The notes under the pieces are model-generated. The model was not told the DNA's origin. It saw nothing but the letters and a program-made list of their open reading frames with translations, and made no database searches. Positions 1-40,873 of a DNA stretch of 40,873 bases are shown in pieces. The position numbers and the translations under genes are program-made. Source of the DNA: an uncultured Verrucomicrobiota bacterium (GTDB lineage Bacteria > Verrucomicrobiota > Verrucomicrobiia > Chthoniobacterales > SZAS-18); the NCBI GenBank assembly GCA_937859745.1, contig CALMAQ010000187.1:1-40873 (forward strand). The letters are read 5' to 3'. Positions within the stretch are counted from its first letter, which is position 1. Each line of letters opens with the position of its first letter.

Positions 1-55
1 GATAGAATAGAGGTTTCCTAAACCTTTGATCCGGGTTCGATTCCCGGCGGGAACA
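1..55 (+). tRNA. tRNA-Arg (CCT anticodon), 5' end outside window
   Basis: The 3' part of a tRNA is visible. The anticodon arm pairs GAGGT with ACCTT around a TTCCTAA loop, which gives anticodon CCT (Arg). The T arm is CCGGG-TTCGATT-CCCGG, followed by the 7-nt acceptor strand CGGGAAC and discriminator A. CCA is not encoded. The D arm and 5' acceptor strand lie upstream of the window. tRNA 3' ends are common attachment sites for tyrosine-recombinase islands, and a truncated integrase plus mobile elements follow. I found no second copy of the T-arm/acceptor segment in the window, so no att repeat can be claimed. Confidence 0.9.
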
Positions 56-164
56 TTGATTATGAATGAGTTATGAAACGATGCAACCAACAACAACCTC
101 GCATAACGCTGGAAAACTAGCCTAAAACTGCCAGCAAACTGCCAGCGGTGCGTCATCTACCGGC

Positions 165-1040
165 ATGAACGAACACCGCCGAGTTTTGTGGATGCTGGAC
201 AATGAAATGCCACCCCATGACTTCGAACGGCTTAGCGTAGACCTGCTTGACCGCGAGGGGTACCACCATATCGTTCCCACCGGCAGCACTCAGGACCATG
301 GCAGGGATGCGGAATGCAGATTCTGGCGAGGTGTATCCAGCCAGTCTTCGGTGGTGGCATTCCAGTTCAGCCTCCAAAAGAAATGGGAGTTCAAACTCCT
401 CAAGGATGTCGAGAAGATCGCCGCGAGTTGCCCAGATGTTTCCGAACTGGTTTTCGTCAGTTCGCGCGAAATCACAGGCAAGAAGCAGGACACGTTGCGC
501 GAACAATTGAGATCGCAACGTGGTTGGAAGCTGACGATGTATAGCCGCGAGTGGTTGCGGCATCGACTGACCGAGTTCCACCAAGACTTGACGAAAAAAT
601 ATCTGGGGATCGCCCTGCCGCCCACCATCGGGTTCGGGGTCATGGCAGTTGATTTCCTCGACTCTGATGAGGAACGGCTGGCGGAGGGGTTCAATCAGGC
701 AACGCGCGACACGGCTCGGGCGGCGATCTTGGAAAGCACGCGCAAAGAGCCTGCGAACCTAGGGAACTGGCACCGGCTAGCCAAGATCAACTTCGCAATG
801 CAAAACTTCGAAGAAGCTTTGCAAGCGATTAACGAGGCGTTGCGCTTTGCGAACATCGAACCGGTTTTGTGGCTGAACATGACCTACCTTCAAGGGGCGG
901 CGTTGGCGGAACTTGGCATTCGGGACCGCTCACGGCCACTGCTTATCCAAGCTACTGAGCGTTGCGTTGAAAACTTATCACCGAAGGTCGAGTTTTGCGC
1001 CGCCAAAGCAAGCCTGGATGAGGCGAGGTTTGCCGCGTAA
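165..1040 (+). pseudogene. Restriction-endonuclease-like (PD-(D/E)XK) protein with C-terminal TPR region, 3' end replaced by IS630
   Basis: The first ~130 residues look like an Mrr/restriction-endonuclease-like fold: a FERLSVDLL helix with a conserved Glu, then GRDAE, then a core strand with QFSLQKKW, where family members usually have (E/Q)xK. Residues ~180-263 read as helical TPR-like repeats (NWHRLAKINFAMQNFEEALQAINEAL). The IS630-type element begins at the TA at 953-954, so the last 28 codons of the annotated ORF are IS sequence. If the element and one TA are removed, the frame continues through 2062-2138 to a TAG and gives a 288-residue protein. Probable role: DNA cleavage or defence; the substrate is unknown. 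The chimeric protein keeps the whole nuclease domain and may still be made. Start ATG 165 has no strong ribosome binding site. Confidence 0.6.
953..980. repeat. Left terminal inverted repeat of IS630-type element, with TA target
   Basis: The sequence begins TACTGAGCGTTGC and ends TGAAAACTTATCA. It matches the right end (2034-2061, inverted) at 26 of 28 positions. The outermost TA on both sides fits the TA target duplication typical of IS630/Tc1-mariner elements. Confidence 0.93.
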
Positions 1041-2059
1041 ACGGCAGATTGCTGCGGTGAGAGCGTGCCGGAGTTCTGGCAGGGCATGGCAGCAAACATT
1101 GCCAAGATCGGTCTCCTTGAGCAGGTGCCAGACGCCCGCGTCCAGCGGGTTGAGATCCGGCGCTTAGCCGGGCAGACGCTCCAAGACGAAGGATTCGGCG
1201 GCAGACGTGGCCAGGAACTCGCGCATGGCCTTGAAGCGATGGATGGGCGAGCCATCCCAGATGGACGAGCAGCTTGTCGCCGGGCAGTTGGCTGCGTAGG
1301 TGCCAAAGAAAGGCCACGCTGTCCAAGCTGTTGAGCGAACGTTCCCGCACGCGGGTGTAAAGCTGGCCGTCCATGGTCACCGCCGCCATGACCGAGAGAT
1401 GATCGTAGCGGCACGGCGCGCGCCGCACCGGGGTTCGAGCGCGAGGAGCATAGGTGCGCCGTACGGCAGGCAGCAGGTAAAAGCCGCTTTCGTCGATAAA
1501 TACTAGCGGCCAGCCGTTTGCGCGCGCCTTTTTTTGAGCAGCGGCCAACGCTCGGCCCGCTAGGCGGCGAGGGCGGCTTCGTCGCGCTGGCTGGCGCGCT
1601 GGCTGGCGCGCTGGCTGGGCCGTTGCGGCGTCCACTTCAAGGCGTTTGAGCAAACGCGAAACATGGGCGCGGCTGTAGCGCACGCCAAACTCCTCCGCGA
1701 TGACGGCGGCCACCCGCGCACACGTCCAAAGCTCGCCGCGAAAGCCCCAAACTTCCGCCCCATGGTTGAGCAGATCGGGCAGCAAACGAAGCTGCGCGGC
1801 ATCCACCTTGGGAGCGGCTCCACGCGAGGGCCTGGCAGTCTGCCAGCGGCCGCTCGCCAACCACTGGCTGACCGCCGCCTGCGAGATGCCCAGAGCCTTG
1901 GCGATGGCGTGCTGGCTCCAGCCTTGGACGTGCAACTCGAAAGCGCGTCGACGCCGCGCCTCGCGCCAGTGCGGCGGCTTGGGTTTGGAGCTTTGCTTCA
2001 CCCGCCATCATCGCTCAATCTGCCGGTGAGGACTGATAAGTTTTCATTGCAACGCTCAG
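955..2059 (-). mobile_element. IS630-family insertion sequence, complete ends
   Basis: The element is about 1.1 kb and is bounded by 28-bp inverted repeats with a flanking TA on each side. It carries one transposase gene on the minus strand, now disabled by a frameshift and a stop. It is inserted into the 3' end of the nuclease-like gene that starts at 165; removing it restores a continuous frame. The ends are intact, so the element could be moved by a transposase supplied from elsewhere. Confidence 0.9.
978..2001 (-). pseudogene. IS630-family transposase, frameshifted and with an internal stop
   Basis: The N-terminus has a helix-turn-helix (HAIAKALGISQAAVSQWL) and a winged region (AHVSRLLKRLEV). 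The DDE domain starts with FIDESGFYLLP, which holds the first Asp. The frame breaks near 1263: an extra base converts the expected LLVIWDGSPIH into LLVHLGWLAH. In the restored frame the protein runs to PG*APDLNP, where a TAA at 1164-1166 replaces the expected Tyr codon. It then continues to KLDLR and the natural TGA at 978-980. The annotated long ORF therefore has a garbage C-terminus. All three catalytic acidic positions are recognisable across frames, so the decay looks recent. Confidence 0.88.
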
Positions 2060-2061
2060 TA
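2034..2061. repeat. Right terminal inverted repeat of IS630-type element, with TA target
   Basis: Begins TGATAAGTTTTCA and ends CGCTCAGTA. It is the inverted partner of 953-980, with two mismatches in the centre. Confidence 0.93.
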
Positions 2062-2138
2062 TTTCCAATAAAATACCTATTGGCGCTATCGGTCCGGCAT
2101 TCGTAAGCGTTAGTATGATGAAAACACTCGGCGCGTAG
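2062..2138 (+). pseudogene. Displaced 3' end of the nuclease-like gene (inferred)
   Basis: Joining base 954 to base 2062 keeps the reading frame of the 165 gene and adds about 25 codons (ISNKIPIGAIGPAFVS...) before a TAG at 2136-2138. The exact frame match across the TA junction supports this as the original C-terminus. A 25-codon open stretch can also occur by chance. Confidence 0.5.
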
Positions 2139-2237
2139 GTCAGGTCATTCACTTCGTTCCAAAAGCGACGATTTTTTGAGAAAGTGCTCTGCTTTGGAAC
2201 AGGTCCCACTGCTCTCTGAAGTTGCTCAGAAACCATG

Positions 2238-2666
2238 TCAAGGCGTCCTGAGATGCGCTGCCAGTTCATTGGACGCCAGTTGGCGGAAATTATCCAAGTT
2301 CCAGGTGTAGATAGCTTCTGCCTTCGACTTCTCGGCGCAACGCAGGATCATCGCATCGTAGATTTTCCCGCCCCCGGCGCCCCGCCCGGCGGCAGTCGTA
2401 ATGACCTCGTAAACCTCCTTCTCTGAAAGCGCCACGACGCTGAACCGCTCCCGAATCGACTCGACAAACAGCAGCCCCTGCTCAGGACTAATCCGGGGCC
2501 GCACGGGCAGCCGTGTCATCACCGAGTACGCTTCCGCCAGCGTGTGGGCGGCGCAGAACGCGGTCTTTTTGCTGGCCGTAGCGATGACAGCCATACTCGC
2601 CTCGTGGTGGACGTGCTGGCCGTAGAACGCGGCCACGAGCACTGAACTGTCGAAGAACGCCTTCAC
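2238..2666 (-). CDS. PIN-domain toxin (VapC-like)
   Basis: This is a 142-residue PIN-domain ribonuclease. It starts with KAFFDSSVLVAAF (first Asp), has LAEAYSVMTRL (Glu) in the middle, and KIYDAMILRCAEKSKAEAIYTWNLDNF near the end with the later Asp residues. PIN toxins of this kind cleave RNA, often tRNA or rRNA, when freed from their antitoxin. The start is a GTG at 2666 that overlaps the TGA stop of the upstream antitoxin as GTGA, so translation is likely coupled. The antitoxin lies immediately upstream on the same strand. The RNA target cannot be read from the sequence. Confidence 0.88.
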   Translation of the reverse strand: MKAFFDSSVLVAAFYGQHVHHEASMAVIATASKKTAFCAAHTLAEAYSVMTRLPVRPRISPEQGLLFVESIRERFSVVALSEKEVYEVITTAAGRGAGGGKIYDAMILRCAEKSKAEAIYTWNLDNFRQLASNELAAHLRTP

Positions 2667-2995
2667 GCTTTTTCTTCCCCTTTTGGAGTCCCTCCCCCGA
2701 GCAGTGCGACGGCGCGTGCCTCCCGGTCATCGGCCACCAGCGTCTCGCCCGTACCCGTTCCCGCTTGCGCTTGGCCGGTATAGACCCAAAAGCCGTGCCG
2801 CTTCTCCAGCGGCAATGTCTGGCGCACGGGCTTGAGGGTAATCTGTTCCTTGGCCTCGGAAAGCTCCAGCACGTCGCCCGGTCCCAAGCCCAGCCGATCG
2901 CGCAGTTCCTTGGGGATGAGCACGCGCCCGCCCGTATCCACGGTAATCTGTGTTTTCGTACAATGGGATTCTATGCCGCTAAATCCCATTCCCAA
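2663..2995 (-). CDS. AbrB/MazE-type antitoxin (VapB-like)
   Basis: The N-terminal half has the swapped-hairpin AbrB DNA-binding signature (TKTQITVDTGGRVLIPKELRDRLGLGPGDVLEL). The C-terminal half (about 55 residues, acidic and flexible) is expected to wrap the PIN toxin. The gene directly precedes and overlaps the toxin at 2238-2666. Start choice is uncertain. ATG 2995 or 2989 gives an extra 10-12 residues before the domain, and a 9-bp inverted repeat sits within those first codons. No better ATG exists downstream. The protein is expected to repress its own operon. Confidence 0.85.
   Translation of the reverse strand: MGMGFSGIESHCTKTQITVDTGGRVLIPKELRDRLGLGPGDVLELSEAKEQITLKPVRQTLPLEKRHGFWVYTGQAQAGTGTGETLVADDREARAVALLGGGTPKGEEKA
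2962..2990. promoter_or_regulatory. Inverted repeat at the 5' end of the vapB-like gene, probable operator
   Basis: The arms AATGGGATT (2962-2970) and AATCCCATT (2982-2990) are perfect 9-bp inverted repeats with an 11-bp spacer. AbrB-type antitoxins bind such palindromes. The position overlaps the first codons of the longest ORF, which suggests either autorepression over the start or an annotated start that is too long. Confidence 0.55.
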
Positions 2996-3128
2996 AGCTC
3001 AGATTTAACCCATTCACATTCTCCCATTTTCCTTGTCTTCTGCTCAAGTATTGATAATCGGTTTTATCCATACTTGAACCGGCGGACGGGGGTTTGTGCC
3101 GACCGGGCGCAAAAAAGGACGCTTGCAT

Positions 3129-3147
3129 AAAGGTGAAGTTCACCTTT
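3129..3147. promoter_or_regulatory. Palindrome upstream of Phd-like antitoxin, probable operator
   Basis: AAAGGTGAA-G-TTCACCTTT is a perfect 9-bp inverted repeat with a one-base centre. It ends 14 bp before the ATG at 3162. Phd/YefM antitoxins bind palindromes of this kind to autoregulate the pair. Confidence 0.7.
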
Positions 3148-3161
3148 AACATGGCTGGCAC

Positions 3162-3416
3162 ATGAAAACTGTCTCTATGCTGGAGCTGCGCCAGAACTCG
3201 GAGGTCGTGGTCAGCGACCTCCAACGCGGCCTGCCGCTGACCCTCACCTACCGCGGTAAGCCGTTGGCACGGCTCGTGCCCGTCCTGGCGGACCCAGAGG
3301 AAATCACCGCCGACGATCCGCTCTACACCTTGGCGGACCACGCTGAGGCGGGTTCTCCGGACAACGCGTCGCTTGGCAACGAGGAGATCGACCGCGTGCT
3401 CTATGGCCAGCCGTGA
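3162..3416 (+). CDS. Phd/YefM-family antitoxin
   Basis: This 84-residue protein has the Phd/YefM N-terminus (MKTVSMLELRQNSEVVVSDLQRG, then LTLTYRGKPLARLVPV), which forms the DNA-binding fold. An acidic tail follows (ADDPLYTLADHAEAG) and is expected to contact the toxin. It is preceded by a 19-bp palindrome and overlaps the PIN toxin gene that starts at 3403. It probably neutralises that toxin and represses the operon. It is divergent from the VapBC-like pair at 2238-2995. Confidence 0.88.
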   Translation: MKTVSMLELRQNSEVVVSDLQRGLPLTLTYRGKPLARLVPVLADPEEITADDPLYTLADHAEAGSPDNASLGNEEIDRVLYGQP

Positions 3417-3864
3417 ACCGGGATCAAAACGCGGCGGCGCGACGGCAGACGCCAAAGAGGTGTTTGTGGACACCAGCGGCTTTTTCGCCCTGCTCTGCAC
3501 CAGGGACCCGGCCCATGCCGAGGCTAAGCGGCGCATGCAGGCGTTCGCCAAAGCCAGGCGGCGCATGGTGACCACCGACGGCGTGCTCGACGAAACGTTT
3601 TCTCTTTTGAAGGCGCGAGGGATGCGTCATCTCTGTGCTCGCTTCTGGGCCATGGTCGAAGGCTCGCGCAGCCTGCGGGTGGAGTGGACGCAGCCCGCTC
3701 GTTTTGCCCAGGCAGCCGAATTTTTCCTCAAGCAGATCGACCAGGATTACTCGTTGACCGACTGCGTGAATTTTCTGGTGATGCAGGAGCACGCTTTAAT
3801 GGAGGCGCTGACGACCGACCACCACTTCCAAATCGCTGGCTTCCGCGCCCTGCTGAAAAGTTGA
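3403..3864 (+). CDS. PIN-domain toxin (VapC-like), second module
   Basis: I chose ATG 3403, which overlaps the 3' end of the antitoxin gene by 14 bases; the track start at 3373 is less likely. The PIN signature is VFVDTSGFFALL (first Asp), VLDETFSLLKAR (Glu) and DYSLTDCVNFLVM (Asp), ending with ALTTDHHFQIAGF. It is a probable RNase toxin of about 153 residues, paired with the Phd-like antitoxin. A Phd antitoxin paired with a PIN toxin is a known combination. It lies between two insertion sequences and near an integrase remnant, consistent with island maintenance. Confidence 0.87.
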   Translation: MASREPGSKRGGATADAKEVFVDTSGFFALLCTRDPAHAEAKRRMQAFAKARRRMVTTDGVLDETFSLLKARGMRHLCARFWAMVEGSRSLRVEWTQPARFAQAAEFFLKQIDQDYSLTDCVNFLVMQEHALMEALTTDHHFQIAGFRALLKS

Positions 3865-3887
3865 GTGGCTGTTTTCCTTCGATCTCC

Positions 3888-4289
3888 ATGAACCAGCAAC
3901 AAACGCTGACGACAATCACTAGGCAATCGCGGGCCTTGACCGCCCCCGAGTTCCAGGGCCTCGCCGCGATGCCGGCAGAGTTGGAGTGGTTCGCCAACAT
4001 CGACAACCCGCGCACACGCCGGGCTTACCGCATCGACGTGGCCAGTTTCATGGCTTTCGTCGGCATCCAGCGCCCGGAGGAATTCCGCATCGTCACCCGC
4101 GCCCACTTCATCGCTTGGCGGCGCGACCTGGAAGGACGCGGAATTTCCGCGCCCACCAGCTTATCAGCAATTCATGCGGCAGAGCGAGCGCTTGGACCAG
4201 CCACGCTGGGACCGTCGCAGGAAAAAGCCACGCCGCTTCTCACAACATGTCAAGTTGTTAAACTGCATGTTATGCGGTTATCGGGATAG
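3888..4289 (+). pseudogene. Tyrosine recombinase (integrase), N-terminal fragment
   Basis: From ATG 3888 the first ~95 residues are the SAM-like core-binding domain of XerC/phage-type integrases (PAELEWFANIDNPRTRRAYRIDVASFM, then HFIAWRRDLEGRGIS). After about base 4175 the similarity stops, and the remaining residues are not integrase-like. The catalytic domain with the R-H-R-Y residues is absent, so this is a truncated, inactive remnant. Together with the tRNA at the window start and the mobile elements, it suggests an old integrated island. Confidence 0.75.
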
Positions 4290-4627
4290 ATCCAAACCGG
4301 GGCCGCGCGTGCGCGTTTGTGTTTGGCTATGAACGGCCGCAGGGTTTCTCGTGCGTACGGCCACGTATGGGCGCGTCGGGGCAACAATAGGTGCGGCGGC
4401 AGTCGTACGTTCCATCGCTCCCACGCGGGCAAACTGCTCCTTTTGGATCGTGCGACGCCTTCGGCCACCTTCACGTTCGTGCAGCACGTCGAGCGCGGCT
4501 TGCCGGTCGCCCGCGCGCGGCAAGCCTGCAAAGAGACTTTCCTTCTCTGGCGTAAAAACCGTGCAGCTTTGCCGACCGCGTGAGCAGGCGACGTAGGCCG
4601 CCTTGCTGTCTAGTATTACAATTGTAT
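4290..4627. other. Unassigned DNA between integrase remnant and IS1
   Basis: Short ORFs exist on both strands, such as 4317-4583 plus and 4250-4531 minus, but none shows a domain I recognise. The stretch reads like scrambled remnants. I see no RNA gene here. Confidence 0.4.
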
Positions 4628-4641
4628 GTAGTGGATATTAG

Positions 4642-5384
4642 TTAAATGACAGGTTGATGGTTGTATTCATGAATAAACAGGCGCAAGGCGAGTTCGTGCA
4701 TCCGGTCGCACTTGGAGAAGGAGAGCGTTTTTCGAACGAAGCGGCCCAGGCGTTGACGCAGCGTGTTGTTCCAGCGTTCGACGTGGCAGGTTTCGCCTTC
4801 GCCCTTGTCGCACAAGCGGTGTGTCCGGCGAGGAAAGACCTCATCGTAAGCCCGCCAGGAGTCGCTGCGCGTGGCCCGGCAGCGGTAGTCCAGAGGGATG
4901 CGTTCACGTGGGGCACGGGCACTCTCGGCCGAAGGGTCGCCCACAAAGTACGCCACGACTTGGCGGGTCTGGCGGCAGAAGGCGATCCAGACCCAGCGAG
5001 CGTTGGCTTTGGAGCCCACGAAGCTCCAAAGTTCGTCCAACTCCAGCACGTCGCCCGCCTCGGCGGGCAAAAGCGTCTCGCTTAGCGGTGGGCAGGCTGC
5101 GGCTTTTTTTCTAGCCAGCGCGAGATCGTGTGCCGGGCCACGCCGAACACCCGCTCCGCCGCCCGCAGGCTCAAGCGTTCGGTGGCCACGGCGCGCAGCA
5201 CCTCGTTCTTGCGCTCCGGGGCGGTCTCCCGGCTCTTGGGACGCAAGACCCGGCACGCCCCGCACGCCCGGCAGCGAAACTGTTGGTGTCCACAGACGTT
5301 TTTGCCGTTTTTGACGATGCGCTCGCTGCCGCAACGCGTGCAACGCGGAGCCGCTTCCACCGCCAACGATGATTTTCGTGCCAT
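4642..5384 (-). CDS. IS1 transposase InsAB', made by programmed -1 frameshift
   Basis: After the slippery site the insB frame continues from ARKKAAACPPL to the stop at 4642. The DDE residues are recognisable: GDVLELDELWSFVGS, DSWRAYDEVFP and GETCHVERWNNTLRQRLGRFVRKTLSFSK. The C-terminus LFIHEYNHQPVI is typical of the family. No stop or other frameshift is seen in the insB part, so this copy could be active. Upstream of the InsA start the insB-frame ORF extends to 5418, but that part is a shadow. Confidence 0.85.
5082..5384 (-). CDS. IS1 InsA-like protein
   Basis: The 100-residue InsA frame starts at ATG 5384. A zinc-finger-like region (CTRCGSERIVKNG, then FRCRACGACRV) is followed by a helix-turn-helix (LRAAERVFGVARHTISRWL). 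In IS1, InsA binds the ends and represses transposition. It ends at TAA 5082-5084 unless ribosomes shift at the A7 run. Confidence 0.85.
   Translation of the reverse strand: MARKSSLAVEAAPRCTRCGSERIVKNGKNVCGHQQFRCRACGACRVLRPKSRETAPERKNEVLRAVATERLSLRAAERVFGVARHTISRWLEKKPQPAHR
5103..5111 (-). promoter_or_regulatory. Programmed -1 ribosomal frameshift site
   Basis: In the insA frame the codons read GAA AAA AAG, giving the heptamer A AAA AAG, the same strong slippery site as in dnaX. A -1 shift joins insA to insB exactly as in IS1-family elements. Confidence 0.8.
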
Positions 5385-5571
5385 CGCCCAGCATCGCAGA
5401 TGATCCCATCGCTTTCATCTAACTGATACCCACTACCCCCGTTTTACTTGAACCCGCGGCGTAACGCCGACCGCACGCTTCGTTATTCTGCCTGTTGCTG
5501 TCCCTTTCTGCTCTGACAGCCCAATCCGCGGAATCAAAGAAGGATCACCGAGATGGCTCGGCCCGCAGATG

Positions 5572-5583
5572 GCACGTACGTGC
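5572..5583. promoter_or_regulatory. Perfect 12-bp palindrome upstream of the first PEP-CTERM gene
   Basis: GCACGTACGTGC lies about 100 bp before ATG 5687. It may be a regulator site, but no regulator can be assigned and chance is possible. The rest of 5437-5686 holds no recognisable gene. Confidence 0.25.
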
Positions 5584-5686
5584 TATGCCGCTGCCAGCCT
5601 GCGGGTCAGCGAGAAAGAGGTCTGGGCAATGAGACTCGGATTTTCGATTGACCGCTTCGCATAAAGCCGATACTGCTCGGCACTTT

Positions 5687-5770
5687 ATGGATAAAAACAC
5701 GGCGGGTTCTTTGGCGATCAAGGGGTTGACGGGGGCGGTCGCGCTGGCTGGCACCACCCAGGCTTATGGC
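5687..5770 (+). repeat. Duplicated 5' block of PEP-CTERM genes, copy 1
   Basis: These 84 bp match 6531-6614 at about 80 positions and cover the start codon and the N-terminal export region. Confidence 0.9.
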
Positions 5771-6412
5771 ACGGTGGTCGCCGGGCACCTGCCTTTGGCG
5801 ACGGTTGTCACCGGCACTGGCACGGCCGGCCACACCGGAGGCTTCACCGCCTGGGACATCGACGGCGATGGGGTGTATGACTTCACCATTGGCGCGGTGG
5901 TCTTCCGGGCCGGTGGGCAGGTGCCGTTACAGCGGCCGGATTCCATCACCAGCGTCAACGGGTTTTACCCCATGGAAATGGTGGTCGGCTATGCCGGCTA
6001 CAGTCCGGTGTTCGGAAAAACGATCTACAGCGCGGATCTTGCGGTCGGTGCCGTGGTGGGTTCCACCAGCGCGTTCACGGGACTCAACAATGCTTACGGC
6101 GTTCTCGGCAACCGGTATGGCACCACGACCAACGGGCAGTTCCCGAACACGATCGGCTTCATCGGTTTCAGGTTCCTGGAGAACGGCGCGCTGCACTACG
6201 GTTACGCGGAGTTCAGCAGCGTGTTGACGGGCAGCACCAACGCGGATGCGTCGTGCACGATCACGTATCTCGGCTCGTACTACGAGACCGTGGCGGGCGT
6301 GCCCATCGTCGTCGGCGCGGTGCCCGAGCCGGGTTCGCTGGCAGCGCTGGCCTTCGGCGTGGCGGGCGCGGCGGGCGTCGCGGCTTACCGCCGGCGCCAA
6401 CCGGATGCCTGA
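5687..6412 (+). CDS. PEP-CTERM sorting domain protein, copy 1
   Basis: I start at ATG 5687 (MDKNTAGSLAIKGL), matching the paralogue; the track start at 5648 adds residues not shared with it. The mature region is rich in Gly, Thr and Ala and contains DIDGDGVYDF, a possible Ca-binding-like loop. The C-terminus has the PEP-CTERM signal: VPEPGS, a hydrophobic stretch, then YRRRQ. Such proteins are exported, processed by an exosortase and placed at the cell surface or in the matrix. No exosortase is in the window. Both ends of the gene are almost identical to the neighbour at 6531, while the middle differs strongly. Confidence 0.88.
   Translation: MDKNTAGSLAIKGLTGAVALAGTTQAYGTVVAGHLPLATVVTGTGTAGHTGGFTAWDIDGDGVYDFTIGAVVFRAGGQVPLQRPDSITSVNGFYPMEMVVGYAGYSPVFGKTIYSADLAVGAVVGSTSAFTGLNNAYGVLGNRYGTTTNGQFPNTIGFIGFRFLENGALHYGYAEFSSVLTGSTNADASCTITYLGSYYETVAGVPIVVGAVPEPGSLAALAFGVAGAAGVAAYRRRQPDA
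6178..6405 (+). repeat. Duplicated 3' block of PEP-CTERM genes, copy 1
   Basis: These 228 bp match 7028-7255 with three differences, including identical synonymous positions. They cover the last conserved module and the PEP-CTERM signal. Confidence 0.92.
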
Positions 6413-6530
6413 TGCCGGGTGACTCCGCCGGCGAGGAAACACCGCCTGCACGGCTGACCCGGGCGAAGGGAACATAAGGTGAAAGATTACCGTTGACGCT
6501 TCGGCGCATTCTTTATATCCCAGGGCGCTT

Positions 6531-6614
6531 ATGGATAAAAACACAGCGGGTTCTTTGGCGATCAAGGGGTTAACGGGGGCGGTCGCGCTGGCTGGCACGA
6601 CCCAGGCTTACGGC
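6531..6614 (+). repeat. Duplicated 5' block of PEP-CTERM genes, copy 2
   Basis: Partner of 5687-5770; four differences seen in 84 bp. Confidence 0.9.
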
Positions 6615-7277
6615 GCGGTCGTCGCGGGCAACGCTCCGCCCTCGACCGTGCTTCATTCCACGGCCATCCACGGCCTCGACCACGAGCGTTGGGACATCGA
6701 CGGCAACGGCACCCCCGATCTTTTGCTTGGCGCGAACACGTTTGCGGCTTTTCCGCAGTACGGCATTACGGCGGCAAACTCTTTCGGCGGTTTTGCCGGC
6801 TACAACAGCACGCGCAACACCGTCAGCCAGGTGGTCGGCTACCTCAAAAACGCCGGCATCTTCGGCACCGTCGCCTACGCCTCTAACCTTCCGCTGGGCA
6901 CGACCGTTGGGCCGAACAGCAGTTTCAAGTACGTCTCCGGCAACTACAACTTCCTCGAAGGCCGCCGGTATGGCGTCAACGGAGGCCAATTCGGGGGAGC
7001 CCTCGGCATCACCGGGTTCGAGTTTTTGGAGAACGGCGCGCTGCACTACGGTTACGCGGAGTTCAACGTCGTGTTGACGGGCAGCACCAACGCGGATGCG
7101 TCGTGCACGATCACGTATCTCGGCTCGTACTACGAGACCGTGGCGGGCGTGCCCATCGTCGTCGGCGCGGTGCCCGAGCCGGGTTCGCTGGCAGCGCTGG
7201 CCTTCGGCGTGGCGGGCGCGGCGGGCGTCGCGGCTTACCGCCGGCGCCAACCGGACTCCGCGCAGCCGGCGGCCTGA
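6531..7277 (+). CDS. PEP-CTERM sorting domain protein, copy 2
   Basis: This 248-residue paralogue of the 5687 gene begins at the same MDKNTAGSLAIKGL start. It contains WDIDGNGTPDLLLG in the position of the first copy's DIDGDG loop. The shared C-terminal module ENGALHYGYAEF leads into VPEPGSLAALAFG and a basic YRRRQ tail, the exosortase signal. The function is unknown; it is probably a secreted or surface protein. The middle (about residues 28-165) is poorly alignable with copy 1, although the gene ends are nearly identical at DNA level. The phosphodiesterase-TPR gene follows 105 bp downstream. Confidence 0.88.
   Translation: MDKNTAGSLAIKGLTGAVALAGTTQAYGAVVAGNAPPSTVLHSTAIHGLDHERWDIDGNGTPDLLLGANTFAAFPQYGITAANSFGGFAGYNSTRNTVSQVVGYLKNAGIFGTVAYASNLPLGTTVGPNSSFKYVSGNYNFLEGRRYGVNGGQFGGALGITGFEFLENGALHYGYAEFNVVLTGSTNADASCTITYLGSYYETVAGVPIVVGAVPEPGSLAALAFGVAGAAGVAAYRRRQPDSAQPAA
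7028..7255 (+). repeat. Duplicated 3' block of PEP-CTERM genes, copy 2
   Basis: Partner of 6178-6405; the constant offset of 850 bp shows no indel within the block. Confidence 0.92.
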
Positions 7278-7382
7278 TTCCTCGCGCGTCCGGCCGCAGG
7301 TGGGAGGTGCTTGATTCCACGCTCTGCCCCGGGGAGCGGGCATTTCCTTTGCCACGGCGGCCGGGCCATTTCATCTCCCGTG

Positions 7383-9473
7383 ATGTCCGAACCTCTGACC
7401 AAACGCGTCCTGCTCCTCGGCTGGGACGCCGCGGATTGGAAGATTATCCATCCGCTGATCGACGCCGGCGAGATGCCCGTGCTCAAGGCGCTCGTCGAGG
7501 GTGGCAGCAGCGGCAACCTGGCCACGCTGCACCCGATCATCTCGCCGATCCTCTGGAATTCCATCGCCACGGGCAAGCGCGCCGACAAACACGGCATCCT
7601 GGGTTTCACCGAGCCGCTGCCGGACGGCCGGGGGGCGCGGCCCGTTTCCTCGACCTCGCGGCGGGCGAAGGCCTTGTGGAACCTCCTCGGCCAAGCCGGA
7701 CGGCGCAGCGCGGTGGTCAATTGGTTCGCCTCGCACCCGGCCGAGCCCATTGCCGGGACGGTCTTCACCAACTACTTCAGCGAGATCGTGCATCGGCCCG
7801 ATGGGGCAGTCGCGCCACTGGACCCCCGCGCCGTCCATCCGCCCGAGCTTTACGAACTGGCAGAGTCGTTCCGCGTGCTGCCTCGGGACATCACCCCGCG
7901 GCAGATCCTCCCCTTCCTCGCGGGGGTGGTGCCGGACGACCGGGAAGACCCGCGCCTGGGTATGCTGGCGAGCCTGCTGGCCAAGTGCGCCAGCATCCAG
8001 AACGCTGCCACCTACCTTGCGGCGCAGGATGATTGGGATCTGCTGGCCGTGTACTACGACACCATCGACCACGCGTGCCACGGGTTCATGGAGTACCACC
8101 CACCGGCCATGGCGCACGTCAGCGCGGAGGACGCCAAACTCTTCGGACCGGTGGTCACGGGCGTGTACCGTTTCCATGACATGCTGCTGGGGCGGCTCCT
8201 TGGCCTGGTGGGCGAGGAGACGACGGTGCTCATCCTCTCCGACCACGGCTTCCACAACGACGGCCTGCGTCCGCCCGTGGCGCGTCACACGCGTGAGCCG
8301 GGCGAGAAGTTCGGGCCTGAAATGAACCCCGTGGCCTGGCACCGCGAACAGGGCATCCTGGTCGCGGCGGGTCCGGCGGTCCGGCGCGACGAAATCATCC
8401 GCGGGGCCACGCTCCTGGATCTCGCGCCGACCGTGCTGACCCTGCTCGGGGTGCCCGTGCCCGACGACATGGACGGGCGCGCGCTGACGAACCTTTTCGT
8501 CGGTCCGCCGACGGTGCCGGAGCGGGTAGCGTCCTACGAAGCGCCGCATCCCCTCGACGGGATGCACCGGGATCTGCCCGCCGAGGAAGCGGATCCCTGG
8601 GCGGCGCGTCAGGCGATGGAACAACTCGCCGCGCTAGGCTATATTGAACTGCCAGCCGACGATGATCCGGCGAAGATGGCGGCGGCCGCGCACTGGGACC
8701 GGCGCTGGAACCTAGCGCAGGTGTACCTGACCTCCAGCCGGCCGACGTTGGCGGAGCGTTTGCTGCGGGAGATGCTCTCGGAACGCGACCAGCCGCCGGT
8801 GCGCACCCACCTTGCCGCGTGTCTGCTGGCGCTGGGTCGGCCGGACGAGGCGGCCGAAATGGTCGCGCCGTTGCTGGAAGACAATGCCGCCGCGCCGGCG
8901 GCGCGCCTGCTGATGGGCCGCGCCAAACTGCGGCTGCGAGACACCGAGGAGGCGTTGCGCTGGCTGGAACCTCTGCGCGCGGAGGAAATGCTGCTGCCCG
9001 CCCTTTCGCTGGCCCTCGGCCAGACCTACCTGCGGTGCGGGCTACTACCCGAGGCCGAGGTGGCTTTCCGCCGGGTCTTGGAGCGCGACGAGTACAGCGC
9101 GCAGGCTCACGATGGACTGGGAGTCGCCCTGCGCCGCCAGGGACACTATGAGGACGCGGTGTACGAGCACATGCGCGCGGCCTCGCTGCAGCACAACCGG
9201 GCGCAAACCCACACCAATTTGGGTATCGCGCTGGCGCGCACCGGACAGGTGGACTGGGCGATCCGGGCGTTCGAGCAGGCCGTGGCGCTGGCACCCGACG
9301 AGATGTTCCCGCACCGTTGCCTGGCCCGGCTGTATCACGGACCGAAGAAGGACCGCGCCCGGGCCCGGCAGCATGCCGCCGAGATGCTGCGTTGCCGCCA
9401 TTTGTACCGCGCCGGACAAGCCGCGGCGAAAGATAGCGAAGCCGCGCGGCACCCGCAACCTGCCCAAACATAA
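7383..9473 (+). CDS. Alkaline-phosphatase-fold (type I phosphodiesterase) protein with TPR tail
   Basis: From ATG 7383 the protein has ~696 residues. Residues 1-~380 match the type I phosphodiesterase/nucleotide pyrophosphatase branch of the alkaline phosphatase superfamily: LLLGWDAADWKII (metal Asp), a nucleophile region near HPIISPILWNSIATGKRADKHGI, then YYDTIDHACHGFM (Asp and His) and LILSDHGFHNDG (Asp-His). Residues ~440-690 form TPR repeats (HLAACLLALGRPDEAAEM, AHDGLGVALRRQGHYEDAV, THTNLGIALARTGQVDWAI). It probably hydrolyses phosphodiester or sulfate/phosphate groups, with the TPR as a protein platform. There is no obvious signal peptide. The substrate cannot be assigned. It follows the PEP-CTERM pair and may or may not be co-transcribed. 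Confidence 0.82.
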   Translation: MSEPLTKRVLLLGWDAADWKIIHPLIDAGEMPVLKALVEGGSSGNLATLHPIISPILWNSIATGKRADKHGILGFTEPLPDGRGARPVSSTSRRAKALWNLLGQAGRRSAVVNWFASHPAEPIAGTVFTNYFSEIVHRPDGAVAPLDPRAVHPPELYELAESFRVLPRDITPRQILPFLAGVVPDDREDPRLGMLASLLAKCASIQNAATYLAAQDDWDLLAVYYDTIDHACHGFMEYHPPAMAHVSAEDAKLFGPVVTGVYRFHDMLLGRLLGLVGEETTVLILSDHGFHNDGLRPPVARHTREPGEKFGPEMNPVAWHREQGILVAAGPAVRRDEIIRGATLLDLAPTVLTLLGVPVPDDMDGRALTNLFVGPPTVPERVASYEAPHPLDGMHRDLPAEEADPWAARQAMEQLAALGYIELPADDDPAKMAAAAHWDRRWNLAQVYLTSSRPTLAERLLREMLSERDQPPVRTHLAACLLALGRPDEAAEMVAPLLEDNAAAPAARLLMGRAKLRLRDTEEALRWLEPLRAEEMLLPALSLALGQTYLRCGLLPEAEVAFRRVLERDEYSAQAHDGLGVALRRQGHYEDAVYEHMRAASLQHNRAQTHTNLGIALARTGQVDWAIRAFEQAVALAPDEMFPHRCLARLYHGPKKDRARARQHAAEMLRCRHLYRAGQAAAKDSEAARHPQPAQT

Positions 9474-9537
9474 GCGTCTATCCGAATGATATTGCCCCGG
9501 TTCTGAGGACCAGACGGAGTGCCAAGTTTTTGTTGTT

Positions 9538-9996
9538 TTAGTTCAGGTGGTGTTCGAAGTCCACGGGGGAGTGGTAGCCGCACGCGCCGTGGAACCGCGC
9601 GCGGTTGTAGAAGACCTCGATGTAGTGGAAGATCGCGCTCCTGGCCTCCGCACGTCTGGCGTACACCTGCCCGTCGATGAGTTCGATTTTCAGCGTGGCC
9701 CAGAAGCTCTCCATCCTGGCGTGGTCGTCGCAGTTGCCCGCGCGGCTCATGCTCGGGACCACGCCGTGGGAGCGCAGCAGCTCACGGTACGCGTCGCTGG
9801 CGTACTGGCTGCCGCGGTCCGAGGGATGGAGCAACCCGGGCGAGGGCCGTTGCGTCTGGATCGCCCGCTCGCAGGCGCGGGCGACCAGGGCGATGGACAT
9901 GGCCTCGTCCGACGCCCAGCCCACGATCTGGCGCGAGCACGCAGCCAGCACACCCGCGACGTAGAGCCAGCCCTCTCTGGTGGCCACATCGCTATC
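9538..9996 (-). pseudogene. IS3-family OrfB transposase, C-terminal half
   Basis: This is the rve-type integrase core lacking its N-terminus. VATREGWLYVAGVL follows the lost first Asp region. HPSDRGSQYASDAY carries the second Asp, and NCDDHARMESFWATLKIELIDGQVYARRAEARSAIFHYIEVFYNRARFHGACGYHSPVDFE carries the Glu and the family C-terminus. The missing HTH_21 domain and first Asp make it inactive. Confidence 0.9.
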
Positions 9997-9997
9997 T

Positions 9998-10036
9998 TTA
10001 ACGCGGGAGTTCGGAGAAGATGGCGAGCGCCTTTTT
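9998..10036 (-). pseudogene. IS3-family OrfA, C-terminal fragment
   Basis: KKALAIFSELPR followed by TAA is the usual end of an IS3 OrfA (typically ...ILKKALAIFS...). It is separated from the rest of orfA (11743-12009) by the nested IS110 element. Confidence 0.75.
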
Positions 10037-10037
10037 T

Positions 10038-10423
10038 ACCGGTATGAACCGGGTGGACGCGCCGCTCGGCGGTGCGATGCGAGAAGGAGGAGAGATCTTG
10101 CCACTGCCCCGGTCAACCGTCGTAAGGTGGTCATCAATCCGGGTAACGGGCGAGGTGGAACACACTCCACCCACCACCACGCACCCGCCGCCGAGAGTGC
10201 GTCCAACGCAAGCCGTTCACCTCTTGGGGCTGGCCGAAACAATCCTTGGGTCCTTGAACCCGCTTTTTTATCTGGCTCCCCGCCACGGCCCACCCGGTTG
10301 AGGCTTGACCTCGAAGAGATCAGTGCCGTTCGGCCCATCGCAGGGCTTGGTTGCGACTGAGCGTCCTCTGCCAAACGCCAAGGAAAGAAAAAACCAACTC
10401 TGATCCGCTACAGCGGCCTGGAC
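10038..10423. ncRNA. Non-coding left end of IS110, candidate bridge-RNA region
   Basis: No convincing ORF fills this stretch, and only shadow frames exist. In IS110-group elements such as IS621 the long non-coding left end encodes the bridge RNA that pairs with target and donor DNA. The layout here (long left end, gene, very short right end) matches that group. I did not derive a structure or guide loops, so this is a positional call only. Confidence 0.4.
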
Positions 10424-11708
10424 GTGCATGAAGAGGTCGTCCAAGCCTGCGTTATCGATGAACAAGGTCGCCGGTTGGAAAGCCACCGGTTGCCCTGCAC
10501 CAAAGAGAGCCTGGAAGCGTTCGCCCGCGAGCGACTTTGCATCACTGATCACATCGCCTTGGAAGCGACGACGAACACCTGGGCCGTGGGTGGCACTCCT
10601 ACGTCCACACGTCGGGAAGATCGTGGTGGGTAACCCGCCGCGCACCCGTGCCATCGCCGAGGCCAAGGTCAAGACCGACAAGGTCGACGCCGAGGTGCTC
10701 GCCCAACTGCTACGCTGCGACTACTTGCCCAGCGTGTGGCAGCCCGATGAGGACACCCAGCGGCTGCGCGAACTCTCGGCGCACCGCGCGGGCCTGGTCG
10801 CCGACCAGACCCGGCTCAAGAACCGGGTGCGCAGCCTGCTGGCCCAGCGGCTGATCGACCCACCGCTGCCCACCCTCTTCGGTGTCAGCGGTCGAACCTG
10901 GCTGCGCGAGACGACGCTGTCGGCGGCGGACCGGCTGGTCACCGACGGCTTTTTGCGCCTGCTCGATCAACTCGAAGCGGAACAGGCCGGGGTCGAGAAG
11001 ACGCTCGAACAGATCAGCTACTTCAAAGAAGAGGTGCGCCTGCTCATGACGCTGCCGGGCGTGGGTGCCGCCGCGGCGCAATCGCTCGTGGCCGCCTTGG
11101 GTGACTGGCGGCGCTTCCCGGACGGCGACGCAGCGGCGAGCTACCTGGGGCTGACTCCGTCCGTGCGCCCGTCGGCCAACACCTGCCACTACGGACGCAT
11201 CACCAAGGCGGGTAACCCACAAGCGAGGTGGCTGCTTACGCAGGCTTCCCAGCAGGTCGCGCAGCACCCCGGTCCACTGGGGGTGTTCTTGCGGCGGCTC
11301 AAGGCCAAGAAGAACCACCACGTGGCCGTCGTTGCCACCGCCAGAAAGCTCGTGGTCATCGCGCATCTCATGCTCAAGAACAACGAACCTTCTCGCTACG
11401 CACTGCCGGAGACGACGCGCGGCAAGCCCGCCGATCTGCGGGTGGCCGCCACGGGCGAGCGGCGCAAGAAGTCAGGCTCGTTGCGCGAGCCGATGCAGCG
11501 GCGAGAACCGGGCGTGAGAGCGAGAAAGACGCCGGCTCTCAACGAGGTCTGCGCCGACGAGGCGCTGCCCGCTGCCAAGGCGCTGGCGGAACTTGCCGCC
11601 GGTGAGCAGAAGGCGCTGGCGGCGATGGGTGTCACGACACACGTCGAGCAGGTACAGACTCGCCAGATCCGGCTGGAAAAAAGACGCACCCTGCAAAAAA
11701 CCGGTTGA
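10424..11708 (+). pseudogene. IS110-family DEDD transposase, frameshifted
   Basis: The N-terminal RuvC-like domain is in one frame (SGLDVHEEVVQACVIDEQGR, IALEATTNTWAV) up to about 10588. An extra G in the GGG at 10588-10590 shifts the rest into the frame of the long ORF (VALLRPHVGKIVVGNP, KTDKVDAEVLAQLL). The C-terminal transposase_20 domain is complete (LLMTLPGVGAAAAQSLVAAL, ITKAGNPQARWLL) with the expected Ser-region. The four acidic residues are all recognisable across the break. GTG 10424 is the first usable start codon I can see; the coding similarity begins ~8 codons earlier, so the true start may be lost. Either the copy is inactive or the assembly has an indel. Confidence 0.85.
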
Positions 11709-11742
11709 CCGGTTCAGAGATAGGATCGTGCGCTGCTCGGTG

Positions 11743-12009
11743 CCGGTCGGCGTTCTCACGCTCCAAGGCACGAATGCGTCGTTCCAACTCCTGGACGCTC
11801 ACGCCAGGAGCGAAGGCGGTGGGCGACACGCCGGGCCCTTGGCCAGTGCTGCCGTACTGCTGCTTCCAGCGCGACATGCGGTAGGGACTCGCGCCCAGGG
11901 CGCGGGCGACCTGCTCTTGTCGTGCGCCGGGCCGGCACGCCAGCGCGGCCACCTCGCGCTTGAACTCCTCGTCAAATCGCCTGCCATACTTGCTCTGTGA
12001 TGTTGCCAT
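11743..12009 (-). pseudogene. IS3-family OrfA, N-terminal part
   Basis: From ATG 12009: SKYGRRFDEEFKREVAAL is the usual IS3 OrfA helix-turn-helix start, followed by VARALGASPYRMSRWKQQYG and the leucine-zipper-like ELERRIRALERENAD. Similarity stops at about 11743, where the IS110-type element is inserted. Confidence 0.85.
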
Positions 12010-12997
12010 ATCCGTCGTGCTCTGCTGGAGCACACCCGCTGGGCCTCAGAACCGGGGCAAGATCAGGCGTGCCATCAGGCAGGAGCAAGAGCTTGCCGTG
12101 TGCCCGCTTGTTTTGGCTCAGTTCGAGCGCCGTCCGCCAATCTTCCAGGCCAAAGGTGCGCGCGATTGGCACGCTGAAGCGCCCCTCGGCGGCAAGCTGC
12201 GCGAAGGGGGCAAGCGCATCGTAGCGTGGCACCAGACCCGGTTCGTTCCCCGAGGTACGCACGCCGAGCTTGCCTTCGTCGGCGTCACCGATGCTCATGA
12301 CCCGGCGAGGATCACCGTCCACGATCTGGATGAGGTCCGGCAGCACGCCCGTTACCTGTGCGGTGTGCAACACCAGGTCGGGCGCTCCCCCCGCGATCTC
12401 ACGTACCCGCGCGACCATGCCCGCGCCGTAGGAGGTCACCTCCGCGCCGAGATCACGCAAGCGGCCCGCGAAGGTCTCGCCCGCGGTGACGATCACCCGT
12501 GCTCCGCGCTCCAGCGCCACCTGCACGGCCGCAAAGCCCACCATCGTCCCACCCCCGTTGATCAGGATGGTCTGACCTGCGGACAGACCGAGCAGATCGA
12601 GACAGCGGACCGACGTTTCGACCGCCATCGGCAACGCCGCCGCTGCCAGGAGGTCCAAGCCTTTGGGAACAAATTCTCACACTGCCAAGATCGCGTAATC
12701 TGACGCCCCGGCGGTCGGATAACCCATGAAGTCAGGAACCCCGAAGACGAGGTCGCCAATCCCGACGCTCTCGACGCCCTCGCCGACGGCATCCACGGTG
12801 CCGGACACGTCCAGCCCGATTCCGCGTGGCAGCGTGGCGGCCATGAATCCTTGGCACAGCGCCCAATCCGCCGGGTTGAGCCCGCACGCATGGACCCGCA
12901 CGCGGATCTGGTTTGCCTTCGGGGTAGGAACGGCGGTTTCCTCCAGGCACAGCACGTCGGCCGGTTCGCCGTAGCGGTGGAAGTGCAGAGTTCTCAT
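11972..12997 (-). pseudogene. Zinc-independent MDR (quinone-oxidoreductase-like) dehydrogenase with in-frame TGA
   Basis: One continuous reading frame encodes an NADP-dependent medium-chain reductase. The N-terminal GroES-like part (MRTLHFHRYGEPADVLCLEE, VHACGLNPADWALCQG) is followed by GLDVSGTVDAVGEGVE. The Rossmann part is INGGGTMVGFAAVQVALERGARVIVT. A TGA at 12677-12679 breaks it after ASDYAILAV, and the frame then continues as EFVPKGLDLLAAAALPMAVETS. A Trp codon (TGG) is the simplest ancestor. The 3' end runs into the IS3 inverted repeat at 12065, so the last residues of the read-through ORF (to 11972) are IS-derived; the native end is near HGKLLLLP. Probably inactive as full length. It is adjacent to the SDR and TetR genes. 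Confidence 0.8.
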
Positions 12998-13033
12998 GGT
13001 GGTAGCAGGTTCAGGATGGGACATGGTGAAGTG

Positions 13034-13930
13034 TTAGTTAAAATACTCCGGCCGATTGATGTCGCGGATCAGACCGGGTTCCCTTGGCTCCCATCCGAGA
13101 CGTGCCCTAGTCCGGGCGCTGGATGCCGGGCCGTTGCCCGCGGCCCACATGGCGAGGGGACCGAAATGTTCAGTCGCCTCCTCGGGCGAAAGGGACCGAA
13201 TCGGCACGCCCAACTGCTCGCCGATGGCATGGGCAATCTGCCGGAACGGCACCCCCCCATCGGCCACCGCGTGGAACGGGCCGCCCCGCGCACCGTGCTC
13301 CAGCGCGAGACGAAAGACGCGCGCCGCGTCGAGCCGATGCACCGAGGGCCAGAGGTTCTCCCCGTCGCCCACGTAAGCGGAGACGCCTTTCTCCCGCGCG
13401 AGGGTTGCCAGCATCGGCACGAAGCCATGCCGCTCACCCAAGCCATGCACCGAGCGCGGCAGGCGCACCCAGGCGGCACGCACGCCTTTTTCCGTGATGG
13501 CAAAGCCTGCCTGCTCCTGAGCGCGGGGAAACCCCGGGATGGTCGGCGCAACGAGCAGGTCCTCGGTGAAGGTCTCGCCCGCGGGCAAAAAACCGAAGCC
13601 GCTTGTGATGATCACGGGTCGCTCGGACCCGGCGTAGACCTCGCCGAAGGCTGCAATCGCTTGCGCTTCTTCGCGGGCCATCTCGACGATCTTGGAAAAG
13701 TCGAGGCCGAAAGCCAGGTGGATGACGCCATCCGCTTGGGAGGCTACCCGCTTGAGTGTCTCCACATCGCAGAGCGAGCCGAGCAAGGATTCGGCACCCA
13801 AAACACGCAGCGCCTCGGCCTTCTCTTCGGAGCGAACCAGGCCGACGACCTGATGGCCAGCCGCGACCAACTCGGGGATCAAGGCGGAGCCCACCCATCC
13901 GTTTGCACCAGTGACAAAGACACGCATCAT
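13034..13930 (-). CDS. NAD(P)-dependent extended SDR / epimerase-like oxidoreductase
   Basis: I use ATG 13930, preceded by GAAAGGAAAA; the longer track start is unlikely. The protein (~298 residues) begins MMRVFVTGANGWVGSALIPEL, the GxxGxxG NAD(P)-binding Rossmann motif of extended SDRs, followed by QADGVIHLAFG. The later region has ITSGFGFLP and VHRLDAARVFRLALEH, typical of the NAD-dependent epimerase/dehydratase family. The usual YxxxK is not clear, so it may act in reduction or cofactor binding in a modified way. The substrate is unknown. It is divergent from the TetR gene at 14098, with a palindrome between them, and is probably a TetR target. Confidence 0.8.
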   Translation of the reverse strand: MMRVFVTGANGWVGSALIPELVAAGHQVVGLVRSEEKAEALRVLGAESLLGSLCDVETLKRVASQADGVIHLAFGLDFSKIVEMAREEAQAIAAFGEVYAGSERPVIITSGFGFLPAGETFTEDLLVAPTIPGFPRAQEQAGFAITEKGVRAAWVRLPRSVHGLGERHGFVPMLATLAREKGVSAYVGDGENLWPSVHRLDAARVFRLALEHGARGGPFHAVADGGVPFRQIAHAIGEQLGVPIRSLSPEEATEHFGPLAMWAAGNGPASSARTRARLGWEPREPGLIRDINRPEYFN

Positions 13931-14063
13931 TTTTCCTTTCGAGGTTTCATTGGTTTTGAGTTGATCCCCTCCCGTGGGTCTTCTGGACACTTGAGAGCAG
14001 CCACAACCCGGCAAGCCACCGCGCCGACGTTTCGTTATGTCAGTCTATGACTCTAAAACATAA

Positions 14064-14078
14064 TGACAGTGACTGTCA
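14064..14078. promoter_or_regulatory. TetR-type operator palindrome
   Basis: TGACAG-TGA-CTGTCA is a perfect inverted repeat in the divergent region between the SDR gene and the TetR gene. It lies 19 bp before ATG 14098. It would let the regulator control both directions. Confidence 0.65.
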
Positions 14079-14097
14079 AATCGGTTACACGATAACA

Positions 14098-14688
14098 ATG
14101 CCTCGCAGCGGAGAACCAGCGCGCCGACGCTTGCAGCAAGCCGCCGTCGAGCTGTTCTGCGAGCGTGGCTACGACCAGACGACGACCGCCGAGATCGCCG
14201 CGAGAGCAGGGGTGACCGAGCGCACCTTCTTTCGCCACTTCCCCGACAAGCGGGAGGTGCTCTTCGACGGCCAAGCCATCTTGCGCGAGATGCTCACCGT
14301 TGCCATCGCCGAGGCACCTGTGACACTCCAGCCGCTGGAAGTGCTGTACCGGGCGTTTCGTTCGGTCGAGCAACTCCTGGAGGACAACCGGCCCTTTTCC
14401 GTCCCGCGCCAGCAGGTGATCGACCGCGCCCCCGCGCTGCAAGAGCGGGAACTGGCGAAAGTGGCGGCTCTGGCCGAGGCGCTGGCGCTGGCGCTGCGAC
14501 AACGCGGCGTGGGCGAGCGGCTGGCGGCCCTGGCGGCCCAGACCGGGATGGCGACTTTCCGTTACGCGGTCGCGTCATGGTTCGCCGATCCAGCGGGCGG
14601 GTTGGGGACCCACCTGGACCGTGCCTTCGACGAGCTGGACGGGCTGGCAGCGTCATCTTCCACGAGGAAAGCGCGGCGTCGCCGGTGA
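14098..14688 (+). CDS. TetR-family transcriptional regulator
   Basis: I start at ATG 14098 because the upstream part of the track ORF contains the palindrome. The N-terminal helix-turn-helix is textbook TetR (RRRLQQAAVELFCERGYDQTTTAEIAARAGVTERTFFRHFPDKREVLF). The C-terminal ~130 residues form the ligand and dimerisation part and are not assignable. It probably represses the divergent SDR/MDR genes and perhaps an efflux system, of which only an outer-membrane-factor remnant remains downstream. Confidence 0.9.
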   Translation: MPRSGEPARRRLQQAAVELFCERGYDQTTTAEIAARAGVTERTFFRHFPDKREVLFDGQAILREMLTVAIAEAPVTLQPLEVLYRAFRSVEQLLEDNRPFSVPRQQVIDRAPALQERELAKVAALAEALALALRQRGVGERLAALAAQTGMATFRYAVASWFADPAGGLGTHLDRAFDELDGLAASSSTRKARRRR

Positions 14689-14781
14689 AGGGCCCGCTGT
14701 TTTCCAGCGCGATCAGTATTGCTGGGAAGCGGCTTCTTGCGGCACCCCAACAGAGCCGCAACGAGGGTGGATGCTGTCTTT

Positions 14782-14898
14782 AGGACCACCGCCCAGCAGG
14801 ACCTTTACTCGGCGCAAAGCACCCTCATCGGCACGCGCGCCGACCGCCTGGCGAATCTGATCACGCTCTAAAAAGCCTCGGGCGGCGGCTGGCGTTAG
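14782..14898 (+). pseudogene. Outer membrane efflux factor (OprM/NodT-like), C-terminal remnant
   Basis: In one frame the sequence reads TTAQQDLYSAQSTLIGTRADRLANLITL, then TAA, then KASGGGW. This is the characteristic end of RND outer-membrane factors (usually ...LVTLYKALGGGW). The TAA stands where a Tyr codon is expected. Only ~37 codons remain, and the rest of the efflux operon is missing. The surrounding 14689-14781 and 14899-15037 hold nothing recognisable. Confidence 0.7.
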
Positions 14899-15037
14899 TT
14901 GCTTTCTGTTTTGTTGACCGCGGCCTGCTTGTCATGGTTTCGGCAAGACAGTGACCCATCGTTAGGCAAGAGCGGATAAGAAAGAGCGTGTCCCGGTGGC
15001 TTGGAGACCTTGGATGCCAGCGGCTTCGAGGTCTGGT

Positions 15038-16102
15038 TCAGGCTCCAGGCTGCTCCGCGAAATAACGCAGGGCCGGAATGATGAACTCGGTCCGCTCCCA
15101 GGTCGGGTGCTGTGCGCGGACCTGCCCTTCCAGTTGGCGCACAGTTTCTGCCCCAACGGCTTTGCCTCCGCCGGCGGCCACCAACTGGCGGGTGGCTTCC
15201 AGGTAGGCGCGCACCTGCTCGGCGATCTCCGTGCCGCCCAGATTGCCGTGGCCGGGCACGACGATGCGTGGGGCTTGGGCGGCGATTTTCGTCAGAGCCG
15301 TTTGCCAGGTCCGCACGTTGATGTCCGCCGCGGCGATGAGCGGAGGAAAGAACGGGACGATGGGAAACATGCGTTCTTCGATGAGGTCGCCGGCGAACGT
15401 CACCTTTTGATCGGGGACGGTGATGACTTGGTCGCCAAGACTGTGCGCGGTGCCCAAGGTCCAGAACTCCACCTGGCGCCCGCCGAGGTCGATGGACGCG
15501 TGGTCGCCCTCGTAAACGTCGTCGGCCAGCGTGACCTTGACCCCGTCAAGCAGAGAAGCCTGCCCGGGCGGCAGCATCGTACGGAACCCCGCCAACAGCT
15601 TTTCGCCGTCGCGCGCTAGGTAATCGCGCTGGAGTTTGTTGTAGTGGATTCTGGCCTGCCCGTGGAACACCTGCGCGCCGAAGGTGTGTTCGGGGTGCGC
15701 GTGCGTGACCGTCAGGATCAGCTCGCGCTGGCCTGCGATGGCGCGCGCGGCGTCCAACACGTTGCGCCCGCTCTCGGGATTGAAGCCGCCGTCGATGACG
15801 AGCACCGCTTTGCTGCCCTCCACGATGCCGATGTTCGGCACGAGCGGAGTGCGCTTGTCGGGAATGATCCAGACCCCGTCGGCGATCCGGCAGGGAAAGC
15901 GTGCATCCACGATGGGCAAGGGCGGCGCGCTCACGGTGGGTACGGGAGCCTCCGCCGCCTGTGCAGGAGCGGCGTTCCAGAGCGGCAAACTCCCGACGGT
16001 GCCCACGACCCCCAGCCGCAGGAAGGTCCGCCGGTCCAACTGCGAGCCAGAGGGGTTCTCTGCACCGTGGGTTGGTGTGGTGTACTGGCGTTGCTGTTTC
16101 AT
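15038..16102 (-). CDS. Tat-exported metallo-beta-lactamase-fold hydrolase
   Basis: The N-terminus carries a twin-arginine signal (DRRTFLRLGVVGTVGSLP) with a probable cleavage near APAQAAE. The MBL-fold signature is THAHPEHTFG, in which Glu replaces the usual Asp of HxHxDH, then GTAHSLGDQ, FAGDLIEERMFP and VPGHGN. Residues that bind the two metals are otherwise present. Family members include lactonases, glyoxalase II-like enzymes and antibiotic hydrolases, so the substrate is open. At 354 residues it is complete. It is not clearly co-transcribed with a neighbour; the MarR gene lies 124 bp upstream on the same strand. Confidence 0.85.
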   Translation of the reverse strand: MKQQRQYTTPTHGAENPSGSQLDRRTFLRLGVVGTVGSLPLWNAAPAQAAEAPVPTVSAPPLPIVDARFPCRIADGVWIIPDKRTPLVPNIGIVEGSKAVLVIDGGFNPESGRNVLDAARAIAGQRELILTVTHAHPEHTFGAQVFHGQARIHYNKLQRDYLARDGEKLLAGFRTMLPPGQASLLDGVKVTLADDVYEGDHASIDLGGRQVEFWTLGTAHSLGDQVITVPDQKVTFAGDLIEERMFPIVPFFPPLIAAADINVRTWQTALTKIAAQAPRIVVPGHGNLGGTEIAEQVRAYLEATRQLVAAGGGKAVGAETVRQLEGQVRAQHPTWERTEFIIPALRYFAEQPGA

Positions 16103-16226
16103 GGAAAGTCAATTAGTCGAGCACCGCGCCTTGCCTACGAACAAACCTACGCTGGCCCTCCGCCACCAGCAAGTAGCTTCGGCACGCGGGTCCGTCCTGG
16201 TATCGGTGGAAAACAATTCCAGTCTC

Positions 16227-16670
16227 CTAAACACGGTCATCTGCGGCGAGCAACACCGAGGCATGTGCCAGGTAATCAGTGATCGCGCGAAATTCCTCTT
16301 CGCTGTATTTTGCCAGCAGTTTCGACATGCGCCGATAGTGCGGCGCGTATAAGCGTGCGATCTCCCGAAGCTTTTCTGGAACGGCACGGATGGTGACCCG
16401 GCGGCGATCCTGGCTGCCACGCTCCCGCGCAACGTAGCCCGCCTGTTCGAGGCGGTCGATCAAGGCCGTCACCGCCGCTCCGGTCAGACCGATCTTCTCC
16501 CCGATCTCACCCGGCGACAGCGGTCCAGCGCCGAGGAGTTGAAGGGCCTTCAGGTCCGAGGCGTGCAGGTCCAGTTGCTCGGCAACGGTGGCGTGGAAGA
16601 GAAAGGCGCTGGATACGAACCTCTGGATCAAGGGGACGTAAGTCTCCATACGTGGGATTGCCTTGGACAT
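16227..16670 (-). CDS. MarR-family transcriptional regulator
   Basis: This 147-residue protein has the MarR winged helix: LKALQLLGAGPLSPGEIGEKIGLTGAAVTALIDRLEQAGYVARERGSQDRRRV, with the DRR wing motif. It is divergent from a truncated alpha/beta hydrolase gene. A TTAGAT-A-ATCTAA palindrome starts 4 bp upstream of its ATG, so autoregulation plus control of the hydrolase is likely. Confidence 0.9.
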   Translation of the reverse strand: MSKAIPRMETYVPLIQRFVSSAFLFHATVAEQLDLHASDLKALQLLGAGPLSPGEIGEKIGLTGAAVTALIDRLEQAGYVARERGSQDRRRVTIRAVPEKLREIARLYAPHYRRMSKLLAKYSEEEFRAITDYLAHASVLLAADDRV

Positions 16671-16674
16671 TTAA

Positions 16675-16703
16675 TTAGATAATCTAACGATATGATAATC
16701 TAA
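16675..16703. promoter_or_regulatory. MarR operator region
   Basis: TTAGAT-A-ATCTAA (16675-16687) is a perfect inverted repeat with a one-base centre. A second half-like copy, TGATAATCTAA, follows at 16693-16703. Both lie between the divergent MarR and hydrolase genes. Confidence 0.65.
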
Positions 16704-16735
16704 ATACATCCCCGCTTGCAACCAAAGAGTGCGAC

Positions 16736-17043
16736 ATGGCGACGCTGAACACTGGGTGCGTTTCGCTCTACCACGAAATCATCGGCGAGCCGGCACATCC
16801 TCCCGTCCTGCTCATCTCGGGCCTCGGCGGCATGGGGCGAAGCCGGGGACCGCAGATCGAACGGTTCGCCGAAAAGTATCGCCTCATCCTCCCCGACCAG
16901 CGGGGCACGGGGCGGAGCACCCGTGCGCAGGAGGGTTACACGACCGGACAACTCGCCGCCCACTTGGCTTCCCTCGTCAGGCACCTTGGACTTGGCCCCC
17001 GTGCACTTCGTCGGCTCGTCGACGGGCGGTGCCATCGCGGGTA
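16736..17043 (+). pseudogene. Alpha/beta hydrolase, N-terminal fragment
   Basis: The first ~87 residues match an alpha/beta hydrolase: PVLLISGLGGMGRSRG around the oxyanion region, then YRLILPDQRGTGRST. Near 17000 an extra base breaks the frame. In the shifted frame the nucleophile elbow reads APVHFVGSSTGGAIAG (GxSxG-like). The similarity stops at about 17040, where IS1-family sequence begins. It lacks the catalytic Asp and His and is inactive. Confidence 0.75.
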
Positions 17044-17864
17044 GTGATTAGCGCGGGGTTGTCAGTGGGTGGTTGGTGCGATGATTGTGGAGGCTTTCGA
17101 CCACGCCTGATCCAGGCGTGCCCGCACTGGCGCGGGCGAACGGCTCGACAAGAACGGGCACACGGGGTGCGGGGCGCAGCGGGCCAGGGGCAAGGACTGG
17201 CAGCGCACGTTCACCCTGGCTCCCCAAGGACCACGCCACAGCCCGGCCCTCAAGGCACAGGTGCCCAGCGCCTACCAGGACCGGATGAGCCGGCGGGGCA
17301 CGCACCGCACCTTCGGGGCTTGCTACACGACGGTCATGAAGTGGCTGGGGGGAAAGAAACGCCAGCTCTGCCCGCGTTCAAGGACACGCGGCTGCCCAGC
17401 GAAAAAGGTGACGTGCCGGAGTGGGATGAACTCTGGAGCTCCGTGCAGAACAAGGCGCAAACTCTCTGGCTGGGGATCGCCCCTTGCCGCCGGACCCGCC
17501 AGCTCGTGCGTGGCCTGGAGCTTGGGCGGCCGCAGTGAACACGGCGCGGCGGACTTGGCGGGCCGGCCGGCCGCCTGCCTGCCGGCGTTGTGCCACGCGC
17601 GGCGATCTTTGGCGGGCCTGCCAGGCCGCTTTTCCAGCGCGCGCGCATCGCTGTTGTGCAAAAGCAGAGGGCGAGACCTGTCACGTCGAACGCTGGCTTT
17701 GCACCCGGTGCCCGCGGGTGAGCCGCTTAGTCAGAAAGGCACTCTCCTTTTCCAAGCACGCCGGAAACCACTTGGGTGCTATCCACCTCTTCATCCCCCC
17801 CCCTTACCACCTCCAAACCAAGCAGACGGCAACCCTCAACCAATCATTGCCCAAAATTTCCTAA
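17041..17864 (+). mobile_element. IS1-family element remnant, multiply frameshifted
   Basis: The left end GTAGTGATTAGCG resembles an IS1 terminus. In shifting frames one can read InsA (CPHWRGRTA..., KAQVPSAYQDRMSRRGTHRTFGACYTTVMKWLG) and InsB (EKGDVPEWDELWSSVQNKAQTLWLGIAPCRRTRQLV, then GETCHVERWLCTRCPRVSRLVRKALSFSK). These are a different IS1 subgroup from the copy at 4628-5436. Several indels and a likely internal deletion before GETCHVERW make it dead. It borders the arsenic cluster on the left. Confidence 0.82.
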
Positions 17865-17905
17865 CCGTGCCGCAAATCTCTTGGCCGTGGTGATAGAGTG
17901 ACTGC

Positions 17906-19378
17906 GTGAGCGGTGAAACTGATCGAAACCAAGATGCGCTGGGTGGCCAGCACGATGTCGCGCGCGTGGCTCGCAACCATTTACTTACCGGGTTGGTTAC
18001 AATCTGCGCTGCGGAAGGATGGTCCATCCATTTGATGTCGAGGCATGGCGACTTCGTGCAAGCTGGTGAGGCGGTGAAATTTGCCGCATCAGGCGTGTTG
18101 GCTGGCATCTTTTATTGGGCAGGCGGGCGACAACTCACCCGAGTGATCTTTCCGGGAAAACAAAGTGCTTGGATTTTTTGGTCGACCACTGTGGTTTTGC
18201 GACTCGTGATGCTGCCGGTCGTGCCTGGCGATGATCTGTGGCGATATCGCTGGGAGGGCATGATCCAGCTCCACGGATTCAACCCGTACCAAGCCAGTCC
18301 GGATTCACCGATGCTGCTCCGCTTCCGGGACGCCACTTGGCTGAAGATAAACCACCGGGACTATGCCGCGATTTATCCGCCGTTGACCGAGACAGTTTTT
18401 GCGGGCATCGCCGCATCGGGCAACGCGGTGTGGAGCTACAAGGTGATCTTCGCGCTGGCGGATCTTGTCGGCATCGCCGTCTTGCGGCGGTTGCTCACCC
18501 GGTCAGGCGCAACCGCCGATCACGCGGTCTGGTACGCTTGGAATCCGTTGGCGGTCTATGCGTTTGCCGGTGCGGCGCACTTCGACAGCCTGATGATCCT
18601 GGCGTTGCTGGGAGCGGTTTGTACGCTGGACGAATGCCTGCGCGCACGCATGCCTTTCAGCGGTGGCAGCGATCCGCCCGGCGCTTCTAATCTTTATTGG
18701 GCGAGTGCGGGGCTACTTGGACTAGCCGTCGCCTTGAAGATCGCCCCATTGGCATTGGTGCCGGTCTGGGCATTTGCCGTTCATTCTTGGCACCGGGTGA
18801 CAGGATTGCTTGCCTTGACCATCGGGCCGCTCGCTGTCTCGGCGCTCGCGTACGGCTATCCCGCCACACCGGTATTTGCACCCCTGCGACAATTCGGCAA
18901 TGGCTTCCGCGTCAACGATCCGGTCTGGTGGCTCGTGGAGGCCATGGTGTGGCCGAACCCCTCGGGAAGTAATGGTTTCTACGGCGGTTGCGCTCTGGTG
19001 GTGTGTCTCGCTCTGGCGTGCTGGTTCCGGAACGACTGGCGACGCGGACTGTTCTGGGTGTGGAGTGCGGCACTTCTACTGAGTCCAGTGGTCCACGCTT
19101 GGTACGTGGTCTGGGTGCTTCCGTTGGCGGCGTGGCGCGGTGCGGACGCGCGGGCGTGGTTCGTGTTTTCCATCAGCACGTTTGGGTACTTCCTGCTCTG
19201 GGAGGTGAACCATGCGAGCGGCAAGGCATGGCAAGAGCCGCTCTGGCTGCGACTTGCCATCCTGTTGCCGCCGTTGCTGGCACTGACGTGGAGGAAAATT
19301 GTCCGGCGGCTCAACGACGGCGCTGGCAAAGGGGAGTCAAAGCCATTGAATTCCGACGGCTCCGCAACGACAAGTTAA
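17906..19378 (+). CDS. GT-C fold polytopic glycosyltransferase (GT87/DUF2029-like)
   Basis: This 490-residue membrane protein has about ten hydrophobic segments. The first extracytoplasmic loop carries VVPGDDLWRYRWEGMIQLHGFNPYQ, where the Asp pair and the RWEG...NPY pattern are typical of GT-C mannosyltransferase-like enzymes that use polyprenyl-phosphate sugars. YAWNPLAVYAFAGAAHFDSLM follows, as in that family. The start is a GTG at 17906; later starts would cut the first membrane helix. It runs 4 bp ahead of the GT2 gene, which could supply a lipid-linked sugar. It is the first gene of the arsenic-associated block. Its acceptor is unknown. Confidence 0.78.
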   Translation: MSGETDRNQDALGGQHDVARVARNHLLTGLVTICAAEGWSIHLMSRHGDFVQAGEAVKFAASGVLAGIFYWAGGRQLTRVIFPGKQSAWIFWSTTVVLRLVMLPVVPGDDLWRYRWEGMIQLHGFNPYQASPDSPMLLRFRDATWLKINHRDYAAIYPPLTETVFAGIAASGNAVWSYKVIFALADLVGIAVLRRLLTRSGATADHAVWYAWNPLAVYAFAGAAHFDSLMILALLGAVCTLDECLRARMPFSGGSDPPGASNLYWASAGLLGLAVALKIAPLALVPVWAFAVHSWHRVTGLLALTIGPLAVSALAYGYPATPVFAPLRQFGNGFRVNDPVWWLVEAMVWPNPSGSNGFYGGCALVVCLALACWFRNDWRRGLFWVWSAALLLSPVVHAWYVVWVLPLAAWRGADARAWFVFSISTFGYFLLWEVNHASGKAWQEPLWLRLAILLPPLLALTWRKIVRRLNDGAGKGESKPLNSDGSATTS

Positions 19379-19382
19379 CGCC

Positions 19383-20240
19383 ATGCCGCACCGCCATGCT
19401 CGACGATCACTCCCTTCGTCGTCGGTGCGTCGAATCGCCCTGATTTTGCCCGCGTGCCATGAGGAGGAAACCATCGGGCCGGTGCTCGATGAACTGCGCG
19501 ACAAACTCGATTCCGGGCGGGAATGGATCGTCGCCGTGGGTGTCAACGGCTCTCCCGTCGGGGCGGACCGCACCGCTGCTCTTGCCCGCCAGCATCCGTT
19601 GCGTCCGGTGGTGGCCGAAACGCCCGCGCAGGGCTACGGCTTCGGGTGTCAGGCGGTAATCGACCGACTGGGAGAAATCGGAATCATCCCCGACGCCTAC
19701 ATTTTTTTCGCCGCCGACGGTGCCAATGATCCGTTGGACCTAGCCCGGCTCTTGGCTGCCTACGAGCGCGGCAGCGACTTCGTGCTCGGTTGCCGTACCC
19801 GGTTTCGGCAACGTGGAAACATCGCCGTCATGGGTTGGTCTCACCTGCTCGCCAACCGTTTGCTGGGCGCATGGTGCGGATGGCTGACGCGCCGTTGGTT
19901 CCACGACATTGGTCCGTTGCGGCTGATCGAGCGCGCCTTGTTCCATCGTCTTTGCTTGCGCGAATGGACCTTCGGCTGGACCATTGAGGCACAGGTAGTC
20001 GCCGCGCAACTTGGGACCGTGATGACGGAGGTCCCCGTGAGCGAACGCCCCCGCTTGGCCGGACAGCAAAAGGTGTCCAAAGTCAACTGGTGGCGTACCC
20101 TTTCCATCGGCTGGCAAATTGCGCGGGCTGGCTGGCGCGCGAGTTGTCGTCCCCTGGCGTATATCCAGGAGCGCACCTCGGTTCCCGCTCGGGATGAGAA
20201 TTTGCCCGGCCGCATTTCCGAACCCGCCGACGTGCGCTGA
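19383..20240 (+). CDS. Family 2 glycosyltransferase (DPM-like)
   Basis: The GT-A fold signatures are RIALILPACHEEETIGPVLDEL and the sugar-nucleotide site FFAADGANDPLDLARLL. A later GNIAVMGWSHLLANRLLG and the HDIGPLRLIERALF motif are as in dolichol/polyprenyl-phosphate sugar synthases. There is no C-terminal membrane domain, so it is probably peripheral. The gene begins four bases after the GT-C gene ends, implying one operon. A plausible role is to load a sugar onto a lipid carrier for the GT-C partner; whether this serves arsenosugar lipids is inference. Confidence 0.8.
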   Translation: MPHRHARRSLPSSSVRRIALILPACHEEETIGPVLDELRDKLDSGREWIVAVGVNGSPVGADRTAALARQHPLRPVVAETPAQGYGFGCQAVIDRLGEIGIIPDAYIFFAADGANDPLDLARLLAAYERGSDFVLGCRTRFRQRGNIAVMGWSHLLANRLLGAWCGWLTRRWFHDIGPLRLIERALFHRLCLREWTFGWTIEAQVVAAQLGTVMTEVPVSERPRLAGQQKVSKVNWWRTLSIGWQIARAGWRASCRPLAYIQERTSVPARDENLPGRISEPADVR

Positions 20241-20266
20241 CGTCCTCCCGCAAGGCTTACTGTTTT

Positions 20267-22699
20267 ATGCCGATCCCCTCCGTGCTCGCCAAAGTTTTCC
20301 TTCCGATCACCGGCTACACGCATTGGCTGCACACGCGCTGGCCGGCGGGCACGGTGGAGCATCTGCCGGAGGTTGGTCCCGACGGCGAAACAAAATTGCC
20401 GGGCGTGCGGATCGTCGGCGATCTGAGCGGCATCCCGCTGCTAAAATTTTCCGCCGACACCGGGGCGCGGGCGGTGAGGGCGATTCTGCGTGAACCAGAC
20501 TTCAAAAAATCGGGCGGCGGCAACAAAGATACGCTTGACCTTGCCATCCTCGGCGGCGGCGTTTCGGGGATTTCGGCGGCGTTGGAAGCGAAGAAAGCCG
20601 GGTTGAAGTTTCAGGTGTTCGAAGCGGCAGAGCCGTTCACGACCATCGTCAATTTTCCGAAGGCCAAGCCGATCTACACTTATCCTACCGACATGATCCC
20701 GTCGGGGGAGATGCAGTTCCACGCCGATATCAAGGAGGCATTGGTCGAAGAATTAGAGCGGCAACGCAAAGACGCAGGGATCGAGGTGACGAACGCGCGC
20801 GCGGACCGGGTCGAGTCGAATCGTGATGGGGTGACGGTCCACTTTGCCGGTGACAATCCACTACCCGATGCGAAGGCGCGCCGGGTGATTGTCGCTATTG
20901 GCCGAAGCGGCGATTTTCGGCGTCTCGGCGTGCCGGGCGAAGACTCCGACAAAGTGGCCAACCGGCTGCACGATCCCGCTGACTTTGCCGGGAAGAACGT
21001 TCTGGTGGTCGGCGGCGGCGACTCGGCATTGGAAACCGCAATTGCGTTGGGTGGAGCAGGTGCACGCGTGACGTTGAGCTACCGCAAGAAAGAGTTCAAC
21101 CGACCCAAGAGTGAGAACGTCGAGAAGCTCAAGAAGCTGGGGTGCGAACCCGACGCAGGGGGGCAGGTGGAGCCGCCGCAATCCAACAAGGCAGGCACCG
21201 CCGCGACGACGGCCACGCAAAATGGCAAGAAAGGCGGCGCGCTCGCGCTCGCGCTGGGCAGCGAGGTGGTTCGCATCGAAGCGGCCAGCGTCACGCTCAA
21301 GGACGAAAACGGCGGGCGCACGATGGACAACGACGCCGTGTTCACGATGATTGGCCGGGATGCGCCGTTGGAGTTTTTCCGCCGCTCGGGGCTGCCGATC
21401 CGCAACGAATGGACGTGGTGGCGCGTGCTCGGGTGCGTGGCGTTCGTCTTGTTTTGCTTCGCCTTCTACCATTGGAAGGGCGGGCACCCGCAGGAACTGA
21501 CGTTCGGCGGAAAATCGCTCCAGCAGATTGCCGGGGAACGCCATTGGTTCCCGCTCAACCTGCCGGGCGTGTTGGAACGCTCCGGGGGAAGGCTTGCGGA
21601 GTGGTCCAACCGCGAAGGAAATCTCCTCCACACGATCAAACTGGGGCTGGGTGACGCATCGTGGTACTACGGGTTCCTCTATTCTGTCGTCGTGGTCATC
21701 TTCGGAATCCGTCGTATCCGCCGCCGACGGACGCCTTACGTGAAGTGGCAGACGATCACGCTGATGGCGATCCAGGTCGTGCCCCTCTTCCTGCTGCCGG
21801 ACCTCCTCTTGCCGTGGATGGGCCGCAACGGTTGGTTCGGGCCTGGACATCCGTTGCGCGGGCTGGCCGATCACCTTTTCGAGAGCTACGACGGCATGCG
21901 CGGCCACGAACGCGCGTACTGGCGCGCCATCGGCTTCCTGCTCGCGTGGCCGCTGCTCATCTACAACGTGTTCACGGAACAACCCAACTACGCCTGGCTG
22001 GGCATCTCCTTCGTGCAGACGTTCATGATTATCCCATTCATCGTCTGGCGCTGGGGCAAGGGAGCCTATTGCGGCTGGCTCTGCACTTGCGGCGCGCTGG
22101 CTGAAACCCTCGGCGACGCCCAGCGCCGCAAGATGCCCCACGGCTCCGGCTGGAACCGCCTGAACATGCTCGGGCAGGTCGTCCTCGCGTTCGCTTTCGC
22201 GCTTCTGGGCCTGCGCGTCGCGGGCTGGGTGATGGGTCCGCAGTCGCTGCCGTCCGCGTGGTTCAAGCGCGGTTTCGAGACGATCCCGTATTTCAATTAC
22301 CAATGGGGCGTCGATCTGTTCCTGAGCGGCGTGCTGGGAATCGGATTGTACTTCTCGTTCAGCGGGCGGACGTGGTGCCGGTTCGCCTGCCCGCTGGCGG
22401 CGCTGATGCACATCTACGCGCGGTTTACGCGGTTCCGCATCTTCGCGGACAAAAAGAAATGCATCTCGTGCAACGTCTGTACGAGTGTCTGTCATCAGGG
22501 CATCGACATCATGAGCTTTGCCAACAAAGGCGAGCCGATGGCCGACCCGCAATGCGTGCGTTGTTCGGCCTGCGTGCAGGAATGCCCCACGGGCGTGCTT
22601 TCGTTCGGACGCTACGGCGGCAACGACGGCAAGGAAATCCTCCTCGACTGCCTGCCCGCCTCGCCCGTGCTCATGAAGGAACACGACCGAGGCAAATAG
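20267..22699 (+). CDS. FAD/NAD(P)-binding oxidoreductase fused to a membrane polyferredoxin
   Basis: An 810-residue fusion. Residues ~85-385 are a thioredoxin-reductase-like flavoprotein: AILGGGVSGISAALEAKKAG for FAD and VLVVGGGDSALETAIALG for NAD(P), without an obvious CxxC redox pair. Residues ~388-680 form several membrane helices with CGWLCTCGAL and CRFACPLAALM, as in NapH/NosR/CcoG-type membrane ferredoxins. The end carries two [4Fe-4S] motifs (CISCNVCTSVCHQG and CVRCSACVQECPTG). It probably passes electrons from NAD(P)H across or into the membrane. The partner may be the exported molybdoenzyme at 26389, which has no other electron-transfer subunit here. The nucleoside hydrolase follows after four bases. 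Confidence 0.82.
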   Translation: MPIPSVLAKVFLPITGYTHWLHTRWPAGTVEHLPEVGPDGETKLPGVRIVGDLSGIPLLKFSADTGARAVRAILREPDFKKSGGGNKDTLDLAILGGGVSGISAALEAKKAGLKFQVFEAAEPFTTIVNFPKAKPIYTYPTDMIPSGEMQFHADIKEALVEELERQRKDAGIEVTNARADRVESNRDGVTVHFAGDNPLPDAKARRVIVAIGRSGDFRRLGVPGEDSDKVANRLHDPADFAGKNVLVVGGGDSALETAIALGGAGARVTLSYRKKEFNRPKSENVEKLKKLGCEPDAGGQVEPPQSNKAGTAATTATQNGKKGGALALALGSEVVRIEAASVTLKDENGGRTMDNDAVFTMIGRDAPLEFFRRSGLPIRNEWTWWRVLGCVAFVLFCFAFYHWKGGHPQELTFGGKSLQQIAGERHWFPLNLPGVLERSGGRLAEWSNREGNLLHTIKLGLGDASWYYGFLYSVVVVIFGIRRIRRRRTPYVKWQTITLMAIQVVPLFLLPDLLLPWMGRNGWFGPGHPLRGLADHLFESYDGMRGHERAYWRAIGFLLAWPLLIYNVFTEQPNYAWLGISFVQTFMIIPFIVWRWGKGAYCGWLCTCGALAETLGDAQRRKMPHGSGWNRLNMLGQVVLAFAFALLGLRVAGWVMGPQSLPSAWFKRGFETIPYFNYQWGVDLFLSGVLGIGLYFSFSGRTWCRFACPLAALMHIYARFTRFRIFADKKKCISCNVCTSVCHQGIDIMSFANKGEPMADPQCVRCSACVQECPTGVLSFGRYGGNDGKEILLDCLPASPVLMKEHDRGK

Positions 22700-22703
22700 C
22701 CCG

Positions 22704-23621
22704 ATGGACGTCTGGATCGACACCGACCCGTCCATCGGCGTGCCACTTCACGAAGCCGACGACGGCTTCGCGTTGATCCAGGCATTCCACAGCCCCGAAC
22801 TTCACCTCCGGGGAATCAGCACGACCTACGGCAACGCCGGTCTTGCCACGACCACGCGCATCACCCGCGAAATGGCCGCGCGTTTCGGCGGTCCCGCCGG
22901 GATCAACGACACCCACGTCTTCCCCGGAGCTGCCTCCGCCCACGATCTGGGAAAACCCACCGCCGCCACCGAAGCCCTCCGCGCCGCGCTCGCCGAACGC
23001 CCGCTCACCTACCTCGCCCTCGCGCCGCTGACCAACCTCGCCACGTTCCTCACGCTCCACCCCGAGGCCGCGCGCCGCATCGAGCGCGTCATCTTCGTCG
23101 GCGGGCGCACCCCCGGCGTCCGCTTTCGCGCCGGACGCTGGAACCCCTACGAATTCACCGACGGCAATTTTCACAAGGACAACGCCGCCGCGGCGATCCT
23201 CCTGGCCGTCGGCTCGCCGTTGACGCTCGTGTCTGTGGAATGCGCCCTCCAACTCCTCCTCACCCCGCGCGAACTCACCCGCCTCGGCCGCGAGGGCGGC
23301 GATCCCGGCTGTTACCTCGCCACGAAAGCCCGCCTCTGGATGAATCTCTGGTGCTTCTGCTTCGCCGTGCCGGGCGCGGCGATCTTCGATTGTTTCGCCA
23401 TCCTGGCCGCGACGCACCCGTACCTGCTGGCAAGCGAGAAACGTTACGCGCAGATTTCTCCGGCGACCCATCATGACCAAGTGCCAACACCCCGGCAGAT
23501 TCATCTGATGGCGAGCCGCGAACCGCCAACATCGGGCGAGAGGGCGGTGACTTTTTGCTCCGAACCACTCTCCGAAGCACGCGAGGTGATCCTTGCGCGG
23601 CTGCTAGGCGCTACGGGTTGA
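22704..23621 (+). CDS. Nucleoside hydrolase (IUNH-like)
   Basis: The start MDVWIDTDPSIG and the DDGFALIQAFHSPEL segment match the DTDxGxDDxxAL Ca-binding pocket of inosine-uridine nucleoside hydrolases, with a short insertion. GISTTYGNA, TYLALAPLTNLATFL and FTDGNFHKDNAAAAILL continue the family pattern, and a Ca/ribose-binding region is near the end. The enzyme would hydrolyse an N-glycosidic bond. In an ArsS/ArsM cluster the logical substrate is 5'-deoxy-5'-dimethylarsinoyl-adenosine, releasing adenine; this is inference. The stop overlaps the convergent arsS gene by 11 bases. Confidence 0.83.
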   Translation: MDVWIDTDPSIGVPLHEADDGFALIQAFHSPELHLRGISTTYGNAGLATTTRITREMAARFGGPAGINDTHVFPGAASAHDLGKPTAATEALRAALAERPLTYLALAPLTNLATFLTLHPEAARRIERVIFVGGRTPGVRFRAGRWNPYEFTDGNFHKDNAAAAILLAVGSPLTLVSVECALQLLLTPRELTRLGREGGDPGCYLATKARLWMNLWCFCFAVPGAAIFDCFAILAATHPYLLASEKRYAQISPATHHDQVPTPRQIHLMASREPPTSGERAVTFCSEPLSEAREVILARLLGATG

Positions 23622-24588
23622 CAAGCGCACCGCCGCAACTGCTCCCGGCTCCGGCGGTGCAGGCGTAGCAATGGTCGCCGGTGAGGATCTCCCGGTTCTC
23701 CACCAGCGCGGGGTCAAGATCCCACAGCGACAGACCACGTCCGCCCTGCCCATCGCGCCATTGCATCTTGAGCATCTGGTTGAAGTCGCAGTCGAACACC
23801 TCGCCCGTCCAACTCACGTTGATCGTGTCCCGGCACATCAGCCCCTCGACCGCCGCCGGATTGAACGATTCCACCAGCAAATCCATGTACTGCCCGAGCT
23901 GGTTGCTGTGGCGCAGGTAGGAGGCGAACCGGCTCACGGGAACGTTGGTGATCGTGTAGAGACGGTTGAACACGATGCCGAAATGCGCCCTGAGTTCGCG
24001 CTTGTAGTCCTCTTCCAGTTCCGCCTGCGGACCGGGCAGGGAAATGCCCTGCGGATTGTAAACAAGGTTCAGCGGCAACGCCTCGTCGCGTCCGTAGCCG
24101 AGGCGGTTGAGCAGTTGGAGCGCCTTGATGCTCGCGTCGAACACGCCGTCGCCGCGCTGGGCGTCCACGTTCGCCACCGAATAACACGGCATCGACGCCA
24201 CGATCTCCACGCGGCGCTCGGCCAGGAACTCGGCCATGCCGTCGAAGGCGGGTTCGAGCAGGATCGTCAGGTTGCAGCGGTCCATGACATGGCGGCGCGG
24301 AGTCATGGACGTGAGACGTTCGACGAAGTAGCGGAAGTCGGGGATCATCTCGGGCGCGCCGCCGGTCAGATCGACCACAGGGATGTCGGTGTGTTCGAGC
24401 CAGCCGAGGATGCGGTCGGCGGTCTCGCGCGTCATGATCTCCTTGCGCTTGGGGCCCGCGTTGACGTGGCAATGGGCGCACGTCAGGTTGCAAAGCTTGC
24501 CGACGTTAACCTGGAGGACTCTCGTGCGTGTCCGCCGCAACGGGGCGTTGTGACCGGCCAAGGTGGTGTCGAACCGGTTGAGAGCCAT
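23611..24588 (-). CDS. arsS: Arsenosugar biosynthesis radical SAM protein ArsS
   Basis: The radical-SAM motif is CNLTCAHCHVNAG (CxxxCxxC). LTGGAPEM is the SAM-binding GGE-like strand, and MDRCNLTILLEP and CDFNQMLKMQW follow. The C-terminus CYACTAGAGSSCGGALV is the ArsS (DUF3641/TIGR04167) signature. In many homologues the Cys of SSCGG is selenocysteine; here it is Cys. ArsS transfers the 5'-deoxyadenosyl group of SAM to dimethylarsenic, giving the arsenosugar precursor. At 325 residues it is full length. It is divergent from the PiT gene with 140 bp between them and convergent with the nucleoside hydrolase. Confidence 0.95.
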   Translation of the reverse strand: MALNRFDTTLAGHNAPLRRTRTRVLQVNVGKLCNLTCAHCHVNAGPKRKEIMTRETADRILGWLEHTDIPVVDLTGGAPEMIPDFRYFVERLTSMTPRRHVMDRCNLTILLEPAFDGMAEFLAERRVEIVASMPCYSVANVDAQRGDGVFDASIKALQLLNRLGYGRDEALPLNLVYNPQGISLPGPQAELEEDYKRELRAHFGIVFNRLYTITNVPVSRFASYLRHSNQLGQYMDLLVESFNPAAVEGLMCRDTINVSWTGEVFDCDFNQMLKMQWRDGQGGRGLSLWDLDPALVENREILTGDHCYACTAGAGSSCGGALVNP

Positions 24589-24728
24589 TGCTCAAGCTAC
24601 GACCCGGGGAGGTTTCTGGCAAGGAGGACGACGCCCGATGCATCCAGCGGCGCGATTTCACCGGATTGCAACAGAATCGTCACAATTCACTGGTCGCCAG
24701 CGGACAAGTTCACTACATCAGAAACGCC

Positions 24729-25859
24729 ATGATCTTCATCCTGCTTCTCCTTGCCACGTGTTTCCTGGCGTTTTCCAACGGTGCGAACGACAACTTCAAG
24801 GGTGTCGCCTCCATCTACGGCAGCGGCACGGCGGGTTACAAGGTGTCGATCTCGTGGGCAACCGCGACGACCTTCGCCGGGTCGATCACCTCAATCCTTC
24901 TCGCGCAGGCACTGCTGAAGAAATTTTCCGGCAAGGGGTTGGTGCCAGACTCACTCGTCGGATCGGAGTATTTTCTTTTGGCGGTGACGCTCGGCGCGGG
25001 GCTGACCGTCATCCTCGCCACGCGGCTGGGTTTTCCCATTTCCACGACCCACGGTTTGCTGGGTGCGCTGATCGGTGGTGGATGGGCAGCGGTGGGTTTC
25101 GGCGGGGTGGACCTCAGCGCGCTCGGGAAAAGCTTTGTGATACCGCTGCTGCTCAGTCCGGTCATCGCCGTCGCGCTGGGTGCGTTCCTGTACGTGATCT
25201 TTCACTCCGTGCGCTACCTGCTGCGCATCCCGAAGGAATGGTGCGTGTGCATCGGCCAGGAAACGCGCGTTTCGCCGATGCCTGCCGCGGACGGGATGCT
25301 GGCCATGCGCACGATGACCGCGCCGCTGTTGGCGGTAGAGGGTGAAACCATCACCAGTTGCCAGGAACGCTACGGCGGCGCGGTTGCCGGCGTGGACGCG
25401 CAAACGCTCGTCGACACGGGCCATTTCCTGAGCGCGGGCGTGGTCTCCTTCGCGCGTGGCCTCAACGACACGCCGAAAATGGCGGCACTCCTGCTGCTGG
25501 TAAAATGGCTCACGCCCGCGTCGGAGATCGGCATTGTGGCGGCGGCCATCGCCTTCGGCGGGCTGCTCGGGGCACGCCGTGTGGCGGAGACGATGAGCCA
25601 CAAGATCACGTCGCTCAATCCGGGGCAGGGTTTCACGTCCAACCTGACGACGGGGATCCTCGTCATCCTGGCGAGCACGTATGGGTTGCCGGTCTCGACG
25701 ACCCACGTTTCGGTGGGCGCGCTGTTCGGCATCGGCGTGACGACGGGGCAGGCAAACGTCAAGACGGTCATGGGCATCGTGCTGTCGTGGATCGTCACGC
25801 TGCCCTGCGCCGCGTTGATCGCGGGAACGATTTATTTCATGGTCAGCAAATTGCACTAA
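24729..25859 (+). CDS. PiT-family inorganic phosphate transporter
   Basis: I start at ATG 24729; the longer ORF start at 24588 would overlap the arsS start. The duplicated PiT signature is clear: [20 protein letters not shown] and [17 protein letters not shown], with [16 protein letters not shown] and [18 protein letters not shown]. It has about ten membrane helices and ~376 residues. PiT transporters import metal-phosphate and also arsenate, so in this cluster it may feed arsenic to the pathway. It is co-oriented with the arsenate reductase, 7 bp apart. Confidence 0.9.
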
Positions 25860-25866
25860 CCCGGCC

Positions 25867-26301
25867 ATGGCAAAGCAGAAAGTCCTGTTCGTCTGCGTCC
25901 ACAACAGCGCGCGCAGCCAGATGGCCGAAGCGTTCCTCAACGGAATGGGTGGCGACCGCTACGAGGCGGAAAGCGCAGGGATCGAACCGGGCAAGCTCAA
26001 CCCCGTGGTCGTCGAGGTGATGCGCGAAGCGGGGATCGATCTCGCCGGATGACCGACGAAATCCGTTGCGTCGATGATCGAGCGCGGCCCGTATTTCGAC
26101 TGCGTCGTGACCGTTTGCGACGAGACCAGCGCGGAACATTGCCCGGCCTTTCCGGGACCAGCCCGGCGGCTCCATTGGCCTTTCGCGGACCCGTCGAGCT
26201 TCACCGGCACCCCCGAGGAAAAACTGGCCGGCACGCGGCAGGTGCGTGATTCCATTCGTGAACGCATCGAAGCGTGGTGCGCTGCCGATGAAAACGCATA
26301 G
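25867..26301 (+). CDS. arsC: Thioredoxin-type arsenate reductase ArsC with an in-frame TGA at codon 62
   Basis: One frame encodes an LMW-phosphatase-like Ars[20 protein letters not shown] (P-loop with the nucleophilic Cys), [12 protein letters not shown] and, after the TGA at 26050-26052, [34 protein letters not shown] with the two redox Cys. Without the TGA it would be a normal 144-residue enzyme. The family normally has a variable residue at the TGA position, and no catalytic Cys is missing, so selenocysteine is not expected. A CGA to TGA nonsense change or a sequence error is simplest. The TGA sits in a hairpin (26048-26080). Translation could restart at ATG 26074, but that lacks the nucleophile. 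It follows the PiT gene and precedes the molybdoenzyme. Confidence 0.85.
26048..26080 (+). other. Hairpin spanning the in-frame TGA of arsC
   Basis: CGACG (26054-26058) pairs with CGTCG (26069-26073) around a 10-nt loop. The flanks GAT and ATC extend the stem with two mismatches, so 9 of 11 pairs form. Bacterial SECIS elements normally have the loop further downstream of the UGA, so this is a weak match. Confidence 0.3.
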
Positions 26302-26388
26302 CATCAATTTCGCAAAGCGGGAATCCAAGGTGCCGGTTTGGGCGGAGAAGCTTTGACACTGGACGGTCAAAATTTTTAATCCTCAAGC

Positions 26389-28986
26389 ATGGCTTCTCCC
26401 GATGATCTCTCCGGCAGCGGGGTTTCCCGCCGCAAGTTCCTGCGCGAATCGCTGCTGGGCGCGGGTGCGCTCGGCACCCTTGGGCTGGCTCCCGCCTCTG
26501 CCCCCGCGGCCAACGAAGGCAACTACCCGGCGACGGGCGACGCGGCGAGCCAGCAGTTTGATTTCACGAAGGCTTCGAGCGCGCTCCAGGCCGACCGGGT
26601 GGTGGACAGTGCCTGTCAGTTCTGCAATTCGCTCTGCCGTCTGAAAGTCCACCTCAAGGATGGCCGGATCATTGATGTGACCGGTGAAACCGCTGATCCC
26701 GTCCAGGCCGGGGGCCTGTGCGTCAAGGGTGAACAACTCATGACCCAACTCGTCTACAACCGTTTCCGGTTGAAGACGCCGCTCAAGCGGCTGGACGGTG
26801 AAAAAGGTTCGCCGGACTCGCGTTTCGAGCCGTGTTCGTGGGACGAGGCCCTCGACATGGTTGCCAGGAAGTTGCTTTCCCTGCGAGATGCAGGCGAGGC
26901 TCACACGGTTGCCAACAAGACCAGCGGCCGGCTAGCGCGGGGCGTTGGCTCGTTGGCGGGCCGATTCTTCACCTTGCTCGGCAGTCCCAACGACACAGAC
27001 GTAGGCCCGGTGTGCAACGACGCGGGCGGCAACGCGCTGGCCTGGACCTTCGGCCTCGGCAATTTCACCAACGGCTACGGCAAGGATGAATCCACCGGCA
27101 AGGAAGACCTTGGCTCGGCCAGATTTTTCCTGTTTTTCGGCACCAATCAGGCCGAAACGCACCCGGTCACCTTTTCCTACCTGCTGCGTTCGCGGGCCGC
27201 AACCGGCGCGAAGCTCGTCGTGGTCGACCCGCGCCTGACGCCCACCGGCGCGCAGGCCGATGCCTGGATCGCGCCGAAGCCCGCCACCGACCTTGCGCTG
27301 GTGCTGGCGATGCTCCATCACATCATTGACCGGGGATTGTACGACGCGGCATTCGTCGAAAAATGGGTGCTCGGGTTCGAGGAATTGCGGCGGCACGTCA
27401 CGGAAAAAGGTTACACCCCTGACTGGGCGGCGGGTGTCACCGGCTTGCCAGCGGCGACCATCCGTCAACTGGCCGAGGATTATGCGACGGCCAAGCCCGC
27501 TGCCATCTTCTGCAACGCCGGAATTTCGCACCAGATCGGCGCTTTCGACACCTACCGCACGCTCGCGTTTTTGGCGGCGATCACGGGCAACGTTGGCGTC
27601 AACGGCGGTGGGTGCAACTTCATGCACAACACCTGGCCGGGCGACCTGAAGCTGCCGGCCGTCGGCCCGGTGGCAACGGCCAAGCCCGCGCCCGCGCTGC
27701 CGGAAACCGAGCACCCGGAAGTCGTTGATCAACCCGCCGCCACGCCGAAAAAGAACGCCGCTTTACCGGTTGGTCCGGATTGGTTCGCGGAGGCAATTCT
27801 CCACGGCAGGCCCTACCCGCTCAAGGCGGTGATCATGGAAGGCAACCCGGCATTGGCGTCGGCGAACGCGAACAAGGTCAAGGAAGCCTACCGCAAACTC
27901 GATTTTCTCGTGTACACCGGGCTGTTCATGGAGGAGACGGCGTACTATGCCGACATCATCCTGCCGGTGTGCAGCGGCTTCGAGATGGAGACGGTTTACA
28001 TGCGCCGAGACGACCGGGCGATCCGGTGGCAGCATCAGGCCGTCGCGCGAGTGGGGGAATCCCGGCCTGACTGGGAAATCTGGATCGACCTCGCCGCGGC
28101 GATGGCCCGGCACGATCAGGTGAACCCGCCCGAATACTGGACCGACAACCTGCGCTCGGAGTGGCGCGACTACAAAAAACTCTGGAATGTGTTCTTGGAG
28201 AACACTCCCGGCATGGGTGGCATGACCCAGGAACGCATGGCCGCGCGCACCGAACCATTACGCTGGCCGTGCCCAACGCAGGAGCATCCCGGCGTCAGCA
28301 CTCTTTACCTGGAAGGGCCCTCTTGGGAGGCCGCCGTCACTGCGTTAAACCCGGCACACAAGGGGAAACGGTTCCTCACGCCCAGCGGCAAGGTGGAGAT
28401 ATTCACACCTGAAATCGACACGAAACTAGCGCGGGTGGGGCATGGCGCGCTGCCGGTATTCTATACCCATCCGGAGGTCACAGGCGGTTTGCCGACGGTC
28501 GAGTACACCGATGAACTGGTCGAAAATCCGGTCAATCCGCAGTCCCTTACACCCAAGGTTCGTCTGGGCGTGGCAAGGAGCGGCGGGCAGTCCGCTGAGT
28601 TCCCGCTGATGGGGATAGCAGGTCGTCCGAGCGTGGTGCATTTCCACTCGTTGACGCAATGGACCTACACCGGCAAGCAGATGAACGGTGTCCGGCTGGT
28701 GCAGATTCACCCGAAAGCTGCCGGGCGCGCCGGCATTGCCAACGGCGACGAAGTGACGGTGAGGAGCCCGCGCGGATCAATCAAAGCGACCGCGCTGTTG
28801 TGGGATGGCATCCGCGAGGACACGATCTTCGTGCCGATCTCCTTCGGGCCGGCGCAGAAGATGGCCGAGGAACTCGGCACGCCGTTTTATGAGTCGGTCA
28901 ACACGTTGTTGGACGACCGGTACTTCGATAATTTGTCCGGTCAGCAGGCATTCAAGTGTTTCGCTTGCCGGGTGCAGAAGGTCTAG
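26389..28986 (+). CDS. Tat-exported molybdopterin oxidoreductase (DMSO-reductase superfamily)
   Basis: This 865-residue protein has a twin-arginine signal (SRRKFLRESLLGAGALG), so it is probably periplasmic. A [4Fe-4S] site follows (CQFCNSLC, then GGLCVKGEQ). GPVCNDAGGNALAW probably supplies a Cys ligand to Mo, as in the PsrA/PhsA/ArrA-like clade. Later molybdopterin-binding motifs are FFGTNQAETHPV, VVDPRLTPTGAQAD and VIMEGNPALAS. The C-terminal dinucleotide-binding domain includes RSPRGSI. No four-cluster ferredoxin or membrane-anchor subunit adjoins it. Reductase for sulfur, nitrogen or arsenic oxo-compounds is possible; methylated-arsenic reduction is inference from context. It is not similar enough by eye to name as ArrA or ArxA. 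Confidence 0.85.
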   Translation: MASPDDLSGSGVSRRKFLRESLLGAGALGTLGLAPASAPAANEGNYPATGDAASQQFDFTKASSALQADRVVDSACQFCNSLCRLKVHLKDGRIIDVTGETADPVQAGGLCVKGEQLMTQLVYNRFRLKTPLKRLDGEKGSPDSRFEPCSWDEALDMVARKLLSLRDAGEAHTVANKTSGRLARGVGSLAGRFFTLLGSPNDTDVGPVCNDAGGNALAWTFGLGNFTNGYGKDESTGKEDLGSARFFLFFGTNQAETHPVTFSYLLRSRAATGAKLVVVDPRLTPTGAQADAWIAPKPATDLALVLAMLHHIIDRGLYDAAFVEKWVLGFEELRRHVTEKGYTPDWAAGVTGLPAATIRQLAEDYATAKPAAIFCNAGISHQIGAFDTYRTLAFLAAITGNVGVNGGGCNFMHNTWPGDLKLPAVGPVATAKPAPALPETEHPEVVDQPAATPKKNAALPVGPDWFAEAILHGRPYPLKAVIMEGNPALASANANKVKEAYRKLDFLVYTGLFMEETAYYADIILPVCSGFEMETVYMRRDDRAIRWQHQAVARVGESRPDWEIWIDLAAAMARHDQVNPPEYWTDNLRSEWRDYKKLWNVFLENTPGMGGMTQERMAARTEPLRWPCPTQEHPGVSTLYLEGPSWEAAVTALNPAHKGKRFLTPSGKVEIFTPEIDTKLARVGHGALPVFYTHPEVTGGLPTVEYTDELVENPVNPQSLTPKVRLGVARSGGQSAEFPLMGIAGRPSVVHFHSLTQWTYTGKQMNGVRLVQIHPKAAGRAGIANGDEVTVRSPRGSIKATALLWDGIREDTIFVPISFGPAQKMAEELGTPFYESVNTLLDDRYFDNLSGQQAFKCFACRVQKV

Positions 28987-28998
28987 CGAATTGCGCTG

Positions 28999-30066
28999 AT
29001 GATTCGTAAAGCCGATTTCCTTGCCCTCCATCCCGGCGTCTATTTTCTCGATGTAACCGATGTCCCCACGCTGAACGTGTATCTCACGGACGGAGGAAGG
29101 CTGGGTCCGCTCGAAGCCTTGATCAGCGTGGAAAAAGCGGGCGAGGGCAACATGAACTGCACGGTGCGGATCCGCACCTCGTCGGGCAGTTTTATCCTCA
29201 AGCAGTCGCGTCCCTGGCTGGAGAAATATCCGCAGATTTCCGCACCGTTCGACCGGGCATTGATCGAAGCACGTTTTTATCACCTCATCTCTGCAACAGA
29301 GGCGGTGGCAAGCCGGATGCCCCGGCTGCTGTGGGCGGACGAGCAGGCGCACACCCTGGCCCTCGAAGACCTCGGCCCGGCGAGCGATTTCTTCCCGCTC
29401 TACGCGCGTCAGATCGCGCTGTCCGATACCATTCTCTCCGCCTTGGTGAATTATCTCGCCGCCCTGCACCGACTGGCACCGGAACGGGGCGAGGATCGCA
29501 AACGATTCACGAACCACGAAATGCGGGTGCTCAATCACGAGCACATGTTTGCATTGCCGCTACGCGAGCCGAATGGCCTCGATCTCGACGCTCACACGGG
29601 GACACCGGGCCTGACCGCGGTCGCTGCTTCGCTGAAGGCTGATGCCGCTTATGGGCAAGCGGTGGCTGCGTTGGGCGAGCGGTATCTGCACGGAGAGGGC
29701 GAAAATTTGTTGCACGGTGATTTTTTCCCCGGCAGCTTTCTGCGAACCGCAGCGGGTGTAAGGATCATCGACCCAGAATTCTGCTTTTGCGGTGACGCGG
29801 AGTTGGACCTGGGTGTTCTGGCCGCACATCTGTTGCTGGCCGGTGAACCTACCGACCGCGTGGAGAGCATCTTATCTCTCTACCACGCGGCGGGCGGCGG
29901 TTTTTCTTCTGCGTTGGTCCGGCAGTACGCCGGGGTCGAGATTATGCGCCGATTGATCGGCGTGGCGCAGATCCCGACTCTCAAAGCCGGCCTTGCGCGC
30001 AAGACGGATTTGCTGGCGTTGAGCCGGCAACTGCTGCTGGCACCGGAGCAATCGTTCTCCGTTTAA
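28999..30066 (+). CDS. Methylthioribose-kinase-like (APH-fold) kinase
   Basis: VEKAGEGNMNCTVRIRTSSG is the GDGNxN-type nucleotide loop of MtnK, followed by FILKQSRPWLEKYP (catalytic Lys; MtnK has VKQALPYVR) and FDRALIEARFY. The catalytic part LLHGDFFPGSF and IIDPEFCFCGDAELDLGVLAAHLLLA matches the MtnK HGD and DPEF motifs. The protein is 355 residues, slightly shorter than typical MtnK. MtnK phosphorylates C1 of 5-methylthioribose. In this cluster the freed 5-dimethylarsinoyl-ribose would be an isosteric-type substrate, so a role in activating the arsenosugar for glycosyl transfer is attractive. It starts 12 bp after the molybdoenzyme. Confidence 0.75.
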   Translation: MIRKADFLALHPGVYFLDVTDVPTLNVYLTDGGRLGPLEALISVEKAGEGNMNCTVRIRTSSGSFILKQSRPWLEKYPQISAPFDRALIEARFYHLISATEAVASRMPRLLWADEQAHTLALEDLGPASDFFPLYARQIALSDTILSALVNYLAALHRLAPERGEDRKRFTNHEMRVLNHEHMFALPLREPNGLDLDAHTGTPGLTAVAASLKADAAYGQAVAALGERYLHGEGENLLHGDFFPGSFLRTAAGVRIIDPEFCFCGDAELDLGVLAAHLLLAGEPTDRVESILSLYHAAGGGFSSALVRQYAGVEIMRRLIGVAQIPTLKAGLARKTDLLALSRQLLLAPEQSFSV

Positions 30067-30075
30067 CGCGGCTGT

Positions 30076-31236
30076 TCAACAGCAACTGTCGGCATCGCAG
30101 CAATTACTGGCCCCGGTGGTTACAGTGTAATCCTGGCCCTTCGTCTCTTTCGGGTGGCGCAGGGCAGCAGCGCGCGGTCGGTCGAATGGTTTCGCTTGCT
30201 CCAGCGGAACCGTCTCACGAGGTTCGACGAAGTCGAATTGTTCCGTGTACGGCGCCTTGCGGTACAGATTGTAGGTCTTGTCGCACACCGCGTACCGGCG
30301 TCCGCGCTCCATCCGGTGGCCGTCATCGTCGAGCACCTCCTTGAAAGGCCCCTTGTACACGACCGCCTGATTGCGTTCCAAACACGGCCCCTGCTTGCCC
30401 TTGAACGCCTCGATAGTCACCGAGCGGAACTCGATTCCCTCGACCGTTTGCCAAGGGTCCACGTCGCGCTTGAGAACTTGAATCCCATAGAATCCCGCCT
30501 GCTCGAACGCTTCAAGGAAGCCGTCTTCGGTCAACGCTCCCGAGATGCAGCCGCTCCAGAGTTCCGGGTCGTCTTGCAGGTGCGCCGGGCTGGCTTCGTC
30601 GCTGACGATGTCGGAAATCACCGCGCGACCACCGACTCGGAGCACACGGAAAATCTCCTCGAAAAGCCGTGGCTTGGATCGGGAATCCACGAGGTTGAGC
30701 ACGCAATTGCTCACCACCACGTCCACGGATTCATCCGCGACGAGCGGGTGTTTGAGCCGCAGTTCGGCGGCGAGTTCATCCGCCTTGAGGAACGAGGCGG
30801 CGTCGGTGATGGGTCGCTCGCGCAGGACGGAGTCGAAGCGTTCCAGGTCAAGACCGAGGTCCTGGATGCGCCCTTTGCGGAATTCCACGTTACCGTAGCC
30901 GATCCGCTCCGCGACCACCGGCGCGTTGCGCCGGGCCACGTCGAGCATCTCATCGGTCATGTCCACTCCGATGACCTTGCCCTGCGCGCCCACGACCTGC
31001 GCTGCAATGAAGCAGATTTTTCCCGTGCCGCTGCCCAAGTCCAGGACGGTCTCACCGGAGCACAGGTATTGGCTCGGATCGCCACAGCCGTAATCGCGCT
31101 CGATCACCTCTTGGGGGATGACCCTCAGATACTGCGGGTCGTATTCGACCGGGCAGCACAAGGCAGCCTCACGGGCCTGTGCGCCGCTGGCGTAACGTTC
31201 TTTGACGGCGGACTCCGGATTGATGGTCGTGTGCAT
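30076..31236 (-). CDS. arsM: Arsenite S-adenosylmethionine methyltransferase ArsM
   Basis: I take ATG 31236; the track ORF extends far upstream through a shadow frame. The protein has 386 residues. The SAM-binding motif VLDLGSGTGKICFIAAQVV is followed by VIGVDMTDEMLDVARRNA. The arsenite-binding cysteines of the family are present: ALCCPVEYDP, YGCGDP, VVSNCVLNLV and SGCISGAL. The C-terminus ends CCDADSCC, an extra Cys cluster. ArsM methylates As(III) to mono-, di- and trimethyl forms, the step before ArsS. It is convergent with the kinase (9 bp apart) and divergent from the DUF547 gene. Confidence 0.93.
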   Translation of the reverse strand: MHTTINPESAVKERYASGAQAREAALCCPVEYDPQYLRVIPQEVIERDYGCGDPSQYLCSGETVLDLGSGTGKICFIAAQVVGAQGKVIGVDMTDEMLDVARRNAPVVAERIGYGNVEFRKGRIQDLGLDLERFDSVLRERPITDAASFLKADELAAELRLKHPLVADESVDVVVSNCVLNLVDSRSKPRLFEEIFRVLRVGGRAVISDIVSDEASPAHLQDDPELWSGCISGALTEDGFLEAFEQAGFYGIQVLKRDVDPWQTVEGIEFRSVTIEAFKGKQGPCLERNQAVVYKGPFKEVLDDDGHRMERGRRYAVCDKTYNLYRKAPYTEQFDFVEPRETVPLEQAKPFDRPRAAALRHPKETKGQDYTVTTGASNCCDADSCC

Positions 31237-31244
31237 GAGATTGG

Positions 31245-31275
31245 GGCATCTGCCGATGGAATCCGCTCGGATGCC
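31245..31275 (-). promoter_or_regulatory. Inverted repeat just upstream of arsM
   Basis: GGCATC and GATGCC form a 6-bp stem, with an inner CGA/TCG pairing, 8 bp before the arsM ATG in its leader. It may affect translation or bind a regulator. I do not recognise a riboswitch class. Confidence 0.3.
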
Positions 31276-31344
31276 AGGAAATCGATTGGCTTCCCTCGTC
31301 GGGAGACCCATAGTACCACCGGTAGCACCTGCCGCCAAGCCACC

Positions 31345-32073
31345 ATGAGAAAAAGCCTGCTTGCTCTGCTGCTTAGCCTTGCTTTGGTTTCGGTTTCCCG
31401 CGCGGAGGATGCCTGGACCGAGGATTACAATCGCCTGCTGGCAAAATACGTGACGCCGAGCGGGGTGAAATACGCCGTGTGGCATGACAATGCCGCCGAC
31501 CGGGCCTCGCTTGCGAAAGTAGTCGATGCCATCGCCAAAGAAAAACCCACCGGCGGCAAAGACGAAAAACTCGCTTTCTACATCAACGCTTACAACGCCA
31601 ACATCCTGGCAGGAGTGCTCGACCGGTATCCCATCAAGACGATCCGCGACATCGCCCCGCTCTTTGGCTTTTTCACACAGGATCGCATCACGGTGGCGGG
31701 CGACAAGATGAGCTTCAACCATCTGGAAAAAGACATCATCCACGGCTTCGGCGAGCCGAGGATGCATTTCGTGCTTAACTGCGCGAGCGCGAGCTGCCCG
31801 CCGCTGCTCGACAAGGCATTCGCGGCCGAAACCCTTAAAGTGGAGATGGACCGGGCGGCGACTGCCTTTCTCAACGACAACCCGCGCGGGATCGAGGTGA
31901 GCGACGGAGGCAAGAAGGTCGAGGTCTCGAAAATCTTCGACTGGTATGCCGGTGACTTTCAGGCTTCGGGGGGGGTGGTCGCCTTCATCGACAAGTACCG
32001 CCAGCCACCGTTGCGGGGCGACACCAAACTTTCTTTTCAGGATTACAACTGGAGCCTCAATGCCGCCGACTGA
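31345..32073 (+). CDS. DUF547-family exported protein
   Basis: The N-terminus is a Sec signal peptide (MRKSLLALLLSLALVSVSRA). The body carries the DUF547 signature: FYINAYNANILAGVLDRYP, FFTQDRITVAGDKMSFNHLEKDIIHGFGEPRMHFVLNCASASCPPL, then FLNDNPRG and SKIFDWYAGDF. DUF547 proteins recur in arsenosugar clusters but have no established reaction as far as I know. A metal or peptidase-like role has been suggested for the fold. It is 242 residues and overlaps the radical SAM gene by 14 bases, so translation is probably coupled. Confidence 0.85.
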   Translation: MRKSLLALLLSLALVSVSRAEDAWTEDYNRLLAKYVTPSGVKYAVWHDNAADRASLAKVVDAIAKEKPTGGKDEKLAFYINAYNANILAGVLDRYPIKTIRDIAPLFGFFTQDRITVAGDKMSFNHLEKDIIHGFGEPRMHFVLNCASASCPPLLDKAFAAETLKVEMDRAATAFLNDNPRGIEVSDGGKKVEVSKIFDWYAGDFQASGGVVAFIDKYRQPPLRGDTKLSFQDYNWSLNAAD

Positions 32074-33571
32074 CCTCGCTTCCCCGGCGGCCCTTCCGGT
32101 CGCTCCCATCGATCCTTGCATTGGCCTGCCGACGCATCCCGGCAAGTGGCGTGCCCGCTGGCAGGCGTTCCGGCATCCTATCGCGGGCGAGAAGGCCGAG
32201 TTGCTGCGTAGCCGCTGGGCGTTGTTGCCGCCCGAGCTGAAGACACCCAACCAGATCAGTGGGCGGCACCTGACCCACTGCGGATTCACGACGGGCGCGA
32301 GCTATTGCTCGTTTCATTGCACGCATTGCTACCTGCCCAAGAACGCCAATCAGGTGCCGATGCCTTCGCTGGCTCAGATGAAGGAGCAGATCGACGCCAA
32401 CCGTCGGTTCCAGGGGCCGGGCGGCGGCTTGCAACTCACCGGCGGCGACGTGGCCGACGCCTACTGGCGCAGCGGGCGGCAGGACGAACTCGTCGAGATC
32501 GTCCGTTACGCGATCAAGACGGGCCTCGTCCCGATGCTCATGACCCATGGGCAAACGCTCATTGAGCATCCGGAATTTCTGGAAAAGCTTATGGTCGAAG
32601 GTGGCTTGCGACAGGTGGCCGTCCACATCGACATGACCCAGGCCGGGCGGCATGGTTATCCCATTGGCCGGGTCAAGAGCGAGGCCGATCTGCACCCGGT
32701 CCGCGAGGCTTTCACGAAACTCGGCCTGGACCTGCGCGCAAAAACCGGGCTGCCGTTGGAGTTCGCCCATAATTGCACCGTGACGGGTCGCAACGTGGAG
32801 TTCGTGCCGGAGATCGTCCGCTGGGCCTTGGAAAGACCCGAACGCACCTACCTTTGGCGGCTCTTTTCCTTCCAGCCGGAAGCCGACACCGGGCGTACTT
32901 ATTTTTCTGCAACCCCGGCGACTCCCACCGCCGCTTGGCAAAAACTCTGCGAGGGCACGGGGCTGCCGCTGGAACGGGAATTTTCTATTTTTGGCCACCC
33001 CGACTGCAACTCGTGGACGCCGTTGCTCGTTTCGCGGCGGTCAGGGCGTTTCATCGTGTTTCCGCCGCAGGATGCGCGCACGAAACAGCTTTACGAGGAG
33101 TTGCTCGCCAGGGTGGGCGGCGTTTCCTTCGTGTCTGACGACGCGCGTACAACGCCCTTCCGGTTGCTCGGGATTTTGTTCCAAAATCCGCTGCTCATCG
33201 TTCGACTGCTCGCGCATCTTTCCTGGCTTCTGCTCACGGGAAGAATCCCCGCCGAGTTCATCGGCGCGCTTGCGGCGGGGAAAGCGCACACGGTCGGCTT
33301 CGGCATCCACAACTTCATGGACGCCGTCCAAGTCGCGGACGCGCCAAACAACCGGACGATCCAATCCCGGCTGGATTCCTGCGTGTTTAAGGGTGCGGTC
33401 AAGAACCGGCAAAGCGGAGAATGGGAAGCTGTTCCCATGTGCGCCATGAACCAGCAACGCTGGGGCGATGTTTACGAAGAGCGTTTGCAAGACCCGCTCT
33501 TGGCTCGCGAGGCGCAAGCGACAAGCCCGGCGTCGGCGGATCGACCCGAGTCAATCCTGGAAACACGGTAG
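32060..33571 (+). CDS. Second radical SAM protein of the arsenic cluster, function unknown
   Basis: The start ATG 32060 lies inside the end of the DUF547 gene. The radical-SAM Cys motif is CSFHCTHCYLPK (CxxxCxxC), with LQLTGGDVADAYW as the GGE-like strand. Around residues 200-400 the sequence continues as a TIM-barrel-like fold (VAVHIDMTQAGRHGYPIG). The ~150-residue C-terminal part contains DSCVFKG and CAMNQQRW but no clear SPASM cluster. At 503 residues it is longer than ArsS and unrelated to it beyond the core. Hypotheses include a methylation, carbon-carbon or lipid-modification step. It is not a copy of ArsS. Confidence 0.78.
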   Translation: MPPTDLASPAALPVAPIDPCIGLPTHPGKWRARWQAFRHPIAGEKAELLRSRWALLPPELKTPNQISGRHLTHCGFTTGASYCSFHCTHCYLPKNANQVPMPSLAQMKEQIDANRRFQGPGGGLQLTGGDVADAYWRSGRQDELVEIVRYAIKTGLVPMLMTHGQTLIEHPEFLEKLMVEGGLRQVAVHIDMTQAGRHGYPIGRVKSEADLHPVREAFTKLGLDLRAKTGLPLEFAHNCTVTGRNVEFVPEIVRWALERPERTYLWRLFSFQPEADTGRTYFSATPATPTAAWQKLCEGTGLPLEREFSIFGHPDCNSWTPLLVSRRSGRFIVFPPQDARTKQLYEELLARVGGVSFVSDDARTTPFRLLGILFQNPLLIVRLLAHLSWLLLTGRIPAEFIGALAAGKAHTVGFGIHNFMDAVQVADAPNNRTIQSRLDSCVFKGAVKNRQSGEWEAVPMCAMNQQRWGDVYEERLQDPLLAREAQATSPASADRPESILETR

Positions 33572-33625
33572 GACCTTGCGACGGGTGATCCGCCAAGCCC
33601 TCTCTGCGACGGCAACCTTGTCGGT

Positions 33626-34408
33626 ATGGTAGCGCGCTTCACCTCGATGGTTGTCTCGGCGGTAACCGGTCCACGTGTGACCGCAGGTCCTCCGGAGCCA
33701 TCCGACAAGGCGGAAGCCACGATCAGTATCATCGTGCCATGCTGGCGGGGTGACGCCGTGCCGCCTTCCCTTGCAACACGCTGGCTGGAGTACCCGGGCG
33801 TCTGCGAAATCATCGTGGCAACCGCCGATAAGGAGATGGCGACACAAGACGGATTGCCCGGGTTGCGCACGATCCACTGTACCCGTCACGGCCGGGGGAA
33901 CCAGATGAACGAGGCGGCCCGCACGACGACGGGCGATATCCTGCTGTTTCACCACGCGGATACGGAGTTGGCCGCAACGCATCTGCACAGCTTGCAAATT
34001 GCGATGGCGGCTGATTCGACGCTCGGCGGCGGTGCATTCCGACGCCAGTTCGATGAGCGCCACCCGCACCTCCGTTGGCTCGAACCCTGGGAAGCACTCC
34101 GCTGCCGCCGCTTTGGTCCGCTTTTCGGCGATCAATCCATCTTCGTACGGCGAACGGTATTCGAGGCACTTGGTGGGTTCGCTGACTTCCCGTTAATGGA
34201 AGACGTGGATTTTTCCTGTCGGCTGCGGCGTCATCAAAGGATTGCCTTGCTGGAACCAGCAATCCGATCTTCCACGCGCAAGCATTTCCAGCAAGGACGT
34301 TGGCGGACAACGTTTACCAATGCTTTTTTTCTCTTACTTTTCGTTTGTGGAATGTCTCCGTCTCGCTTGCACGCTCTGTATTATCGTCACACCGCAGCGA
34401 TTGATTGA
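33626..34408 (+). CDS. TIGR04283-like arsenosugar glycosyltransferase
   Basis: The body resembles the TIGR04283 glycosyltransferases that accompany arsS: ISIIVPCWRGDAVPPSLA, TRHGRGNQMNEAARTTTGDILLFHHADTELA (HADT in place of a DxD) and FGPLFGDQSIFVRRTVFEALGGFADFPLMEDVDFSCRLRRH. The C-terminus has a hydrophobic stretch (NAFFLLLFVCGMSPS). ATG 33626 gives about 30 extra N-terminal residues; ATG 33647 is also possible. Its donor and acceptor are not established. It is the last gene of the block, 54 bp after the radical SAM gene. Confidence 0.85.
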   Translation: MVARFTSMVVSAVTGPRVTAGPPEPSDKAEATISIIVPCWRGDAVPPSLATRWLEYPGVCEIIVATADKEMATQDGLPGLRTIHCTRHGRGNQMNEAARTTTGDILLFHHADTELAATHLHSLQIAMAADSTLGGGAFRRQFDERHPHLRWLEPWEALRCRRFGPLFGDQSIFVRRTVFEALGGFADFPLMEDVDFSCRLRRHQRIALLEPAIRSSTRKHFQQGRWRTTFTNAFFLLLFVCGMSPSRLHALYYRHTAAID

Positions 34409-34779
34409 CTGCCTGTTCAAAAAGACCAGGCGCTGCACACCTGACGTTGGCCGATGGAACGTTCGAGGGGGTGATCTTGCCGGTGAGTCCGCAGCACGAA
34501 AATTCTCATGCGCCAACGCAGGCAGTTGGCGGTGCGAAGAAGCTCACCGGCAAGACTTGCCCGAAGGTGCGGATGGAAGCGGGCCGGCACGCAGGTCCGA
34601 CGTCCGTGGTCGCCTTTGCACCTCTCGCAGGCCACGGGTGCTGTCGCCATGTGGAGGTGTTTTACTCCATCAAAAGGTCGCGACAATCTTTAGCCTTCTG
34701 CACATCCCATGGATCGCTCCATCCTGCCCATTGACATCCTGGCGGCGCTGCGTGCTGCTACGGGCGGAGCGCATCGTCA
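34409..34779. other. Unassigned stretch after the glycosyltransferase
   Basis: Short ORFs on both strands (for example 34417-34686 minus and 34405-34734 plus) show no recognisable domain. The stretch precedes an IS1 remnant and is probably IS-associated debris. Confidence 0.35.
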
Positions 34780-35017
34780 GCTTGAAGCCTCGGTCGAGGT
34801 CGCCGTGGCGCGGCGCTTGGGCTGTAACACTCGGCTCGCTCCACAGGCTCGGCAGCGGAACTGTTGGTGGCCGCAGATATCCTTGCCGTTTTTCACGATT
34901 CACTCGCTGCCGCACGCCGTGCAGCGCGGGGCGGCTTGCATGGCCAGGGAAGATGTTTTTGCCATCGTGCATCCTCACCGATGATCCCGTCTTTGGCAGT
35001 TAGCTGTTAGCCACTAC
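34780..35017 (-). mobile_element. IS1-family remnant (InsA part and right end)
   Basis: On the minus strand from ATG 34965: MAKTSSLAMQAAPRCTACGSE, then a TGA, then IVKNGKDICGHQQFRCRACGASRVL. This is close to the InsA of the 4628-5436 copy (MARKSSLAVEAAPRC...). The end at 35017 reads GTAGTGGCTAACAGCTAACTG inverted, like that copy's terminus. InsB is lost. It lies at the 5' edge of a histidine kinase fragment and caps the arsenic block on the right. Confidence 0.78.
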
Positions 35018-35020
35018 CCG

Positions 35021-35149
35021 CGCGACCAGTACGGCGGAAGCGGCGTGGGACTGGCTATCGTCAAGAACGTGGTCGAGCGGCACGGCGGGCGCGTGTGGGT
35101 CGAGTCGGAGCTTGGCCAAGGAACGACTTTCCATTTCACCCTGCGCTGA
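35021..35149 (+). pseudogene. Histidine kinase, C-terminal HATPase fragment
   Basis: The last 42 codons read [39 protein letters not shown] and stop. This is the G2-box and end of a sensor-kinase ATPase domain. The rest was removed at the IS1 border. Confidence 0.85.
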
Positions 35150-35157
35150 TCCATGCC

Positions 35158-35412
35158 GGGCTGGAGTTCCTGGATGGATTGCAGGCGCTGGGTGGCAAGC
35201 TGGTGTTCCCAACGGTCATGCTCACCGGCACCGGCAGCGAGATGGTGGCGGTGGACGCCATGAAGGCTGGCGCGCAGGATTACCAGATGAAGAACCGCCT
35301 CCAGCCCGAGGCACTGCACCGCGCCCTCCACGCCGCCGTTTACAAAGCCACCGCCGACCGGCTGCTGGCCCGGCAGCACGTCGAACTCGGTCGGAGGAAA
35401 CTTTTCGGTTGA
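35158..35412 (+). pseudogene. Response-regulator receiver, C-terminal fragment
   Basis: LEFLDGLQALGG, then TVMLTGTGSEMVAVDAMKAGAQDYQMKNRLQPEALHRAL. This is the second half of a receiver domain (beta4-alpha5), with Met-Lys at the usual Lys region. The N-terminal Asp pocket is missing. The tail AAVYKATADRLLARQHVEL may once have joined a kinase or PAS linker. Confidence 0.7.
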
Positions 35413-35762
35413 TCCGTCCGAGGATCATCAGGACAGTGCCCGGGTACTCAACGCGTTGATGCGCCGCCGGGGCTACCGGGTCTTCCACGCGGCCACGGCT
35501 GCGGAGGCCACGGCCCTCTACCAGAGCGAGCCGGTCGATGTGATCGTCAGCGACCTGGGGTTGCCGGATAGCAGCGGCCTGGACCTGATCCGCGACCTGC
35601 AGACCATTCACTTCGCGCTAAGCATCATCCTGAGCGGCCACGGGGAAGCGGAAGCGGTTGTCAGCAGTTTGGAGGCAGGCGTCCAGGAACATCTCACCAA
35701 GCCTGTCGATTGGTCCCGCCTTGGAGACGGCGCTCCAGCGGGTGCTACAGCGTCCAGCGTGA
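35406..35762 (+). pseudogene. Response-regulator receiver with frameshifted C-terminus
   Basis: VDPSEDHQDSARVLNALMRRRGYRV, VDVIVSDLGLPDSSGLDLI (phosphorylated Asp) and EHLTKPVDWSRL (Lys) form an almost whole receiver. Near 35725 one extra base breaks the end; in the shifted frame it closes as ETALQRVLQRPA and TGA 35760-35762. No clear ATG or ribosome binding site is visible at the start. It overlaps the previous fragment. The long track ORF continuing to 37531 is a shadow. Confidence 0.7.
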
Positions 35763-35830
35763 CTGGCAACCATCGGCTCTGCGCCGATATGAGGTGGATC
35801 GCCTTGGGCCCCGGGGGCGGCATCCCGGCC

Positions 35831-36832
35831 TCAGACGGCTGGCCCGGCGGCCTCGGCCTGCTGTGCCCAGCGGCCCGCCAGCACGCCGCAGACGAGCAGT
35901 TGCAGCGGGTGGTAAATCATGATGGGCAACAAGATCAGGCTGATGCCCGCGTGGCCGCTGAAGATAAGCTGCGCCATCGGCACGCCGGACGCCAGCGTCT
36001 TTTTGGAACCGCAGAACACCGCCGCCGCCCGGTCCGCCGGGCTGAAGCCGCAGGCATTGCTGACGGCCTGCGTGCCGAGCAGCACAATGAAAAAAATCAA
36101 AGTGACTCCGATGAGGGTGGTCATCACGGGCAGAAAGCCGCTGTGGGACCACACGCCGGTCACGAAGGACTCGCAGAACGACGTGTAAACCAGCAGCAGG
36201 ATCGTGCCGCGGTCTACCTTGCTGACCAGCGCCTTGTTGCGCCGGGCCCACTCGCCCAGCAGCGGGCGGCTGAGTTGACCCAGGGTCAGCGGCAGCACCA
36301 GCCACAGCAACAAATCCACGATCACGCTGCCCATCGGCATGGCGTTGGCCGCGCCGGAAGTGCTGAGCAGCCAGCCGAGCCACAGCGGCGTCAGGAAAAC
36401 GCCGATCAGGCTGGACAGCGTCGCGTTGAAGACCGCCACGGGCACGTTGCCGCGTGCGGCGGCGGTCATCGCCACCGAGGAGGAAACCGTCGAGGGCAGC
36501 GCGCACAGGAAGAAAAAGCCGATGTGCAAGTCCGGCGGCAGCCACCTGCCCGCCACGAACAGCAGCGCGATGCCCAGCAACGGGAAAAACAGGAACGTGC
36601 ATCCCTGCACCACCAGGTGGATCGGCCAGCGCAGCGTACCCGCCCGCATCGCGTCGAACGAGATGCTGACCCCGTGCAGGAAGAACAACAGCGCCACGCC
36701 CAGTTTGGTGAGCAGTTCGGGGTGCAGCATCCCTCCGTGCGCCCCTGGTCCCGGCAGCAACGCCGCCAAGCCGACGGCGGCCACCATTCCAACCATGAAC
36801 CAATCGACCGTGAATTTTCGGGTGGTGGTCAT
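35831..36832 (-). CDS. SBF-like (bile acid:sodium symporter family) transporter
   Basis: ATG 36832 is preceded by GGAAAG. The 333-residue protein has about nine to ten hydrophobic helices (VDWFMVGMVAAVGLAALLP, PLTLGQLSRPLLG, CGSKKTLASGVPMAQLIF). It resembles the SBF-like (PF13593) branch of the bile acid:sodium symporter superfamily, distant from Acr3. The KKTLASGVPM motif is typical. The substrate cannot be assigned, although a role in organic anion or arsenic transport cannot be excluded. It is divergent from the dehydrogenase at 36900. Confidence 0.82.
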   Translation of the reverse strand: MTTTRKFTVDWFMVGMVAAVGLAALLPGPGAHGGMLHPELLTKLGVALLFFLHGVSISFDAMRAGTLRWPIHLVVQGCTFLFFPLLGIALLFVAGRWLPPDLHIGFFFLCALPSTVSSSVAMTAAARGNVPVAVFNATLSSLIGVFLTPLWLGWLLSTSGAANAMPMGSVIVDLLLWLVLPLTLGQLSRPLLGEWARRNKALVSKVDRGTILLLVYTSFCESFVTGVWSHSGFLPVMTTLIGVTLIFFIVLLGTQAVSNACGFSPADRAAAVFCGSKKTLASGVPMAQLIFSGHAGISLILLPIMIYHPLQLLVCGVLAGRWAQQAEAAGPAV

Positions 36833-36899
36833 TTCAACTTTCCGCGCACGGACCATTGTATCCGCGATTCAGCAGCGCAACATCCTCTATCCATCTCTC

Positions 36900-37733
36900 A
36901 TGAAAATCGCCGTTCTCGGTCTCGGTATCATCGGCAGCGCCTGGGCCACCAACCTGATCGCCGACGGCCATCAGGTGCGTTGCTGGAACCGCACGCCCAA
37001 AGACTTTCCGCACTTCTGCGCCTCCCTGACGGAAGCCGTCGAGGACGCAGAGGTCATCTTCCTGGTCGTGGCGGACCCGCCCGCCGTGCAATCCGTGCTC
37101 GACGGCATCCTGCCCAGGCTCCACACCGGCCAGACCCTCATCCAGTGCAGCACGATTTCCGCCCACTGGACGTTGCAGTTCGCCGGTCAGGTGGAGAAGA
37201 CCGGCGCGGCGTTCCTGGAAGCGCCGTTCACGGGCAGCAAGCTCGCCGCGCAGGACCGCAAGACCGTGTACTACGTCGGCGGCGAGCCGGACCTCATCGC
37301 CAGGGCGCGCCCCATCCTGGAACCGATCTCCGGCGCGATCCTGCACATCGGCCCGCTCGGCACGGCGTCCTCGCTGAAGCTGGCCATGAACATGAACATC
37401 GCGGGCATCGCCCAGACGCTCTGCGAGAGCCTGAGCCTGTGCCGGGCCGCAGGCGTGAGCGACGACGTGTACTTCGAGGCCCTGGCCCGCAACGTGGCGC
37501 ACTCCCCCCTGGCGGACCTCAAGCAGCCTAAGCTGCGGCAGGCGGATTACAGCCCGCAGTTCTCGCTCAAGCACATGGGCAAGGATCTCCGGCTCGCCCT
37601 GGAAACCGCCGCCGAATTTTCCCTCTCCCTGGGACAGACCGAACACCTGAAAGCTTCCTACGACCGCGGGATCGAAGCCGGGTGGAAAGAGGACGACTTC
37701 ATCGGCCTGATCCGGCTGCTGGAAAAACGGTGA
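36900..37733 (+). CDS. Beta-hydroxyacid dehydrogenase family (6-phosphogluconate/3-hydroxyisobutyrate type)
   Basis: I take ATG 36900 (MKIAVLGLGIIGSAWATNLI, the GxGxxG NAD(P) motif); the track start far upstream is a shadow. EAPFTGSKLAAQDRK is the DxPVSGG-type substrate loop, and LKLAMNMNIAGIAQTL carries the catalytic-Lys region as NxxK-like. The 277 residues fit the family. Possible substrates are small beta-hydroxyacids or aldehydes such as glyoxylate/succinate semialdehyde. It is 87 bp ahead of the LarA-like gene and could share its transcript. Confidence 0.83.
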   Translation: MKIAVLGLGIIGSAWATNLIADGHQVRCWNRTPKDFPHFCASLTEAVEDAEVIFLVVADPPAVQSVLDGILPRLHTGQTLIQCSTISAHWTLQFAGQVEKTGAAFLEAPFTGSKLAAQDRKTVYYVGGEPDLIARARPILEPISGAILHIGPLGTASSLKLAMNMNIAGIAQTLCESLSLCRAAGVSDDVYFEALARNVAHSPLADLKQPKLRQADYSPQFSLKHMGKDLRLALETAAEFSLSLGQTEHLKASYDRGIEAGWKEDDFIGLIRLLEKR

Positions 37734-37820
37734 CGCCCGGCGCTTGACGAACGGCCTGCCGGGGCATCCTTTATTGTGGCACCCGGCCAGCTTCCCCCCT
37801 TTTGACGGAGCAAACGTTCT

Positions 37821-39113
37821 ATGAATCCATTTTCTTCGGTCCTCTTCGGTCGTGGCACGCTGCCGGTGATCCTGCCGGACGATTGCCAGGCAACGGTGAT
37901 CGAGAAGCCGCGGATGCCGGTCATGCCCGACCCGGCGGTGATGGTGACGGCGGCGTTTGCCTCGCCCGTGGACAGCCGGCCGCTGGCCGCACTAGCCCAA
38001 GGGGCGCGCTCCGCCTGCATCCTCATCTGCGACATCACGCGGCCCGTGCCCAACGGGCTGATCCTGCCGCCGCTCATCCGGACGCTGCTGGCGTCGGGGA
38101 TTCCCGCCGAGCGCATCACCGTGCTGGTGGCGACCGGATTGCACGGTCCGAACGTCGGCGACCAACTCCGCGAACTCGTGGGCAGCGACTGGGTGCAGCG
38201 AACCGTGCGCGTAGAGAACCATGATGCCGAGGATGACGCCGCCCATGTGGAGGTGGGTGTCACCAGCCGGAGAACGCGCGTGAAGCTCGACCGCCGGTTC
38301 GTGGACGCGGAACTCAAGATTGCCACCGGCCTGGTGGAGCCTCACTTCATGGCGGGATATTCCGGCGGGCGCAAGGTGATCGCCCCTGGCGTGGCGCATG
38401 CCTCGACCATCCGCACGTTCCACCACACGCGTTTCATGGAGGACAGGGCGGCGCGCAACTGCAACCTTGACGGCAACCCCCTGCACGGGGATCAGCTCGA
38501 AATCATGGGGATGATCGGGGCTGCCTACGCTGTCAACACCTGCCTGGACCCCGAGCGTCACCTGGCTTTCGTCAACTTCGGCGAGATCGTGGCCAGTCAC
38601 CGCGAAACGGTGGCGTTCATGCGACAGTACGCCGAGATTCCGCTGACGCAGGATTTCCGCTGCGTCATCACCTGCGCGGCGGGCTACCCGCTCGACCAGT
38701 CCTATTACCAGACGGTCAAGGGCATGATCGCGCCCCTGGGTTTGCTGGAAAAGGGCGGCAGCCTCCTGATCGCCGCCGAGTGCGCGGGCGGTTTCGGTTC
38801 CGAGGCGTTCCGTCAGGCGCAGGCGCTGCTGGTGGACGAGGGCATCAACGGTTTCCTGCGGGCGGCGCGCAGCCGGGATTTCGCCAATACGGACGAATGG
38901 CAGACGGTCAAGCTCATCGAAGCGTTGCGCGACTACCGGGTGCATCTTTACGCCCCGGGCCTGAACGAAGCCCAACGTCGCCTGACGGCGGTGACGTGCC
39001 ACGATGACTGGTCGGCGGCCATCGCGGCCGTCCTCGCGGAGACAGGCAGCCGAGACGTGGCCGTAATCCCGGAGGGGCCTTACGTGATCCCTTCTTATCG
39101 GGTGGCCGCGTAG
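37821..39113 (+). CDS. LarA-family nickel-dependent racemase/epimerase
   Basis: GGAG lies 14 bp before ATG 37821. DITRPVPNGL and ATGLHGPN match the LarA N-terminal domain, and EPHFMAGYSGGRKVIAPGVAHASTIRTFHH holds the His and the Lys that carries the nickel-pincer nucleotide, plus the later His. The C-terminal half (MIAPLGLLEKGGSLLIAAECAGGFGSEAF) also fits. LarA homologues interconvert 2-hydroxyacids, and some epimerise other substrates. The cofactor genes larB, larC and larE are not in the window. 430 residues, complete. Confidence 0.88.
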   Translation: MNPFSSVLFGRGTLPVILPDDCQATVIEKPRMPVMPDPAVMVTAAFASPVDSRPLAALAQGARSACILICDITRPVPNGLILPPLIRTLLASGIPAERITVLVATGLHGPNVGDQLRELVGSDWVQRTVRVENHDAEDDAAHVEVGVTSRRTRVKLDRRFVDAELKIATGLVEPHFMAGYSGGRKVIAPGVAHASTIRTFHHTRFMEDRAARNCNLDGNPLHGDQLEIMGMIGAAYAVNTCLDPERHLAFVNFGEIVASHRETVAFMRQYAEIPLTQDFRCVITCAAGYPLDQSYYQTVKGMIAPLGLLEKGGSLLIAAECAGGFGSEAFRQAQALLVDEGINGFLRAARSRDFANTDEWQTVKLIEALRDYRVHLYAPGLNEAQRRLTAVTCHDDWSAAIAAVLAETGSRDVAVIPEGPYVIPSYRVAA

Positions 39114-39134
39114 CGGTCCGTCTCAAGCTACGGC

Positions 39135-39149
39135 CGGGCCAGAGGCCCG
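39135..39149. terminator. Hairpin between convergent genes
   Basis: CGGGCC-AGA-GGCCCG is a perfect 6-bp stem between larA-like and malate synthase genes. There is no clear T tract, so it is only a possible bidirectional terminator. Confidence 0.35.
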
Positions 39150-39167
39150 ATCCTACCTCGTTTTGGA

Positions 39168-40784
<1,617 letters not shown>

Positions 40785-40873
40785 AAGGGAGGGAAGTTTA
40801 GGTTGACGGGGCAGGGGGGGGACGGCGGCATATCCGCCGCCGCTGCCCATCCGGTTCTACCTGCCGCCCGGCA

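Follow-up and report, generated by a model that had tools for sequence, protein, structure and literature searches.

A distinct-clade nucleoside hydrolase and an MTR-kinase-like enzyme as candidates for the step after ArsS in a Verrucomicrobiota arsenic gene island

The gene abutting arsS in the window, the 40,873-nucleotide stretch of Verrucomicrobiota DNA analysed here as a whole, encodes a nucleoside hydrolase (NH) which, paired with a kinase resembling MTR kinases, is a good candidate for the step that follows ArsS. In the route proposed, ArsM and ArsS would make 5'-deoxy-5'-(dimethylarsinoyl or dimethylarsino)adenosine. NH, predicted to be a cytoplasmic Ca-dependent enzyme from a clade of its own within the IUNH family, would hydrolyse the N-glycosidic bond of this product, yielding adenine and 5-deoxy-5-dimethylarsinoyl-ribose; the kinase would phosphorylate the freed arsenic sugar at O1, and a TIGR04283-type glycosyltransferase system would use the resulting 1-phosphate as activated sugar. 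Such a scheme calls for a kinase, since the anomeric carbon, activated in phosphorolysis, would not be activated by hydrolysis. To this reading, substrate and chemistry included, we assign a probability of about 0.45; the broader one, that NH acts on some 5'-deoxy-5'-substituted adenosine, is probable. Gene content, the operon slot and its occupation by another enzyme elsewhere, the pairing with a kinase and the altered active-site residues are observed; the substrate, the sequence of reactions, the product of the kinase and the glycosyl transfer are inferred from them.

NH and arsS are genuine genes, and each matches its family strongly (Table 1). The NH ORF (305 aa) has a GC3 of 0.81, as expected for coding DNA, and scores 115.5 bits against PF01156 (curated cut-off 34.2); the ArsS score is well above the TIGR04167 equivalog cut-off of 300, and the protein carries the motif CNLTCAHC and a Cys-rich C-terminus. 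The first-pass annotation had proposed that NH handles the ArsS product because the convergent genes overlap by 11 bp at their 3' ends, and because the Ca-site motif of NH has an insertion, a possible change of specificity. Both features are present, the overlap at 23611-23621 and the insertion in DTDPSIGVPLHEADDGFAL with about seven additional residues relative to the canonical DxDPGxDD, yet neither alone links NH to ArsS. A convergent overlap implies no common pathway and is not conserved, as the NH gene of locus L084 overlaps instead a convergent TIGR04283 gene; it has been discarded as functional evidence. The insertion is shared by all 34 NH clade members; since the majority of these lie away from arsS, it is a trait of the clade, neither ars-specific nor an adaptation to the window locus. 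The conclusion itself is plausible, and is partly supported on other grounds: replacement of NH by other enzymes in its slot, recurrence with arsS, an MTAN-like gene in another arsS cluster, and the MTR-kinase-like gene.

Table 1. Features of the NH and arsS region of the window
Feature	Position	Strand	Evidence and remarks
Membrane protein (by reading only, GT87-like), opens NH operon	17906..19378	+	homologues in arsS clusters L198, L214
GT2-type glycosyltransferase	19383..20240	+	weak TIGR04182 match, 43.7 bits; synteny kept in L071
FAD oxidoreductase / NapH-type ferredoxin fusion	20267..22699	+	4 bp upstream of NH; arsS-linked homologues in L036, L198, L208, L211
NH, distinct-clade nucleoside hydrolase	22704..23621	+	PF01156, AF2 model/Foldseek, clade signature; window copy without signal peptide
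Modified Ca-site motif D8-PSIGVPLHEA-D19D20, about 7 inserted residues, codons 8-20	22725..22763	+	34/34 clade members, 0/6 canonical relatives
F228-D229, Phe in place of group I general-acid His before last Ca-ligand Asp	23385..23390	+	clade alignment
arsS, arsenosugar radical SAM enzyme	23611..24588	-	TIGR04167 432 bits; convergent with NH
PiT-type phosphate/arsenate transporter	24720..25859	+	PF01384 207 bits; adjoins arsS in several relatives
MTR-kinase-like kinase	28999..30066	+	convergent with arsM, 9-bp gap; TIGR01767 103 bits
arsM-type arsenite methyltransferase	30076..31236	-	NF040538 336 bits, cut-off 500; longer ORF to 32289, start provisional
DUF547 protein, signal-peptide-like N-terminus	31345..32073	+	PF04784 72 bits; recurs in arsS clusters
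Second radical SAM protein (CSFHCTHC), without named family	31946..33571	+	PF04055 weak; start provisional
TIGR04283-type glycosyltransferase	33626..34408	+	174 bits, just under equivalog cut-off 182

NH is the last gene of an operon (17906-23621) that also includes genes for a membrane protein, which matches no Pfam or NCBIfam family, a GT2-type transferase and a fusion protein. The fusion joins a FAD disulfide-reductase-like domain to a NapH-type membrane ferredoxin, and recurs in Verrucomicrobiota arsS clusters. Beyond arsS are found, in order, a PiT transporter, an arsC-like gene, a molybdopterin enzyme, the kinase, arsM, DUF547, a second radical SAM gene and the TIGR04283-type gene. NH is thus the immediate neighbour of arsS, and the kinase that of arsM. 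The arsenosugar cassette named in NCBIfam (ArsS, TIGR04282, TIGR04283) is represented in the window by ArsS and the TIGR04283-type gene; neither NH nor the kinase belongs to that cassette, and no TIGR04282 homologue was found between 13601 and 34600.

The strongest argument for the function of NH comes from clusters in which another enzyme occupies its exact place. None of the four arsS-linked homologues of the FAD/NapH fusion is accompanied by NH, and in two of them (L208 and L211) the fusion is immediately followed by a gene for an MTAP-like phosphorylase, and this in turn by TIGR04282. A phosphorylase of this type is present also in the arsS cluster L204; those of L204 and L208 score about 132 bits against TIGR01694. 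The arsS gene of the planctomycete G515 overlaps, at its 5' end, with an MTAN-like gene. Three candidates for the removal of adenine are therefore found in arsS clusters, and NH would take the place held elsewhere by MTAP-like phosphorylases or by an MTAN-like nucleosidase. The last two share the PF01048 superfamily, to which NH does not belong. MTAP-like enzymes have a fold unrelated to that of NH, but the slot behind the fusion and the expected release of adenine are the same; phosphorolysis would yield the sugar 1-phosphate directly, and a kinase would be unneeded. It weighs against the ArsS product as substrate that in many arsS clusters no gene for a nucleoside-cleaving enzyme shows up within about 10 kb, and that a paralogue of NH (61%, L047) lies in the same genome away from ars genes.

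NH and arsS are found together in the window and in three further genomes, G168 (L084/L101), G527 (L104) and G392 (L223). In every case they are accompanied by DUF547, TIGR04283, the second radical SAM gene and arsM, the arsM of L104 being partly cut. On the NH tree the arsS-linked members fall at three separate places, and at least three changes are needed to account for them. The chance of finding four arsS-linked loci among 18 is about 2e-6, a rough figure which assumes independent loci and a 4-Mb genome. In the order, arsS is present in 14 of the 17 NH-positive genomes and in 53 of the 180 others (p 3e-5, by a statistic that ignores relatedness). That arsS is absent from G002, the sister genome, has been dismissed as counter-evidence, because its contig C529 breaks off within NH, at the place where arsS would start.

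The NH fold is that of a nucleoside hydrolase: the AF2 model has a pLDDT of 94.8, and its top Foldseek matches are all nucleoside hydrolases (TM about 0.79). The Ca-binding Asp residues of the DxD...DD motif and the late Asp (D6, D8, D19, D20, D229) are invariant in 40 sequences. YGN and the N168-equivalent are similarly shared with IUNH groups I, II and III (PF01156). NH departs from all three in the insertion within DxDxxxDD and at two further positions. In the clade Asp replaces Glu166, the canonical AEFN reading xDxN in the alignment with canonical relatives; in nucleoside hydrolases Glu166 and Asn160 contact the 5'-hydroxyl. The residue before the last Ca-ligand Asp, which is His in group I, Trp in group II and Cys in group III (PMC8910321), is Phe228 in NH; FD is found in 33 of the 34 clade members and WD in one, as against HD in all six canonical relatives. 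Group II enzymes rely on aromatic stacking instead of a general acid and are specific for purines, and the characterised hydrolases make very poor use of nucleosides without the 2', 3' or 5' hydroxyl (reviewed in PMC8910321). Since these handle 5'-deoxynucleosides so poorly, a 5'-substituted substrate would call for a modified pocket, and the altered motifs would suit, as far as residues can tell, a 5'-substituted purine nucleoside.

NH could also be an ordinary purine or pyrimidine nucleoside hydrolase serving base salvage, found beside arsS by chance. The PF01156 fold, the paralogue away from ars genes and the many Verrucomicrobiota clade members that are not linked to arsS, the majority, are all consistent with this. 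Recurrence in arsS clusters at three places of the tree, the operon slot, the pairing with a kinase and the non-canonical catalytic motif tell against it, and make it improbable.

The NH clade divides into a kinase-linked group and a Verrucomicrobiota group (support 98/96 and 97/94). A simple test of hydrophobicity gives some two thirds of the members a signal-peptide-like N-terminus, among which the arsS-linked NHs of L084/L101 and L104; the window NH, its near relatives and L223 have none by the same test. Exported-looking enzymes do not fit a cytoplasmic substrate, and these arsS-linked cases count against the ArsS product. Some exported-looking members adjoin a DUF547 gene (L103), an indication that the pathway may also exist in a periplasmic form. 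A plasmid search for NH retrieved only distant hydrolases (<34% identity).

The partner kinase is in the PDB matched by MTR kinases only. Its score remains well under the TIGR01767 equivalog cut-off of 275, as do those of the MTR-kinase-like kinases as a set (92-119 bits). The motifs HGD, IDPEF and RR, which have a role in MTR binding, are invariant in 21 homologues and align with 2OLC. The kinase is kept in the family of the window (G000, G002, G003, G005, G006), and its neighbours in the sister genome G002 are DUF547, TIGR04283, arsM and the second radical SAM gene. When 84,980 species were scanned with a query alignment made of Verrucomicrobiota NHs only, 19 loci came to light outside this phylum in which an MTR-kinase-like gene adjoins NH in an operon, usually at a distance ranging from a few bases to about 130. 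They belong to Acidobacteriota, Pseudomonadota, Myxococcota, Planctomycetota and Bacteroidota. The order of hydrolysis and phosphorylation, and the relatedness of the kinase to MtnK, recall MtnN/MtnK salvage; the pair differs in that the hydrolase is an IUNH enzyme, the kinases score far lower than the cut-off, and no MtnA turned up in the family of the window. The latter result covers five genomes, that of the window and four relatives, some incomplete; the kinase product is therefore not obviously destined for methionine salvage, and a role in MtnA-dependent salvage has been set aside for this locus.

An arsenic-only role of the pair is ruled out, as arsS was not found in 16 of the 19 genomes that host it. 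MtnA is present in 12 of the 19, in two as partial matches, and the pair must be older or wider than arsenosugars. The kinase-linked sister clade being mostly found in genomes that lack arsS, the ancestral substrate of NH was probably another 5'-modified adenosine. The same 16 genomes tell against the ArsS product as substrate of NH, as does the absence of the kinase from two arsS-linked NH genomes (G168 and G527). They are at the same time in keeping with a different role, in which NH removes 5'-deoxyadenosine or MTA, by-products of SAM chemistry, and the kinase takes the 5-deoxyribose or MTR set free; proximity to arsS and to the second radical SAM gene would follow from both enzymes making 5'-deoxyadenosine. 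The closeness of the kinase to MTR kinase, the occurrence of MtnA in the 12 pair genomes and the tendency of NH to track the second radical SAM gene all agree with such a role, and a DHAP shunt salvaging MTA and 5'-deoxyadenosine is already known (PMC10986504, PMC12632272). By-product salvage would however leave unexplained the operon with arsS-linked genes. MtnA is missing not only from the five family genomes but also from 7 of the 19 pair genomes, and PF01048 genes, which might serve the same purpose, occur in each of the 28 genomes tested. On balance we regard it as rather unlikely, if still a serious competitor.

The second radical SAM gene raises a further question, because NH follows it more tightly (16 of the 17 NH-positive genomes of the order) than it follows arsS, and this too speaks against the ArsS product. 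Among arsS-positive genomes the gene is found in 13 of the 14 with NH and in 9 of the 53 others. The protein is highly conserved, mostly at 60-85% identity across the order, and its gene is often beside DUF547; in L084, L080, L104 and L223 NH is divergent from the block that contains it. NH might thus act on an adenosylated product of this enzyme rather than of ArsS, much as in hopanoid synthesis adenosyl transfer is followed by adenine removal (HpnH, HpnG). The kinase-linked clade hosts no homologue of the gene, though, and in 10 genomes the gene is present without NH. The structural model is weak (pLDDT 69.5), its best fold match being GDGT-MAS at a TM of 0.46, and assignment of a reaction from the fold has been dropped. 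This substrate is accordingly held to be very doubtful.

For the ArsS product as substrate, removal of adenine and activation of the arsenic-ribose for glycoside formation were not described in the literature searched, in which subscription journals are little covered. NH and the MTR-kinase-like enzyme may, as a tentative proposal, constitute an undescribed two-step module, present in at least five phyla, that takes adenine off a 5'-deoxy-5'-substituted adenosine and phosphorylates C1. In the island of the window it would fill the steps leading from the ArsS product to arsenosugars, in replacement of the phosphorylase. If so, the enzymes of the later stages of arsenosugar synthesis in bacteria could be tested one by one. 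NH would be a hydrolase accepting 5'-deoxy-5'-substituted nucleosides, a class very poorly used by characterised members (PMC8910321), and the pair would mark a wider 5'-deoxynucleoside route in phyla that lack arsS.

Some neighbourhoods deserve mention. In an acidobacterium in which arsS was not detected, TIGR04282, TIGR04283, the kinase and NH are arranged in one row (L108:7434-10897). The NH-kinase pairs of sphingomonads (L114-L118) adjoin genes named, by reading only, TonB-receptor-like or ABC-transporter-like, as if the substrate were taken up. In the window, the arsC-type arsenate reductase frame (25867-26301, + strand) is interrupted by an in-frame TGA at 26050-26052, a position taken by Asn, His or Lys in homologues. 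Rather than encoding selenocysteine, the codon hence reflects either a nonsense mutation or an error of assembly. The molybdopterin oxidoreductase encoded at 26389-28986 (+ strand), a 71% homologue of which is found beside arsM in G005 (L046), is possibly a new arsenic redox enzyme.

Follow-up and report, generated by a model that had tools for sequence, protein, structure and literature searches.

The open literature that we searched appears to assign no enzyme to the steps that lead from the ArsS product to a finished arsenosugar, and no kinase assigned to arsenosugars was found there. The locus analysed here, in which a kinase with the motifs of methylthioribose kinase (MtnK) lies among arsenosugar genes, raises the question of whether such a kinase may serve in those steps. 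The window (the whole stretch of DNA that was analysed, 40,873 nucleotides from an uncultured Verrucomicrobiota bacterium) shares the ArsM and ArsS steps with the Synechocystis ArsS/ArsM arsenosugar pathway (cited in PMC12159101 and PMC8552651), whose later steps are likewise unassigned and for which no kinase was found in the open papers that we searched. Concrete candidates for these steps are the insertion-type nucleoside hydrolase (NH) and the kinase described here and, in other genomes, MTAP-like phosphorylases. The genes concerned are:

19383..20240, plus strand: GT2 glycosyltransferase with weak AglJ similarity, first gene of the run toward the NH, with a 26 bp gap to the next gene
20267..22699, plus strand: YpdA/NapH-like flavin and Fe-S protein, which recurs in ArsS clusters (L067, L069, L079, L082)
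22704..23621, plus strand: NH of the insertion type (DTDPSIGVPLHEADDG), IU-type (PF01156, E 5e-33), beginning 4 bp after the preceding gene
23611..24588, minus strand: ArsS, arsenosugar biosynthesis radical SAM enzyme (TIGR04167, 432 bits, cut-off 300)
24588..25859, plus strand: PiT-type phosphate transporter ORF (PF01384, E 2.9e-60), true start probably downstream
25864..26298, plus strand: frame for an ArsC-like reductase, interrupted in frame by a TGA at 26050-26052
26389..28986, plus strand: Tat-type molybdopterin oxidoreductase (PF00384), 12 bp upstream of the kinase
28999..30066, plus strand: MtnK-related kinase, predicted to be a ribose-type 1-kinase (TIGR01767, 103 bits; 2OLC, E 2.6e-11; invariant KQ, D258, E260 and RR)
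30076..31236, minus strand: ArsM-like arsenite methyltransferase, assigned from sequence, with homologues beside ArsS elsewhere (for example L033, L043, L072, L078)
31946..33571, plus strand: radical SAM protein (PF04055), whose linkage with the kinase is kept in L001 (86%)
33626..34408, plus strand: TIGR04283-type glycosyltransferase (174 bits, just under the cut-off of 182)

The strong ArsS match, with ArsM and the TIGR04283-type gene nearby (the latter at 174 against 182 bits), marks this as an arsenosugar cluster. Judged by gene spacing, the molybdopterin oxidoreductase and the kinase are likely to be co-transcribed; the NH, 5.4 kb from the kinase, probably belongs to a different transcription unit. 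The oxidoreductase (26389-28986) is distant from formate dehydrogenase, PhsA and ArrA, and among the remaining ArsS and kinase loci that were searched, none gave a clear match to it. In the ArsC-like frame, which is otherwise intact, the TGA is codon 64; either the gene is broken or the sequence contains an error.

The kinase ORF (28999-30066) runs from an ATG through a stop codon and encodes 355 aa. The motifs from which the first-pass annotation had argued for an MtnK-like enzyme are all present, as GEGNMN at 48-53 (corresponding to GxGNxN), KQ at 68-69, HGD at 239-241 and DPEF at 258-261, and to these we add a twin-arginine motif, RR at 317-318, absent from that annotation. Among 32 aligned relatives K68, Q69, D258, E260, R317 and R318 are invariant, and at least 90% of them keep G48, G50, N51, N53 and H239-G240-D241. 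Pfam assigns the protein to APH (PF01636, 48 bits); its only PDB sequence relatives with E below 0.1 are two MtnK structures, 2OLC (B. subtilis MtnK) and 2PYW, and the NCBIfam MtnK model TIGR01767 matches at 103 bits (E 1.8e-29), under the equivalog cut-off of 275. The AlphaFold2 model (pLDDT 95) has the bilobed MtnK/PsiK-like kinase fold of the APH clan, and its best solved structural matches are MtnKs (2PYW: Z 36.5, 334 residues, rmsd 2.4, 21% identity). The likeness to MtnK is well above chance.

In B. subtilis MtnK, ribose O1/O2 is bound by D233, Mg by D250/E252 and O2/O3 by R340/R341 (PMC2194712). In our alignment these residues correspond to D241, D258/E260 and R317/R318 of the kinase, in which the MtnK active-site motifs HGD, DxE and RR are thereby all retained; the RR pair is more telling than the motifs listed previously. 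Since RR, D241, D258 and E260 are kept, the sequence predicts a ribose-type substrate and placement of the phosphate on O1.

The pocket around C5 is different. The W-loop Trp and the hydrophobic C5 cap are semi-conserved among MtnK. In B. subtilis numbering the cap over the 5-methylthio group consists of W74, L180 and L345 (PMC2194712); in the aligned kinase a gap stands opposite W74, H182 opposite L180 and V322 opposite L345, and the cap is not retained. Near the aligned C5 pocket lie K76, N179, H182 and Q324, each conserved in at least 90% of the 32 aligned sequences, and because these pocket residues are polar and family-wide, it is probable that the entire kinase family handles a polar C5 group. 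Such a pocket would be compatible with an arsinoyl group, and a hydroxyl or phosphate would fit equally well; MtnK itself tolerates bulky C5 groups (PMC2194712). An arsenic-specific pocket was considered and rejected, since the residues aligned to the MtnK C5 cap are common, family-wide, to non-arsenic relatives. Only an IPTL loop that follows Q324 sets the pocket region of the window and L001 apart, and near that position L208 likewise carries an insertion.

With MtnK (TIGR01767; 2OLC, 2PUN, 2PYW) the kinase shares the fold, the G-loop and the KQ, HGD, DPE and RR residues, but identity is 21-22%, the score lies under the TIGR01767 cut-off, the Trp at the tip of the W-loop is absent, L180 of B. 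subtilis is replaced by H182, HGD is followed by [FY][FY] where MtnK has LH, and no MtnA was found in the genome that carries the kinase. Identity as a canonical MtnK was rejected on the score, the missing Trp and the MtnA result. In the tree the 48 kinase relatives form one group, from which canonical MtnK (L026) is separated by a very long branch. The kinase represents a separate, undescribed MtnK-related family, for which the label 'MtnK' is misleading.

A conventional salvage function is also poorly matched by the genome. Searches of the window genome (G000, a 90.6% complete assembly, the unassembled part of which such searches miss) found neither MtnA (E 1e-30) nor a canonical MtnK, and MtnA was detected in just 7 of 49 kinase genomes; the first-pass annotation had named mtnA/mtnB-type genes elsewhere, together with activity on methylthioribose alone, as the sign of a normal salvage kinase. 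The genome does encode a true MTAP (L169, 305 bits against a cut-off of 275). A role in methionine salvage is weak because MtnA was not found and because MTAP bypasses the kinase. DrdK provides a further precedent, in that a 5-modified ribose 1-phosphate is reached through a nucleosidase and a kinase; this enzyme has 59% similarity to MtnK, accepts both methylthioribose and 5-deoxyribose, and is clustered with isomerase and aldolase genes (PMC6079011). Neither a DrdK-type isomerase nor a class II aldolase is among the annotated genes around 28999-30066. That the kinase phosphorylates methylthioribose or 5-deoxyribose in methionine salvage or a DHAP shunt would agree with its MtnK fold and ribose-binding residues, with the breadth of DrdK and with the radical SAM enzymes of the cluster, which could yield 5'-deoxyadenosine; set against the MtnA searches, the MTAP bypass, the absent W-loop Trp, the polar C5 cap and a score far under the MtnK cut-off, we consider this role quite improbable.

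Members of the kinase family occur in Bacteroidota, Verrucomicrobiota, Planctomycetota, Acidobacteriota and a few other groups. Of 395 Bacteroidota genomes drawn evenly and taken as an unbiased sample, 16 have the kinase, and in 11 of these 16 loci it lies directly beside an N-glycosidase (six NHs and five ADP-ribosylglycohydrolases, ARH). A long insertion, variable in length, separates DTD from DDG/DDA in all ten kinase-linked NHs and in none of the 11 unlinked NHs from ArsS genomes; the same insertion is found in the window NH 5.4 kb from the kinase, in the genome's second NH (61% identical, encoded elsewhere) and in the NH of the relative G257. The module in which a sugar kinase follows a hydrolase is recurrent and well supported, and the window NH belongs to the kinase-paired NH subfamily. 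The analogy drawn by the first-pass annotation, of a nucleosidase followed by a kinase, gains from this recurrent pairing with window-type NHs and from the retained ribose-1-phosphorylation residues. The window NH is without a signal peptide, which fits a cytosolic substrate. It also lacks the His that one canonical relative has ahead of the C-terminal Asp, so that its removal of adenine is less than certain.

A TIGR04282-like (CofC-like) gene lies at most 5.1 kb from the kinase in 6 of the 16 unbiased loci, a pairing with a chance probability of about 4e-8 if three such genes per genome are assumed, the loci representing three or four lineages only. An uncharacterised kinase family comes to light, with N-glycosidases as recurrent partners and CofC-like TIGR04282 genes as frequent ones. 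In three loci from genomes without ArsS (L177, L182, L184) a TIGR04282-like gene, an ABC importer, a cytosolic insertion-type NH, the kinase, TonB and SusD stand together, and this module is an uncharacterised uptake and activation pathway.

How far is the family tied to arsenic? Co-occurrence with ArsS across the family was rejected: there is none in the 395 Bacteroidota, where ArsS is present in 5 of the 16 kinase genomes and in 151 of the 379 others (Fisher p 0.61), and only a borderline excess in the 387 genomes of the home phylum (2/7 against 20/380, p 0.054). In the ten other genomes that have both genes, the kinase was not seen within about 10 kb around ArsS. Close arsenic linkage was seen in the genus only (the window and L001), with a looser case in Pareuzebyella. 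L001 comes from a likely congener, apparently the genome G810 of the same genus; there the block is inverted, yet the kinase still has ArsM (85%), the radical SAM gene (86%) and TIGR04283 (61%) as its neighbours. Elsewhere, L023 has the kinase about 2-5 kb from TIGR04282, a PNP, an ArsM-like gene and TIGR04283, with ArsS elsewhere in the genome, and L009 has the order TIGR04283-kinase-TIGR04282 in a genome in which ArsS is not present; TIGR04282 and TIGR04283 near the kinase are consistent with a sugar 1-phosphate made for activation. The arsS linkage of homologues, by which the first-pass annotation would have judged its proposal, is not seen in the same-family orthologues L085, L208 and L209 (three genomes; G257, G812, G813), whose surroundings are non-arsenic. 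Nor do arsS-linked homologues form the clade for which it had suggested looking: a single clade of arsenic-linked kinases was rejected, the window being nearest to L001, then to the non-arsenic L085 and the NH-linked L025, and falling in no starred branch of the kinase tree, so that arsenic linkage exists within the genus and in looser cases rather than widely. Searches for TIGR04282, which is the nucleotidyltransferase candidate, gave no match in the window genome (E 1e-5) or in that of L001, both of which are incomplete assemblies. The arsenic role proposed at first pass is accordingly weakened by a family untied to ArsS, by a pocket that does not point to arsenic and by the TIGR04282 result.

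Comparison with other ArsS clusters nevertheless suggests where the NH and the kinase might act. Those of G131 and G210 have the order DUF547-ArsS-ArsM-YpdA/NapH-MTAP-like-TIGR04282; behind the YpdA/NapH-like gene they carry the MTAP-like gene and then TIGR04282, and the window carries the NH, 4 bp behind its YpdA/NapH-like gene. Because the NH occupies the MTAP-like position, NH and kinase could replace the phosphorylase, and by analogy the two would give the same sugar 1-phosphate. Methionine salvage has parallel alternatives of this kind, MTAN/MtnK and MTAP (PMC2194712). MTAP-like phosphorylases stand next to TIGR04282 in the ArsS clusters of L082 (13878-14711), L079 (13868-14635) and L074 (11991-12758), and are candidates for removing adenine from dimethylarsinoyl-adenosine. 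They resemble the NH-kinase pair in pathway position and in yielding a sugar 1-phosphate from a nucleoside, but do so by one-step phosphorolysis with an unrelated fold, whereas hydrolysis and ATP-dependent phosphorylation would be used here. The replacement logic is not general, since L023 and L187 carry a PNP as well as the kinase.

We propose, tentatively, that an MtnK-related ribose-type 1-kinase has been recruited to arsenosugar synthesis, acting after the NH on 5-dimethylarsinoyl-ribose. We infer for it an arsenical substrate, a 1-phosphate product and a later use of that product: the insertion-type NH would strip the ArsS product (5'-deoxy-5'-dimethylarsinoyl-adenosine) of its adenine, the kinase, whose family members would usually act downstream of a sugar-freeing N-glycosidase, would move the gamma-phosphate of ATP to O1 of the freed 5-dimethylarsinoyl-ribose, and the arsenical sugar 1-phosphate would feed glycosyl transfer. 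The substrate is plausible, at roughly equal odds with general nucleoside salvage, a possibility to be taken as seriously, in which a ribose-type salvage kinase lies in the arsenic cluster by chance and, with the genome's two insertion-type NHs, recycles ordinary or modified nucleosides, taking no part in arsenic metabolism. The second of these NHs (61% identical) is indeed encoded elsewhere, most kinase relatives are in genomes or loci without ArsS, the pocket residues are family-wide, and in Bacteroidota loci NH and kinase are accompanied by TonB/SusD or ABC importers, in the manner of nutrient uptake; yet in the window and L001 rearrangement has not parted the kinase from ArsM, the radical SAM gene and TIGR04283, and the NH lies tightly behind a gene typical of ArsS clusters. 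A polar pocket with conserved K76, N179, H182 and Q324 would also suit a phosphate or diphosphate, and ARH adjoins the kinase in 5 of the 16 unbiased loci and in many further ones, as would be expected of a kinase for another N-glycosidase product, ADP-ribose-type or some other 5-substituted polar ribose; we hold this to be improbable for the window, which shows an NH but no ARH, the ARH-linked kinases being mostly in branches outside its group. A dedicated 5-dimethylarsinoyl-ribose 1-kinase, which with the unusual insertion-type NH replaces phosphorolysis in arsenosugar synthesis, seems to us rather unlikely. Such an enzyme would be to our knowledge the first kinase assigned to organoarsenic metabolism.

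A single strand of L187 (4561-10596) carries the kinase, an ADP-ribosylglycohydrolase, a rhodanese, TIGR04282, a PNP, DUF547 and TIGR04283 in a genome in which no ArsS was detected; by this example the 'arsenosugar' naming of TIGR04282 and TIGR04283 may be too narrow.
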